Assembly: GCA_033558025.1 (NCBI GenBank)
Contig: JAUCEF010000005.1
Coordinates: forward strand, 7,130,001 to 7,194,000
Length of the DNA stretch: 64,000 bases
Direction of reading: 5' to 3'
Source of the DNA: Phytophthora sp. 'mugwort'
Lineage: Eukaryota; Oomycota; Peronosporomycetes; Peronosporales; Peronosporaceae
Positions 1 through 64,000 of the stretch are shown in pieces; the first letter of the stretch is position 1, and each line of letters starts with the position of its first letter. Below the pieces are notes generated by a model. It was not told the origin of the DNA, did no database searches, and saw only the letters and a list, made by a program, of their open reading frames with translations. A program made the position numbers and the translations under genes.

Positions 1-3000
1 GGTTGTTTCTGCTGCTGTAGGTCGAGCTGTCGCAGATCATACTCCACTTCCATGGCCATTTGCGGGTCTGTATTCATGAAAATATCCTTCACCTCTTGGC
101 GGTACATTTTAAACAGCTCTCGAATGTAGTGAAGCAAGTAGCGAGTCAAGGGACTGTGCTTCGCCTCGAGTGTGTGCTTGAGACCGATCAGCACGGGAAC
201 GACGTTCTCAAGGAAGTTCTTCTTGGACATTTTGGAAAGCAGTTTGCCCTTCGCTGCTGCGATTTGCGACGCGACGTTGGCATTTTCGCCTGTAGCGGCG
301 TCTTCTCCTTCACCGTCGTCCTCCTCGTCCTTGGAAGAAGTGAGCTTAATATCCGGAGAGCACATGATTGCGAAAGTATCCTTAAGGACTGCCTCCGTAC
401 AATTGTCCGTGATCTGAGACGGATTCTCGCACAATGGCAGTGTGCCATCCATAACTTCCTCCAGCACTTCGTTGCACAATTTCATAGAGATTTGCAGCTT
501 CTGCTCGTCCGTCATGTGCTCCAAGAGGAAGTTGTAAAGCTTTGCTCGTCGTGGGTAAAGGGCATTGCCCAGCAATGCAAGCTCACGCGTCCCTTCCTCC
601 TCATACTGCTCCGAGAACTTGATTTTGTCGCCTTGGATGCCGTTGAAGACAAAGATCATTTCAATAAACTTGTTCGTGAAAATATGAGGCGATTTTTGCA
701 ACAAGGGACCACAAAGGACATGACGTGCCAAGTTGGCAAGCTCCTCGTCTTCATCCACTGCAGCGCGAAGGAAGAAGCGCAGCAATGACTCGCGCCACTT
801 AATGTAATCCTGCAGAATCAACTGCGAGAATAGCAGCAGTGTATTGCGACGCAACAAACGGCTTTCATCCAGCAGCGACAAGGCCATTGTCGGAACGTAT
901 GCGTCCACAAGCGACGTGTAGCGAATGCAGAGATCGCCCAGAATCAGCAGGATATTCGATCTGATATCGTGCTCTTCGCACGTTCGCAATTCGCGAATGA
1001 ACATGGTCATACACTTCTTGGCGAGGTCACCGTCACGCAAGCACAATTTGCCGAGTGTTACGAAAGCACAGACGCGAACAGGGGTCGGCAATGGAACGGG
1101 CTCTGAGACGATGGAGGTCGTCATTTCAACGTCATCGCTTTGTCCTGTAGCTTGTGACATGGACTGGAGCATGGCGTTGCTGTTGGGGACGAACTTCGGT
1201 GGCAAGAAGAGCTGCACAAGCGACTTGAGACTTGAACTAACAGGCAGAAGCGCGGCTTCGCCAATCTTGTCAGCATCCTTGTCGAACTCGAGCAGAGCCA
1301 CTTCACCTATCGAGATCAGTTGCTTCTGCAACAGTGCCGTCTCTTCTTCCACACTGTCCGGGCTGCTTTCAAAACATTTGCGAAGGTTCGACTCACACAA
1401 TTCGAGCAGCTTTTTCCCCCACCCAAAGCTGATATCGCGACTCTTTTCGGGGGACGGAGTTCTCGCTTTGCAAATGCTGTTCAAAGCGAGAATTCCATCG
1501 GCGATAACATTCAACGGGATGGCAAACGAATACAACGACGCCAAAATTCCGTCCGCAATCGATTTTGCATCCTGTGCGTCAATCACAGTTGAAATCGCGG
1601 CAATTACACGCAAAATACGCTTCGATCCATCGTTGAATTCCACCGGCAACGCCTGATCTTGGAGCTTATTCCAGCACTCGACGACGATGCTCAGGTTCTG
1701 CTGCTTACCCTTGACACTCTCCACAAGATCACCTGAATGTGCCAGCTCCTCCAAAACAATCCAGCTGAAGCCCCAATAGCGCGTTAAAAGGCGACGAGTA
1801 GCATCGTCTTCCGTTTCTTCCTGTATTTCGTCTCTGGAGCTGTACGTACTCACACTTTCCTTGATGGCGAACACGCACGTCTTGATAATTATCTCGACAT
1901 CGATTTTATCACTCTTGATTAGCATTCGTAAGGCCTTCTGCAAACACCGAGCCATGACACCATCGAGGTGTGACACCTGCATCCAGACACAGTCGAGAGC
2001 CTCACGCAGCGACTTGTTGCGGCGTGCATCGTACCATGTCAGAACCCGGTCAAAAACAACTCGTCCTGCCGCTTCCAACGCGCAAGATTGCACGCTCGTC
2101 TCTGGATCAACGCACAGTGGAAGAACGCCAAGGTTCCACAGCTTCTGCGCTTCCTCATCGCGCGGGAACTTGAGCAAAATTGCTGACAACGACTTGATAG
2201 ATTGAACACGAACAACAACTGACGAGTCTGTGCAGCGCGAGTGGACGTCAAAGAGATCTTTCCTAGACGAAGCGTGGACGGTATCACCGGAGTGGGCCGT
2301 CAAAAGCGCTTCCAGAGCGTGCACTGCAGCCTTACGTACAAACGTCTTCTCATCCACCAACCGCTCACGAAACAGGTCAATCAGACGCTGCATCAGAGAC
2401 GTCTCGTCGAGAGTTTTGTTTCCTCGCTCATCGTACGATGCTTGATACAAAAGCTTTTGTAGTGAAATCGCAATCGCTTCGTTCCCATTCATTTGCACGT
2501 CATTGTCCGCCTCCTCGCTGTTCGCCAGATTAGATAAACCGAGGGTCAGCATGGACGAGATTCCAGCAATTGCCTTGGTACGAACTTGCGACATCTTGTC
2601 GCGAGCGCGATCAATTAAAACTTCAAGAAGTGGCCCGACACCTGAGTACGGGACTAACGCTTCGGGTAGCTCCTTCTCCTTTACTTTCCAGAATCTCGTT
2701 TCCACCACGAATCGGCTGATGAGCTCCACGGCAAACTGACGGTACTTGAGCTTAGCATTGCGGGAGTAACTAGCGAGGAACCGCGCGAAGCGTACGCACT
2801 CTTCATCTCGAAACTCGCTGGTTGTTTCGCTCCTTTCTTCGAGCTCATTGTCCCGTCGAGCAGCTATGACAGTGGAAAACACGTAAGATAACACCCGCTG
2901 TCGTTCGTCTGCGAGACCGGGAGCCTGCAGACAAATATTCTGTACCAAACCCAGCAACATCAATGAGCTTTCCTGTCGTATCGTTCCTTCTGCGTCATCC

Positions 3001-4046
3001 TCTTCGCATGTTTTCGCGACTATCTGCTGAGTTTTAGTCATAACGCCAATAGCAAGTTTATGAAAGCGCAATGACGACCGGTTTTCCTTGGCTACCGTCT
3101 CCTGGAAAGTCACCCCGGGAATGTAACAGTGAAGAATCACGCGCGCAATCTGTAGTGGCTCGCCATGTGTTCCACTCACGAGCGCTTCCAGTAGTTGCAG
3201 CGTTTTGCTCGTCATTGCCGACGCCGTGCCCTCATTCTCAGGTGGCAGCGCTGTCTGTAGTGCGATCGCTGTGTCAATGGTCGGCACAATGGACTCTTTA
3301 CTCGCCGAGAGCGAAAAACCATCTAGAAACAGCACCAGCATGTCCATTAGCTCCAATCCGTAGGTTGTGAGCATCTGGTACGTAGCGTAGCTGTCCTCAT
3401 CGCTCTCCTCGTCAGTGTTCTGCTGCTTCTTGGCCGCCCGTCGTCGTCCACGGCGCCCTGCATTCTTCTGCACGGTAGCTCCATTTCCCTGCTCTTTAGC
3501 AGCCATAAGCACGACCCATTTCTTGAGTGTGTCCAGCACCTGGCGATACACGTACGGCATGAACAGCCCGTACGCCGAGCCTCCAGGCAGCTGCAGCCAC
3601 ATCAAGTACGATTTAGCAGCCAGCAGGGCCTTCAATAGCACGCTGCGCTTCTCAGCGTCACTCATGGTGGCGTACACGTCGCGTACGTTCACGACGGCCT
3701 GCAGCAACGTAAAGAGCGAGCGGTAGACGGCGTCGTTGTTGTCGTTGCCCTCCTGCGGCGGCACCACGGCCTCGATGGCCTCCTGGGACGCGAAGAAGGT
3801 CCATAGATGCGCCACCTGCTCGTCTGCGGCGTCCGCGTGGTGACTGGCGGCCTCCTGGCGCCGCAGATACTTGGCGAGCACCTTGTCCAGCGCGCGCAGC
3901 TGGCGGCGCGAGACGCTGTCGGACCATTCCTCGCGCACAGTTGCGGTACCTCCAGTGTCGAATAGCGAAGAGATGGCGCTCTGTGGCACAGATCCGAGCG
4001 CCAGAGGATGCAGCACGCGGACCAGGTCCCTCTCCAGCTCCATCAT
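1..4046 (-). CDS. NCAPD3: Condensin-2 complex subunit D3 (CAP-D3), 5' part, runs off left edge
   Basis: One open frame runs without a stop from the ATG at 4046 (a second Met codon follows directly) to the first base of the window, giving about 1,348 residues with the C-terminus missing. The protein is an alpha-helical HEAT-repeat scaffold. The clearest family signature is near residue 1,025, on the minus strand around 970-920, where DIRSNILLILGDLCIRY matches the conserved Cnd1-type segment of CAP-D3 proteins. Shortly before the left edge, MNTDPQMAMEVEYDL resembles the start of the CAP-D3 C-terminal tail. Condensin II compacts mitotic chromosomes in the nucleus, and D3 is its HEAT subunit. An acidic/basic low-complexity patch lies near residues 190-210. 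Full-length D3 is usually about 1,500 residues, so only the tail is lost here. No intron is seen. Condensin-I D2 is the main alternative, and the tail motif argues against it. Confidence 0.85.
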   Translation of the reverse strand, partial: MMELERDLVRVLHPLALGSVPQSAISSLFDTGGTATVREEWSDSVSRRQLRALDKVLAKYLRRQEAASHHADAADEQVAHLWTFFASQEAIEAVVPPQEGNDNNDAVYRSLFTLLQAVVNVRDVYATMSDAEKRSVLLKALLAAKSYLMWLQLPGGSAYGLFMPYVYRQVLDTLKKWVVLMAAKEQGNGATVQKNAGRRGRRRAAKKQQNTDEESDEDSYATYQMLTTYGLELMDMLVLFLDGFSLSASKESIVPTIDTAIALQTALPPENEGTASAMTSKTLQLLEALVSGTHGEPLQIARVILHCYIPGVTFQETVAKENRSSLRFHKLAIGVMTKTQQIVAKTCEEDDAEGTIRQESSLMLLGLVQNICLQAPGLADERQRVLSYVFSTVIAARRDNELEERSETTSEFRDEECVRFARFLASYSRNAKLKYRQFAVELISRFVVETRFWKVKEKELPEALVPYSGVGPLLEVLIDRARDKMSQVRTKAIAGISSMLTLGLSNLANSEEADNDVQMNGNEAIAISLQKLLYQASYDERGNKTLDETSLMQRLIDLFRERLVDEKTFVRKAAVHALEALLTAHSGDTVHASSRKDLFDVHSRCTDSSVVVRVQSIKSLSAILLKFPRDEEAQKLWNLGVLPLCVDPETSVQSCALEAAGRVVFDRVLTWYDARRNKSLREALDCVWMQVSHLDGVMARCLQKALRMLIKSDKIDVEIIIKTCVFAIKESVSTYSSRDEIQEETEDDATRRLLTRYWGFSWIVLEELAHSGDLVESVKGKQQNLSIVVECWNKLQDQALPVEFNDGSKRILRVIAAISTVIDAQDAKSIADGILASLYSFAIPLNVIADGILALNSICKARTPSPEKSRDISFGWGKKLLELCESNLRKCFESSPDSVEEETALLQKQLISIGEVALLEFDKDADKIGEAALLPVSSSLKSLVQLFLPPKFVPNSNAMLQSMSQATGQSDDVEMTTSIVSEPVPLPTPVRVCAFVTLGKLCLRDGDLAKKCMTMFIRELRTCEEHDIRSNILLILGDLCIRYTSLVDAYVPTMALSLLDESRLLRRNTLLLFSQLILQDYIKWRESLLRFFLRAAVDEDEELANLARHVLCGPLLQKSPHIFTNKFIEMIFVFNGIQGDKIKFSEQYEEEGTRELALLGNALYPRRAKLYNFLLEHMTDEQKLQISMKLCNEVLEEVMDGTLPLCENPSQITDNCTEAVLKDTFAIMCSPDIKLTSSKDEEDDGEGEDAATGENANVASQIAAAKGKLLSKMSKKNFLENVVPVLIGLKHTLEAKHSPLTRYLLHYIRELFKMYRQEVKDIFMNTDPQMAMEVEYDLRQLDLQQQKQ

Positions 4047-4407
4047 GATGCGGAATTTTTGGCGGGAGGTTTTGAAAAAGTGACAGGGTACCTGGTGTAA
4101 CCCGCTTGCGTAAGGAAATAGTGGAGCTCTTTTATTTTGTGTGAAAGGATACGCATCATTAGAGCAGAAACAAATAGTACATATGCTCGGAAACTATAAT
4201 TTATAGTTTGGTACTTATTACTACTACTCTGTTCCACCTGAATATGCGCATTGATATTTATCTTGCGAGTGAAGCTTAATTCTATTGGATAAAAAGGTGC
4301 GAGTCTCCGGAATCTAAATCGTCGCGTTCAAGTGCCTAACTGCCAGCCATCCCCGACGCGCTGCCAGCCATCGACATCCATGCTGAGCGCCAAACGCCAG
4401 CTAGTCA
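4047..4407. other. Upstream spacer of CAP-D3 gene
   Basis: AT-richer sequence between the CAP-D3 start and the mariner remnant. It must contain the CAP-D3 promoter. I see no clear core element and no terminal inverted repeat of the neighbouring mariner element. Confidence 0.4.
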
Positions 4408-5704
4408 TTGGCACACTACACTATTCATCTACACGATGCCCGGATGCAACCAGCTCAGACCCAAGATATCCAGCCCTCAACCCGCGTCGCCGTTGTCATC
4501 TTCCTGACCAGGCACAGCGTTGCTGGCGTGCCCATGAAAGGCGCCATCAAGCAAGTTGTTGCTTCATTTAGAGTTTGTCGGGCGTCTGTGGCAAAAATCT
4601 GGCGGTGCCGAGAAGACGTTGTAGCACGCCTGGCTACACCAAAAGCCAACCGCGCTCCCACGCCAAGGAAGCTTTCGCGAGAGGATGTCGCGCGACATGT
4701 AGTCGCGGTACCCTCTGCCAGTGGCAGACGTGGTCTCGCTGGCGCGAGCCGTCCAGATCCCGAAGACGACTCTCTGGCGCCACCTTCATGATGGTTCGCT
4801 TCGCCGAGTCGTGCAATCACACGTACGACGTGGTGCATATCGATGAGAAATGGTTTAACCTGCATAAAGCTTCTCGAAATTTTATATTACTCCAAACGAG
4901 CCCCTGCCCTATAGATCGACGCCAAAAAAAAGATACATCGGCAAAATGATGTTTTTTTTTAGCACCGGTGGCCAGGCCTAGATTCAACTTTCGTGCGAAG
5001 CAGATGTTTGACGGGAAAATCGGCATTTGGCCGATCATTGAGCGCAGCCCGGCTAAGCGTACGTCCGTCAACCAACCTGCCGGAACCGTCGTACGAAGAA
5101 CGCCAACATGACGCGTTCAGTCTACACGAAGATGCAAAAAACAGCTAGTATTCCCCGCCATTCGCAGTAAATGGCCTGGTACGTCCATAGTGCGATTGCT
5201 ATAAACTAATTTGCGGCTGACATCATCTTTGCTCTATTGCTACTTGGACGTAAGAAGGGAGTGCTTCAGGTGCAGCAAGATAATGCTGGGGCCCATGTAT
5301 CTCCTTATAGTGCGAGCATTGTGCAGGCGGGTGAACTAGACGACTGGCGTATCGAAATGACGTGCCAGCCGCCTAGATCACCTGACCTAAACGTTCTTGA
5401 CCTCGGTGTCTTCTCTTCGCTCCAAGCCTACCAGTACCAGCGCAACTAGTATGATGTGGATAGTCTCATTGCAGCACCCGAAGACGCGTTCAAGAAGACC
5501 CCATCTTCAGTTCTCGACAAGTCGTTCGTGACCCTAGAGAAGGTCATGCAGAGCGTGATTGCAAGCGGCGGCGGGAACGACTACCGGCTTCCTCGTGTAC
5601 GCAAGGAGCACTATTGCAATGGCATATCGCCATCGGCCTTGTCGATCAATGCAGAGTTGGTTGTGGAGGAATTGAAGGTGTTGGCTGAGATGACAGACAC
5701 CTAA
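4408..5704 (+). pseudogene. Plant-type mariner-like transposase, frameshifted
   Basis: Several plus-strand frames in order reproduce a mariner transposase (cut-and-paste, TA target). HIDEKWFN at about 4835-4858 carries the first catalytic Asp. Around 4960-5090 come APVARPRFNF, FDGKIGIWP and RTSVNQPAGTV. QQDNAGAH at about 5272-5295 carries the second Asp. PDLNVLDLGVFSSLQ at about 5386-5425 carries the third, followed by a C-terminal tail that ends at 5704. This motif set is the plant/oomycete MLE type rather than animal mariner. At least three frame changes separate the blocks, so no functional protein is made. The N-terminal DNA-binding region around 4480-4700 is present but less clear. I could not identify terminal inverted repeats. 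Confidence 0.85.
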
Positions 5705-7190
5705 AGCGTAGATTTTAGCAGCTAACATGAGTCGATTTTGTCCCTCGTCCATATTGATAAAAATTTCAGTCTAACTTCGAGTAAAAACTCATAGCAGCAC
5801 GTGTCCTTCCTGCTCATAAATCAACGTTTCAGAGTCTTTAAATAAGCTTCTCGCTGCAGAGTACCATCGCAGCTTGACGTAACTGTGTGCGAGCTAATAT
5901 CGCTTCTAATTAGCCAAACTACGAAATTAAACCTCCCCCTATCAAAACTGATCATGGCAAACGCTCCCTTACTCTTAATCGAAGTACGAAACGCAGACGA
6001 GAAAATAGTGTAGAACCGCCGCTTCTTGGGCTTCATCAGGCAACTCACAGATGTATCCAACTCGCACTAGATCCACCAGCAGAAAATCATAACTAAAAAA
6101 TCCATATTAAAGTGGAACGGAGAAGTACTAGCATTAGATATGCCCGTGAATGTTAGGTGGAACTAAAACATAGGACAGTAGAATTCATTTACACTAATAC
6201 GTCAGGGCTTCCGATAATACGACTGCAATGTCATTGCACTGGTGCAGTAAAGTAGATAAACGCGCTGACGTCAGCAGCACCAGACAATCAATTATTCAAT
6301 AGTTCAAGCACAATACTGCAGCAATTGCAGCGCAAATTTGATTAAGCTGTTAACTGGCCATGAAACTACGAGTCCTACGCGATGGGGCGGTTCACAACCG
6401 CACTGACTGTCTTCGCCGTCCAGAACTGTCGACTCGCCTTCAGGAAGACTAGCATTTCCAGCTGAATGGGTAGCATGCCGAACGACTGGCTGAGGCAGCA
6501 TTATTGATAAGTACAGCTAGATACATATTAATAGCTCTTTTTGCCCCGGTTTCATGAAATTTGAGCTAGCGAAGATATTTATAGAAATAATTTTTGATCT
6601 TGCCCTCACCGAATATATAATTTGTCGGAAATGTTATAGTATATTCTCAATAGTATTATTAATTCGGAACCCCTGTAATACGTAGCTGCGCTACATTCCG
6701 CACCGCAGCTCGATAAGTGTGGCGAGTGGCAATATTCGTTTGACGGGTGGCAATGCTACAAAGCGAGCAGTAACTCTTGATCCGCAGCGAACTCACCTTC
6801 GCGGACGTGAAGATTTGCCACGGACTCGACGAGATCACGTAGCATATGAAGAATGGCAGAAATATCAAGATCTGAAATGCGGAGACACTTGCCCAAGAGA
6901 AATTCGGATTATATAAACTACCTAAAGAATAGTTGAAGCCACGAGTGATCGAGCGCGCACCAAATATGTCGACATGAAAATCTGCACGGATTGTGGCAAC
7001 AAACATATCGATAAATTGCTGTAGGAGTACGAACGCAATGCCAGAAGCACAAAACGATACTTCGTTATTGCTAAAACAAAATCTGTCTCTGACAGATTTT
7101 TATTTAGGACTGGCGCTTTGATCAATACCGGTATCGTTCCGGAACCGGTTTTAGAACCGAGATTTCAACGTTAATTCACATGGCCAAGTA
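5705..7190. other. Unassigned AT-rich stretch
   Basis: About 1.5 kb holding only short ORFs without recognisable domains, such as minus 5821-6060 and 6659-7006. A plus-strand stretch at about 6970-7060 reads KYVDMKICTDCGNKHIDKLL, a zinc-ribbon-like fragment that may be an old element remnant. I see no RNA gene and no strong repeat. Confidence 0.35.
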
Positions 7191-7209
7191 CTGTAAAACC
7201 TGAGATTGT
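7191..7209 (+). repeat. Left terminal inverted repeat of the pogo-like element
   Basis: 19 bases pairing with 7844-7862, with one mismatch at the outermost base. Directly preceded by TA. Confidence 0.9.
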
Positions 7210-7843
7210 GTCCCATCTTTCTAATAATGCCCCCCAAATATGGCGTCTGAGTGGGGACATGCGATAGTGCCCCACCCCTCTAGTAATGCCCCACCTCTGA
7301 TTATAAATTATCAGAATTTCAAATTTATCAGATCGGAGCCCGCATAAATCAATGGCCATGGGCGCAATGGCCATGAGTGGCGACGCCGATCGAGCTCATA
7401 AATTAGCTTTTCACATGTCATAGGTAGTCCGCAGCTGGCTAACCCGGGCATGGAAAGTCGTGTGAAGCGAGACGATCGTGGCGAGCTTTCGACGCTGCTT
7501 TGAGTCGGACGATTAACTGTCGCTGGCGGCTTGCTCCGTCTATTGTACGGGAAAGCTTTCGCGGAATTGCTTGATAAGCACCGTGCTGCGGCTGCAATCT
7601 ACAACGAAACCAACGAAGTGGTATCGAGCAGCAGCGACTCTGACGATGGCGAGGCTATTGTCGACACGATTGCCGAGATCGATTTCTAACGACATGCTCG
7701 AAGCACATGATAACTACAACTTCCTAACTGATAATACTCACGTTGACAATTCGACAAGTTTTAATACACCATCCCTTTAATAGTCCCACTTTAAATAATG
7801 CCCCACATAAGGCCTGGGGCACTAACGTAGTGCCCCACGGGCA

Positions 7844-7862
7844 ACAATCTCAGGTTTTACAA
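7844..7862 (-). repeat. Right terminal inverted repeat of the pogo-like element
   Basis: Reverse complement of 7191-7209 apart from one base. Directly followed by TA. Confidence 0.9.
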
Positions 7863-8019
7863 TACATCTTGATGAAAGAAAAAAATACATGTGGTTTTGT
7901 GATGAATTTTTGTTCATTAATAACTGAGCAATGATGCATGAAAGATGCGCGATCGAACTCTCCGCTCAATTGAAATTCAAGCGGCGCAAAATCGAATCAA
8001 GTCAATACGGGTCATGGGT

Positions 8020-9608
8020 AAAACGAAGAGGCTTACCAGATTCTGCTCCTGGAGGCCACGCTATCTCAGCGTTCATAAATGGTGGGTACGTATCAGCTGC
8101 ATCTTTTCTGGACCAATCGAAAGCAACCAGTACGACTCGATTCTCGACATGATCCCACATCACGTTGCTGTCACGAAGATTTCCATGGACGAAGAGACAG
8201 CTGCTAAAGTGCTCTTAATCTTACACAGTTGATCATAAACCGTCGTTCGATCGGTTTATGATCGCCCAAGGGATATCAAAGAAAATCTTTCCATAACGAC
8301 GAATGTCTAACCACTCGGCAACGATTCACAGCAGAGCAGCGCCGGAACAAACCTTGCATTCGAACAATACTGATGGACCTCCTTCCCATATCTCTTGGCT
8401 ACTTGACAATAACGTCACTTCCATCTTGAAATTTTGCCACAAAAACAAACCGCTGGATCACTTCTACATATTGAAGTGAGACAGTTGTCCCGTTGAATTC
8501 GAAAAAATCTTTGTAGGAGAAACTCAATCGATCCAGATCATTTGTATTCGTGAGATTTCGACGGCTGGTAACAAGCTGGCGGCACTCCCCCATTAGTTCT
8601 CGTAGTGTAGTCTTCAAAGAAGCGCACACACGAGTGAGCAATACCATTAACCACTCGTTGTCGAAGAAAAGAAGTGGAAAGCTCATGACTAGAGGCTCGC
8701 AGATCGCGTCTTCGTCGCCCGTATTCACTACTTCAAACACGCTCATGAGCGGTCCACAGATATCCACCAAGAAACATGGGAATTGCGGTGAATGATGTCA
8801 GGCAAGTTCTTGATGTAGTATCCAACGTTTCCATTGTCGGATCTCCACCACCATCTTCTTTCTGGAGTCTGCATTCCAAGTTGAACAGTAGCGTTTCTCC
8901 AAAACGGTAAGAACTATCTGACACTGATCCATTTACCGTCACAGGCGCAATCGTCGAGGCCGGATAATTCACAAGCAAATATTCTTCGAGCAAGTCCCGT
9001 GCCTTTTCGGCCAGTTCCGCTTCGCTTTAGTAAGGAATGGACATGCCGTGACAAAGTTTGATCGCAATCTCACAGTCTTCGTTACCGAACTCAATCGTCT
9101 TGCAATTCTCCTCAAACCTTGCGAACGTTTTGTTCAAGAGCACAAGCGGAATCGGCGTCTTGTCGTCTATACAGTCGATGCGACGGCACTCAATCTGACC
9201 ATTAAGCTTTTCAACCACTTCACTCAACTTCCACCACCCTTACACTTCGCAAATGAAGACGGTGTAATTAATTCCCTCACTTCGGCGAGCTTTCTCTTCT
9301 TTCCTCACCCAGCACAACCGCATCCACTTGACGCTGCGTCGGCATTGCCACGATGAGGGCATCCTTCATGAACCACCAAACGATCCAATCGACTCATCTT
9401 CTGACAACGCCTGCTTCGCGTCGTACGTCGCCCTGTTCGCGAAGACTGTGAGGTCGGCCGCATCAACGTTCGCGAGAGTGTTCGGACATTCCTTCTTCAC
9501 TTCCTTTCGGAAAGCATCAACGTCTTCAATATCCACGAATACAGATGCAGCCGAGATCACCGCCTTGCCGTCGTCGCCCACCAGCTCAAACCATTTCCGC
9601 GCCATCAC
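8020..9608 (-). pseudogene. Crinkler (CRN) effector with kinase-like C-terminus, decayed
   Basis: The minus strand reads in order like an oomycete CRN-family protein but in several frames. The start at 9608 gives an N-terminal ubiquitin-like/CRN-type module (KWFELVGDDGKAV, DVDAFRKEVKKECPN, VDAADLTVF). A frame break at about 9366 is followed by KDALIVAMPTQRQVDA. The middle region runs from 9227 to 8733. Next come RFVFVAKFQDGSDVIVK near 8450-8402 and RYGKEVHQYCSNARF further on. The catalytic-loop block VHGNLRDSNVM is at about 8190-8158, then FDWSRKDAADTYPPF. HGNLRDSN occupies the place of the kinase HRD loop, here with Asn where the family usually has Asp, and DW replaces DFG. CRN proteins are host-nucleus effectors. 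Multiple stops and indels mean this copy cannot make the full protein. Confidence 0.8.
8231..8263. repeat. Perfect 12-bp hairpin inside the CRN remnant
   Basis: GATCATAAACCG at 8231-8242 pairs perfectly with CGGTTTATGATC at 8252-8263 across a 9-base loop. It lies in the kinase-like region just where the reading frame is disturbed. Confidence 0.75.
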
Positions 9609-9915
9609 TTTAATCCCACACGGAAAATTGGAGAATGACTGTTATGATGACTCGCGAAATAACCTCAGCTGAGGTGTAACCCTTTAACTCCCGATCAAAT
9701 CGAGTAGGCTTGTAGATCCGCAGCGGACCCGTAATTCAATTTGTCCACGTCGCTTATTGGTAGAATTTCAGCAACTGTGGATTTGGTGTTTGGCTCACCA
9801 AGACTAACAGGTCCGTAGCGGACCCATTACTTTCACAGTACCATGAAGACCAGAATAGTTTGGCTATGTCAGTTGCACTTCTTTCTCTATTTTGCTATCT
9901 TCGTGCAGCACGATA

Positions 9916-11933
9916 ATGGATATACTTGACCTAATGAACGACGATGGGGGCTCTGCTCAATGGGGGTTTGAGGACTCTGACGTAGACAATGAGGAGAATA
10001 GTGAAAACGAAGCAGCAACTGCAGAAGACGGGGGGGGGGGGGCGACAGAGGCCGACAGTGACGATGCGTCTGTGGCTGCAGAGACGATGCCACACGCTCA
10101 GCGGAAGCTAACGGGAAATATTTACGTGGATTGAATAATTCGAGAGAGCGGGCTTCATATTATTATTGTGACAGAGAAGTCAATCTAGCCTACAAGGAGC
10201 GCGGCGAACTAGTGTTCTCTCTCTTTTTCACCCGGGAATTCCGATACTTCTTGCACCGCTGGACGAACGCAATGCTCAAGGACAAGGGCAAAGCTGAGGC
10301 TACGTTGTTCGAGACCGATGCTTATATCGGCTTAGAAATTGCTATGAGTACCATTCCACTAACGGAGATCAAAGAGCTTTAGTCTCAAAAGCTTTTTCTA
10401 GGTCAGCCCGACTTCACAAAAACGATGGCCGAAATCGATTCGAGGTATCCGAGCTCCCTTCCAGGTGCATTCCCCAGGAAGCGTGCCTGTGTTGCTCCGA
10501 GAGCAGGACCCACTGTGAAACAGCAGGCGCTTGCTGGCCCAGGCGCAGCAGAAATTCGCTGCTATTGCTGTGCCTGTGGGTGCCGTAAGCTTGGACGAGA
10601 TCACTGTGCGCACAAAAGCTCGCTTCAGTGCGAAGACATTAATGTCATCGAAGTCAGACAAATAGGGCGTCCGATTTTACGGCGTAGTTAGATGGCAGAG
10701 TCTTATGCCTACTCGGTTTGAGGCAATGGGTCCGGAAATCGGACGCGCACTGTACCCCCGTGGAGCGCTACGTAGACGTGTTTTCGGCGTTGCACACGAC
10801 AATATTTAGGACTCTAGAGCGAGATGACATCCCTGCGAAGCGAAAAGATGTCTGCGCTCTATCCGAGACACAACTTGGCTAAGACACTGCTTGCATTTAC
10901 GGACGGTGAGATGAAGATGCTCGGTACAGTCAGAATATCGCTTCAGGGCAAATGGATTAGCCCCGCATTAAATGCAGCAAAGGCTCGAATGGATGCTGCT
11001 CTGCGCAGGTCGCGGGAATTAGTTGCAGTAATTGATGTGCCGACTGGATGGGAGAAACTTCAGGAAGCGCACGAACGTGCTCAGAAAAAATTTCCTCTGC
11101 ACCTTCAGACTGCTTATGCCCCATCGATGAAAATTGCTCACAATGTTGGATATGTCATATTCCGCGACAAACTCACTGCCGTATTCTAAACAAACGATCT
11201 TGCTGGTACCCCGTCGGAGCGCGTCCTTCAAGGAGATTTTTCAGAAGCTACTTGGCTGTTCAATGGTCTTGCACCGTTGCATCGCTGGACAGGTGATCAA
11301 GTCTTGCACCGACAGATTTTTCAGGTACCTGCGGTTGTGGGGGCCTATACCTGTTCATGAGTGGACAGAGTGGATCAGTTGCGAAGCACTAACCCGATCC
11401 AACGAAAAGAAAAGCATTTGTCGATGAGTATCCGTACCTGGACAATTGATTTGGCCCTTATCAACGCTTTCGTGCTCTTCAGAAAGGTGGCAGAACCTCG
11501 CGCATCGTGCGTCACGCTGCGCGAATTCAAGCGTCCTGTAGCAGAGAAATTGATAGCCGTCCAGCGCGCACGACTGGAGAAAAAAACGCCGGCGGCAACC
11601 TGCACCAACAGAACCACTGAACCAACTATTTGGAGCTGATGACAGCTTGCATGCTATCACGCATAACTCAAGGCTGAATTCAATGGGGAAACTCACGAGT
11701 TATTTATACTCGATGAGAGGCTTCTCGAAGAAAGCCTTATTTGGTTGCACAGGCTGTCCCACGTTCCATGCTTCACTGCATTTTACTATCGGGATGCACA
11801 TACATCGACCTCTCCCACTATCCGCTCAGCCCTGGACGCCGTGTGCGCTGCAGCGTCTGGAGATGCCGCAGCACAAACGCGGCTAAAGAAGAACAAGACG
11901 ATCACATCCCTCGATCAGTTAGAGCTACCATAG
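9916..11933 (+). pseudogene. PiggyBac-family transposase A, frameshifted
   Basis: The ATG at 9916 opens an acidic N-terminal region (MDILDLMNDDGGSAQWGF) typical of PiggyBac proteins. Later frames give SLFFTREFRYFLHRW, KLFLGQPDFTKTMA, then SLDEITVRTKARF at about 10584-10625 with the first catalytic Asp. LAKTLLAFTDGEMKMLGTV follows at about 10875. VDRVDQLRSTNP at about 11360 has the third Asp context, then MSIRTWTIDLALINAFVLF. A C-terminal cysteine/histidine-rich block (about 11697-11810) precedes an end at 11933. The second catalytic Asp block (a CDNFY-type motif in the family) is not intact at about 10850. At least six frame changes break the gene. A G12 run at about 10030 lies inside the acidic head. 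Confidence 0.8.
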
Positions 11934-12191
11934 GTGCATGATAAAAGAGAGAATACAATACGTGATGGTGGCATTCAGGTGGTCAATCTCCACACAGCGC
12001 GGCACGACGGCCTCCGTCGTCTTGGAAAGCGAGTCATGCTTCAGGTAAAAATAGAGCTGTGAAAGAGAGTGCTTGATGTGTCGCGGGGTGCGCCGCTTGT
12101 GCGTCGACGTCAGCACCTGGAGCCTGCTGCCGATGATCTCCTTGCTGTACTGCTGCCATTCGCAGGGCGCACCGCCGCAGTCGCTGCACAC
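11925..12191 (-). CDS. Small Cys-containing ORF at the 3' end of PiggyBac A
   Basis: An 88-residue minus-strand ORF beginning MCSDCGGAPCEWQQYSKEI overlaps the last bases of the PiggyBac remnant on the opposite strand. The CSDCGGxPCEW head followed by a basic helical region looks like a genuine small protein rather than a shadow. I do not recognise a named family with certainty. It may belong to the element or be an older host fragment. No function is assigned. Confidence 0.35.
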   Translation of the reverse strand: MCSDCGGAPCEWQQYSKEIIGSRLQVLTSTHKRRTPRHIKHSLSQLYFYLKHDSLSKTTEAVVPRCVEIDHLNATITYCILSFIMHLW

Positions 12192-12391
12192 TTTGGGGGG
12201 AGAGATCGTTCCGCGGCATGCGCTCTGTTTCGGAATTTCAAACTGAGGGCAGTACGGTCAGGTGCACCGGGACCGCTACGTGGCCACCAACGGTCACAGG
12301 ATAGGTCGATAAACATGCAATGCTTTCAGTCTTGTTGAAAACCTGTCGACCAGCTGTTTGCAGCGTAGGGCGCAACGCTTAAGGGGTTTAA

Positions 12392-13025
12392 TTCGCTCAT
12401 TCCGGAGACGTTGGCGGATCTGTAGCAGACAAAGTTATCGTTGCTTCAAGCTAGAGCGCGTACTTCGACCGTCGACTTTGTGATGGAGTCAGATCTGGCA
12501 GAGTCCTTACCGCAACAAGAGTTGACTTTGCTTACGCTGCCGCGTGTTCACAGACAAGGATGTTGGTCATTTGTCAAGCTGGTAGCACCGAGCGCCAAAC
12601 TCCCGCCGGGAAAACCAATGGACATCATCGGACGCAGCAGCGGCTTACCGTCTTGATTGCAAAGAACTCTTTTCATTCAAGTCAGGGATGAGTGCATACA
12701 TCCGTAGGCATATGCTCAAAAAGGAAATCAACCATGACGAAAATTACGCTGATGTGACTTGGACGGGAGGTCGACAGATCTGTAGATAGAGACAGCGCCT
12801 CTAAATGTCAATAAAATAACCTTGCTTGCATTATAATTGAGCGTCGAGCGGGACTTGAACGCAGCATACCGGCACTGCCCAAAATCCATCTAGTCAAAGT
12901 TGATACTTTGAAGTATCAGACTGCGATGACTGGATGTAGTCCGAATACAAAGGCAGTGTTCTCGCTGTATTTCTTGCCCGCCAAGTACACGCAGTAGAAA
13001 TTGCGCTGCTGCCCGCCATCGGGTA
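12392..13025. other. Unassigned spacer
   Basis: Contains a 71-codon plus ORF (12441-12656) with no recognisable domain, and nothing else I can support. Confidence 0.3.
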
Positions 13026-13801
13026 CTAGGAAAATCTCCGGGTTTCGCGTTCACCATCTTGCGGTAGTCGTACGCACACACGCACACATAAGTGGTTTCT
13101 GATGCCATACCCTAACTTGTGTTTCAAAGTCAATGAGCTCCATTTCCCTCCTCGCTCTCCGTACTGCAGATCGTTATAACGCAGCACCATAGAGACCAGC
13201 GTCTTCTCCACCTCGTCCACATCCGCCGCCAACCGTTTCCAATCCAGAACGCCTAAACTCGTCGGCCATGTACTTAACACGGGCCACCTCCAGAAGGTCC
13301 TGGATGCGCGCCATGAATAGCGCTTTGCGCGCGTTGTCGACGCCCTCATGAAACACGCGCGGCTGTTTGGCAATGAGACAGGGCTCGTCCGGCTGTTGAC
13401 GAACGGGCCCATCACTTCCACACCGATGTCGCTCAGAAGCTGGAACAGCCGCATTTTTCCACTCGCGAGAAGAATGACTTAGCGCCCTCGCCGTACTCGT
13501 TCGAGCACGTCGCGGACGCGATGTGGTTTAGCCACGAAACCACATTCAGTTCTCTGAGATAGTTCTTGTACGGGAACTTACGTAAAACAAAAAAAGCGTC
13601 AACGAGACTTTCGATGGGAACGAAAAACCGCTGATTTTTAACGTGAACGGGATTACGTCCAAGATACAGCATTAACCCTTCATTCACCGATGGGTATATC
13701 GAGCGTACATGCGAAAAAATCGCATGTATATCGAGTATAGATGCTTTCCGGCTTAATATTGAAAATGGCTCGGACATTTTGAACGCCCATACAAATACCA
13801 A
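13026..13801 (-). pseudogene. Unrecognised broken protein gene
   Basis: Three overlapping minus-strand frames together look like one coding region. The first block (13801-13433) contains SVNEGLMLYLGRNP and KNYLRELNVVSWLNHIASA. The second contains FHEGVDNARKALFMARIQD at about 13360-13300. The third contains LDWKRLAADVDEVEKTLVSM at about 13250-13185. The switch points are short and carry no splice sites, so this is most simply a frameshifted pseudogene. Weaker coding-like sequence continues towards 12890. No family recognised. Its position between two PiggyBac remnants suggests captured or relict sequence. Confidence 0.4.
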
Positions 13802-14263
13802 GATAAGCGACTGGATTTCAGGCAGTTGGTTTCCTTTTTTTTGTCTGCAGATACACGGGGAGAGGGTGTATTTTGGATGATGTATCCGAGATGTGTAGCG
13901 TGTGACCTTGTTTTATTCCTGGGAAGCAAATCATGTGCAGCGAGGAGATATTTGCGGACGGGACGGTGTTTACAGACTGCAAGCCCCGTCCCGCCCGATG
14001 ATTTGCAAACTTTCAGTCAATTGTATCTGTAAATTACAGCTGGCTAAAACTTTTGGCGGCGTTCGCCGCTGGCAGCCACCAATCATTCCAAAATTTGTCG
14101 CGGCGAGAGCAGAAGCGAAGAAGCGGGACATTGACAGGCGGCGAAGCCCCGCGTCGTATGCGCTCCGAGATGGCGAAGTATTGTACGTATGTATTAGTAT
14201 AAATGGTATTAGTATGCATGGTGTTATGTGCGGCTGTACTAACTAGGTTATTGTTGCGCAGAC
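13802..14263. other. Spacer before PiggyBac B
   Basis: No supported gene. Short plus ORFs only. Probably the 5' end of PiggyBac element B, but I find no clear terminus. Confidence 0.3.
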
Positions 14264-17200
14264 TTGGATGCCGCAGCCGCTAGGGCCGGTGCGCCTCAAC
14301 ATCAGCAACCGACTCGACCATCAACGGGAAAGTGTCAAGCGTACGAGCTGCGCAACCGTAAAGATGCGCAGCGAGTGCAGGAGGTGGCTGATGGTGTTGG
14401 TGAGGGAACGCCAAGTGCGAAGAAGGCGACGTCTGTCAAGAAGGCCGCGCCCGCCAAGAAGCCGACGAACGCCAAGAAGTCGACGCCCGCGGTGAAGCTG
14501 ACGACTGCCAAGAAACCGACGACCGCCAAGAAGCCGACGACTGCGGTGGAGCCGACGTCCACCAAGAAGCTGAAGCCGACGGCAAAACAGTAGCCGACGC
14601 CCGCAAAGAAGCCGAATACGATCAAGAACCTGACGACCGCCAAGAAGTCGAAGCTGACCGCTACGAAGCAGCCCGATCATCTCGTCGGTGTGGGAGATAG
14701 CGTAGGGCTTCTCATGGAGGCAGTAGGCCGTGTGGAAGACATGACGACGGCAACGGTGTCTCGGAGGAGGCTATCGCAGGTGCTGGCGACATGGAGAACA
14801 AAGATGGTACCAGGCCCGTCACTTCTTGTGCTAGCCGTGGGGATAGTGCCGCTGCACAAGTAACCTGGGATTTGTTTGGTTCCAGCGGCGAGGACAGCAG
14901 CGACTAAGTCGAAGACAAGCCACCGTTCAATCCACCGGCACCGCCCGCATGAATCTATTTGGCGTATTTAATGCCAGCGTGGCTGTGCGCGAGCTGGCTT
15001 CGATGCCCAATAATGCAGCGGTCGAAGTGGAAATAACGTGGATGATTGTGTAGATTATGACGTGAATATGGATGACGGCGAAACGTTGTGGATGCGCAAA
15101 ATGGTGACAACATCAGCATTGACATACTGAAGGCGTCGCTTACGTGGCCCTACCCTCTGATAATCGATTACGGCGATTCAACGGAGACGGAGTTTTCCCT
15201 CGACGACGGCGTCACAACGACGGCATTGGACGTGAGCGAGACGGAGAGCGGCGAAGTGTTTGCCAACATGGATAACGAGCTTTATGCACAAATCCAGGAC
15301 CGTGATGCTGTCCGGAACATGAAGCAGACGGGATGGAACTATGGTAAGGATAATTTTTGAAAGACGCTGCATTATTTATTGTACTACCCGATTTTGTTTT
15401 CTGCTTGTAGACGTTGAGGTCGATACGACATCAGCAAACGAATACCCTGGTTGTATAAGGGCCCCTCCGGCCAATCGCCTATCGTCTTAGAGAGAGCTGT
15501 GTCTCCTCTCTCAACATTTTTAATGCCTCCCACGTTGTGGGAGGACGTGGCCAAGGAAACTAACCGATATTATGGTTAAAGTATTGTAGTCCGAACTACG
15601 AAGGTGCAGACGGCGCTGAAGAAGCGCAACAAGGAGGACCCGGCGGAACCTTAGAGCGAAAGAAGGACATCCGCGGCCGCCTGAGGAACGTGCCGCGCGT
15701 GGAAGCGCAAGAACTAGTGGTTGTGCATGGATTGATGATGTCGTATGTTGAGCCTGTACTTTACAAGCAGCGTCTAGCATATCACTGGAGTAATACAAGC
15801 AAAGGTTGTGTGCTGCAGGGCACATTCGGTGCTTTTATGCCTCGCAACCGCTTCGATCAGATCATGTCGTCGTTGCACTTTAGCGGCAACATTTACGCGT
15901 GGGCGAAGAACGATCGGGTCTGGAAAAATCCCACCTGTTGTGGCATGTTTGCAGCGGACTTTTCGTAGGGGCTACGTGTGTCCCGGCATCATCAATTTCG
16001 ACGAAGCATGCTACCTTCGCGATCTCCATCGGGACACGGGTTTTCATGAAAGACAAGCCCCACAAGTTGGGCTCGAAGATGGTTCTGACTTACGACGCAA
16101 AAACCGCCTACTGCCTAAGGTAGCAGTTCTATATGTGTTTGTGTATAGATTATTTTTGCCGCGAGCTTCGGCTTTTTGTTTTGGATAAGTCCAGCATGTA
16201 TACTTGACATACGTGGAGCTATTGTTTTTCTCTGAAAACATGTATGCTGTGTAACATGCAGGCTTGATGTATACTGTGGCGTAAAGAAGCACCTGCGGCC
16301 GGGACCGCAGATTATTGACGCCAACTCGGGCCCCTCTGCCGTCCTACGCAATATGCGTCTGGTCATCCCAGGAGCCGACGGGAACACCACGTAGTTGCGA
16401 TTGATCGCTTCTACAGCAGCGTGCCCCTGTCGATAAAGCTGCTGGCACGAAGGGTCTACACCGTCGGCACGATCAGACCTCCCGCATTGACTACGCGGAC
16501 GGGGTCATTGACAAGCGCAAGACGAAACCCAAGGACGTCGAGAAGGGTGCGCTAATGCTGACTAAACACAAGACGGACAAGATCATTACAGATTTGTCCT
16601 GGATGGACAGCAAGCCGGTACATTTCCTTGCGACCGGCGCGTCAACCAAGATGGTGACAGTGGTATGCTTTTTTGTCTGCATTGTTGGGCTGTCTAAAGT
16701 GCCGTACCTGTGCTGCCCGCCTTAGATCGCCCGGTCTCGCACAGAGTAGTGCAATGAGTGCCTTGCCCGAAGCTGGTCGCGGACTACCAACGCTGAATGG
16801 GCGGCGTGGATGTCCACAACCAGCTGCGACTTCAAAGGTACTCGTTGCAGCTGTCCTTCGTGTACAAGAAGTATACACTGCGCTCTTCTTCAGGCTTGTG
16901 GACATGGCGCTTGTAAACGCGTACATAGTCCACAAGACCCATGCGCAGCAATGCGGAACGCCGCCGATGACGCGAGAGGAGTAGGAGTTCCTGACGGAGA
17001 TTCAGGCGCAGATGGTGCAGCTGACGGCCGCTGAGTTCCAGGAGTCCCCCAAGGTAAATTTTCTCTGCTATAGTAATATTACATTATGATTATATAACTA
17101 ACTACTGGGTTTTCCAGCGGGACGTGCTCCTCTTCCTGCCGGGCACGCCGTCGCTGGCGACGGCGGTACAATGTCGTCCTGTGCAGTATCAGTCTACAAG

Positions 17201-17290
17201 ACAGCGGCGGGCGAGAACAAGCGCTGCCAGCGGGTATGCAAGCTGTGCTGCCGGGTTCGGCTGCACATTGCACGAACCACTGGTAAGGCG
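14264..17290 (+). pseudogene. PiggyBac-family transposase B (PGBD4-like), with introns, decayed
   Basis: A second, distinct PiggyBac lineage. The lysine-rich head (14264-14593) is followed by acidic segments to about 15340. An intron-like break (GTAAGG at about 15344 to TTGTAG at about 15411) joins to DVEVDTTSANEYPG. The DDE core then follows: RFDQIMSSLHFSGN at about 15850, FDEA at about 15997-16010 (first Asp), VAIDRFYSSVPLSIKLL at about 16391 (second Asp), and GGVDVHNQLRLQRYS at about 16798 (third Asp), then VDMALVNAYIVHKTH. Two later breaks also have intron-like ends, at about 16120-16260 and 17052-17118. Frame changes between these blocks show decay, yet all three catalytic Asp contexts survive. 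The cut-and-paste transposase uses TTAA targets; I could not place the element ends. Confidence 0.8.
14400..14680 (+). repeat. Degenerate AKKPTT-type repeat array in the transposase head
   Basis: About 24-base units (consensus around GCCAAGAAGCCGACGACY) encode repeated AKKPTT-like heptads/octads. They form a basic tract ahead of the acidic linker of PiggyBac B. The array continues past the in-frame stop at about 14591. Confidence 0.7.
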
Positions 17291-17599
17291 CCGACGGGAG
17301 GCAAAAAAACTGAGTGATATTGCATCCCGTTCTCAGACGGAGACAAACGGTACGAAAATATTTATTGTGGTTATAAGTAAAAACAAAGGTGTGTGCACAT
17401 GTAGTTTCTACCTATGCCATATTGCTAGGGTGGGTGGACCTCACCCGAACAAGATCTGCTCAGGTCTACCACGAAGACTGGAATGATGGGAGGGATATCC
17501 CGCTCAAGTACCAGGAGACGCGTACGCAGATGCGCGCTCCGGGCGGGAAATGCAACCATAATCGCAAGGCAGACGACGGACAAACTACCACCAACACCT
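17291..17599. other. Spacer between PiggyBac B and the MULE
   Basis: No supported gene. Contains short proline/threonine-rich ORFs only. Confidence 0.3.
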
Positions 17600-19667
17600 A
17601 TAAATGACAAGCATATACAAACTGTACCACTGGCACCAAACAGAGAGCACCAACACCTTACTATGTACACTGACACCAAACGTCAGCACACCACCACCGC
17701 CACTTATTCCTCCAATTAAACGCCCAGCATCTAATATACACTCACTGCCGAACCTGAACAGCACTTCCCTAATCACCGTCTCAACCGTTCCGATCCATAC
17801 CACAACCACTCCTTTGGCCCCCTTTCGCCAACGGCTTCTCCCAGAAGGATGCTGACACGTTGCTCGACTCGCTGAAGCCAACCGAGATAAACAAGAGCGA
17901 GCTGGTGACATGCACGATTTCTGACGTAATGGAGCCGCACAACATGCGGTATCGGCTTCGGCGTTGCAACTGCCGAGCCAGCGCTGAAGAAGCGCCCTAC
18001 ATTAAGTGTCTGTGGAGAGTGAAGACGTTCCACTGCCAAATGCTCGACCTCGTCGACATGCTCGAAACGGACACGTACGTAACCAGCATTCGCCCGACGC
18101 CAAAACCTCGACTTAAGCCAACGATGAAGGCATACGTGCGAGAGATGACAGCGGAGGGTCTCAAGCCCGTCCGCATCCGGAACGGAATTCTGCGCAAGTT
18201 CAATCTTGCACCGCGAGATCTGCCTCCCCTCGCAACAATTCAGCGGTTTTGTCAGCACTACGCAAGCACTAAGTTGGGAAGCAACGACTACGTAGACAAT
18301 ACGAGGAAGCTAATTCGCGATGCAGCTTTCGACAGCTGGATGGATGAGCACGAAAGCTTTCCGTTTACACTGGAAACGGATTCCCACGGGAAACCTGTTG
18401 TTGGCGTCGGATCGGATCGCAAGCCTTTCATTGTTGGAGTCACGTCGCGTCGCCTCCTGATGCGGGCAAGCAGTGACGCTGGCGCGCTGATGCTGCACGT
18501 TGATGCTACGTCCAAGCTTAACCAGGTTGGTTACCCAGTGAGCGTAGTCGGTGTGTCGGACGTGCCCGTGCATTCCATCTCGTGGCGCTGTTCGTGCCTT
18601 TGCAGCGCCCTGAGGCGCACTATACCGAGAGTTTTTGCTGCATCCAGCCGAATACACCGCCAGGTTCTAGGCAACCGCAGGAGATTAAGCTGGTAATGGG
18701 TGACGCCAATGTCGCCCAGTTCAACGACATCCGCCAAGGAATTGAACAAGGCGCACAAGTCAAATATCTTATGTGCTTTTACCACGTAATCGCAAAGGTA
18801 TTCGAGAAGACACGTGGGCTACTGCCTTCGTACGCGAATACGGTGATGCCGGGTGTGTACGACATGCACTGTGCCTTGAGCGAGAACGCCTTCATGGAGA
18901 CCAATACACGTGTACTTGCGGTGTGGGCTGAGGTGCCGGAGCTCGCGGCCTTTCCACCTACTTTCAGACACAACGGCTTTTTGGGCGCTTCACGAACTGG
19001 CAAATATTTCACACTCCCCGCGGCTGGGCGACTACAACTTACCTGTCGAGCAGTATAACAGGACAATCAAACGTCAGTAGACGCTGCACAGCCGACTCAA
19101 GATGGGCGCTCTCCTGGGTCAGATTCTTTCATGCTGCACCGCTGAAAGTGTGAGTGGCAAAGCGTTTGCCATCGAGCTGGCAATCTCCACCTCCACCATG
19201 AGGCGCATCAAGGAGTTGTCTGCTGCGAAGATGCTTCACGAGTACTCGCCTAGCCGATACAGCATCGCGTTCATCCTGGGCGACGATGATGAAGAGAGCC
19301 TGCGGACGTGGTGCGAGTTAACTCGAAGACTTGCCCTCGTATTTTCGACCTTGAAGTTGGCCGGACTCACGAGGTACTGATGGTGACGGCACGACTTGGC
19401 GTTCACCTAGCTCGTAAGGAGGTGCAGGGAATGCCGAGTAGTGGTTGTCACGTCAACACTTCGATGAGGACGTGCGCATGTGTCTTCTTCCTGAAGTACG
19501 CTGTCTACGTTCACCTAGCCCATGCACTATCAGCCCGCGGACTTCTTTCCACCACGAAACGCGAGACGCTGGTTTATCGCGGACCAAACAAAGCACGCTG
19601 GCTCACGACCGAGGCGCAAGCGTCTGGAAAACCTGCGCAAAACGGGTACGCACTTAACCGCACCTAG
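17600..19667 (+). pseudogene. Mutator-like (MULE) transposase with damaged SWIM finger
   Basis: The first block (ORF from 17860) has an N-terminal Cys-rich part (RYRLRRCNC ... CLWRVKTFHC) and a helical region. The MULE core begins with LMLHVDATSKLNQVGYPV at about 18490 (first Asp). After a frame change at about 18575 come KLVMGDANVAQFNDI at about 18690 (second Asp) and VKYLMCFYHVIAKVF. Further frame changes lead to a C-terminal region with a SWIM-type finger, TCACVFFLKYAVYVHLAHA at about 19472. In it the CxC pair is present, but the Cys of the CxH half is Tyr. MULE proteins move DNA by cut and paste. The region upstream of 17860 reads coding-like from about 17790 (NGFSQKDADTLLDSL). No long terminal repeats were identified. 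Confidence 0.75.
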
Positions 19668-20428
19668 AATGTAGCGGAGTAGAACAAGTCAAATAACACA
19701 CATTACATTGACTCACGTCAGCTGCCTTTATAGTCCTATCATCAACGCCGGTGCCTTGCCTACCGCCACTGCCGAGACGAGCTGTTGAGAAGGGGGGGGG
19801 GGGGTGGTGGCGGCGTCTGGAGTGCCTTTTGTTTCATCAATGACAAGGTTGCTGAATCAAGCCAGGTGTTGCAGCTTTGGGGTGTTGCAAAATCAAGATC
19901 AGCGTTGCTAAATCAGAGGAGAATTGGCTGACAAGTCGGTCCCGTGACAAGCGGTCCGCCTTTCTCGTGTGTTGGTGCTAATGTCCCGCTTGGTGTTTGT
20001 GCTTCAGAGTTTGGGTATTTTTCGTATTTGTCAAGACGACGCATTCGAAGGCGACGAAGAAAAGGGGAGTGCGCACGAGTAGGAACAACGTAAGGTTGTG
20101 GCATGTAAGAAGATAATCCATTCGTTTCGATTTCTATTCCTTGTGTTATTACCGTTCCTTGAAGCGACTTCCTGATGTCATGCCGGCTCTAATGAAAGGC
20201 ACAGCAAATGTCTAATGAGTATACATGTTTCGAACTACTTACTTTCGATTTTTGGCAGAGCCAGAACCAAAGCCCCGACAGCACGGTACCAGCTGAAGGG
20301 GATCGGAAGTAGAGAGTACACGGAACTGGCTTTCGGCTGACTTACGGTTAGTATAGTCCGGACGAGAATGGAAGATCTAACGGCCCCCGGAAAAGGGCAG
20401 CCGCCGTGGCGAGGGCCGCGGTCTTTCT
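19668..20428. other. Spacer between MULE and LINE
   Basis: A G12 run occurs at about 19791. Around 19850-19920 there are three related short phrases (TTGCTGAATCA, TTGCAAAATCA, TTGCTAAATCA), a weak local repeat. No gene. Confidence 0.35.
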
Positions 20429-20600
20429 GGGCGACATTCGTATCGATCTCCGACACCTTGTTCACCTTCCCCGTCACCGGCGTATTCGTACTCGCCCACA
20501 CCCGGGTTGTGTACACCCGGGTTGTGTGTGGGCGAGTATGAATACGGCGGTGACGGGAAAGGTGAATAAGGTGTCGGAGATTCACACGAAGGGCGCCTAG
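20429..20600. repeat. 170-bp imperfect palindrome at the LINE 5' end
   Basis: Arms of about 70 bases (20429-20500 and 20527-20600) pair with only scattered mismatches. For example, CTCCGACACCTTGTTCACC on the left matches the reverse complement of GGTGAATAAGGTGTCGGAG on the right. The centre is a tandem duplication of ACACCCGGGTTGTGT. Both strands therefore encode similar peptides, which explains mirrored short ORFs. It sits 50 bases before the first LINE ORF and may be a promoter or junction structure. Confidence 0.8.
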
Positions 20601-20653
20601 CAAGAGCAGACTTCAGTCAAGACTCGATTGCGGCAGAAACGCAGACATCTCAA

Positions 20654-22440
20654 ATGAGCAAAGCGGAAGCAGCCGAGGCACGCCAAATCGGACCGGACAT
20701 GCAAACGAGAGCAGCGAGGAGGAAAGCGAGGAAGAGAAGGAACTGCCATTGGAAAGGGAAAAACGATTATCGGAGAGGAGGCAGTGGCACAGCGGGGGCA
20801 GCGGGAGCAGGGGCTCGCAGCAGCTCCAGAGCCGGTGCTGGAGTACGTGCTGTAGGTCGCAAGAGAACCCAAGGGAGAGGGAGGCGATGGCGAACCAGCT
20901 GTAGTAAGTCCCGAAGAGATGTTTCAGGCGGTTATCCACGAAATGAAAGAAGCGCCGGACACGGCGCAGCGGGAATAGTCGAAAGCAACCATAGCAGAAC
21001 TATTCGGGGAGGTGTTCGAGGCAGTGGCGACAGTGCGGGATCGAGTGGCTTCAAACAAACAGCGATATCCGAAGTGCGGGGGGCCGTATTCGCTCAAATG
21101 TTAGGTTTCTTTGAGCAAGCCTGTGTCGTGGACAAGTATAATTACACGCAATGGTGTCGTTATGCAAAGGCGGTTACAGAATACCTTTACAACACTTCAT
21201 GGAAGCTAACGACAATCCTGGAGAGCATGACCCGCAAGGTGAAATGGGCTAGACTGCCAATGCTGAATCAATGGTCGGATGACCGGAAGCGGACATCGAG
21301 TACCAGCTAGGGAGGCGGGTGCGGGGGACAGCGACTTTCAGCAGTGCATGTTCAATCCAGACAAGTACGGTACGGCGGACATCGCACGACTCAGAGCGAT
21401 CTGTAAGCAATAATCCGTAGCAAGGACCAGCCATAGGCTGCGGGATGGCACGGAGAACGAGTGGACACTTATCCAGGGCTGGCGGAAGGGCACATTGTGG
21501 GCAGACTTCTTCCTCAATTCATGTCGAAGATCTTCAATGCAAAAGTGCGCCTCCGATTCCATAGCACAATTCAAGCCCAAGTGGAAGAGGAACTCTGGTT
21601 CTCGTTAGCTGGATATAACTCCGTACCGGCCAGTCGCCAACACACCCAGGCGTTGAAAGGGGCATACTATTGGCGGCAGAGAGCGTCAAGGTAGACCTGG
21701 GGGAGTTGCACCAAATGCTTCGGCAGACGAAGACAATTAGCTACAATCGGGTCCAGAAATCAATTCACCTCTTTTTCTTTGATAGGGAAACAGCCAGGAA
21801 GTTTGAACTCACCACAGTACCTTTCAAACGTAATGCTTACAGATTAAAACAGGCATTAGCCGTCACCAGATTGGCGTGGGCAAGACAGATGGAAGCTGAT
21901 GGCACTCGCTTAGTGCAACAAACGCAGTATGTCATTCGGATGTACAACATAAGTAGATTTCTGGACATAGATCGTCTGAAAGCTTTTTTTACGGAGCACA
22001 TTCATGCGGAGCACATTCATGCGGAGCTGGAGTTAGAGGATATGGATGTATGCACCACAAACTCGAGAACCTCGACAGTATGGAGGCTCACGGTTAAGCT
22101 CTCTGCCTGCCCGGAAGGTTTGCGAGGCATAGTCCGGGTGATGTAGTTTTGGACCAGTATCGTGCTCAAGCATCCAGAAGTTTGTAGGCATCTGCAGTGC
22201 CTCCGTTGCGGAACGCTATGTCACACAATGACACGATGTGGATTCACGGACCAGCAACTGAGAGGGCCGGGCAGTGTAATCGCTCGGGAGGGGGAAGTGG
22301 CACACCTGAAAGTCTTAGCGAAACAGTTTGCAAGTATGGAGGATATTCGACGAGTACCCAGGCAACGCCTACGCCTTCAAAAACAAACGGATCAGACTAC
22401 CGAGGCGGCCAAAACTCTTTAAACACTGGTAACAAGACCT
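20654..22440 (+). pseudogene. LINE ORF1-like protein with CCHC zinc knuckle
   Basis: The arginine/glycine-rich N-terminal frame (20654-21310) is followed, after breaks, by an RRM-like/helical segment (21670-22146: IHLFFFDRETARKF, YVIRMYNISRFLDIDRL). A perfect CX2CX4HX4C knuckle, CLRCGTLCHTMTRC, lies at about 22199-22240. This is the nucleic-acid-binding protein of LINE particles. Frame changes occur between blocks. A 15-base tandem duplication (about 21998-22027) adds the peptide repeat EHIHAEHIHAE. Confidence 0.7.
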
Positions 22441-22540
22441 GATGAGAGCAGGCAGCCCCCGGTAGAACATGTACAACCGGAGGCAGCACGCCAGAGGAAG
22501 AGGCACGACACGAAAGGACGAGCTCTTCCTCAATCTAGGC

Positions 22541-24638
22541 AGCGGTGACATCGAAGCCAAAGCCACGTCAGCAGTGGGTCACATTAAAGTTGAAAGGCGG
22601 GCGCAAGCTTTATGCCCATAAGGCGGCTCTGGCCCAACGATGGGCTCCGACAGGGACGAAATTTGATGCACTAGCGGACTCCTTGGAGGAGGAGGAGGCT
22701 GACAATGATAGAACGGCAGTTCATCAATCTCAACAGGGCGACGAAGCAATTGAAATTTCGTCGGGAGACGAAGCGCCTCAAGCAGAGAACCAAGTGCGGA
22801 GGAGAAGGCACAGCTGCGGGTGCTCAAACGAAACCCGCCAGCCATCCGAGCTACACCGCAGTTAGTAATGTTGAAACAAAGGGAGAGGACGGCTTTGACA
22901 CAAGTGCTAAACCAAGTGCGGGAACAGCACAGCACCTTAACAATGATGACGGTGGAAGCAAGAGGGACACTTTCCAATTTTGAAATATCGAACAGACCCT
23001 GGAATTAAGGGAGGTCACGACACCATCACCCGGGAACTGCTTGGCAACGTCGATTGTCCAAGCGTTAGCGGACCACAATCTTGCGGCCAGAGATGATATC
23101 TTCCTGGCAGCGACAGCCAGTATCAAACGAGGAGTTAAGTATACCGGTCAGCTTCACCTTGCAGACCAGTTCAACCACGAAACAAGCGTAACGACGATTG
23201 TCAACATTCAACGGGAATGGAAGGGTACGTCACAGAGGCAGAAAAAAACAGTACAAATGGTACCTCCTGGAATATGGCAAATAGTGCATCGGACCGGATA
23301 TTGATAGTAGAGCATTACAACCTGGGGAGGATCGAAATCCTGGCTATGGCCGGCAATTTTCTTAAATGAAACATTTATGTCCTGGCATACAACGCGGACG
23401 AGCTCGGAAGTGGAACTGCAGTAAGTATCGTCCAAGTTCAATGACCCGATTCAATAAAGTCGCCGAAACTGGGGGGGGGGGCTAATGCTGATAGTCCAAG
23501 AATGTGTCCTACATATATGAGCCGAGAAGTCGGAGAAGCAACAACAACAACCGTTAGTGCTGAGATTCTGGGGGCGTCACTACTCAGCGATGGTTAATAG
23601 GCGGGTCGAAAGAATAACTCAGGAGGAATTTGGACGGGAATCCAAAGGTGAGGGGGATACGAGATGAAGGACGAGAGTCATTTTTCAATTTGGGCTCAAG
23701 AGCAACAACCGACTGAGACGAAGACCTCCGAGAGCCAGTGAAACTGGCCCCCTTACCCTGGACGGAAAGTCTCCCATAGTGGGGTCAAGGTTAAAAGGGG
23801 AGAGGTCTTCTCCGCGCTGCGTGCGCTACGGCAGGCAGCGCAGCGGGTGACCCGAGAGGCGAAGCCATCCGCAGGATGCCCCGAGGGGAGGGGTGCGTCG
23901 ACAGCGAGTCGATCACCCTGAACAGTAAGTTCCTACTCTTCTCGATCCGCCCCCAAGTCGCCGACCCGTTTCGCGAGCGCGAACCCCGGTCCCACGAAGC
24001 GATCCCACCCAAGAACGTGATGCCGCCGTTGAGATCCAGTACCAGTCGTTTTTGTATAGAAACACCAGGCCAGATACTCTTCGTCGAGCGGTGCGCCTGG
24101 GCAAGTCTGCGCTTGCCAGTTAGCCCAAGATCCGACCCGAAGAGCAGAGAAGTCGTGTCAAAGAAGCGGCCAGGAATAACGTCAAGATGGCACGTTGGGA
24201 CTGTTGGAAGTGGTTTCCGACCTCCCGGCCATGCGTCCAATGTCACCTGCAAGCAGAACGCTCCGAATGTGTGAGCAGCCAAGACATCCGGTCAAGAGTG
24301 CGCAACAACCCGTCTAACCCTGTACTTGATCAACGGATCGAGCCACGTGTCCTTCGGCGAGTGACCCCCGTGAAGTTCGAAGTATCGAGCCAACAGAACG
24401 AGAAAGCGAGGTGAAGAACGATCGCGTTATGGTAGAAGACCCACGGTAATTAACCATACACATATCTCACCACCCTAAGAAGCTAAGTAGACTTTCTGAT
24501 TCTCTCTCTGGAGGACGAGGGTCACAGGATGAACCACAAATCAGTCAATTAGATTCTAATGCGGAGGCTTCTTAAGAAGCGTGGGACCCGGGCCAGTGGA
24601 GCGGGGGCATGGACAACTTGCATTAACGTCTCGAGGGA
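22541..24638 (+). other. Interval between LINE ORF1 and RT
   Basis: Acidic and lysine-rich ORFs (22545-22983) probably form the ORF1 C-terminus. From about 23 kb onward I see fragments only, with a G8 run at about 23471. The 23.7-24.4 kb part is GC-rich with open frames on both strands and no recognisable domain. Confidence 0.35.
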
Positions 24639-27600
24639 ATGGCCATATCGCACGAGTTGAAAAAGAAAATATATCACATTCTTCAGGCGGCAGCACTGCA
24701 GCGGTACCTTGAGCTGTTAGCTTTCCTCATCAATATTGTGGCGGAATTGTCAGGTCCAGAACAGAAGCGAGTTCTGGAAGCGGACATGTCGAACCGAAAC
24801 GATGTTGAGGTGAGACAATTACAACAACAATACCAAATTTCACGAGGTGTACTTCAACAATGGAAAAGCTATGTCCAAGACCAAGCGGATCAGGCGCTCG
24901 TCCAGGCGCGAGATGATGACAACCAACAAGCCGCACTGAGGGAGCAAAAGGGGCTCTCAGATGCAGGCTATGAACCCTCGGTGGAGAGCAGTCAGGAGGG
25001 GATGGCGTTGGCGTTAGTCACCCACACCCCACCCAGGGACTTCGGAGCAGATAATTTTGCGTCGGAATGGGAGCCAATTCTGGGAAAACGTCGCAGCATG
25101 ATACCACCGGATCGTCTCGAAAAAGCGTTTGATGAATTTGTATCCATCCCGGCGGTGAGGAAGCTAACATCGGCGGATAATGACTTGCTCATGAGAGAAA
25201 TAACTTACAGGAAGTGCTAGCTGCATAAGCGGCATTAAATCGTCATAAAGCGGCCGGGCCGAACGGATTAAACAATGACTTCTTCAAGGATTCGCAAGCA
25301 GTTCTGGCGCCGATAATGGTGGCAATCGGGAACGAACTTCGGTAAGGGGGTGAGCCGCCACAGTCTTTTCTGGAAGGACCAATCATCCCTTTTAGAAAGA
25401 AAGGAGACTCGGATGATGCGACGGATTATCGGCCCATATCGCTATTGCAGACGGGTATAATTATTTTCCCACGGTGATAGCATAATGAGTACAAAACATT
25501 ATGGACAGACCGATTGGGGAAATACAACAGGGATTTGTACATGGACGTCAAATGATGAAAAATGTGATGATGATGGCGATTTAGCGAGGGCGCGAGGAGA
25601 ATCGGAGCTTGCCGCGGCACTAAGCCGCGTGATACTATTGTTGGATCTCCGTAAGACGTATGATACGGTGGCACGGAAATTTATATTTTTGGTTCTCTAA
25701 AGTTTGGCATTTCGAGGGATTTTATCAATATAATACATAACTTGCATGATGCGACTACAGCACAGTTCCTAGTGAACGGGTTGTTATCGCAGCCAATCGA
25801 TGTTACGTCCGGAATCAGACAAGGTTGTCCTTTGGCGCCGCTCTTATTTCTATTGGCAGCAGAGATCCTGGTAATAGCTATACTCCAGGATACCGAACTT
25901 AAAGGTCTTTCAATTCCAGGGAGGAGGAAAACCATGTTTTCGCAGCTTTCGTGGATGATTCGACAGTATTTCTTTAATCTGCACAACAACTTGCGAGAGT
26001 AATGAGGATCGTAGAGCGCTTCGGCCAATTGTCAGGTCCTCGCGTTCAACCGGCGAAAAGCAAACTCATATTTTTTACGGAGATCCATGCGCAGGAATAC
26101 ATGGGTATTTCCGTTCTTCAGCCTGGACAAACGATGAGCTACTTGGGTTATGAAGTAGGCACATTTAATTTAGCGAATACTAATTCGGCGGTCAGACTAT
26201 GGCAGGTTTGCCGCAGATTGGCGACATCAACGCAAATGGCTACGAGCATCGACATGGGAGTCACTATTCTAAACATGGTTATGCTACCAGCGATACTATA
26301 GCGACGGTGTTTGAAATACCGCCCTGGGCGGACCAGGAATTCAGAATCATCCAGAAACAATTTCTATGGAGACACTCAACGTCAACAGACCATAGCAAGC
26401 ACAAGCTCAACACGGGGTTTTTACACGTGCCGAAAGCGGCCGGGGGCGTGGGGCTGGCATCCATTGCGGTCGCAGTCAAAGCTCAGAGGCTGAAACACGC
26501 ACTAGCGGTGGCTCACACAAAGGGAAGATCGCTATTTTGCTGCCTAGAGATCATGGGCGTTCGAGGAAGCCACGAAGAGGGAGAAGGCGGCATCATGCCA
26601 GTAGAATCACTTTGGGCAATCGGCAGTTTCAAACAGAAATCAGGAGTATGGCTACGAGCACTGATGGGGGAGTGTCTGCAACCGGACGCAGCAGAAACAG
26701 AGGCGTTGAAAGATTTGTCAGCGTATGCTGCAACTTCTCGAGGAAACAGTGAGTTTGCGAAACGACGATCAGTTAGAAATCCGGCTGTACAAATCTTTAT
26801 CGAAACCGTCCTGGGTATGGCCAGAAGAGGTCCACAACTTCTGGCCGATATTTTTATGTGCGGACAATCCTTGGACAAGGGAAAGTTCTGTCGCCGTCTT
26901 GAGGCAATACCACAACATTCAAGTCTGTACAGTGGCACAGCTGAACATTGAGGGAACAGGGTTGCTATCATACGCCATCACGGTGACCCTAAAAAAGGGC
27001 TGTGAAATACACCACACAGTCCCAAAACTGACGAGGTGGACTTTAGTGGTATTCATGGGGCGTCCACCCTTGGAATTTGCCGAGCAATGTCAAGTCGGCA
27101 TGAACGCGTCACTACGCACTCCGCCCGAGTTACAACATGAATAAGAATGGGCAGTCGGTGGTGGTGGTGGTGGTGGTGGTGGTGGTGGGGTGGGGTGGGG
27201 TGGGGGGGTTATTGGAACACTCCCAATAGAGGAACACGGAACTGCAGGTATAGCCCTGACTGAGGAAATGGACCGGATTCATTGGTTGGTTTCAGAGAAA
27301 TTAACATGTTCGGGCGATGACCAGGACATTATCACACTAAGACGGGAGCAGCAAGTAAACGGTCTGGTGCTAATAGCTCACCCTCGCGCGCATAAATTCC
27401 CTTAGATGTGCCACCAAACATCTCGAACCGGCAATTAGTACGAGCACTGAAGCGGCAACCCTTCCACAAAGTCAGAGTGGAACTAGGTAAACGCGTAACT
27501 GACTAATCCCGAAGCCGGGCGAAAGGCGATCGACTGCAACATGGGGAGATGCAACAAACCCTAAGCAACTCTGGGTTCATCAGAATGCCACCACGGAGTA

Positions 27601-27870
27601 TCAGGTATGGGCCAACTATAGACTAGCCGTGCGTCAATTAACCTCTACTTCCCGGGGCGTAAATTTGGCAACGCCTGTCAGAAGATCCATACTTGCGCAG
27701 GCAAAAGGAAACCTTGGAGCATATATTCTGGGAGGCCCTTGTGCGCAAAAACGCTGGCAGTACTTAATAACATTTTGGACGGGCAGAAGTGGAGTACCCT
27801 GCAAATGCAGCAGTATGCAACAAACTGCATGTCCAGAGCACCGCCGAAGATATCGTCCGTAGTTCGAGTA
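24639..27870 (+). pseudogene. LINE reverse transcriptase (ORF2), frameshifted
   Basis: An N-terminal helical region (24639-25220) leads into RT block material: KAAGPNGLNNDFFKD at about 25235, DYRPISLLQTG at about 25425, [18 protein letters not shown] at about 25818, and the catalytic [11 protein letters not shown] at about 25942, which is in a different frame from the preceding block. Thumb-like sequence follows (RVQPAKSKLIFF, MSYLGYEVGTF), then HVPKAAGGVGLAS. ETLEHIFWE at about 27709 and CAQKRWQYLITFWTG in another frame match the C-terminal HIFWEC zinc region of LINE ORF2. No RNase H domain recognised. At least eight frame disruptions, so not active. Confidence 0.8.
27158..27212 (+). repeat. 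GGT microsatellite grading into G-rich run
   Basis: About ten GGT units followed by GGGGT repeats and a G7 stretch, inside LINE sequence. Confidence 0.9.
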
Positions 27871-28330
27871 GACTACAGGCAGCTTTTTCGGACGATGTTA
27901 AGGTGTACGAAGTAGAATGGTGTGGTATTGCAGATCTGGATAAGATGGAAGTTGACCGGCAGCCGGAAGATCCACGTCGCCAGCGGCAGCCATAACAGCG
28001 TCAAGGTGATGGATCCGGACCATGCGACACGCCAGGTCTGTATATGGTACGGATCCTGGATCCGTCCCGTGGGGTGAGGTCTAAGTACTATCCGATCAGT
28101 TCAGTGCACACCGGGTTGAAGATCCGTAGCTAAAGGGAGGTAGAGTGGAGACGGGTGGCCAGGAATAGGTCAGAGATGGGATCCTGGGTTATAAGTAGTC
28201 CGTAGGATAGGATTTCGGATGGGATATGAAGTTAGATAGGCTAAGGTATAAATCAGAACCGAATTTGCACTTGACTATAGTATAGAGGATTTCTATTGGC
28301 CCCATACGTAGATCAACGTCTAACTTTGGC

Positions 28331-29160
28331 GATCTTCCTGCACACGTGGCAGCCCCTGGATGGCTTGGCCAGGTCGCGCTAGCCCTTTGGCTTCCCCCCC
28401 CCCAAAGATCCCGCTATTGCAAGCGGCAAGCATCAAAGGAACAAGGACAACTCCGATAAGGAGCAAGGACACCCTCAATAAAAAACAACTCCGGATCTCG
28501 TATTTCTATTACGGATCCACAAAGTCTACGCGAAGAGCTCAAGACCAAACCAACATCGGATCTCGTGCGCAGGAATACCCGCGCAAATCCACCCCCTCCC
28601 AAGTCTCCACAAGGACGTCCAAAGCCCACCAAGTGCGCATCTTGTGTCAACGAGAGAGCAGTACCAGCCCGCCGACGGGTACACAAGGTGAACCACTCAG
28701 CAATTACACGGCCTTCGGAGTACCCCCTCCGTTAGTCGATAGTCTGGGCGCAGTGCGTGTGAGTTGGGATCCTACTGAAATTCGGTGGATCCACTCCACC
28801 ACAATGGCAGCGGATATGGTGGGTCCTAAATTCGATATATATATCAGCCCTTTGGACCCAAAGAAACCGAGTAGTGCACCAACACGAAGAGATCACGCTG
28901 CAAACTCGCATCAGGGAATACCAAATTTCAGGCCTCAGGCACATGCGAGCTCTGGCGACAAGGGGGCGTAGACGATATCAGACTAGAATACAAGGTACTC
29001 GGTTACTGCTGTGGTTTGGTCTCTTTAAGAGACAACCCAAAGAAGCACCACACAACGTGGCGGTTCACGTACAATCACCGGACCGGTTCCCGACACCGGC
29101 GTTGCTACCTGGCTTACGAAATTCCAGACATCTTGTAGGCAATAACGTTAAATAGATTGT
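28331..29160 (+). other. Unassigned coding-like stretch downstream of the LINE
   Basis: A 203-codon ORF at 28360-28971 is lysine/serine/proline-rich with LGAVRVSWDPTEIRWIH near its middle. A further frame to 29155 contains GTRLLLWFGLFKRQP. I recognise no family. Possibly the gag-like part of another retroelement or the true 3' end of the LINE. Confidence 0.3.
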
Positions 29161-29376
29161 CTGTCCTCTTTCTCACGTGTTTCGAACTACTTTCATTGCA
29201 AATAGAGCTTACATACCCGCCCCGCATGCACATCTCCATACTAACGAGTTATAATAGGAAAGTTTCACCTTTACCCTTCCACATACAAAACCTAACATAG
29301 ATGAACGCAGCCATATATATATGTATACGCAGCCACAAAAAAATAAGTGTCAACTGTGTACGGTGAATGGGAGGTT

Positions 29377-29475
29377 AACACTCGTCAACCCACTATTATT
29401 ATTGTGTAATAATAGTGGGTTGGCACTATTATTACACAATAATAGTGGGTTATTATTGTGAAATAGTAGTAGGTT
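29377..29475. repeat. AT-rich hairpin cluster (CCCACTATTATT units)
   Basis: CAACCCACTATTATTATTGTG is followed by its near-reverse complement TAATAATAGTGGGTTG. The module then repeats partly as ACTATTATTACACAATAATAGTGGG and a third weaker copy, giving alternative stem-loops. A MITE terminus or fossil fold-back element is likely. Confidence 0.7.
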
Positions 29476-29534
29476 GGCGAGTATTAATGCTGTATCTTGT
29501 AGGGATGGGGACGTAAACCCCGTTCATGTATTAT

Positions 29535-29562
29535 TATATAAAAGTATTATTACTTTTATAAC
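29535..29562. repeat. Perfect 10-bp AT hairpin
   Basis: TATAAAAGTA, loop TTAT, then TACTTTTATA. It lies between the hairpin cluster and the coiled-coil gene. Confidence 0.7.
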
Positions 29563-29717
29563 AAAGCACGATCGCACATTTTAGTTTGCCACATGGGTCT
29601 AGCATCGTTTGACACTCCAGCTTCACCTCTCGGATCTGGTCCATGAGCTGAGACTTTGCCGGGTCGTCGACTCGGCTTCTTCCCAGCCGGTATCACCACT
29701 TCCTGGAGTGACACAAT

Positions 29718-30352
29718 TTATGTCGGCGTTACTGCGCAACTGGCATTCTCCGCGTTCGACGAGCTCCCTGGTTGCACCATAGCTGACACTGAAGCCTCTA
29801 ACTGCGCTAAGTGGTGGCGCAGTACCGCCACGCCCCTGTCTCGCACCGCATTCGCTCGTTGCAGTCGCTCATGACGCTCCTTCCTGTCCAAGCAGAAGTG
29901 ACTCAAAACCATCAATTCAAGCCCCGAGAGCATGCCTATTGGCCTCCTAGGACATTCACTTGTCCTGGATGACAGGGAGCCGCTTCTTTTCGGCTTGGTA
30001 GCGGTCCTGCAGCGAGCGGATCTGCTCCAGCACCACCGCGTGCTGGTTGTAGTGCACGGCGTTCTCTAAAAGTTGCACCCAAACATGACACACATGCAGC
30101 ATCGGACGTCAAAACCGCCGACTTTGATTTGCTTGGCTGCTATAGACAGCTACGCACCGACGTGGAGCGCGATTTTCGCCTCGTCTCGAGTTGCATGACC
30201 CGCATCAAATTCCGCGTGCGGACCTTCTGGGCCTCCTGGCGCGCAGCTTCCCGGCGCTTCTCGACTGCAGCTTCGTCGTGCCGGCGCTGCAACGTTGCAG
30301 CAATCACGGTCCGGTATGTTGAAGTTCCTGCGACGTATGACCCATCGCTCAT
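29718..30352 (-). CDS. Three-exon coiled-coil protein, unknown function
   Basis: Hand-joined as complement(29718..29883, 29960..30063, 30158..30352), 154 residues. Exon 1 starts MSDGSYVAGTSTYRTVIAA. The first donor is GTGCGT at 30157 and its acceptor ends TTTTAGAG at 30064. The second donor is GTGAAT at 29959, with acceptor TTGGACAG ending at 29884. Both joins keep frame, and the joined reading stays strongly helical and charged (RRHDEAAVEKRREAARQEA, EQIRSLQDRYQAEKKR, KKERHERLQRANAVRDRG), then ends in a polar tail. The first acceptor uses the second of two adjacent AGs, because only that one keeps frame. A structural or ciliary role is possible but nothing specific is shown. It is divergent from the bZIP gene. 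Confidence 0.65.
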
Positions 30353-31067
30353 CCTCTTCAAACTGATAATGCCTACGCGAAGCGGCGCGACCCAAGAGAT
30401 CAGCGTCAAAGATCTCGACCGAGGCGGAAATAACCACCACGAGGCGACACTAAGGAAAGCTCGGTGCTGATACTTGTCTCTGGCATAGGCTGTCATGGTG
30501 AGGAATGCCGCCTCTGACAAGTGTTGGTGGTCTAGTTCCTATTGAGCTGGCTTCCTATGAGGCGCTCAAGTTCAATATCCGTCGTTTCTAACCCCACAAT
30601 GATCGTATACATTCTCCAAGTCATTTCCGCGCGCGTACGTCACTGTGCGTGTCTGCGTAGCCAATCAGCTCGCGGCGGGATCTTTTCCATATCTCTTCAT
30701 GTTCCAAGACCCAGGTCTCGTTCATCCCTACCACATACAAAACACCTCACTAAAATCACGGAATATCTGGAACCTTCACATCGCTAAAACCAGGTGCCTC
30801 ACCGCCTTCGATAAAAAGACCAGGCGCCGCTTTCCTACGTCAGCAGCGCCGCTATTCGGCATTTGCCTCCAAACCACTCAAAGCTCCCAACCTGCACAGA
30901 GCCGAGGCACAGCACAGCGATCGAACGAGTGAACGAGTGAACGGCGGCGATATACGGCAGCCCAACAGTCCACAGCCCACCGCGTCAGCCAGTCAGCGAG
31001 TAACTCCAGCCCAGGCGACGTTAGACTCGATTTTTTTTTTTACAGCGCAGATAACCGCCGCGTCCTC
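30353..31067. promoter_or_regulatory. Divergent intergenic region, coiled-coil gene / bZIP gene
   Basis: 715 bases that must hold promoters for both divergent genes. A T10 tract at about 31030 is 35 bases upstream of the bZIP ATG. Tandem GAACGAGTGAACGAGTGAACG occurs at about 30925. No transcript start can be fixed. Confidence 0.4.
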
Positions 31068-32226
31068 ATGTCGATCGAGTACGGAATGCCCATCGTGTTA
31101 CCGCCCATTGGGCCACTGTTCGCCAGCAGCGGGTCCCCCTCGGCCGCGCTGTTGGCCTACGAGAGCGAGGAGCAGCGCGAGCAGTATGAGGAGGACATGG
31201 CGCGTTACTTCGGCGTGCCGCTTCCCAGCTGCATCCGCCGCAAGCCCACCCAGATGACCATCGACGAAGAGTCGGCCAATCTGCGCACGCCCACGAGTGT
31301 CCAGCCCAGCAGCGGCTTCCCGACGGCGGGCTTCCCACCCAGCTCGTCTCCCGTTAAGAAGGACGGTGCCAAGACCAAGACGGCGCTACCGCTACTTCAG
31401 CTCGACTCCCCCACACAAACCGACGGCTCGACGAACGAGACGGAGCACTCGTCTCCCTCTGGAGAGGAGGAGAAACTGCGCGTCAGTCGCGAACGGAACC
31501 GGCTCCACGCGCAGCGTACCAGGATTCGCAAGCGTGAGCTGCTTGAGAGTCTGAAGGAACGCATCGAGGCGCTGCAAGATGAGTACGAACTGTTGAAACA
31601 GGCCTACGACTTCCACGCCACGGCCGTGTGTCTCTTGAGACTGGGCAACGTCGTGGACGTGCCTTGCGTGCAGAAACTCGAGCAGGTCGGCATCAGCTCG
31701 ACTGAAGACAGGGACGAGGACGGACAGCTCTGCGAGACGACCAAGAGCTCGTCGCACGAGAGCGACGGGGACGAGGAGCACGACGAGACCCACGAACACG
31801 AGAAAGGGTGCGTGTGCTTCGACAATGAACACGCCAGTGACGCTGCTTGCGCATGTCTCGGCGCGCAGCTCAACGCGAACGGCAAGAGACCGTATGCGTC
31901 CACCAACAGCAGCATGCTCGTCTGCTCCAAGGAGGAGCGCGAACGCGTGCGACGCGAGCGGAACCGGTTGCACGCGAGACGAGCTCGACTTCGCAAGAAA
32001 CTGGTGCTCGAGAAAAGCCAACAGGTACAACAGCTACAGCTAAAGCTGTTGCTTTAACAGCTGTGGAACGTGTAGACTAACGCTGCTATCTGTCTCTCCT
32101 TGATGAATGCAGGCCGTACACGACCTACGCGAGCGCAACGATCGTCTTCGCAGTCGCCTGAGCGTGCTGGTGTCATCAATCTACGGCTCCGAGGCCTGCT
32201 TGGACGACCCGGACGCCACTTCATGA
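31068..32226 (+). CDS. Tandem double-bZIP transcription factor
   Basis: Joined 31068..32024 and 32113..32226 (donor GTACAA, acceptor TGCAG), 356 residues. It carries two separate bZIP basic regions: RERNRLHAQRTRIRKRE at about residues 141-157 with a leucine zipper continuing LLESLKERIEALQDEYELL, and RERNRLHARRARLRKKL at about 296-312. The second zipper is completed only by splicing, as LVLEKSQQ joins AVHDLRERNDRLRSRLSVL. Without the intron removed, the second zipper would end at a stop 10 codons later. Both basic regions share the N..HA...R layout of oomycete and stramenopile bZIPs. An acidic His/Glu-rich, Cys-containing linker (about 215-265) lies between. Nuclear DNA binding as dimers is family knowledge; the double arrangement could allow intramolecular pairing, which is inference. 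Confidence 0.85.
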
Positions 32227-32563
32227 TCTCAACCAGGCGTCGAACGCCTGTCATCACCCCCAAGCGATGTGGACGGTTGGACTTTGGACCCAGTTTCGCC
32301 TCGAGGCTGCGTGCGGTGCAGTTCTCGATCGGTGCGGGTGGCTCTATCTATCTCTTATGTATCTCTATCTATGGGCCGGCATTTTGACCGGCTGGGGCTG
32401 CTTCAATGTAAATACAGCAGCGTAGCATTCCATTTCGACCTTCTCCTTGATACTCTTGTGCTGTTTTGATTCGCTTCTGCTAGTGGTAGTTCTGTTGTCA
32501 AATGGTGCTAGAGTCGGCGTGTCGAAGCGTCGCGAGCCTGGATATCATTGCGAGCGGCCAGCA
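32227..32563. other. Spacer between bZIP and LRR gene
   Basis: Short intergenic region of about 340 bases. It contains CTATCTATCTCTTATGTATCTCTATCTATG, a degenerate CTAT/CTCTAT repeat, at about 32340. It must hold the LRR gene promoter. Confidence 0.35.
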
Positions 32564-35559
32564 ATGCGTCAACGCAAGCCCCCGACCTCCAAGCGAGCAG
32601 CTCTGAGGCTGCCGATATCGACGTCATCCGTGGCAAGACGAGCTCAGCTTTCGCCATTCCATTCAACCGCGCGAGTCGTTGAAAGTCTCAGCAGCGATGA
32701 TGTTGATACCAACTTTGATTTACTCATGGAGATCCGAAGTACGAGGCTGTACTCATGAATATGAGGCAATTGTACACTAACTAACTCCGTTTGACTGCTC
32801 TAGCGTTGGTGAAGAAGGAGAAATATCTAGAACAGCTCGAAGATCAAATACGAGAGCATAATGACGACATCGACAACTTGAGTGATAATACTGCAGCTAG
32901 TGGACGAAGCTTAATGGGCTATAAAGATGATGAAGCTCGTGGTAAATCCCGGCTAGAAAGGACTCAAGCAACGGCATCTCGTACTGAGGCTGAGGACCGA
33001 GTTACACCCGATCGCAGTAAGATAAGAGCAGTGCCATCCCGAGCAAGTTTGAAGAGTTTGTCGACAGCTCGGGAGCATTTCCGAGCGTGTTTTGTAGTGG
33101 CGAACCCCGTCCAGTTTCGAGATATTCAAGCTTTGGTTCTCATGAGTCAAAATCTACATATCCATCATCTACGCACCTTAAGCAAGAATCTGTTCCTGTT
33201 CAGTGCGCTACACTCCGTGAATCTATCGGATAACCAGCTCGATGATTCCGGCAGCAAAGAGATTCGTAAGAAACTTGCCATTGGTTCCATCTCGGTAGGG
33301 TCTAAATACTTGTTTCTTTACTTGTTCCAACCAGGGGATCTCATGTGCTGTCCTGGCCTTCAGACACTTGATCTATCTCAAAATTTATTAGGACGACTGA
33401 CGGCACGGACGATTTGTGAACGTCTTCGCCACCAAACGAAGCTGCTTTCTCTTAATCTATCTGGAAACTTGTTCTTTTCAAACGGAGGCGACGCCGCTCG
33501 TGACACTGCGCGATGGTTTGCCCAAGGTAGGGTAAGTTTATCCCGTACTTTTTTAAGTTTATCCCGTCCTGAACGTATCTTGTCTTGTTAAAGCTGTGGC
33601 TGCCAATGACTTCCTCGTACACTTCAGTCTGAGTGTTCCCGATCACGTGGAAAAGTCCGTCTCGCTTGGAGAACAATGGACGACTGCTACTTCTCGACGA
33701 GGACCGAGTCACAAGGCGACGTCAAGCAACGACGCGAGTGCTATCACCGAGTTCAGTCACCATTTGGCCCAGCACCTTCGACAACGCAGCAGCCTCCAGT
33801 CTCTTGGATTAGGCTCCGCTGAGTTGCCACGTCGAGTTGTGCTCCAGATCGCCAAGATGGCGAATTGTCTGACAGCACTCGATCTGTCGTTCGCCTTTAT
33901 CGGTATCCCAGGAGCTCAAGCTGTTGCTGCGGCGTTGAGGATTGACGGCTACGCGACACTCACTCAAATTAATCTGCGCTGCAACTGTACTCAAACCAGA
34001 GGTGCTCGAGCCATCCTGGCAGCACTCAGTATGACCGAGCGATTGACGTCTCTGAATTTGAGTCATAATGAGATCCGGAGTGACGTCGTTGAAGCGGTTA
34101 TTAATCTATTAACCTCCAACAAAGTCCTTACGCGACTCGATCTGTCGCAAAATGAGATATTCGGACAGCAATCCGAGGACAAAACACGTCGCCTACGAGA
34201 TGCTATCGTGGACCACCGCGCTGTACTGAGTCTAGGGCAGCTATACAGGTACATTGTACTCAAAGAGGACTCGACTTGTTGTGAACTGACACAGGTCCTT
34301 GTATGGCTGTAGTATGGGCGCGATTGAGAGCCAAGAGCGAGAGATACAAGGTGCTTTGGCCAAGAACCGCATTGCCAATGACCACGTTATTCTCGACTCG
34401 ATCGATACGTTGAGTGCATCAAGTCCCGCAGACAATGATACACCAGCAAGAAAGCGACACGTGCTTAGTACAGTCGTCGAATTGGGCGATCCGACATCTT
34501 GGACGATGGTGTGGCAGCGGAAGATGACAAAGGAAGGTCGGCTCAGCCTCAAGTGGAGAATAGCAATAAGACCGAAGTGTTTGAACACATCTCGCCACGG
34601 AACTGGATCATACAACTCTCCTCTTGTGTGGAAGCTTATTGTGAGCCGGAAGTGCGAGGTACACGGGTCGTTCGAGGATGAAGCAGCAACGGCACATTTC
34701 CATCGAGATGAACACGGTGCGCAGAGTTACGTACGGTAGAACTTGCTCCCCGACCATTTTGACACTCTTTTTTGTATGCAGGATCCGCTTACACGTTGTA
34801 TTCCGCAGTAGCGTACGGCGACAAAGGCGACACGATCTCGTTAAAGCTTGGCGTCGACTATGAAGACAGCGACGATGCCGAGCAGGCGTATAAAGTCGTT
34901 GTCAAGGACCTCGTCTGCATCCCGCATCACGTATGTACTGTCGAGTATCAAATACTTGTTAATCAACTGACCTCCTTGTGTTACAGCCAAAAGACCGTCG
35001 ACACCTGCTGCTAAGTATCCCACAGAGCCTTTCCGGAACTCGAGTACAATGGCGACTGAAGACCCAGCGACGGCTAGTGTCGTCTCCAAAGGCACAAGGC
35101 GTTCATCCGTCATCGTTTCTGTGGGAGGGGCTAGTCCAGAGGGTCTACATTCACACCACTGGAGTATTCCGTCTTCTTGCTCGAGTGCACCACCCAGCGA
35201 GTCTTGCGACCACCGACAAGAGCTTGTGGTGGCAGCTCGAACGCTCCAGTTGTTGGGACCCTCATACCTCCCACGTCGTGCTCGAAGGAACGTACTTGAA
35301 TTTGTCCGGTGTACTGCGCAATCATGAGGTGGTTTTCTACCTACCAGCAATGGAATGGATAGCCGGTGAATACCTGCAGCTCTCTGTGACGACACCGAGC
35401 GACGACGTGGTACTGCGAGTTATCCAATTCCAGCTATTCCATGAGGTACGAGAGCCCATATGTCGATGTCATTGGTTCCTTATCACTCACACTTTACTGC
35501 TGCAGGTAGCGAACTGGGAAGCCCCATCCACAGTTTCCTGCTTCAACTTCACAGCGTAA
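32564..35559 (+). CDS. Multi-exon leucine-rich-repeat (RNI-like) protein
   Basis: Likely exons 32564-32738, 32804-33265, 33335-33526, 33594-34248, 34295-34735, 34782-34930, 34987-35445, 35506-35559. The first four joins keep frame and reconstitute repeats, for example GSKEIR joining DLMCCPGLQTLDLSQN, and FAQ joining AVAANDF. The N-terminus is basic and low-complexity, then a coiled coil (VKKEKYLEQLEDQIREHNDD). RNI-type repeats follow with LxxLDLSxN-like units (LHSVNLSDNQL, LQTLDLSQNLL, LLSLNLSGNLF, LTALDLSFAFI, LTSLNLSHNEI, LTRLDLSQNEI). After the repeats lies a beta-rich region (TSWTMVWQRKM ... YTLYSAVAYGDKGDTISL). In exon 5 (about 34470-34735) the plausible protein switches frame, so an extra intron, an assembly error or a lesion is likely. 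Function: protein-binding scaffold, partner unknown. Confidence 0.6.
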
Positions 35560-35770
35560 CACCAGACTCCCGTGGACGAATATCGCAAGATATCAGGACG
35601 TTTCAAGCCCGCTAGCTGACGACTCTGGAGCGTCCCTCCGTCTCGGAATTTCACTGCGTTTTTGTTTTCGTCCAGGGGTCGCATTTGCTTTCTCGCTGCG
35701 TTAAAACCATTTATCATCTCATCATCTCTGCTCACCTCTTGTCTTCGCTTAACGCGATCAAATTTCAGGC

Positions 35771-36499
35771 ACCATAGCGTCATTGTTTGAAGCCGACGGG
35801 GAAGGTGTGTCTGCCCCGCCCTCTCACCTGCCATTGTCCATTAAGGACGAGGAAGAGGTCGGCACTGTTCATACTCGACGAAGCTCCATTCGTGCTCAAT
35901 CCGTACTGGTGCTACCTCCGATCCAGCTCGAAGAGGAAGACGCAAATAAGTCTCCAGAGGCACAGAATACTCCAGCGCCAACTGGACAAGATCTTCCATC
36001 ACCAAGCGTTATGATGTCATATCCTCCAGACCTTCCAACCCAACGTCAGAACAGTGCACCAAAGATAGAGAGTGTATCATGGGCATTAACAGCCAATATG
36101 GAGCCGATCTTGCCGACAAACACGCCTCCAAAGCTCGGAACATCTGGAACAGCTCAACAAAGCAAACGACGCCTCACTTACTCGGTAGACGAGGTCAGTC
36201 CTCACGCTCTCGATCGTCTGGGAATCAACACTGACATCTTGAAGAAGGAGAAAGGGATGAAGAAGCTGGGGATCTGCGATGGCGATATTGTCCAAAGCGA
36301 GGAGCTGCGTCGGTACACTGGGATCTCCCAGATGGAACCGTCATCTAAAGTTGAGTTCATGTTTGGTTTCAATGACGAGCAGTTGCACCGCGAGAGAGCG
36401 ATCAAGCGTCTGGGCACCACCGAGCAAGAAATCATGGACGATTACAGCCGTCGCATCTCGCGCTTGGGCATCTCGAACTCATTATCTGTGCTGCCATAA
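35771..36499 (+). CDS. Protein with repeated RLGI/KLGI motifs, unknown function
   Basis: Open frame from an AG acceptor (TTTCAG ending at 35769) to the stop at 36499, about 240 residues. It begins inside an exon (TIASLFEADGEGV), so the true start lies upstream in an exon I could not place, or the segment is the last exon of the LRR gene. The first half is disordered and Pro/Ser/Glu-rich. The second half carries repeated short helices: ALDRLGINTDILKKEKG, MKKLGICDGDIV, AIKRLGTTEQEIMDD, RISRLGISN. No named family recognised. It lies convergent to MIOS, 114 bases away. Confidence 0.5.
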   Translation, partial: TIASLFEADGEGVSAPPSHLPLSIKDEEEVGTVHTRRSSIRAQSVLVLPPIQLEEEDANKSPEAQNTPAPTGQDLPSPSVMMSYPPDLPTQRQNSAPKIESVSWALTANMEPILPTNTPPKLGTSGTAQQSKRRLTYSVDEVSPHALDRLGINTDILKKEKGMKKLGICDGDIVQSEELRRYTGISQMEPSSKVEFMFGFNDEQLHRERAIKRLGTTEQEIMDDYSRRISRLGISNSLSVLP

Positions 36500-36612
36500 C
36501 AGTTCAAGGTGGACCTTTGCTTTTTTTTGCAAATCTACATATCAGAACCAATTCATTTATCGCTCCAAAAAACACTCATACCATAGCTCGCTCATATCCG
36601 CATTGAGCACGG

Positions 36613-39600
36613 TCACATGTACTGGTAGCTGCTCTTGTCTTTTTCCAACTGGTCGAGTTTATTGCCGAGCGAGATGCCGTCATTAACCGCCCCGCTTCCA
36701 ACATTGCTGCCAGCTCCAACGGAGCTCACATTACTCGAAAGGTTCGCCACGGAATTGCTTCCTGAGAGCGAAAAAGGTGGCGGGTATCCGCTAGCTGAGC
36801 CGCTCGGTCGCAGTAGAGCAGACGAGTAAGTGCGATACGTAGACCCCGTCCCAATGGTTGAAGACGCCGAGAAACTGTGCTGCGAACTCTGCGATCCAAT
36901 CGGCGCTTGCTGCTTGTCCAATGCTTTCTTTGGACCACGCATCGGAGCCTTTGCCTCTTGCTTCTGTTGTTGAAACTGCTGTTGTTGTTGTTTCTTCTTA
37001 CCCTTCGATACAGCACGTTGAGTGGCCAGCGCTGCTCGCTGTTGCTCGATAAGTTGCGCTTGGTTCTCAGCGCCAACGATTGGCAAGTCGAGATGTTGGC
37101 ACTGGCAGTTGCAGTCAGTGACGGGGCATACTGTGTGAGCTTGGAACCAATCTGCCAAGTGGTGAGCATGACCGCCGTGCTTACACGACTGACACCAGGT
37201 AAACCACTCGACGAACGGGATACTGGACAGCTGAGCCAGGTTTTCGTACTCATTTTTGCCCGTCTTGGGCTCCTTCAGCACTCCGCCATTGTCAGCCGCT
37301 ACACTGCTCACCAACGTGTTCACAGCATCAGATGTTTGTCTTGAGCGACGGTGAGCCAGTTCAAAGTAGGGATTCAGCGATCCAAAAGGGAGCAAACACA
37401 GCGCACACTGTGGGAGAGGTTTTCGACACGTCGGACAGCACGTAAGCTTTGGCTTTGCACGATTCAACCACGACGAGTGCGAACCACCAAGTCGAAGTAA
37501 ACTAGCCAAAGACAGTGACGCGTTGCAGAAATTACAGCGCACAAACAATTGCGGCGGGACGGACAGAGTCGACGGCGCTAAGAGTTCAGCTTGCAGCTCT
37601 TCAGCGTCAAAGTCACGAGAGAAGCTCGTGAAGCCGTTAAGAAGATCTTCAAGTTGCGAGCGACCCACATCGAAGCGTGCTCGTTCATGGAAGAGCTGCC
37701 ATTGGTTGAGCAAGTCCTTGTAGATCTGAATCCATTGCCCCAGTCGAGATGATTTTGCTACATATGAAGACGGCAGCCTCGCTGCGACTAACGCTAGGGT
37801 CTGAACATCCCCCGTCATATCCAAGTACGTCTGCAGAAGTCGAATGCCGTCCGTGTTGATTCCAGTCACAATCAACCCTTCCAGACGCCCAAACTGCTCG
37901 CTCTCCTCTTCATGTTGCGCCACAAACGCGAGCAATTCATCGGCTTGGAGATACCGACAAGCAAATGCAAGACGGTCACTTAGAGGCAGCGTGATGTCGT
38001 TCAGAATGGCCGAGTAGGCGCCAGCACTTGCAGGTCGAGCTCCACCAAACGCTGCCAACCCGTCCACACTCCCCCACTGCCGTCGACTATTCGCTCGCCG
38101 CGGAGGTTGTTGATTAGCCCGCATGACATTCAAGTTCGTTGAATTCGACGAAGAAGACGAGCTCGCGACGCACAAGAAGGACAACATGGCGTGGAAATAT
38201 CGAGAATTGGCTTGGGACATGATCTCACTCCGCTTCAACAACTGCTGAGTCATGTTTGACCACAAAGAGAGTCCTCCTGCACTTGCAATTGATGCAGAGT
38301 ATCCTGCTACAGACATGGCGATCAACTGGAGCAGATCCGGCGAGTACGGCGACGAGACTCCGACATTCAAGTGCTGCATTTGACTCAGCCATGTCGCTCC
38401 TTTTTGAAGCAGCGTCACCGCTGCAGACAAGTCGCCGTGGAAAACTGCCAGTGCCGCTGCTCGAGCGTAATTACCTTCCAACTCGCATCGATTAAGGATA
38501 TTCTGCAGCTCGTGACGACCGTTTTCATTCCATGAACGGTTTGCGAAGTGCGCGTTGTCATCGTATTGCTTCTGAGGATTCCAGATGCTTGAGCTACTCC
38601 GATGGATGCCTCTCCCTGCCGCATTATCAAGGCCTGGTCCACCCACACCTGCTGTCGAGGATCGAGTTCCTCCTTGACCGTTATCCGGATCCCAGTTGCA
38701 TGCTAGCAACCCCAAACGCCTTCCAGGGCCTTCAAAGTACTGACAACCAAGCACTTGATCGGTCTTCATCACAGATACGACGGTCACAACAGGCTCTTCT
38801 TCTCTAGAATCCTCTTGAGCGGTGGCAGTAGACCCTGAAGATCCCGGTCTGGAAGCTGCCGAGGGTTCTCCAGACACCGTCAGCAAGTTCTTGACACCCG
38901 CAGTGACAAGCGTGTTGGGATCAACTGGCCACCCACGCAATGGACCCGCCATCACAGCATTTACAGCACTGTTCCCAAGACCATTGGTCGAGCGAGATTG
39001 CTCAACACGTGACGCTCGGATCCGTCGTAGAGCCTCGACTTGGTCCACCCACAACCACAAACTACGTAGCTGCCGGCCACGCGGAGAAGACTCGTTAAAC
39101 AACTTGAGATTCTTGGACAGTCCAATAGAGTAGCCTTGCTTAGCGAGTTTGTACATTTCATTTGAAATATCCTCTTCCACACGCAAGCCTGAGTGAACTT
39201 CTTCCTCCAATGACAGTCGAGTCATAGCAGATGTTCCTAATCCAGGTCCGCTTACAGCCCCGCCGAACAATAGTCGTCCGCATCCAAACGTCACAGCTCC
39301 ATGAGATGACAGCGAGAGGGGCATCGCATCATGAACTGAAATATCTCCCAACTCACCAGTAACGGACGCGGTCAGTAGTCGATTCGGGAAGGCTGCCGCT
39401 GCGAGCTGGTGCTTCTGTGCATTACTACTCTTGCCCATATTTGTCGCACGCTGCATGCGCGAGGGCGAGTCCACGTGCTGCCATGAGAACGACGTGAGTG
39501 GCTCCGACGTGTAGCGTCTACGGAACGGCTTCTTGAGCGTCGAGGACGCGCTCTCTTGCTTGGTGACGTCCCATAACGAGACCCATTTCTCCTCAGCCGA

Positions 39601-40602
39601 CGCCGTCACCAGAATGCCCGGCTTGGATGGACACCAAGACACCTGCGCGAGACTCTTGCTCGTCTGATACAGCGAAAGCAACGGTCCGGATGACGACTCC
39701 AGTTGTCGAATATCCCACACTTTAACTGGTTCCTGCGGTGCGTCACTATACGTCGCGAGCATGTGTGGTCGATGTTGGTCAAATACGACCCCCAGCACCG
39801 CCTTATTGTGCGCCACCACACTCATCGGCGACGATCCTTTCGCTCTCAGATCATACACTCTCAGCCACTTAAACCCTGTGCCAGTCGCTAAACACGTCGG
39901 TTGCAGTGGCACCCATGATAACGCCATAGTCGCTTCCGAGTTGGCTAATTCATGGACCGGTTTCGAGTCTGTCGCAGAGAATCCACTACCCCCCGCCCCG
40001 ACACCGGCGCTTCCTCCTCCACTGCTGCCTCCTTTTCTACCGTTAATGGACCTCTCCATCGCTCCATCTTGGTCCACAAGGCCCTCGATATTGCTGCTAC
40101 TGCCGCTGCTGGTCATCCCCGGACCCCCCGCCGCTCCTCCCACTGCGTTGCTCGTGTTTAAATCCCACACCAACGTGCAAAAGTCGCTGCGGACCTTCTC
40201 GAAGCCGGCCGCCAATTGGTTGGGCACCGACGGGTTCCAGGCCACGGCATGGCACGGACGACTGTACTTGGGCAGGAACTCGCGCATGACGCGGGCCCGC
40301 GGGTCCTCGAAGTCGCATAGCAAGACTTTCCCCGACCCGGTGCCAGTGGCGATGAGCAGCGGCTTGGCCTCGAACGGATGCCACTGCAGACACTTGAGCT
40401 GCGACACTTTGGCGTTAATGCGCACGACGCGGAAGGCGCGCTTGCGCTGCGTCGTCAGTGCTGCGGGCTCGGACGCGGCGTCCGCATAGTCACCAGAAGA
40501 GGAGGAGGAGGTCGTGACCTCAAACAGACGCAGATTGTCCGCGCCCACGGCGAACAGCGACGCGTCATGCGGCGACCATTCTACTACCGTGCGCTTGCTC
40601 AT
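36613..40602 (-). CDS. MIOS: GATOR2 complex subunit MIOS (WD-repeat protein)
   Basis: A single open frame of 1,329 residues from the ATG at 40602. An upstream in-frame Met at 40686 exists, but MSKRTVVEWSPHDASLF aligns with the usual MIOS N-terminus. WD40 repeats occupy about residues 1-430 (SWCPSKPGILVTASAEEKWVSLWDV and similar units). A helical solenoid follows. The C-terminal zinc module starts CNFCNASL (about 1,024), then CCPTCRKPLPQCALCLLPFG, and WCQSCKHGGHAHHLADWF with CPVTDCNCQC (about 1,136-1,165), the MIOS-type RING/zinc-ribbon. GATOR2 relays amino-acid sufficiency to TORC1 at the lysosome/vacuole. The protein is longer than the roughly 875-residue animal form because of Gly/Ser-rich inserts and a poly-Gln plus Ser/Gly C-terminal tail after residue 1,200. 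No introns. Confidence 0.9.
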   Translation of the reverse strand: MSKRTVVEWSPHDASLFAVGADNLRLFEVTTSSSSSGDYADAASEPAALTTQRKRAFRVVRINAKVSQLKCLQWHPFEAKPLLIATGTGSGKVLLCDFEDPRARVMREFLPKYSRPCHAVAWNPSVPNQLAAGFEKVRSDFCTLVWDLNTSNAVGGAAGGPGMTSSGSSSNIEGLVDQDGAMERSINGRKGGSSGGGSAGVGAGGSGFSATDSKPVHELANSEATMALSWVPLQPTCLATGTGFKWLRVYDLRAKGSSPMSVVAHNKAVLGVVFDQHRPHMLATYSDAPQEPVKVWDIRQLESSSGPLLSLYQTSKSLAQVSWCPSKPGILVTASAEEKWVSLWDVTKQESASSTLKKPFRRRYTSEPLTSFSWQHVDSPSRMQRATNMGKSSNAQKHQLAAAAFPNRLLTASVTGELGDISVHDAMPLSLSSHGAVTFGCGRLLFGGAVSGPGLGTSAMTRLSLEEEVHSGLRVEEDISNEMYKLAKQGYSIGLSKNLKLFNESSPRGRQLRSLWLWVDQVEALRRIRASRVEQSRSTNGLGNSAVNAVMAGPLRGWPVDPNTLVTAGVKNLLTVSGEPSAASRPGSSGSTATAQEDSREEEPVVTVVSVMKTDQVLGCQYFEGPGRRLGLLACNWDPDNGQGGTRSSTAGVGGPGLDNAAGRGIHRSSSSIWNPQKQYDDNAHFANRSWNENGRHELQNILNRCELEGNYARAAALAVFHGDLSAAVTLLQKGATWLSQMQHLNVGVSSPYSPDLLQLIAMSVAGYSASIASAGGLSLWSNMTQQLLKRSEIMSQANSRYFHAMLSFLCVASSSSSSNSTNLNVMRANQQPPRRANSRRQWGSVDGLAAFGGARPASAGAYSAILNDITLPLSDRLAFACRYLQADELLAFVAQHEEESEQFGRLEGLIVTGINTDGIRLLQTYLDMTGDVQTLALVAARLPSSYVAKSSRLGQWIQIYKDLLNQWQLFHERARFDVGRSQLEDLLNGFTSFSRDFDAEELQAELLAPSTLSVPPQLFVRCNFCNASLSLASLLRLGGSHSSWLNRAKPKLTCCPTCRKPLPQCALCLLPFGSLNPYFELAHRRSRQTSDAVNTLVSSVAADNGGVLKEPKTGKNEYENLAQLSSIPFVEWFTWCQSCKHGGHAHHLADWFQAHTVCPVTDCNCQCQHLDLPIVGAENQAQLIEQQRAALATQRAVSKGKKKQQQQQFQQQKQEAKAPMRGPKKALDKQQAPIGSQSSQHSFSASSTIGTGSTYRTYSSALLRPSGSASGYPPPFSLSGSNSVANLSSNVSSVGAGSNVGSGAVNDGISLGNKLDQLEKDKSSYQYM

Positions 40603-40740
40603 GACAGTGCTGGTGCTGGAGTGATACCGAAGACAGAAAAACAAGAGTGCGGATTGGTTGGAAAAAAGATTCCTCATTTCGGCCAATAGGAAGAGGCTTC
40701 AACTTCGGGAAATGCTAGAAAATGGCTACATTCGTTTAGT

Positions 40741-42027
40741 TTAGTACCCGACGCCTTCGTATTGAGCGATCTGCACGATGAGGTCTTGGTACACGTACTC
40801 GTTGGCGTTGTAGGCCCAGATGAAGTCCAAGTGGCTGTAGATGTCGATGATCTGGTCGTGCACGACAGTGCCAGACGGAAGAGTCGAGCGGAGACGAGTG
40901 AGGTCAGCAGACTCCGTTAAGGTGTCTCCGGCACCGGCATAGAGGCCCGTGCGGGGGTACACCATATCGCCGAGAGGGTAAGCTGGCGGCTTGAAGGAGC
41001 CGTACTTGGCTTTGTTCTTGCAGATCGCGGTCGAGCAAAGAGAGAGACCAAGAGCTTTCACGCAGCTGCATCCGTAGTCGAACCGGGCAAAGGTGTTTGC
41101 ACGTAGCCCTTGGGCGAAATGAGCGACGTCTTTGACGGAGGTACCGGCGGGAGTCTGCGAAATCAGCACCGGCACACGCGAGATGTTGAGGCTTGTGGTT
41201 GTTCCGAAGAGCAGTGAGATAGCGGATCCACAGATCCCGTCGATAGCTGTGCAGGTGTATCCCGCGAGGAACTTTGTGAGCAAGTCACTGTGTGGGAGGA
41301 GCTCTACGATGCCTAATGCTTGATACATCAAGTCGAGATGAGCGTCTGCCAAAGCCACGAACAACTCTGCCTTCGAATGTCCGAGCCACGAGACAGGAGC
41401 AAGTGCACCGAAGTATGACACGCTTTTGGCTAACGTCTGGTTAGCCGCGAATCCGACTAGCGCCTGGGTGACGCCCTGCGAGTGGCCAATGTAGCTGATG
41501 GTGGAGCGTCCCGATGTGTCTTGAACATAGTTGATTATGGCGGGGAGGTCATAAAGCCCCATGTCTTCCCACGAGAAGTCCCAGAATTCATCATCGTCGG
41601 TGGTGTGGTATAGTGACTCGTGCGAGTACCTGTTGCCTCGACTATTGCCAAGCCAGACATCGTAGCCGGCATCCGCCAGAATGAAGGCCAGACTCTGGTT
41701 GCGATAGTTACAAACCCAAGCAAAACTGCTTTCAACGACCCCGTGCTGTAGCAGCACGGCGGGTTTGTTGGCCGCACTGGCAGTACTCGATTGACTCTCG
41801 TCGTAGCTCTTCGGAAGGCGATGCATGGTGAGGATGTAGCCGTCCGACGTGGTGACCTTGTGAGTCTCCACCTCATATCCCCGTGCAGCAATGATCTCCG
41901 GTGTATTCTTGCCCACATCCGGGTCCACAGCAATCTCAGCAATGCCGACAACCTCGGTTGTAGCAGCCACCAGTCCGATGCTCAGGAGCAGCAGTAGAAC
42001 ACATGCTTGCAGCCGTCCCGCGACCAT
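40741..42027 (-). CDS. Secreted/lysosomal acid lipase-like triacylglycerol lipase
   Basis: An intact 428-residue alpha/beta-hydrolase with an N-terminal signal peptide (QACVLLLLLSIGLVAATTE). It then follows the acid-lipase order: ARGYEVETHKVTTSDGYIL, LLQHGVVESSFAWV, GYDVWLGNSRGNRYSHESL, and FWDFSWEDMGLYDLPA. The nucleophile elbow GHSQG places Ser183. Asp368 in AGAGDTLTESAD and His399 in IYSHLDFIW complete the triad. Length and motifs match the LIPA / gastric lipase family, which hydrolyses triacylglycerols and sterol esters in acidic compartments or outside the cell. Several NxS/T sites fit secretion. No intron. It lies 138 bases upstream of MIOS on the same strand; separate transcription is likely. 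Confidence 0.9.
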   Translation of the reverse strand: MVAGRLQACVLLLLLSIGLVAATTEVVGIAEIAVDPDVGKNTPEIIAARGYEVETHKVTTSDGYILTMHRLPKSYDESQSSTASAANKPAVLLQHGVVESSFAWVCNYRNQSLAFILADAGYDVWLGNSRGNRYSHESLYHTTDDDEFWDFSWEDMGLYDLPAIINYVQDTSGRSTISYIGHSQGVTQALVGFAANQTLAKSVSYFGALAPVSWLGHSKAELFVALADAHLDLMYQALGIVELLPHSDLLTKFLAGYTCTAIDGICGSAISLLFGTTTSLNISRVPVLISQTPAGTSVKDVAHFAQGLRANTFARFDYGCSCVKALGLSLCSTAICKNKAKYGSFKPPAYPLGDMVYPRTGLYAGAGDTLTESADLTRLRSTLPSGTVVHDQIIDIYSHLDFIWAYNANEYVYQDLIVQIAQYEGVGY

Positions 42028-42840
42028 GTCTTGTACTTCGAAGAGTGTGATAGTGGGTATTGCCTAGACAATGGAGCGCAAATTGCAGAGTGAGCTCGTA
42101 CACGGCGTACGGCGCATCTCGACAGGATCTGGTCCTCTACGACGAGAGACTGCGAGCTGACAACGGGGCTGTTTGACCTGGAGTTGCTCCGGTGTGCTAC
42201 GTCAGTCACCGCTTCAGTGATGGCGTTTAAGGTCTCACCTGCATCTTGTTTGGCAAGACCGCTGTTACTCACTGCACAACACCGCAGTCGCTTAACGGGG
42301 TGTACAACCTGATCCGGTCTAACGGACCGTCCCACTGTAAAATGAAATGGTTCACTACTAGTGACTCACTAGACGGTCTAGTCTAGACCTCAGGCCGAGG
42401 ATCTGCTGATGAAGTTGCCAGGTTGCACATGTCCATTGGACATGGACGTCGAAAATGCAGGCGCATTGCAGTAGCTTCGTGGGCCTGGACTTGGAACTGC
42501 TTCATCTGTGTGGGACGCTGCAAAGGGAGTCGATAGTGAAAGATTAATCCGACAGCGTCCGCTCCGCGCTGATTCCTACTACATGTAGTTGTGGTTAGCT
42601 TCTTTAGGTTGAGCTGCTAACGGCTATTCCAGCACCTCGGTCTCCGCCTCTCGAGATGGCTACAGTTTCGACTGATTTGCCCGTCTCTCCTCGGATTGGC
42701 TGTCGCTTTTCTGCCAATCGTATCGGGGTCCACGAGTCTTTACCTCCGGCTCCTTTCCCCTCGAGGCTCATTTCCGACCTACAGCAGACGTCGCTTAAGA
42801 GAAGCCACCGACCGATCGATCCCCAGCCACAGCCACAGTC
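42028..42840. promoter_or_regulatory. Divergent intergenic region, lipase / amphipathic protein
   Basis: 813 bases shared by two divergent genes. No supported ORF. It contains a palindrome cluster at 42352-42389, annotated separately. A pyrimidine-rich stretch lies ahead of the ATG at 42841. Confidence 0.45.
42352..42389. promoter_or_regulatory. Cluster of perfect odd palindromes built on TCTAG
   Basis: TCACTACTAGTGA (42352-42364), CTAGACGGTCTAG (42369-42381) and GGTCTAGTCTAGACC (42375-42389) are each perfect palindromes around a single central base, the last two overlapping. A further GGTCTAACGGACC lies just upstream. This looks like dimer-binding sites; no factor can be named. Confidence 0.5.
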
Positions 42841-43575
42841 ATGGACGATGTGTCTCTCAAGCAGAAGCAGACGGACGACAAGGACCTAGACAACCTCATT
42901 TTTAACGGCGAAAAGGACGAAACCACGACCAAGGAGAACCAGCCGCCACCGCCCCATGACGCCGACTCGGACAGCGACGAGAAGAAGTCCACGGCCTCGG
43001 CCAAGTCGGCCGATCGCTCCTCGCTGAGCAATGTGCTCCCCGTTGACAAGCTCAAAAACGGCGCCAACACGGCTTCCAAGTACGTCCTGCGACTCTCAGC
43101 GCTTAACACATTGGACTGTCCAAGTTAACCGCTTTCTATATGTTGTATCGTAGGGTGCTGGGCCAGACGTTCTCCATGTTCAAGGAGAAGTCAGGCGCCG
43201 CATTAGAGGCAGCTAAAGCCTCGAATGCTGGCAAGACCATTGCAGGCGGCCTGAACACCGCTGCCACCGCCAGCCAAGAGCAGTACGGCAAGCTCAAGGA
43301 GACGGGTGCCTTTAAGAAGTCGTCGAATCTCGCCAGCGGCGCCTACGAGCGGACTTCAGTCGTCGCCTCGGGCGCCCTAGAGAAGGTTTGTCAGCAGAAA
43401 ACTATTGGACGTTGGTTGAAGAGAAAAAAAACTGACGTAGTGATTGAACTTCGTGTGTCGTTCTCTACAGGCGCGCGCGGCATCATCTACGGGACTTGAG
43501 ATGGCCAAGCACACGGCTGCAGCCGGTATTGAGACGATCAAGTCGAAGACCGGGGGCAAGAAGGGCGGCGAGTAG
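42841..43575 (+). CDS. Amphipathic Ala/Lys-rich small protein, three exons
   Basis: Joined 42841..43079, 43154..43385, 43471..43575, 191 residues. Donors are GTACGT and GTTTGT, acceptors CGTAG and TACAG, and all joins keep frame. The N-terminal half is acidic and polar (MDDVSLKQKQTDDKDLDNL, DADSDSDEKKST). The second half is a long run of Ala/Gly/Ser/Lys amphipathic helix units (FSMFKEKSGAALEAAKASN, TAATASQEQYGKLKETGAF, SGAYERTSVVASGALEK, MAKHTAAAGIETIKSKTG) ending GGKKGGE. This resembles LEA-like, synuclein-like or apolipoprotein-like membrane-surface helices, but no specific family is recognised. Likely cytosolic. Confidence 0.75.
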
Positions 43576-43947
43576 ATCTGCGGCGAGTCAATTTGCCCTC
43601 GTTTTTTAAACATGACGCGATGAAACGAGAGCTGTATCCTTCAAAACAGCTTGGTTCTGCGCTGATCAGGCTTGGGATCTGTTTATCTCTGCTTCCTCTT
43701 CCACTCAACTTCCTCAAGCACTTCAGCGTTGTTTTTCTTACGTACTCGACTGCAGTGTTAAAGAGACAACAATACAGATAGTCCATTAGACCAAATATCT
43801 GTCTTGGAGCACTACATGTACTACTGGTACAGTAACTACTTAGTCCCCATGATATTGCAATAATTTACCCAATTCGTGGTACAGAAACTACCAACCAATC
43901 AGAAGCGACGGAAGCAAAAGATCTTCAATTGCAAAACGATATAAGTG

Positions 43948-45901
43948 ATGAGCTTTGCCGGCGAGCTCGAGTGCGCCACCGGAAACTTGGCAGGGCTTTG
44001 TCGACGAAGCTTCGGTCCTTGCGGCGAGGAGACATTGCTGTTCCGACCGCCAGAAGCGCCGTTAATTACTGGTGAGGGTCACGCCGTCCTGGCGGCGTGG
44101 AAGCGAGGACTGACTGCTGATGATCCACTGGCGACGTTCCTACTCACTGCGGCAAACGGTGTGCATCAGCAACTGGGGGACGGATCCAGTGAGTTTATTT
44201 TGCTGGTGAGTGCGGTTGCGAGGCATGCGGCTGATAGGTTGAGGCGAGAGCAGGATGCGAGGAATGCAGTTGACCGTGCACGACTGTCGAGAGCTTTTGG
44301 AGAGCTGAAGTGGGAGTTGCAAAGGGAAATGGGGACTCCCACGTCCAGCCTGTGCAGCTTGCAATTATCTGTGCCAATTGAACTCAATGTTCATACATTG
44401 CAGCCGTCGCAAAACGTACGTAGAGGTGCCTGATAGTACTGACAGGGATCGCGCTGTGGTGCTGACTATGTGTTATGTTGATGGACAGTTTCGCGAGGCC
44501 AGTTCGAACATTTTGATTTCTGCTCTACGTGGTGTGCTTGGTGAGCAAACATTGGTTTTTGTGGTCGATTTAGTGCTGAAGTGGGTATTCTCCTCTCCGC
44601 CATGCAGAAATCATGATGTACCTAAGAAGACGGACAAATTGCTGTTTAAGCGTGTGCAGCAATTTCTGAAGTGCGCACCAGACGCAGTTATTTTCATGGC
44701 TGCACCGTCTGTATATGCTTCGTACGTGGTTCCACACGACGAGTTTATCCTGAAAAAGTCAGTGGTAGCTTCGCAGCCTCCTAGAATTCTCGATCAACTT
44801 CAAGGAACCGTGCGATTTGTATGCTTTACGTGCTCACTTTCGTTGTCAGCTGGAGCTAATAATGTCGAGTTTGTAACGACAACAGACGAGGAATTGTTCA
44901 CAGCTCAAGATGCAGCGCATCTGTTTGTCTCCAAGTTTGTGCGTCGTCTGCGCGACTCGCTTCACGTTCAACTTGTCGTCAGCACCGAGGCCCTCGATGA
45001 AAGCGTAATCGCGGCCTGCACTCGCCAGGACATCGCGTGCATTCAACTTGCCGAACCGGAAGATGTGGAGAAACTTTGCAGGAGCGCTGGGGTATTTTCA
45101 CTTGCCAGTATCTTTGATGATATAACAGCGACTGAGCATCTTGGTGTATGTACAAACGGAGTGTCTCGAGTGAGATTCCAGCAACAAGCATGCGTACGTT
45201 TGCGCGGACTTTCCAAACCATGTAATCAACGCGAGTCGAAATTAAACAGTGAATACGGGGTGGAGGGCGTGATGGTTCCTCAGCTTTTGGTTCATGCACC
45301 GACGAAAGGGGTATACAAACAGTACTATGCTGCTATCGTCAAGAGTCTGCGGGTGCTCAGAAGTTGGTGGGAACCTGTCCATAGTCCAGATCCGATAGCC
45401 TACAGTTGCAGAGGCGGTGGAGCAACTGAGCTAGCGATTGCGTGCTGGCTGCAAGATGGAAGCGATACGTTTTCGACTGACGTCCAGCCGCATGATCCAG
45501 TTATGTTTTCTTTGGCGAGAGAGAGTATTGCTAGTGCTCTCATCGACGTTGTTAGTATTCTGCGGAAGAACTTGAGTGGGAATACTTCAAGTACCGAACG
45601 ACCTTGCATAGGTAACCAGAGACAGGTTCTTCTCGACGCTTTTTGTAAGCTGAAACCCAAGGGCCGACAGCTTCACGCAGATAATTTCCCCGGTTACACA
45701 CTCGACTACTCTCGGGTTATCCAGACACTGGCAGGGCCAATTCAGATACCTGAGCTCGTAGTCGGTGATCCTGCGACTTTTGGACTTGTGCATCCGTGGA
45801 GGCGCATTGACACGCTACTGTTTCTGGTGCTACAAACACTCGAGCAGCTCTTTCGAATCGATAACGTCTTTTCAAAGACATCTGTAACCAAAACGAAGTA
45901 G
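43948..45901 (+). CDS. BBS10: BBS10-like chaperonin (Bardet-Biedl syndrome 10)
   Basis: Joined 43948..44415 and 44489..45901 (donor GTACGT, acceptor GGACAG, 73-base intron), 626 residues. The start is the ATG at 43948. The N-terminal part shows the divergent group-II chaperonin signature: SFGPCGEETLLFRPPEAPLI, EGHAVLAAWKRGLTADDPLA, and GDGSSEFILLVSAVARH in the place of the ATP-binding GDGT motif. This divergent layout is typical of BBS10, which helps assemble the BBSome for ciliary trafficking and fits a zoospore-forming organism. Length is near the animal protein (about 720). The C-terminal equatorial half is recognisable by RGGGATELAIACWL. A CCAAT box lies at 43894-43898. BBS12 or a CCT relative is the alternative. 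The gene ends 55 bases from convergent PEX22. Confidence 0.75.
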
Positions 45902-45956
45902 ACCCATCATTTCCACAACATCCTCGATAATGACAGCAGTATTAGCAGGGCAAAGA

Positions 45957-46781
45957 TTAAAGTCGTTCTTTTGCACTGATCAGCGTAAAATACCCAGCGA
46001 AGTTGTTACCCACGTGAATGACGTTAGGAACCGTGGGCGTCACTGCATCCCCAGGCGAAGTCGGGATGTGCACAATACGCGGCACGTGCTTCTCCAGCTC
46101 ACGAACGACGCCAGCGTCAACTGCATCAGCAAAATATTAGTGACCACTCTCTTATAACTGCCTCATGCTTAGCTCACCTTCGACATGAATAAGAGGCTCA
46201 ATCTGGCGCACGAACGCAATCTTGCCGATCGACGTCGTGCAGAAGAGCATCTTATGCGCCTTGATGCCCCCAGAAGCTGTGTCGTTGCTCTTTAAGTCTG
46301 GATGCATTGCTACAAACTCGCGGACGTGCTGCATGGTCCCAGTATCCTTGGTATCCTTCAATGTACACAGTATGTACACGTCAGCTACGCGCGACAGATC
46401 AGCCAGTAGCGCCGGCACATCGTCGTTCGTCCAAGCCAGCGCCTCGGGATTCTCGGTCTTAAGCAACGCCTCGGCGCTGATAGTGACGGTGCGAGCGCCA
46501 TTGTGCATAGGAAGCGTGAAATGGAGACGGAGCTGGCGGTCGTTCAGCCCGGCGGTGGAGACGGCGGCACGCTCAGGCGCCGAGGCCAGCGCCGCGGACG
46601 TGGACGGTGCCATCCGTGCCAAGTTCGCTGCCGCGTTGCCGCGCTGAGACGCGTCCCCCTGGCGCAGCTGCTGCACGTACACGTAGCCCGTACTGATCAT
46701 GACCACCAGAATGATGATGAGTATGCCCAGCAGGCTGTCGTCAATCATGCCGTCCACCACCTCGGGGCTATTGGCGCTCAT
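45957..46781 (-). CDS. PEX22: Peroxin-22-like peroxisome biogenesis protein
   Basis: Joined complement(45957..46120, 46178..46781), 255 residues. The donor is GTGAGC at 46177 and the acceptor is GATGCAG at 46121. The join changes HVEG followed by a short tail into HVEVDAGVVRELEKHVPRI and keeps frame. There is one N-terminal membrane span (LLGILIIILVVMISTGYVYV) and a cytosolic domain with DVYILCTLKDT and KMLFCTTSIGKIAFVRQIEP, the hallmark of plant and fungal Pex22, then TVPNVIHVGNNFAGYF. Pex22 anchors the Pex4 ubiquitin-conjugating enzyme at the peroxisome for receptor recycling. The assignment rests on the FCT..GK..FVRQ.EP motif and topology. Divergent from TRAPPC6 across 131 bases. Confidence 0.75.
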
Positions 46782-46912
46782 GGCGATCCCTGCGTCTACT
46801 TAACGGATTATGATCGATAATAAAGCTGGCCACGTGTCACAAAAAGTGTTACATTTTAGTGACACTGTTCAGTTATGGTGTGCAATACACCACATTAGGA
46901 ATTCACGTGAAG
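46782..46912. promoter_or_regulatory. 131-base bidirectional promoter region, PEX22 / TRAPPC6
   Basis: Two divergent housekeeping genes share this short gap. It contains GTGTTACATTTTAGTGACAC-like dyad sequence at about 46846-46865 (GTGTTAC paired loosely with GTGACAC). Confidence 0.5.
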
Positions 46913-47611
46913 ATGAAGGAGGTGGCGGACGGCTGCTTCCAGCAGCTCTACGGCGAGATCGTGCGCTCCATGGTGCGTCTTCGACTCTCTTTTTGTATGG
47001 TATAGTGCCTGTATGTGTACTGATGCATATTGTCCCAGCTGGAGCGTTACCCGTGGCAGGCGGAGGGCGCCGACGCGACAACGCCGACCGCAGAGGAGGA
47101 GGCGGCGCACCGCGAGGCCGTTATCGTCAAGCTGGAGGCCATGGGCTACGATGTGGGCTGCCGCTTTGCCGAGCGTGCAGCGCGAGATCGGCCACGTATG
47201 TTGGAGCCACTGGATGTGATCAAATTCGTGTGCAAGGACTTGTGGATCGCCATTTTCAAGAAGCAGATCGACAAGCTGCAAACCAATCACCGAGGCGTCT
47301 TCGTGGTGCAGGACTTCAGCTTCCGCTGGCTGGCGGGCATCTCCGCGGCCACAGAGCAGGAGACGAGGGAGATGGCGCTGCTATTCCTCGTCTTCCCCTG
47401 CGGAATGATTCGAGGCGCGCTCGCCAACCTCGGACTCACTGCCATCGTCAATGCTGACGTCCCCGACGTCCGCGCGCTTCCTGGATGTACGTGCCACGGT
47501 TAAGAAATCATGGAGGACATAGCAGATAACTGATCGATGTTGTTGTGCGTATGTTGCGGTGCTGACGGACTTTGGACAGGTTTATTTAACATTAAGATTA
47601 AGCAGGGGTGA
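46913..47611 (+). CDS. TRAPPC6: TRAPP complex subunit 6 (Trs33/Bet3-like)
   Basis: Joined 46913..46972, 47039..47486, 47580..47611, 179 residues. Donors are GTGCGT and GTACGT; acceptors are TCCCAG and GGACAG. The last intron replaces an in-frame tail PGCTCHG with PGCLFNIKIKQG, which matches the family's final beta-strand, so the three-exon model is preferred. The protein has the Bet3-like fold sequence KLEAMGYDVGCRFAERAA, DVIKFVCKDLWIAIFKKQID, KLQTNHRGVFVVQDFSFRW, and CGMIRGALANLGLTAIVNAD. TRAPPC6 is a core subunit of the TRAPP tethering complexes, which act as GEFs for Rab1/Ypt1 at ER-Golgi membranes. Length matches the 160-180-residue family. Confidence 0.9.
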
Positions 47612-47685
47612 CGAATGGAAGAGTGAATGAAGTGCAGACATCACTCACCCGGTCAGCCACGACTGTATAAACTTCTAGTTTGCTC

Positions 47686-49443
47686 TCAGTGTTCCCCACT
47701 GCCACCGAGCAACATCTGCTTGCTGAAAGTCTCGATGAACTCATCCAGCTCGTCTGAGTGGCCTCCACGAGCACGACCTCTCGGCAACTGATCTGGGCGA
47801 TAGAAGTCGATGATTAACACTAGACGCGTCGCCTCGGGATGATGGTTGAACGCGTAGTGCAGCTTGCTGTCATCGAACACAATGAACTGACGCTCTGCAT
47901 GATACGTAGTTTCTCCACCCACCACCATAGCGCAGCATGGATCTCCGTTGGGTAGCGTAGGCACTATAAGAGGGAAGTGGACACGAAGAACATGGTTGGC
48001 TAGATCCGCCCAACCTCGGTGTGCAGTCAATGTCGTGTTGGGGCCTAGCTTCGAGAACAGCGCTGTGCGAATATTCGGGAGACTCTTGAGAATTTCTGCT
48101 GTACGAGGACACATGGAGCATGTGGGAGGCACCCACATCGTCTTGGATGCGTCGTAGGCAGGAAACGTGTAGCAAAACGGAAACACACGCCATTCGCTGT
48201 CACCTTCAGTGTAGTGTTTCTCTGGCCAGAATGGCCACGTCGCCATTTGCTGCACAGCCTGCATCTCCTCTAAAATCACGTTATAATTGTCCTTCAAAGT
48301 GTCCAGTTGGGGAAAGAGCTCCTGGTACAGATAGTAATTGGGTACATCGTCGTCCTGAATCTCCTCATCCGATGAGTAGCTCACGTTATCACCAACCCAC
48401 TCGGTCACATGTCGGGAATCTTCCTCTTCGTCCGTGCTACATTCGTCAGTTTTACGCAGACACAACAAGCGGTAGCCCATTTGATCACGACGCAACAACT
48501 CGTATAACGGGGAGTGCTCGACGAAGAAAAAGGCTTCAAGCTCCGAGTGGAATTCCTGCGGCGTAAATTGATGGATCAGCTCCCGCGTGGTGCCCGAGCT
48601 GAGCTTCGCGCCCATCGCGGCTTCGTATGACACCAACTGCTCTTGCACAATTTCAAACAGCGGGGCTTTGTTCTGCGCCGACGAAATGGGCGACAGCAGT
48701 AAGTGTTCCAAGTGATCTGCCGCCACGTCTGGCGGAATGAAGTCCGCGACGAACAACAGTCCGCCGGGCTTGAGTACACGTGCGATCTCGTTCACCGCTC
48801 GACCGAGATTCTGCACCTCTTGCAAGCTTTGCACGCCGACAGCTACGTCCACCGAGTGGGTGAGCAGGCCCTTCATCCTCTCGCACGGATGATGATACAG
48901 CCGCAGCTTCCGCTCCTGGAACTCGGGCATCTGCTCCGTGAAGCGGTTCCACGCCTCCTTGCTGCGTTCTAGCGCCTGGATGGAGATATCCAGACCCACG
49001 ACCTCCGCTTTAGGGTACAGCGTCTGTAGTTCACACAGACCGCCGCCAGCACCGCAGCCCAAGTCCAGGATTGTGAAGGCCTCGCCGCGTCGCGCCTCGT
49101 GCTGCGCGTCGACGTCCATCAGATTGTCGTAGAGCTGCAGCTGGAACCTGTCGGCCGGATAGTGAGCTAGGAACTTGCTGGCGAGGGCGTCCCCGCCCAC
49201 ATTCCCGCTGGCGACGGCTGCGATGGCCGCGGCGCTCGAGTTGACGTGCGCATCTCCGCGCGGGTGGAAGCCGACGTTGCAGCACACACGGTGGTTCTCC
49301 GCGTAGATGGGCGAGTGGAAGAGGCCGTCATAGAACTCCCGCACGCTGGGGCCACACACCTCGCTGCCTGCAGCGTGTTCGCCCGGCGCCATGAATCGTT
49401 GAATGCTCGTTTTGGGCGTCTTGTCGCCAAATGACGCCTTCAA
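47686..49443 (-). CDS. Methyltransferase fused to Asp/Asn beta-hydroxylase-like dioxygenase
   Basis: An intact 585-residue single-exon ORF. Residues 120-350 form a class-I SAM methyltransferase: ILDLGCGAGGGLCELQ (motif I), EVVGLDIS (acidic loop), DVAVGVQSLQEV, and VLKPGGLLFVADF. An acidic linker (DECSTDEEEDSRHVTEW ... SSDEEIQDDD) follows. Residues about 390-565 match the Asp_Arg_Hydrox family: WRVFPFCYTFP, NIRTALFSKLGPNTTLTAH, RGWADLANHVLRVHFPLIVP, FIVFDDSKLHYAFNHH, and RLVLIIDFYRP. His of TAHRGW (about 474) and His of KLHYAF (about 527) sit where this family binds Fe(II). The predicted activities are SAM-dependent methylation and 2-oxoglutarate-dependent hydroxylation; substrates are unknown. 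The gene ends 74 bases from convergent TRAPPC6. Confidence 0.8.
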   Translation of the reverse strand: MKASFGDKTPKTSIQRFMAPGEHAAGSEVCGPSVREFYDGLFHSPIYAENHRVCCNVGFHPRGDAHVNSSAAAIAAVASGNVGGDALASKFLAHYPADRFQLQLYDNLMDVDAQHEARRGEAFTILDLGCGAGGGLCELQTLYPKAEVVGLDISIQALERSKEAWNRFTEQMPEFQERKLRLYHHPCERMKGLLTHSVDVAVGVQSLQEVQNLGRAVNEIARVLKPGGLLFVADFIPPDVAADHLEHLLLSPISSAQNKAPLFEIVQEQLVSYEAAMGAKLSSGTTRELIHQFTPQEFHSELEAFFFVEHSPLYELLRRDQMGYRLLCLRKTDECSTDEEEDSRHVTEWVGDNVSYSSDEEIQDDDVPNYYLYQELFPQLDTLKDNYNVILEEMQAVQQMATWPFWPEKHYTEGDSEWRVFPFCYTFPAYDASKTMWVPPTCSMCPRTAEILKSLPNIRTALFSKLGPNTTLTAHRGWADLANHVLRVHFPLIVPTLPNGDPCCAMVVGGETTYHAERQFIVFDDSKLHYAFNHHPEATRLVLIIDFYRPDQLPRGRARGGHSDELDEFIETFSKQMLLGGSGEH

Positions 49444-49927
49444 GCTCCGGCCGGTGATGAGTGAAACAGAGCACGTCTATGCGACTTTGGGGTCTAGAAA
49501 ATATTTCTTCTAGAATAACAAATAGTTATTACTAAAATAAATATGTTCCTAAGCGGACAAAGACCTGGCGAAACAATCACATGGCTAAAAGTTATGCTTC
49601 ACCTTACTCTGACAGAGTCTTTCGGGTAGTCAGATAGTTAGCTACTGTACCCACTCTCTATTGTGTCCTTTTGTCGGATTGTCCAAACCGGACCTTTATC
49701 CTCAGAGTAAGGCATCGAGCAAGAAATTGGTATAGGTACGGGAGCACTTGTTAGACGCGGTGGAAACGATTAAGGTAACCAGCGCTTAGCGCAACCAATT
49801 CAACAAGTCTATAGTTTGTAATAGTTCTCAGCACAAAGCTCTATCCTTCCGTTTTGGGCGTATTTATTGGCCATTCGGAGAGTCGCGACAACTAGGATAC
49901 TCGGGCGACTTACACTGGAGGGCAATC
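49444..49927. other. Spacer between the host gene island and transposon remnant
   Basis: AT-rich, no gene. The inverted pair CTTACTCTGACAG and CTCAGAGTAAGG (about 49603 and 49704) is a weak dyad that could be an old element end. Confidence 0.35.
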
Positions 49928-50938
49928 GTGCTTATATTCATTTACGGCATGGACGCCGAGATGGTCGGGGTAATCTTAAGAAGCCACGAGCGCACCGTCC
50001 GGCACTGGATTACGAAGTTCGAGAAGACCGGATCGTTTGACACAAAGGCAAAGCAGCGCGAGCGCAGCAGCGAATGGCAAACCGAAATCATCAGCTTTGT
50101 GAATATTGTACGTGGAGGCGCATCCTTGCTTCTACATCGAAGAGCTGCAGAAGGGCTACGGCGCAGGTTTGTTCATGTAAGGAACACCCCCACCGCGTCG
50201 AGATGTCGCGTTACGGTTCGATTTATACCTCACGAGACGAAATGTTGACCAAGCGTGCAAGCGAGTCCGCACTGCGTGAACGCCAGGAGTATGTGAATCC
50301 ACTGCTACCATTCTATAGTGGTCCTGAGTAACTCGTTTTTGTGGATGAAACTTCAAAAGACGGCAGGTAAGACAAGTTGCGGTTAACGTGAAGAATTTCT
50401 GCAAATTGTTGCTAACGCTTTGTCAATGTGTAGAGTTGCTTTTTTTTTTTTTTTACGAAAGTACGCGTGGTCCAAACGAGGAGCACCCGATGTGGTCACC
50501 TTACCGTCTTCACGGGGCCATCGCCTCTCCGCGTTGGCAGCTATGGATATGAGTGGGTTTTTTTCGTGGGGGGCATACTTCCGACACTTTCACCCGGAAG
50601 GAGTTCCACCAAGTGTTTGCAACAAAGATTGCTCCGTGTTTGAACCAGTGGCCGTTGCCGAGATCGATTCTCGACAACGCCAAAATACACTGTACGAGGG
50701 ACTCCAGGAGCTGGTGCACTCAGCCGGAGCATGCTTTTCGTCTTGCCACCATACTCACCGGATTTTGAACCCAATTGAGGTGGGTTTCTCTCTTTTAAAA
50801 CGCTGCATCGTCAAGCATGCGAGTCTTGCGTTTAAGAGGGACCAGTCGCTGTTATCAATGCCGCACTTTACGAATGTACTAAGGCTCGCGACCAAGTCGG
50901 CTATGGTTTATATCGCCACTGCGGGTACTTTGAAGTAG
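49928..50938 (+). pseudogene. Tc1/IS630-type (DDE_3) transposase, frameshifted
   Basis: An N-terminal helix-turn-helix (GMDAEMVGVILRSHERTV, RHWITKFEKTGSF) is followed by broken linker frames. LVFVDETSKDGR at about 50333-50368 holds the first Asp, and AWSKRGAPDVVTLPSSRGHR, LSALAAMDMSGFFSWG follow. The second Asp block is visible as ILDNAK at about 50670-50690 in another frame. LNPIEVGFSLLKRCIVKHA at about 50764-50820 holds the Glu of the third motif. The Pro-Asp normally preceding LNPIE is lost. Four or more frame changes. A T14 run at about 50440 interrupts the core. No terminal repeats placed. Confidence 0.75.
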
Positions 50939-51607
50939 CTTTAAACATTAGTCAATGAAAGCGATTTCATTATTTTACACAACGGCCTCAGTGCGTTCTT
51001 CATCGTCTTCATCGTCACTACGTGCATGATCGACATCTTCCATATGCTGGCCGGTGGTGGTACAAATGCAGGTGCTTCGTGGAAAGGAGGGCACAGGGGG
51101 TACAAAGGCAAACCCAGCGCGCGGTGAATGTCTTGAACTCTCATTCGCAACCTCACCTGTGACTCGTTCAGCAGCACTAGTACGGTATACAAATTCCTCG
51201 CGGTCTGTGGATTAATTATTCGCATACTGTTCTAGCCTGTCGATGTGCTGCAACTGTCGAAACTTTGTGTAATAGGTGGGAGCAGTAGTAACATCTAGAA
51301 CATTACGTGTACGTTTTTTAATCCCCGACAATTATTACCTTAATTCTGTATTGAGAGTAGGTGTAACCGTTTCTAACGGTTTCTAAATATTTCTAATATA
51401 CAGCTGTTATTTTCGACGACAGCGATTCGATAAGATTAGAACAAGAGTATAGGCTTAATGTATTATACGTTGTCGCAAAAAAAAAAAGCTGTAGACCACC
51501 AATATTGAGTTAAAGTAAATTTGTAAACTCCGCGATCAATTGAATTAATTAAATTTTCTCAAACAAAACGTTACAGGCTATGTATATTAGATACATCCAA
51601 CTGAAAC
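50939..51607. other. Boundary zone before the virus-like element
   Basis: Base composition becomes AT-rich from about 51.2 kb. Contains tandem GTTTCTAACGGTTTCTAAATATTTCTAATATA-like phrases at about 51368-51400 and GTATATTAGATAC at about 51578, related to the motif at 53741. An A10 run lies at about 51478. The left terminus of the Polinton-like element probably lies here, but its terminal repeat cannot be proved because the right end is outside the window. Confidence 0.4.
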
Positions 51608-51909
51608 ATGTCGAACGATTTAACTTTTGAAAAATACAAGGGCACTCAGATTGAAGAAGTATATTCTTCTGATCCTGGTTAGTGTCGGTGGGTATTTAAT
51701 CAACCGAGTTCAAATGTAACTGAAGAGATTAAAATATTCCTACACTCCAAATTCCTCATTGATGACAATTCATATATGATGACGTGGGGAAATATCGAGG
51801 AAAGTCTCTCAAGCAGATCAGTCGAATTGACCCCAATTGTATTGATTGGCTTCGAAAGACTCAATTCGTAATTGATATATGTCGTAAGCTCTTAAAAGAA
51901 TTACACTAA
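51608..51909 (+). pseudogene. Duplicated DUF3820/ExoX-C-like small viral protein
   Basis: The reading starts MSNDLTFEKYKGTQIEEV. It holds two copies of a roughly 45-residue module with an F/W.KYKG..I..+...DP..., then C/I.W pattern: FEKYKGTQIEEVYSSDPG and, after a frame change at about 51790, RGKSLKQISRIDPNCIDWL. This pattern is that of DUF3820/exonuclease-X C-terminal modules. An in-frame TAG at 51680-51682 falls where the module normally has Tyr (TAT/TAC), so one substitution would explain it. The stop is at 51907-51909. A TATATTAGA motif lies about 28 bases upstream. Confidence 0.55.
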
Positions 51910-52003
51910 GATAATAAAAACTATTCTTAAGCTACGACAGAATTATGGGTAATCCTCAATAGTTGATCTTATTTTTTTCTTTCGACGAAATGATATTGAG
52001 AAT

Positions 52004-53725
52004 CTATACGGTAGTAAAATCGATCACTTCACCTGTAAGACGATCAAAAGTCAGCTCCTGCTCGCTCACCACGATCACCAACATATTAGTTCCCTGGCAT
52101 CCTGCGTTAGTTCCTTGGATCTGAATCGCTTGGGGCACATCAAGTTCGGTTAGATGGCTAATGTCAGCAATGGCACAGCGGTTCGTCAGAGACCACGTCT
52201 GATAGTCTAGTAATCCATTTACCAGCTCACGCTGAGATCACCATTGATTGAAGCGATTTTAGCTACCTCGTTAGTGAAGTGGTGGAAATCGTAGTCATGG
52301 CTGATATCGAAGGTCTGCTGGGAACCGATACGAACGTTAAAGTTCCGGATACTAGATCCTGGGTGTAGGGTCCATGGGGCACTATTAAAAGGACTCTGGA
52401 ACTCCTGAATAGTAGCAGAGGCAAAGCTTCCGGTTTGCTCAGCAAAAGGCATCAGAATGACATACTTAGCGTTCTTGATAGAAGCCGATAGCTGTAGATC
52501 GAATGACGCATTGAGCTGAGTTCCCTGTTTACCAATACCAGCACGCTGATAGAGCCATTGTGTATAGCAATCACTAAATCGAACCTTCTTAACTGTCTTT
52601 GAGATGATAGCCTGAGGATTCTCAAGATGTATGAACGGAACGTATAAACGAGAAGTGAAAAAAAAAGGCATGTAGGTACCATCAACAGTAGGCTCAAGTG
52701 CGTTGACAACAGCACCCCAAGAAATACTGAACCCGGCAGAAGCGGCAAGAACTCCAGCCATCGGATTACCAGTGGAAGAAGCAGAAATCATAATTGGACA
52801 TGTATTGCCAGAGGCAAGAGTACTGCTGGTCAGCGACATACCCTTCGAAGCATCGACAGTAATAGTAGAAGTACCCTGATTGACACGGAAACGAAGACGG
52901 ATTTTGCGGATTGGCCATGAGATCTAACTCCTTAAAGATTGGGTAGAGGTCTGTTAGCTTAACATTTAGCATGTATTTCCACGTTCCTATGGTTGCGTTA
53001 GCAGTAGCGACACCAGCTACAAAGGCACACGCGCCAATTAATTTGAGATTGTGGTAGAAGCTGCAGCTCCACCAAGCGAGGGCCACGACGTGGAGAAATC
53101 AGCGCCCGCGTTAGGAGGGTTTGATAACAGACGCTTTACAAGACCATCGTTGGCGATAGAATCACCACCAGTGGGGTCAGTAGTAGCGAATGAGGAAGAG
53201 AATGCAGTAGTGTTAGTATAACCATCTCCCGTTGTCGAATTTGTAGCAGAACTATACAAAGCGGACTGAGCAGCGTCTGGGTAAAGAAACGACTCCGCAC
53301 CATGCTTCTCGACGTACTAAGGAATATAGCTGGTCTGAGCGCGAGTGGGTTGTTCCAAAATAGCTTATAGTCCGACATACTAGCAACGGTCTTGCCAGTA
53401 AGTTCAAGCGACAAGCTATCGATGGCATTCCAGTTACCGCACTTAAGCGTAGAGCAGAAACGATTGGCAGCAGTAGTCTGGGCAGTAGCACCATTCTTCA
53501 TTGATATCTGTATGGAAGCATGATGTATGCATCGCGAAGGCAAGCAAATCCTTCACTTCCATTCAGCTGGGCTGTAGCATCGAGAGTTATAACACCATTC
53601 TGGTAAGATCCTTGATTAAGATCGATTACAAACGGTACGCATTTACTGGGAGATACTTTGATCTCCGGGTCGCTTTGGAGCGAGCTCTGGTATAAATACT
53701 GATCGGATAGTTGAGTTTCACTCAT
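52004..53725 (-). pseudogene. Major capsid-like protein (double jelly-roll type), frameshifted
   Basis: The minus-strand reading starts MSETQLSDQYLYQSSLQSD at 53725 and continues in several frames to the stop at 52004-52006, about 570 residues. Recognisable blocks are CVPFVIDLNQGSY, NAIDSLSLELTGKTVASM, IGTWKYMLNVKLTDLYPIF, then the longest open part (52839-52219) with SGNTCPIMISASSTGNPM, LYVPFIHLENPQ, KVRFSDCYTQWLYQR and KNAKYVILMPFAEQTGSF. The C-terminal block LLDYQTWSLTNRCAIADI follows another break. The assignment rests on size, on the N..L.NP, D.Y and ..YVILMPF landmarks of Polinton-type capsid proteins, and on context. At least four frame changes and one in-frame TAG are present. Confidence 0.65.
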
Positions 53726-53772
53726 TGTTGAATCTATATTGTTTCTAATATACTTTTGAGGAAATTAAATAT
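53726..53772. promoter_or_regulatory. Divergent viral promoter-like gap with TTTCTAATATAC
   Basis: 47 AT-rich bases between the divergent capsid-like and protease genes. TTTCTAATATAC at about 53741-53752 recurs at about 51387-51400 and, inverted, as GTATATTAGA at about 51578 before the DUF3820-like gene. A shared initiator is plausible but unproven. Confidence 0.4.
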
Positions 53773-54153
53773 ATGGGCGATCTTATAAAGCCAATCACCA
53801 GCGATCATGATCTGATTGAGGTTGCAGATCGAATAGAAGTACATCTGGATAATATATATGAATCAAACGAAATAAACGAAACCAATTCCAAGGAAAGGTA
53901 CCTACCTAGTTCTGTTAAAACTCCTAACCGTGACGTAGGGCATTAAACATGTGTTCATAATGGCGAATACTTTGATAGTATGGGTGAGGCAGGTCCTACC
54001 AAGTATGATATCAGGAAATACAATACCAAACAATACCAAGGTACATACGGAGATTATTGTGGAATATGGTTTATGCTCTGGTTGTACTGTCGTCAAAAGA
54101 ATAAGATGAAGTTACTAAGGAGATTCAAGGACTTAAACTTGACTATTCTTTAA
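53773..54153 (+). pseudogene. Adenain-like cysteine protease, one in-frame stop
   Basis: The reading runs from the ATG at 53773 to TAA at 54151-54153, with a single internal TAA at 53944-53946. Before it come MGDLIKPITSDHDLIEVADR and RDVGH; after it come TCVHNGEYFDSMGEAGPTKY, QYQGTYGDYCGIWFMLWLY and KMKLLRRFKDLN. His of GH, the FDSMG acidic region, Gln of QYQ and Cys of YGDYCG lie in the order of the adenovirus-type maturation protease catalytic residues, which Polintons share. The stop falls directly after the His, where the family has Trp. At about 127 residues it is shorter than adenovirus protease (about 200), so an N-terminal part may be missing or divergent. Confidence 0.7.
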
Positions 54154-54188
54154 ATAAAATCAGTTTCTCTTAGGCAATTAATATAATC

Positions 54189-54936
54189 ATGACCTTCAAC
54201 GAGTTAGCAGTTTCATCGACTATCCCCGAGCAAAGCTCAAGAGAGCATCAAGACCGGTACTCTATTATTGAGTAAGGATGAGTTGAATGGTATTGGTGCT
54301 ACACTCCATCTTCATCCTGAATCATATGTTAAAGCTCTTTGAGCTCGTATGTCTGGTAAAGGAACTCGGTTAACTATTACAAAAAAAGAGATTGGCTATC
54401 CATTCAAGCACATGCAAGGTGGGGGTATGCATGGAGCGAGTATCTGGGGGAAGTTTGGGGAGGTATCAAATCTGCTTTCAAAGTTGCAAAGACTCAGGCA
54501 TTTTGTCTCGAGTTGCTGATGTAGCTGTCCCCGCACTTGCAACATATGCTGGTCAGCCAACCGCAGCCATCCCAGCCAGGGGGGCTGCTATTCGATTTAT
54601 GACGGGTATTGGAGTTTATGACTCCAATAGCGATAACGAAGGAGGACGTCTGACCAAGCCTGACTTTAATAAAGGCCAAACGTGCACTTGCTTACACGAA
54701 GCGCAAGGGTATTCTTACAGATGCTGGAGATGCTAGAGAAAAGTTTTTCCTTTCCAAGGCAACCCAACCTCAGCATGAGTATTTAATTAAGTCATTTCGT
54801 GGCGAAGTCCGGCGTCGTGGTGTTGGCGTTGTCGAGCCAAAGAAAAAGGTTTTTGTAAAGGGCTCGCAAGAAGCCCGTGGGCATATGGCAAGATTGCAGT
54901 CTATGAAAAAGAACGGAGGCAGTTTTAGAATGTAAC
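54189..54936 (+). pseudogene. Gly-rich, basic minor virion-like protein
   Basis: The start ATG is at 54189 and the stop at 54934-54936. The reading passes through at least four frames plus one in-frame TGA. Blocks in order: KTGTLLLSKDELNGIGATLH, GTRLTITKKEIGYPFKHMQG, GGGMHGASIWGKFG, GGIKSAFKVAK, DSGILSRVADVAVPALATY, and a basic C-terminus GSQEARGHMARLQSMKKNGG. The WGK..GGIKSAFK amphipathic segment recalls the membrane-active helix of adenovirus pVI-like minor capsid proteins, but this is only a shape resemblance. It sits between protease and penton. Confidence 0.45.
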
Positions 54937-54972
54937 TTCCGCCTTACTTGATTTAAAAAAACTTAATCAAGT

Positions 54973-55824
54973 CTATTTTTTTGGTCTTAACAAGAGCATA
55001 ATTGAAACTGAAGTATCACGGAATCTCACCTTTTGGTCATTCTGGTTACAGATACTGATTGTGATAGTCGATCTCGAATCATTGTGGCAATTCATCCACG
55101 CATACTGAGATGGCTTATAGTTGGTCAGCTGACCAATACCCGCATCGCCTCTATCAAAAGCGCTTAGGATATCACCGGATGCGACGTATTCATTTTTGAT
55201 CAGATCACAGCGAACGATATATGAACTGGTTGGGTGAATCTGTGGAATGGTATTGGATAGCTGAGCGCTAGAGACTATTGCTGAGGCAGCAGGATATGTT
55301 GCTACAGACAATCCAAGGACAGCGCCAAAAGCAGCGCTGATGATCAGACGAGGAACGCGAGTCGTTGTAGGAAAACCAGTTCCCCCAGCTGAATATAGAC
55401 CAGTAGCAGGTCTCGTGTATCCCACAGGAAGACTCGAAGGTGTCGGAGAGAAATCAACCTGTGATGCGTAATAGACGCTGTTTTTAGTTAGCTTGATATA
55501 AAATACGTTGTTTCCAGATCCGTCAATAAGATAAGCCCCTGCATTAACAAGAGCTGTCTGGATACTTCTGTTGATATCATCGTAGCTGTAATATCGATCT
55601 GGTAGTGTAATACTGATCGTAGAAGTGGTTGCAACTGTCGAAACCTCGACTTGAAAGGTTGTGTTCTGGAATTGAATAGAATCAATGTTGAATAGACTGA
55701 TTGATTGAATTGCGCAAACAACATTGCGAAAGTCAGCTGCCGATCCCGGAAACTGATATTTCCACGACGAGTTGTATCCATCTGCTACGAGGTTGGTGCT
55801 ATCGATTTTCAAGAAACTCGCCAT
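54973..55824 (-). CDS. Penton-like minor capsid protein (intact ORF)
   Basis: An open frame of 283 residues starting MASFLKIDSTNLVADGYNSS at 55824. Features of Polinton and Polinton-like-virus penton proteins are visible: NSSWKYQFPG, VVCAIQSISLFNIDSIQFQN, TLPDRYYSYDDINRSIQTAL with GAYLIDGSGNNVFYIKL, and LPVGYTRPATGLYS. PRLIISAAFGAVLGLS and QIHPTSSYIVRCDLIKNEYV follow, then an end in MLLLRPKK. The single jelly-roll penton caps the vertices of the icosahedral shell. It is the only core gene of the element in the window with no lesion, so either the element is recent or this gene escaped by chance. Confidence 0.7.
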   Translation of the reverse strand: MASFLKIDSTNLVADGYNSSWKYQFPGSAADFRNVVCAIQSISLFNIDSIQFQNTTFQVEVSTVATTSTISITLPDRYYSYDDINRSIQTALVNAGAYLIDGSGNNVFYIKLTKNSVYYASQVDFSPTPSSLPVGYTRPATGLYSAGGTGFPTTTRVPRLIISAAFGAVLGLSVATYPAASAIVSSAQLSNTIPQIHPTSSYIVRCDLIKNEYVASGDILSAFDRGDAGIGQLTNYKPSQYAWMNCHNDSRSTITISICNQNDQKVRFRDTSVSIMLLLRPKK

Positions 55825-55857
55825 GATGACTATATGATGATCATCAAATTTTAGCTG

Positions 55858-56551
55858 TTACTTATTCAAAATCTTCAGTCTTGATTGGTTTATCGAAGTT
55901 GTATCTGATTTCCCCTTCACAGAGTCGATGAGCAACATCTGACCTTTGCTTTCAGTTGCTTTATTGTAATAATATACGATTGAGCGATCATCTACGCCCT
56001 TTATATTGAAAATTTTCACTACCATCTGGAGATCGCGTTTAGAATTAGCTTTTAGGATCGCTATATATTCAGAGTTCAACCTGATCATCTTATCAGTTGC
56101 AAAGCAGCTGTGACTTAAATATATAGTTGATAACTTGAAGTGGCGACCACTTGTCATGTAATGAGAAAATATATTCTTCTGGAGGAGCTTATATCGTTGT
56201 TGTAGTCGTCTATGATAACAAGCTTAGGCTTGTTAGAGCTCAGAGGAGTATGACGCACCTGATCAACTTTCGGGGTAAATCTGGATCAGTGAAAGTGATG
56301 AAATCTTCAAGCTTCTCGCGGAGGTACTCATACAGTTCTTGATGTGGATTACGAGCAATAACTGTGAGATGAGCAAATACATGGGGAGAATGCTTGAGAA
56401 TAATAAGACATATATTGTTCTTTCCACTGAATCAGGGTCCAAGGACAACCATTCTAAATATCTTTTTGATGCTAAGCGCAGGAATATCGCCCACACCAGC
56501 AGACTTGAACGTTTTGGGCAACGAAGCGCCATAATTTGGAATATCGCTCAT
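55858..56551 (-). pseudogene. A32-like DNA packaging ATPase, broken in Walker A
   Basis: The reading starts MSDIPNYGASLPKTFKSAGV at 56551 and then VVLGP, where an in-frame TGA interrupts the P-loop (GP, stop, F, SGKN in place of the usual GPSGSGKT). After it come PHVFAHLTVIARNPHQELYE and, in another frame, NKPKLVIIDDYNND with the Walker B Asp pair. The C-terminal block (56157-55858) GRHFKLSTIYLSHSCFATDK, LNSEYIAILKANSKRDLQMV is the HerA/FtsK-type ATPase sensor region shared with Polintons and NCLDVs. The enzyme pumps DNA into capsids. Two further frame changes exist. Confidence 0.75.
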
Positions 56552-56602
56552 GGTCGTGTCTTTTAATCGCTGGATCGATATAGATTAAGATGAAAAACAA
56601 CA

Positions 56603-58360
56603 ATGAGTTCTGGTTTCTCGTATCCTCAGCCAATATTCGTATCACCGATCTACAATCCTGAATTCTATCTGTCGTTAGACGCCACTGGTTATCTAACGTA
56701 CGAATATGCGCAGACTTTATATTTTCGCAAGAATGATTACCGACTAACCTACCTCACCGGTATTACTCCTGGGACAGCAACACAAGGTGTAGCGCTTGTA
56801 CCAGGTACCAACAGGAATATCAGCGGCATTGGAACACTATCTTGCACTAGCCTGGTTATGAATGAATCCGCCGTGTCGTCTGCTCCTGATTACGTAATAA
56901 GCATCATTCCAGGTACAGCCGCTAATGAAAAAGCATTGGTACTTGACAGCTTAGGCGCTATTGCTACTACCAGCTCGCCCACTGCTACCAACATGTACGG
57001 ACCATTAGACAGCAACTCAGCCATGAATCACGTCTGTGGGTACTCTCGCATCGCTGACGCTGGCTACAGCTGGAACAGGCTTACAGATACCATCGTTGAA
57101 GTTTTGGGATGGTGTATCGGCTTACACCACATTTAATCAGACGTATTATCTCGGTATAACAGAGGGCGGTGCTATTGGTTCTAAAACAATGATTCTCAAT
57201 TCAGCGAAAGACTTCTCAGGTGTTAATTCGTTCTCAGCTTCTACTATCAGTGGTATTACGAAGACTTCCGGCACAATTAGCGACTTCGGATCGCTTTAAA
57301 TCGGTTCAACTACAGTGATATCATCAAGTCGCAATATTTCTAATATCAACTCGCTTTCTGCTACATCGCTAACAGGTACTCTCCACACTACCTCTCAGCC
57401 AAATATTACCAGTGTTGGTACACTGACTTCTCTAAGCGTGTCTGGCAGCCTGACTGTATCGGCTAGTATAAATGGATTTTTTGGATATGGTAATCAGGCG
57501 GCTATAATGACGGTAGGATCCGTTACCGAGATCGGTATGAATACTACTCCAACGAGTGAGTATTTCGCAATTATAGGTAGTGGTTTAGATTATCTTGACG
57601 GCTCATACACCATAATGTGCCGATTTTTGGGATCGAATCTTTCGCCGATGGAATTTTCAAATAAAGGTCCATAATGGTAGCTTGGCGACTTCAACGAACA
57701 CCTCCTGGATTGGTAATATCACCGCTAATGACCTCCGATTCGGTACTTCAAACACAACTCAAATGGTTTTGACGGCCGGACAGACTCGGCATAGCAACGA
57801 ACGCCTTTCAGCGCCGCTAAACGTCCCGGGTACAGTCTCTGTCAGGTTTGGAACGGGGGCAGTACGGTCTATAGGCAGGACGGACAGTGGAGTAACGGAG
57901 AGTGCACTGGGTCCTATTAGCTATAGGGTGGCGGCAGTCTTTGGAGGTACATGGCTCGCACTGCAATGGCGATGACCTCAAACAGACGCTTAAAAAAAAG
58001 ATATTCAGATTGCGCCTCTTCGTCATATCAAAAGACTATGACAGCATTGACGTATGATTGTACGACTGGATCGAATCCGAAAATCGTCCAGGTCAAGAGG
58101 TAGTTTTCATCGCTCAAGATCTTGTTTCGGCTCATCTGACTGATTTGGTATCGGTTTTCTATAGAGATGATATTGAGGAAGGAGAAGATCCATCGCTTGA
58201 GCCTGCTAATAAACAGCTGAACGTTGATTATAGTTGCATAGCCGTTTACAATATGAAGATGATTCAGTATTTACTTAAAGAATTGAGGATCTGCGAGCCA
58301 TTATACGATAAACTTTGTGATGATAGCAAATGCACAGCTGAGCAATTTCTTTGGAGCTAA
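56603..58360 (+). pseudogene. Fibre-like protein with C-terminal S74-type chaperone domain, frameshifted
   Basis: The start is MSSGFSYPQPIFVSPIYNPE, followed by FYLSLDATGYLTYEYAQTLY, a baseplate-like N-terminus. Serine/threonine-rich repeats follow (RNISGIGTLSCTSL; RNISNINSLSATSLTGTL; QPNITSVGTLTSLSVSGSL) of a beta-helical, fibre-type shaft. The last part (58058-58360), GQEVVFIAQDLVSAHLTDLV, LNVDYSCIAVYNMKMIQYLL, matches the Peptidase_S74 intramolecular chaperone that trims and trimerises phage and viral fibres. The upstream catalytic Ser region of S74 (about 57950-58060) is broken. Frame changes occur at about 57040, 57300, 57670 and 57980. Likely a receptor-binding vertex fibre. Confidence 0.6.
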
Positions 58361-58565
58361 TATAATCATGCGAGTAACGATCTCAAAGCAAAAATGACTA
58401 CCGATAAATCAAGTCAAATGAATGACCCGACTTTATTGAAAGCGGATCAGAAGACGACTTGCCGTAGGCGTTCCGGACGGAGCTTAACCCGCGTCAATCA
58501 TATTTTTAGGTGATAGTGTGTTTCTCCCCACACAGAGTCCTGATGGAGAATCTGCCATAACTTAC

Positions 58566-61500
58566 TTAATAATTACTTGAGATTAGTATTAGTGATAAAA
58601 ATTTAACTTGATTACCGTTGGTAAGGGGCAGCCGCTGTCGACAAGTTGGCAGCACGCGCTGTTTCGAGGATATCGTAATAAACTGGTAAGAAATGGAATA
58701 AGTTAGATGGCAAAGGTTTTTACAGTTTTTGTTTTTTCTTTGGCTGGTAGTCCACAAATGTTGGGCACCAGAGGTGCCTGCTATCTTCGATAGCCTCCCT
58801 CCCTCAGTCTGAGTCGATATATCTACCTTATTGATAGTTTTGTTAAGGTCCGTTGCCCAAACAGCTGCTTGTGTTTTCTGGGGTCGATCTTGGATTATTA
58901 AATTCTTCATTATGGCTTTGAGCTCAGCGATGTTAAGTTCACTCTTTAGCTTATCATACTCCGTAGAATCTTCAACGGATCCTCAAGCTTATCGTGGAAG
59001 TTGTACTAGAGATGGGTGATGGCAAGAATCTCCTTGAACATTTTTTTATCCTCGATTTTGAGGTTATCGTATGAAGCTTGTTCGATATGTTGCTTATAGA
59101 CGAGGATTTTGATCATAGCTTAGAGACTGTCACTAATCTGACACTTAGGCCCACATTTTCGACGATGAGGCTGTACCATCACGAGTGTCTTAGAGTCTAG
59201 ATCAGGCAAACGAATGTACTTACTACCAAGCCGACGATATACGTATGCAGACGGGGTAGCTAAGCCCTGAATCTCATTCAGATTGTATGTTCTGCGGCGT
59301 CGAACTACGCCATCAAGTGGTGCAACACCAGCTCCTCTTAAGCCACGACCCTCTAATTTAGGCTTTGGATTACTGAGAGTTTCTGAATATCGCTTAGCTT
59401 TGAAATTATATACAGCCTTCGTAGCTTTAAGTGCTGATTGTGTAGCTTTCAAAGCTGACCTTATTGATGTTGAGTTTGACCCTTTCACAGCTTCATTAGC
59501 GGCTTCATATCGCTTCTGTGCCTCTCCATACTCCTAGTAAGCCCGTTCAGCGTCACCATGGAGATTTTGTAATACTTCGTCGTGATCATATGGCTCAACA
59601 CTTTGCACTTTAATATCAGATGCGTTTCTAAAAATGACTGCACGGACAATCTTGAAATTGGCATTTACATTCTTAATCATTTTCAGCTTATCTTTGGTTG
59701 CTGGAGCTTCAATATTACTCACAGCCTGATGTACATCTTCCAACTCATTTAGTAGCAGATCGGACGTATCTACCCATCTAATAGTTTTCATAACATCAGT
59801 CTAAGCTTTTCCGTAAACAATTTTAGTTTTCTTGTTTCTGATGTTTAGAATACGATCACGCATTGGGGCACCGAATAATAGGTTGGGTGAGTTTTTACAC
59901 CATTTCTAGAATCTACCACAGGTCGAAGGCGAAATGGAATCATAACCTTCTCATCAAAAATCTTATGATAATACTCGTACAGCATTTTCTTAGCTTCACT
60001 GTCGGGGATAGATAAATTTTGATCCAAGTCTTCGTCTATTCCAGTTTTAATACCATGGCGTCCGTCTCGTAGTAGATTTATATGATTTTATAGCCCTTTC
60101 AGCATCCATTTCCCCACCATAGAGAGTTCTAACCCCCTGCTCTTGACCCTGTTCAAAACGGCTCGGAGTGTTGATTGCCATTCAACCTTGTTGTTTGATG
60201 ATGGGTGTTTCAAATTTGATTCGTTTCCATGCGTATCTATGGATTCTTGTTTTACCCAAACATACTGTTTGAGGTTGTTTCCGTCAGATTTATACATCTC
60301 TTTGTAGATTAGTACAGCACTCTTCATCAGACCATTAGACTCTAACATCTCCATGTTTTTTGAAATAATCCAAAGCAACTGGATTCGCTTGTGTTCATTA
60401 TCAGCTGTTGTCGAAGTTGATTTCCGACCAAAGTGAATGTCAGGTAGTTTACGATCCTTAAGAATAACTTCGAGTTCCTCTAATTCCTCACCAGCTCGCT
60501 TCTTTTTTTCAATTGCGTGACTGTTCGCGCTTGAGTTCCTCATCACGCATGGCTCCAACTTCATCAATTGAGTTACTTTCAGCTTCATATAAGATATCCC
60601 TGATTAGTTCTTCTGTAGCTACCCAGTCAATATGCTTATATCCTTTGTATTTTGTCCCAGTATGTACTGATCTGAGAGAACCCTTTTCTCTAATAGCATA
60701 CTTTTCATCTTGCTTACCCGCTTTTTTCTAATGGGATGAATACCAATTGAAGCCCAGTTTGGATTTTCTATGTAGAGATTCTTAATCCAGGTCCTGGAAT
60801 GAACTTGCTCTTCCGTATCAACATTATTAGAGCTTAAGCCTCTTTTTGTTGATGCTGCAACATTTATCATTGTTGAAGTGTTATCAATTGCAGTATTCAC
60901 CATTTGTGGACTGTTGTTAACACCAACACCATATGTTATGGGTTGAGCCTGTGCGTTTCGATAGTCACTCGATTTGTATTCGTAAAAGGGCTCTTTGTTC
61001 TAGCACTATTATCAACTTCGGCATCTACAATAACTGGACTAACATCTACTTCAGGAATTGATGAGACCTCAGGGTTCGTCTGGGAGAATTTATCATTCAG
61101 AGTTTTTTCTAAAGGAATCAGACAAATCTGTCTGGGTAAATCTGTATGGGTTGATGTAGATAATGATGTCTATTCCAAATCGATATTTTTATTTTCGGCA
61201 TCGCTGGTCCACGATGCACCTTCATACATACCGCACTTGGTGTTAGCTTGTGTAACGCGTCGCTGAGCTCGCTCAAGAAGCTCCTGTCGCTTTTCCTCTC
61301 TCTGAGCGAGGCATTTGAAATTGGGAACATTGTGGCTATATCATGCGTATCATAAAAAATGTCATGAGTACGCATAATTACCAAAAGCTCGGCATAACTG
61401 AATCATGTCGGTACGGGAGATATGTATGACAGATGGTTTTTCTTTCTGTTAAAAGACTGAAATATCTGTCTTTAATGCAATGAAATGGAACGCCAAATAT

Positions 61501-61660
61501 TGCTTCCAGTTCGCGTTTATATTTACGATTTACAACAGTTGAGCGGAAATTGGATACAGCATAAAGATCAGCAGCTCGTTTTTTATACGGCATACTTCCT
61601 GAATGATCCATAACATTCGACGTATCTTAACAAGTTCATGGTCTTTACCTAAGCAGTTCT
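58566..61660 (-). pseudogene. Unassigned viral coding block in many frames, probably more than one gene
   Basis: The minus strand carries a chain of coding-like frames. From right to left: VNRKYKRELEAIFGVPFHCI (about 61540), TWIKNLYIENPNWASIGIHP (about 60790), a helical charged block at 60588-60088 (RAGEELEELEVILKDRKLPD, WIISKNMEMLESNGL), KKMLYEYYHKIFDEKVMIPF (about 59980), HQAVSNIEAPATKDKLKM (about 59730), then YVYRRLGSKYIRLPDLDSKT (about 59240). The last block resembles a short KYI-x-L motif region that often ends minor-capsid-type proteins of these elements. No overall family is recognised. Whether this is one long protein or two or three genes is not resolved. Confidence 0.5.
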
Positions 61661-61790
61661 TACACATTTATTTATCCTTAGAGTCTATATATAGAGTCGT
61701 ATATATTCTTACAAAAAAAAAATAGTTGTGATTATATACTATAGTCAAAGCTTACAGAGGATATATCTATCAAAATTATTTCCAAGCTGA

Positions 61791-62878
61791 TTATGTCTCG
61801 AAGTTTATATATTTTTTGAATCCCAGTACTCCTTTTGAGAGTCGATTTTCGGTTTTGTTGACCAAGCGGAGATTGTCTTGTGGCTCCCACGTTGAATCAT
61901 CATAACCAATCCATTTTATTAAAAATTTGTGCTTCTTATTCTTCATCATTTTATGATCTATGATCTTCTCAGCTTCGAGGATATCCCCACGATTGATCGT
62001 TGTATTAGTTGTCTCTGATTGTATCATTTTCAGATCATTTGCTGCCTTGTAGAGCGTATCACCATTTCTGGACTTGATTTGTACTCGGTAGCCGTCTCTT
62101 CCGACAATCGTATACACAGCTTTGCTCCAACGAGCTGACTCTTTGCTGAATGTTTGCTTCTTGAGTCGGTATAGCACATTTGTACCTACTTCAAATTCGT
62201 TGTCAGCTTTATCAGCTACCGCTTAATTGTGATCCAGCCCCGGCTCCATGACCTTACCTTTGGCCTCATTTGGAGTCATTCCGATAAATCTGTGAATAGT
62301 GTCATTACAGTTAACAATAATGTCGTTGATAAGCTTCTGCGTAACCTTCTTGGGTGATATCTTAGTTAGCCTCTGCTTTATCGTTCTGTTGAATCGCTCG
62401 ATTTTTCCATCGTTCCGTGATCTCCTGGCTCGTTGTTATAGTACTCGATATCTTTGGATTTAAACCATGCTTATGCTTGTTTGTTCATGAACTCACTCCC
62501 ATGTCGCTGGTGATAATGTCTGCCTCATGAGATCGAATGAAATCTTTTAGCGCAGCCAATATGACTGATGCAGTCTTATTTTTGAGTACTTAGCGTAGGC
62601 AATCCGTGAGTTGATATTGATAACTGTCAGTATTGGTCGGTTTTCCCAAAAGCCGAGATCCATCTGCCATGAATTTTGGTTATGGGACGTGATCTTGAAC
62701 CCATCGTAGTGTCTTTTCTGTTCCTGGAAGCGTTGAATATCTGGCCGAGTCCCATACCATTCCTTGACTATTTTGATCGTTATTTTGGGGTCCAATTCTC
62801 TCGCTTTCTGATATAGAGCTCGAGCAGCAACATATCCGGGTTTTATTTTATAGTAGAGTTTCTTCAAAGCTTAGCCAT
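61791..62878 (-). pseudogene. Retroviral-type integrase with C-terminal chromodomain, frameshifted
   Basis: Start ATG at 62878 (one frame change within the first codons), end at 61791. The N-terminal helical block IKPGYVAARALYQKARELD leads to the DDE core: SWQMDLGF with the first Asp and ILTVININSRIAYAKYSK (about 62690-62600), DIITSDMG with the second Asp (about 62515), and KIERFNRTIKQRLTKI with the Glu (about 62405). VNCNDTIHRFIGMTPNEAKG and a strand domain (VYTIVGRDGYRVQIKSRNG) follow. Residues near the end form a chromodomain (ILEAEKIIDHKMMKNKKHKF, LIKWIGYDDSTWEPQDNL). Chromodomain-bearing integrases mark Polintons and guide insertion to modified histones. At least two frame changes and one stop. 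Confidence 0.85.
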
Positions 62879-62894
62879 AGTATGTATTTTGTAA

Positions 62895-64000
62895 TCAGAT
62901 ACAAATTATACGACTTCTGTTTTCGACTCTCTCTATATTTAGTGGGATAGTTGATATTCCATTCGAAGACACTTGTCGCTTATCGTTGAAATATGATAGT
63001 GCAGTTTTGGTCTTACTGTATGTGATGATTGATTTAGTTTCTTTTGACAGCATAAATCCCTTGTTAGTACCCCGATGTGTGATACGATCGCGAACAACGG
63101 ACTCAAACTTCAAAAGGGGCAAGCGCATCCTCATTGCGGCCACGACTTTGCTGTACACCCTAGGCTGAAACCTTCACCTTGTATAACCCATCTGGAAGAC
63201 AGCAAATATAGTTCTTACTCGATAGTGGAACCCTAGCATCGCCTGACCATTCATCCTTGAATAGACCAGGGGTTCGACGGTCAAACTTAGCTATTTCCTT
63301 GTTATAGTCGCGCGGGAACCAATCGTACTTGTGTTTTCGTTATGCTTACGTAGCTCAGGTTTGATGCACTCTTGAAATGGTTTGCTGCAGCTAAAGCGAT
63401 GTTGGCAGAGTCCGTGTCCATCTCTTGATACTGAAAATCGCTTCGATCGAGGTAAAAGTCAATACAATCGTAGTAGAACTTGAGCATGCGTAGATCGTTA
63501 AACTCCTCTAACCCATGAAATGTGTAGTGTTCAATACGCGACTTGATCTTAGCCTCAGATCATATTTGACTTATGTATGCTTACTCTTGTCCATGCCCGA
63601 TCGTCCACAAGCAGAGTTGCCTACCAATTTCATCATCTCAGCAATCATAGCCTTACTCTTATCCTCGTCGCCGACACGACGTGCGCTCGATACAGCATCC
63701 ATAAATGGTGCAAAGGTTTTGTGAGCGCTGGCTTTAATGAAGGAGTATGTTTTTGTTATTTCCTTCCTTGGGCTAGATACCATTTGAGAAGAGGTGCATA
63801 GATCAGAATTTTCTCACCGAAATAACTACCGATCAACTTACGAGCAGGCTTAGCTCGGCTTTTTCCATGAGTCTGGTTGTACTGATACATGTGTGAGCCA
63901 ATGATGGTCTCATCGGTGCAATCGATTAGTGTATTCTTGAAATTGGTGTCATCTCGCTAAAGTACTCTTTGAGGTACTCTGGGGTACGAATGTCGCATTC
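62895..64000 (-). pseudogene. Protein-primed DNA polymerase B, C-terminal part, runs off right edge
   Basis: At the right edge the minus strand reads IRTPEYLKEYFSEMTPIFKN, IIGSHMYQYNQTHGKSRAKP, then LIGSYFGEKILIYAPLLKWY. Further left come KTFAPFMDAVSSARR and AEMMKLVGNSACGRSGMDKS (63783-63571), the conserved PolB palm motif. After a break MLKFYYDCIDFYLDRSDF and the catalytic EMDTDSANIALA (about 63430-63385) follow. The C-terminal block KFESVVRDRITHRGTNKGFM ends at 62895. KxxGNSA plus DTDS defines Polinton-type protein-primed PolB. Frame changes at about 63790, 63560 and 63290. The N-terminal exonuclease and TPR parts lie outside the window. Confidence 0.85.

Follow-up and report, generated by a model that had tools for sequence, protein, structure and literature searches.

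In the available text of PMC7805220 and PMC10120064, the major capsid proteins (MCPs) of oomycete elements are described as falling solely within five Gossevirus-group clusters, as many as 299 MCP copies are given for a single genome, and four integrated oomycete elements are described as carrying RVE and pPolB. According to the same portion of PMC10120064, nearly all original Maverick-Polinton MCPs fall into one, mainly metazoan, cluster, and the oomycete MCPs fall into the Gossevirus group. The text available from two of the sources also reports S74 fibres, GIY-YIG genes and 6-bp duplications for Polinton-like viruses (PLVs) (PMC12220804), and a pPolB and an RVE integrase for mavirus (PMC7805220).

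The DNA analysed here, referred to as the window, is a stretch of 64,000 nucleotides from Phytophthora sp. 'mugwort' (positions 7130001-7194000 of contig C5 in assembly G000, which comprises 86.26 Mb in 154 contigs); the DNA continuing to the right of it is designated L009. The capsid, integrase (INT) and family B DNA polymerase (PolB) genes found in the window belong to a single insertion that is bounded by paired terminal inverted repeats (TIRs) and a target duplication. This element occupies C5:7181284-7200102 (18,819 bp), from window position 51284 to L009 6102, which is 6.1 kb past the window's right end. The block 51300..64000 delimited in the initial annotation is part of one element, the true span of which extends beyond the window. 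The features are listed below in window coordinates.

51278..51283, no strand: GGGAGC, left copy of the target-site duplication (the right copy, GGGAGT, is at L009 6103-6108)
51284..51519, plus strand: left TIR, partner at L009 5881-6102 in reverse complement
51554..51903, plus strand: gene for a small ExoX-like_C protein, broken (open relatives align by tblastn in 2 frames with 2 stops)
52007..53764, minus strand: double-jelly-roll MCP gene, broken (tblastn, 5 pieces over three frames)
53755..54150, plus strand: putative adenain-like cysteine protease gene, broken (tblastn, 63% identity to a 140-aa open relative)
54132..54932, plus strand: putative virion-like protein gene (GGG-rich, hydrophobic stretch), broken (tblastn, 4 pieces over three frames)
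54973..55857, minus strand: penton (minor capsid) protein gene, open frame (294 codons)
55871..56649, minus strand: A32-type packaging ATPase gene, broken (tblastn, 6 pieces)
56585..58297, plus strand: fibre-like gene with C-terminal S74 (endosialidase chaperone) domain, broken (tblastn, 4 frame pieces, two relatives)
58566..61402 (extent approximate), minus strand: remains of large conserved gene(s) (ORF pieces)
61791..62870, minus strand: rve INT with C-terminal chromodomain, broken (Chromo 4.3e-10 in the window)
62895..64000 and on to L009 2539, minus strand: catalytic part of PolB, broken (motifs in several short ORFs)

Extension to the right recovered the TIR that had been sought there as a match to about 51.2-51.6 kb. 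Alignment of 51285-51519 with the reverse complement of L009 6101-5881 gave 73% identity, gaps included, with 145 of 175 aligned sites identical (K2P 0.197), and a second TIR pair elsewhere in the genome had a K2P of 0.161 over 181 sites. No inverted repeats of 20 bases or more were found inside window positions 45000-64000, and, apart from the terminal pair, comparison of the L009 part with the window's last 16 kb returned a single short match of L009 to itself. A search of the genome with the TIR yielded 40 matches, many of which started at its first base. The terminal sequence at the seven plus-strand TIR loci examined was AGTAGTAAC in six and AGTCGTAAC in one, and therefore the start of the element was set at 51284; its right end is TGTAGTAAC. 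Six other TIR pairs, chosen by eye among the 40 matches, had AGTAGTAAC at 10 of their 12 ends (three of these ends were also counted among the seven plus-strand loci), and their 6-bp duplications were perfect in four pairs and had one mismatch in two. The 5-6 bp target duplication anticipated for the window's element is present at a length of 6 bp and matches at five of the six bases. The interior was correctly described as AT-rich (GC 0.415 over 51284-64000 versus 0.530 over 45001-51000), and the gene map of the element agrees with genes interleaved on both strands.

The window's own ORF pieces gave few strong matches. Chromo was the only family above the Pfam cut-off in scans of these pieces, and the weak matches were to a terminase PHROG (4.2e-5, piece 55858-56223 in the ATPase gene), to a function-unknown PHROG (8.4e-5, a fibre piece) and to rve_3 (0.015, below the cut-off). 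Therefore, most genes were identified via open relatives in the same genome, which were compared with the window by tblastn.

The fold predicted for an MCP relative, rather than for the window copy, grouped with Sputnik and mavirus; virophage MCPs were closest by a narrow margin, and the nearest was the Sputnik virophage MCP. This relative is homologous to Phytophthora proteins, including proteins of P. infestans. The predicted fold of the window's own penton grouped with the pentons of PBCV-1, mavirus and adenovirus, so that the double-jelly-roll and penton matches sought for the capsid genes were both obtained from models. Capsid and penton profiles searched against PDB sequences recovered no relative of either protein, and at E up to 1 no virophage chain; a scan of the MCP alignment against viral contigs gave pattern matches among which no relative was confirmed. 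Weak haemoglobin and S18 rows in the PDB search with the MCP profile were taken as chance. An open ATPase relative (L012:743-1519) matched Pox_A32 (5.6e-9), and the co-occurrence of MCP, penton and A32-like ATPase genes claimed earlier was confirmed within one element with paired termini.

The protease gene contains one in-frame stop and single-base gaps in the DNA alignment. The pattern G.W...DSMG...Q.QG...CG, which we take to be an adenain-like cysteine protease motif, is kept in nine protease relatives, and the His column is His in eight of the nine. By this motif, the protease would be adenain-like, as initially suggested; its relatives gave no significant Pfam, PHROG or PDB match. Two rows of the protease profile against PDB sequences were taken as chance. 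A genome search for Peptidase_C48 gave 99 matches among the 150 scored of 194 candidates, none of them at the window's element.

The integrase with chromodomain is borne out by the Chromo match in the window and by an rve match (5.4e-10) in an open INT relative; compared by tblastn with the open relative L093, the window copy has 59% identity and five stops. The motifs DTDS and K..GNS...GR, presumably those of family B DNA polymerases, are present in the window's PolB ORFs. No Pfam match was found for these motif pieces, and L009:395-1141 matched a 1336-aa open frame that also gave a PF03175 match. Homology and motifs thus uphold the PolB placed in this block, much of which lies outside the window, and its protein priming is presumed.

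Among the other genes, three ExoX-like_C relatives matched PF20600 (1.3e-17 to 1e-21), and the open fibre relative L013:104-1465 matched Peptidase_S74 (3.7e-9) and a tail-fibre PHROG (3.8e-10). Relatives of the 54132..54932 protein, which are 243-304 aa long and had no significant Pfam or PHROG match, may be virion-like to judge by the position of the gene. The stretch 58566..61402 may be one gene along its whole length; its piece 59120-59533 had 185 genome matches, some of which fall in 790-863-aa open frames, and the scanned minus-strand pieces had no significant family match. Close to the right TIR, still within the element, L009:4457-5437 contains overlapping minus-strand ORFs of an apparently broken gene, possibly a captured one, with no Pfam or PHROG match except a below-cut-off SR-25.

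The virus would have entered the cell as a capsid of double-jelly-roll capsomers and pentons with an S74-matured fibre, and its linear DNA would be copied from the TIRs by a protein-primed PolB. The rve integrase would insert this DNA, the chromodomain possibly helping to choose chromatin, and insertion leaves the 6-bp target duplication. To judge from their families, the protease would mature the capsid and the A32-type ATPase would fill it. Insertion was followed by decay through stops, frame breaks and TIR divergence.

Stops or frame breaks were found in seven of the eight genes compared (ExoX-like, MCP, protease, the 54132..54932 gene, ATPase, fibre and INT), among which the penton frame alone is open, and PolB is also in pieces. 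The genes of the near-complete virion set reported earlier are present, but the intact gene set of a functional virus was not found. Assembly errors are named as a caveat for short-read assemblies in the available part of PMC10120064; such an origin of the breaks is disfavoured here because the TIRs have also diverged. The insertion looks old and, judged from its sequence, the copy could not function in its present state, barring assembly errors as the source of the breaks.

Two alternative explanations were weighed for this locus. That the capsid genes came with one insertion and INT and PolB with an adjoining one has a practically negligible probability, and is already contradicted by the data: a single TIR pair with a matching target duplication encloses both gene sets, the separate termini that such an origin would leave were not found, the same gene set recurs at similar spacing around 18 of 30 penton places, and nothing was found in favour. 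It is also highly improbable that the open penton frame reflects co-option by the host while the rest decays, and equally so that the host keeps the protein, perhaps to interfere with the capsids of related viruses. Co-option would fit the sole open frame, length differences from relatives that sum to whole codons, and the lowest proportion, among four genes, of changes private to the window at first and second codon positions (16/463 sites, with 17/398 in the ATPase, 73/1069 in the MCP and 28/232 in the protease). However, the broken ATPase is nearly as low as the penton, a single open frame is unsurprising in a set of about nine genes, and an excess at third positions is found in all four genes (penton 27/87, ATPase 17/80, MCP 114/349, protease 25/73), which fits selection before insertion. 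The codon-position comparison does not single out the penton.

Genome searches, in which at most 150 candidates were scored so that counts are of matches rather than elements and are lower bounds, gave at least 146 penton matches, the window's among them, at no fewer than 109 places separated by over 3 kb in the 86-Mb genome. There were also at least 156 matches for the MCP, 162 for the PolB piece, 150 for the INT piece and 36 for the A32 family, and the relatives listed came from many Phytophthora species. The copy is not singular, and the whole morphogenesis module for which it had been called notable is there in decayed form. Around the best 30 of the 146 penton matches, the window's included, an MCP was found within 9 kb in at least 28, an INT within 13 kb and a PolB within 15 kb each in at least 21, and all three in at least 18. 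This spacing count used 129 of 156 MCP, 65 of 150 INT and 59 of 162 PolB places, the lower-ranked ones picked by contig, and in four copies on contig C12 the MCP is spaced differently and probably belongs to a neighbouring copy.

Four penton matches of equal score at C12:2336008-2415263 are spaced 26,420, 26,415 and 26,420 bases apart, and the MCP, the ATPase and the large conserved gene repeat at the penton spacing; a fifth penton match, on the opposite strand, is located at 2447650. From this periodicity, the region reads as tandemly repeated DNA in which this virus is carried along, and many further copies are present on contig C12. In another copy, on contig C14, a GIY-YIG endonuclease gene (L043:693-1232, 5.1e-8) adjoins the MCP gene. 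A genome search for rve, in which 150 candidates out of 1493 were scored, was overwhelmed by matches of other kinds, most of them in long frames. On many contigs the scored rve matches bunch in one stretch per contig (for example C1:2.76-2.83 Mb and C4:2.32-2.48 Mb), as we would expect if retrotransposons mark centromeres.

The best named relative of a host lipase gene in the window, among 120 relatives listed, is from Phytophthora cinnamomi (88% identity), in agreement with an oomycete host; none of those 120 was identical to it. The element had been placed directly next to a host gene island; DDE-transposon-like ORFs at 49928-50938 intervene before ORF 47686-49443, which we read as methyltransferase-like without a search match. 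The intervening plus-strand ORFs are likely a DDE transposon remnant, with matches to HTH_29 (0.041) and DDE_3 (0.02) that fall short of the curated cut-off. An RVT_1 piece (4.9e-7) was observed some 1.4 kb to the right of the element.

The joint presence of INT, PolB, MCP, penton, TIRs and a 6-bp duplication supports the endogenous Polinton-type element in an oomycete proposed at the outset. We are highly confident that an integrating Polinton-like virus with a Polinton-type replication and integration module left this old provirus, which is now dead; its group is most probably Gossevirus (GKS1), a placement by capsid that relies on published descriptions of oomycete elements. A classical Maverick-Polinton of the animal type would have the same genes (rve INT with chromodomain, PolB, the putative protease, ATPase, MCP and penton), TIRs and 6-bp duplication, but is very unlikely, as the MCP clusters described in the available text of PMC10120064 separate oomycete (Gossevirus) from mainly metazoan elements and the predicted fold of the MCP relative is, narrowly, closest to virophage MCPs. 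The provirus adds a well-bounded copy to the known Polinton-like virus load in Phytophthora and shows the exact termini and 6-bp target duplications of these elements in a chromosome-scale assembly; by itself it opens no new question.

In comparison with known systems, Maverick/Polinton elements share PolB, rve INT, a putative protease, ATPase, MCP, penton, TIRs, the 6-bp duplication and a length of 15-20 kb with the window's element, and are set apart from oomycete elements by MCP clustering in the published descriptions available. The mavirus and Sputnik virophages are among the closest predicted capsid and penton folds, whereas the capsid and penton profiles retrieved no virophage chain from PDB sequences at E up to 1. 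The PLVs in the accessible part of PMC12220804 resemble it in the S74 domain in the C-terminal part of the fibre protein, and their GIY-YIG gene has a counterpart beside the MCP of the C14 copy. As far as the available descriptions in PMC7805220 and PMC10120064 extend, the Gossevirus PLVs of oomycetes are alike in host group, in MCP, minor capsid protein, ATPase and the putative cysteine protease, in RVE and pPolB in some members, and in TIRs, 5-7 bp target duplications, high copy number and a virophage-like MCP model; the window's copy differs from them in being degraded, and is most simply a degraded additional copy of this already described kind.
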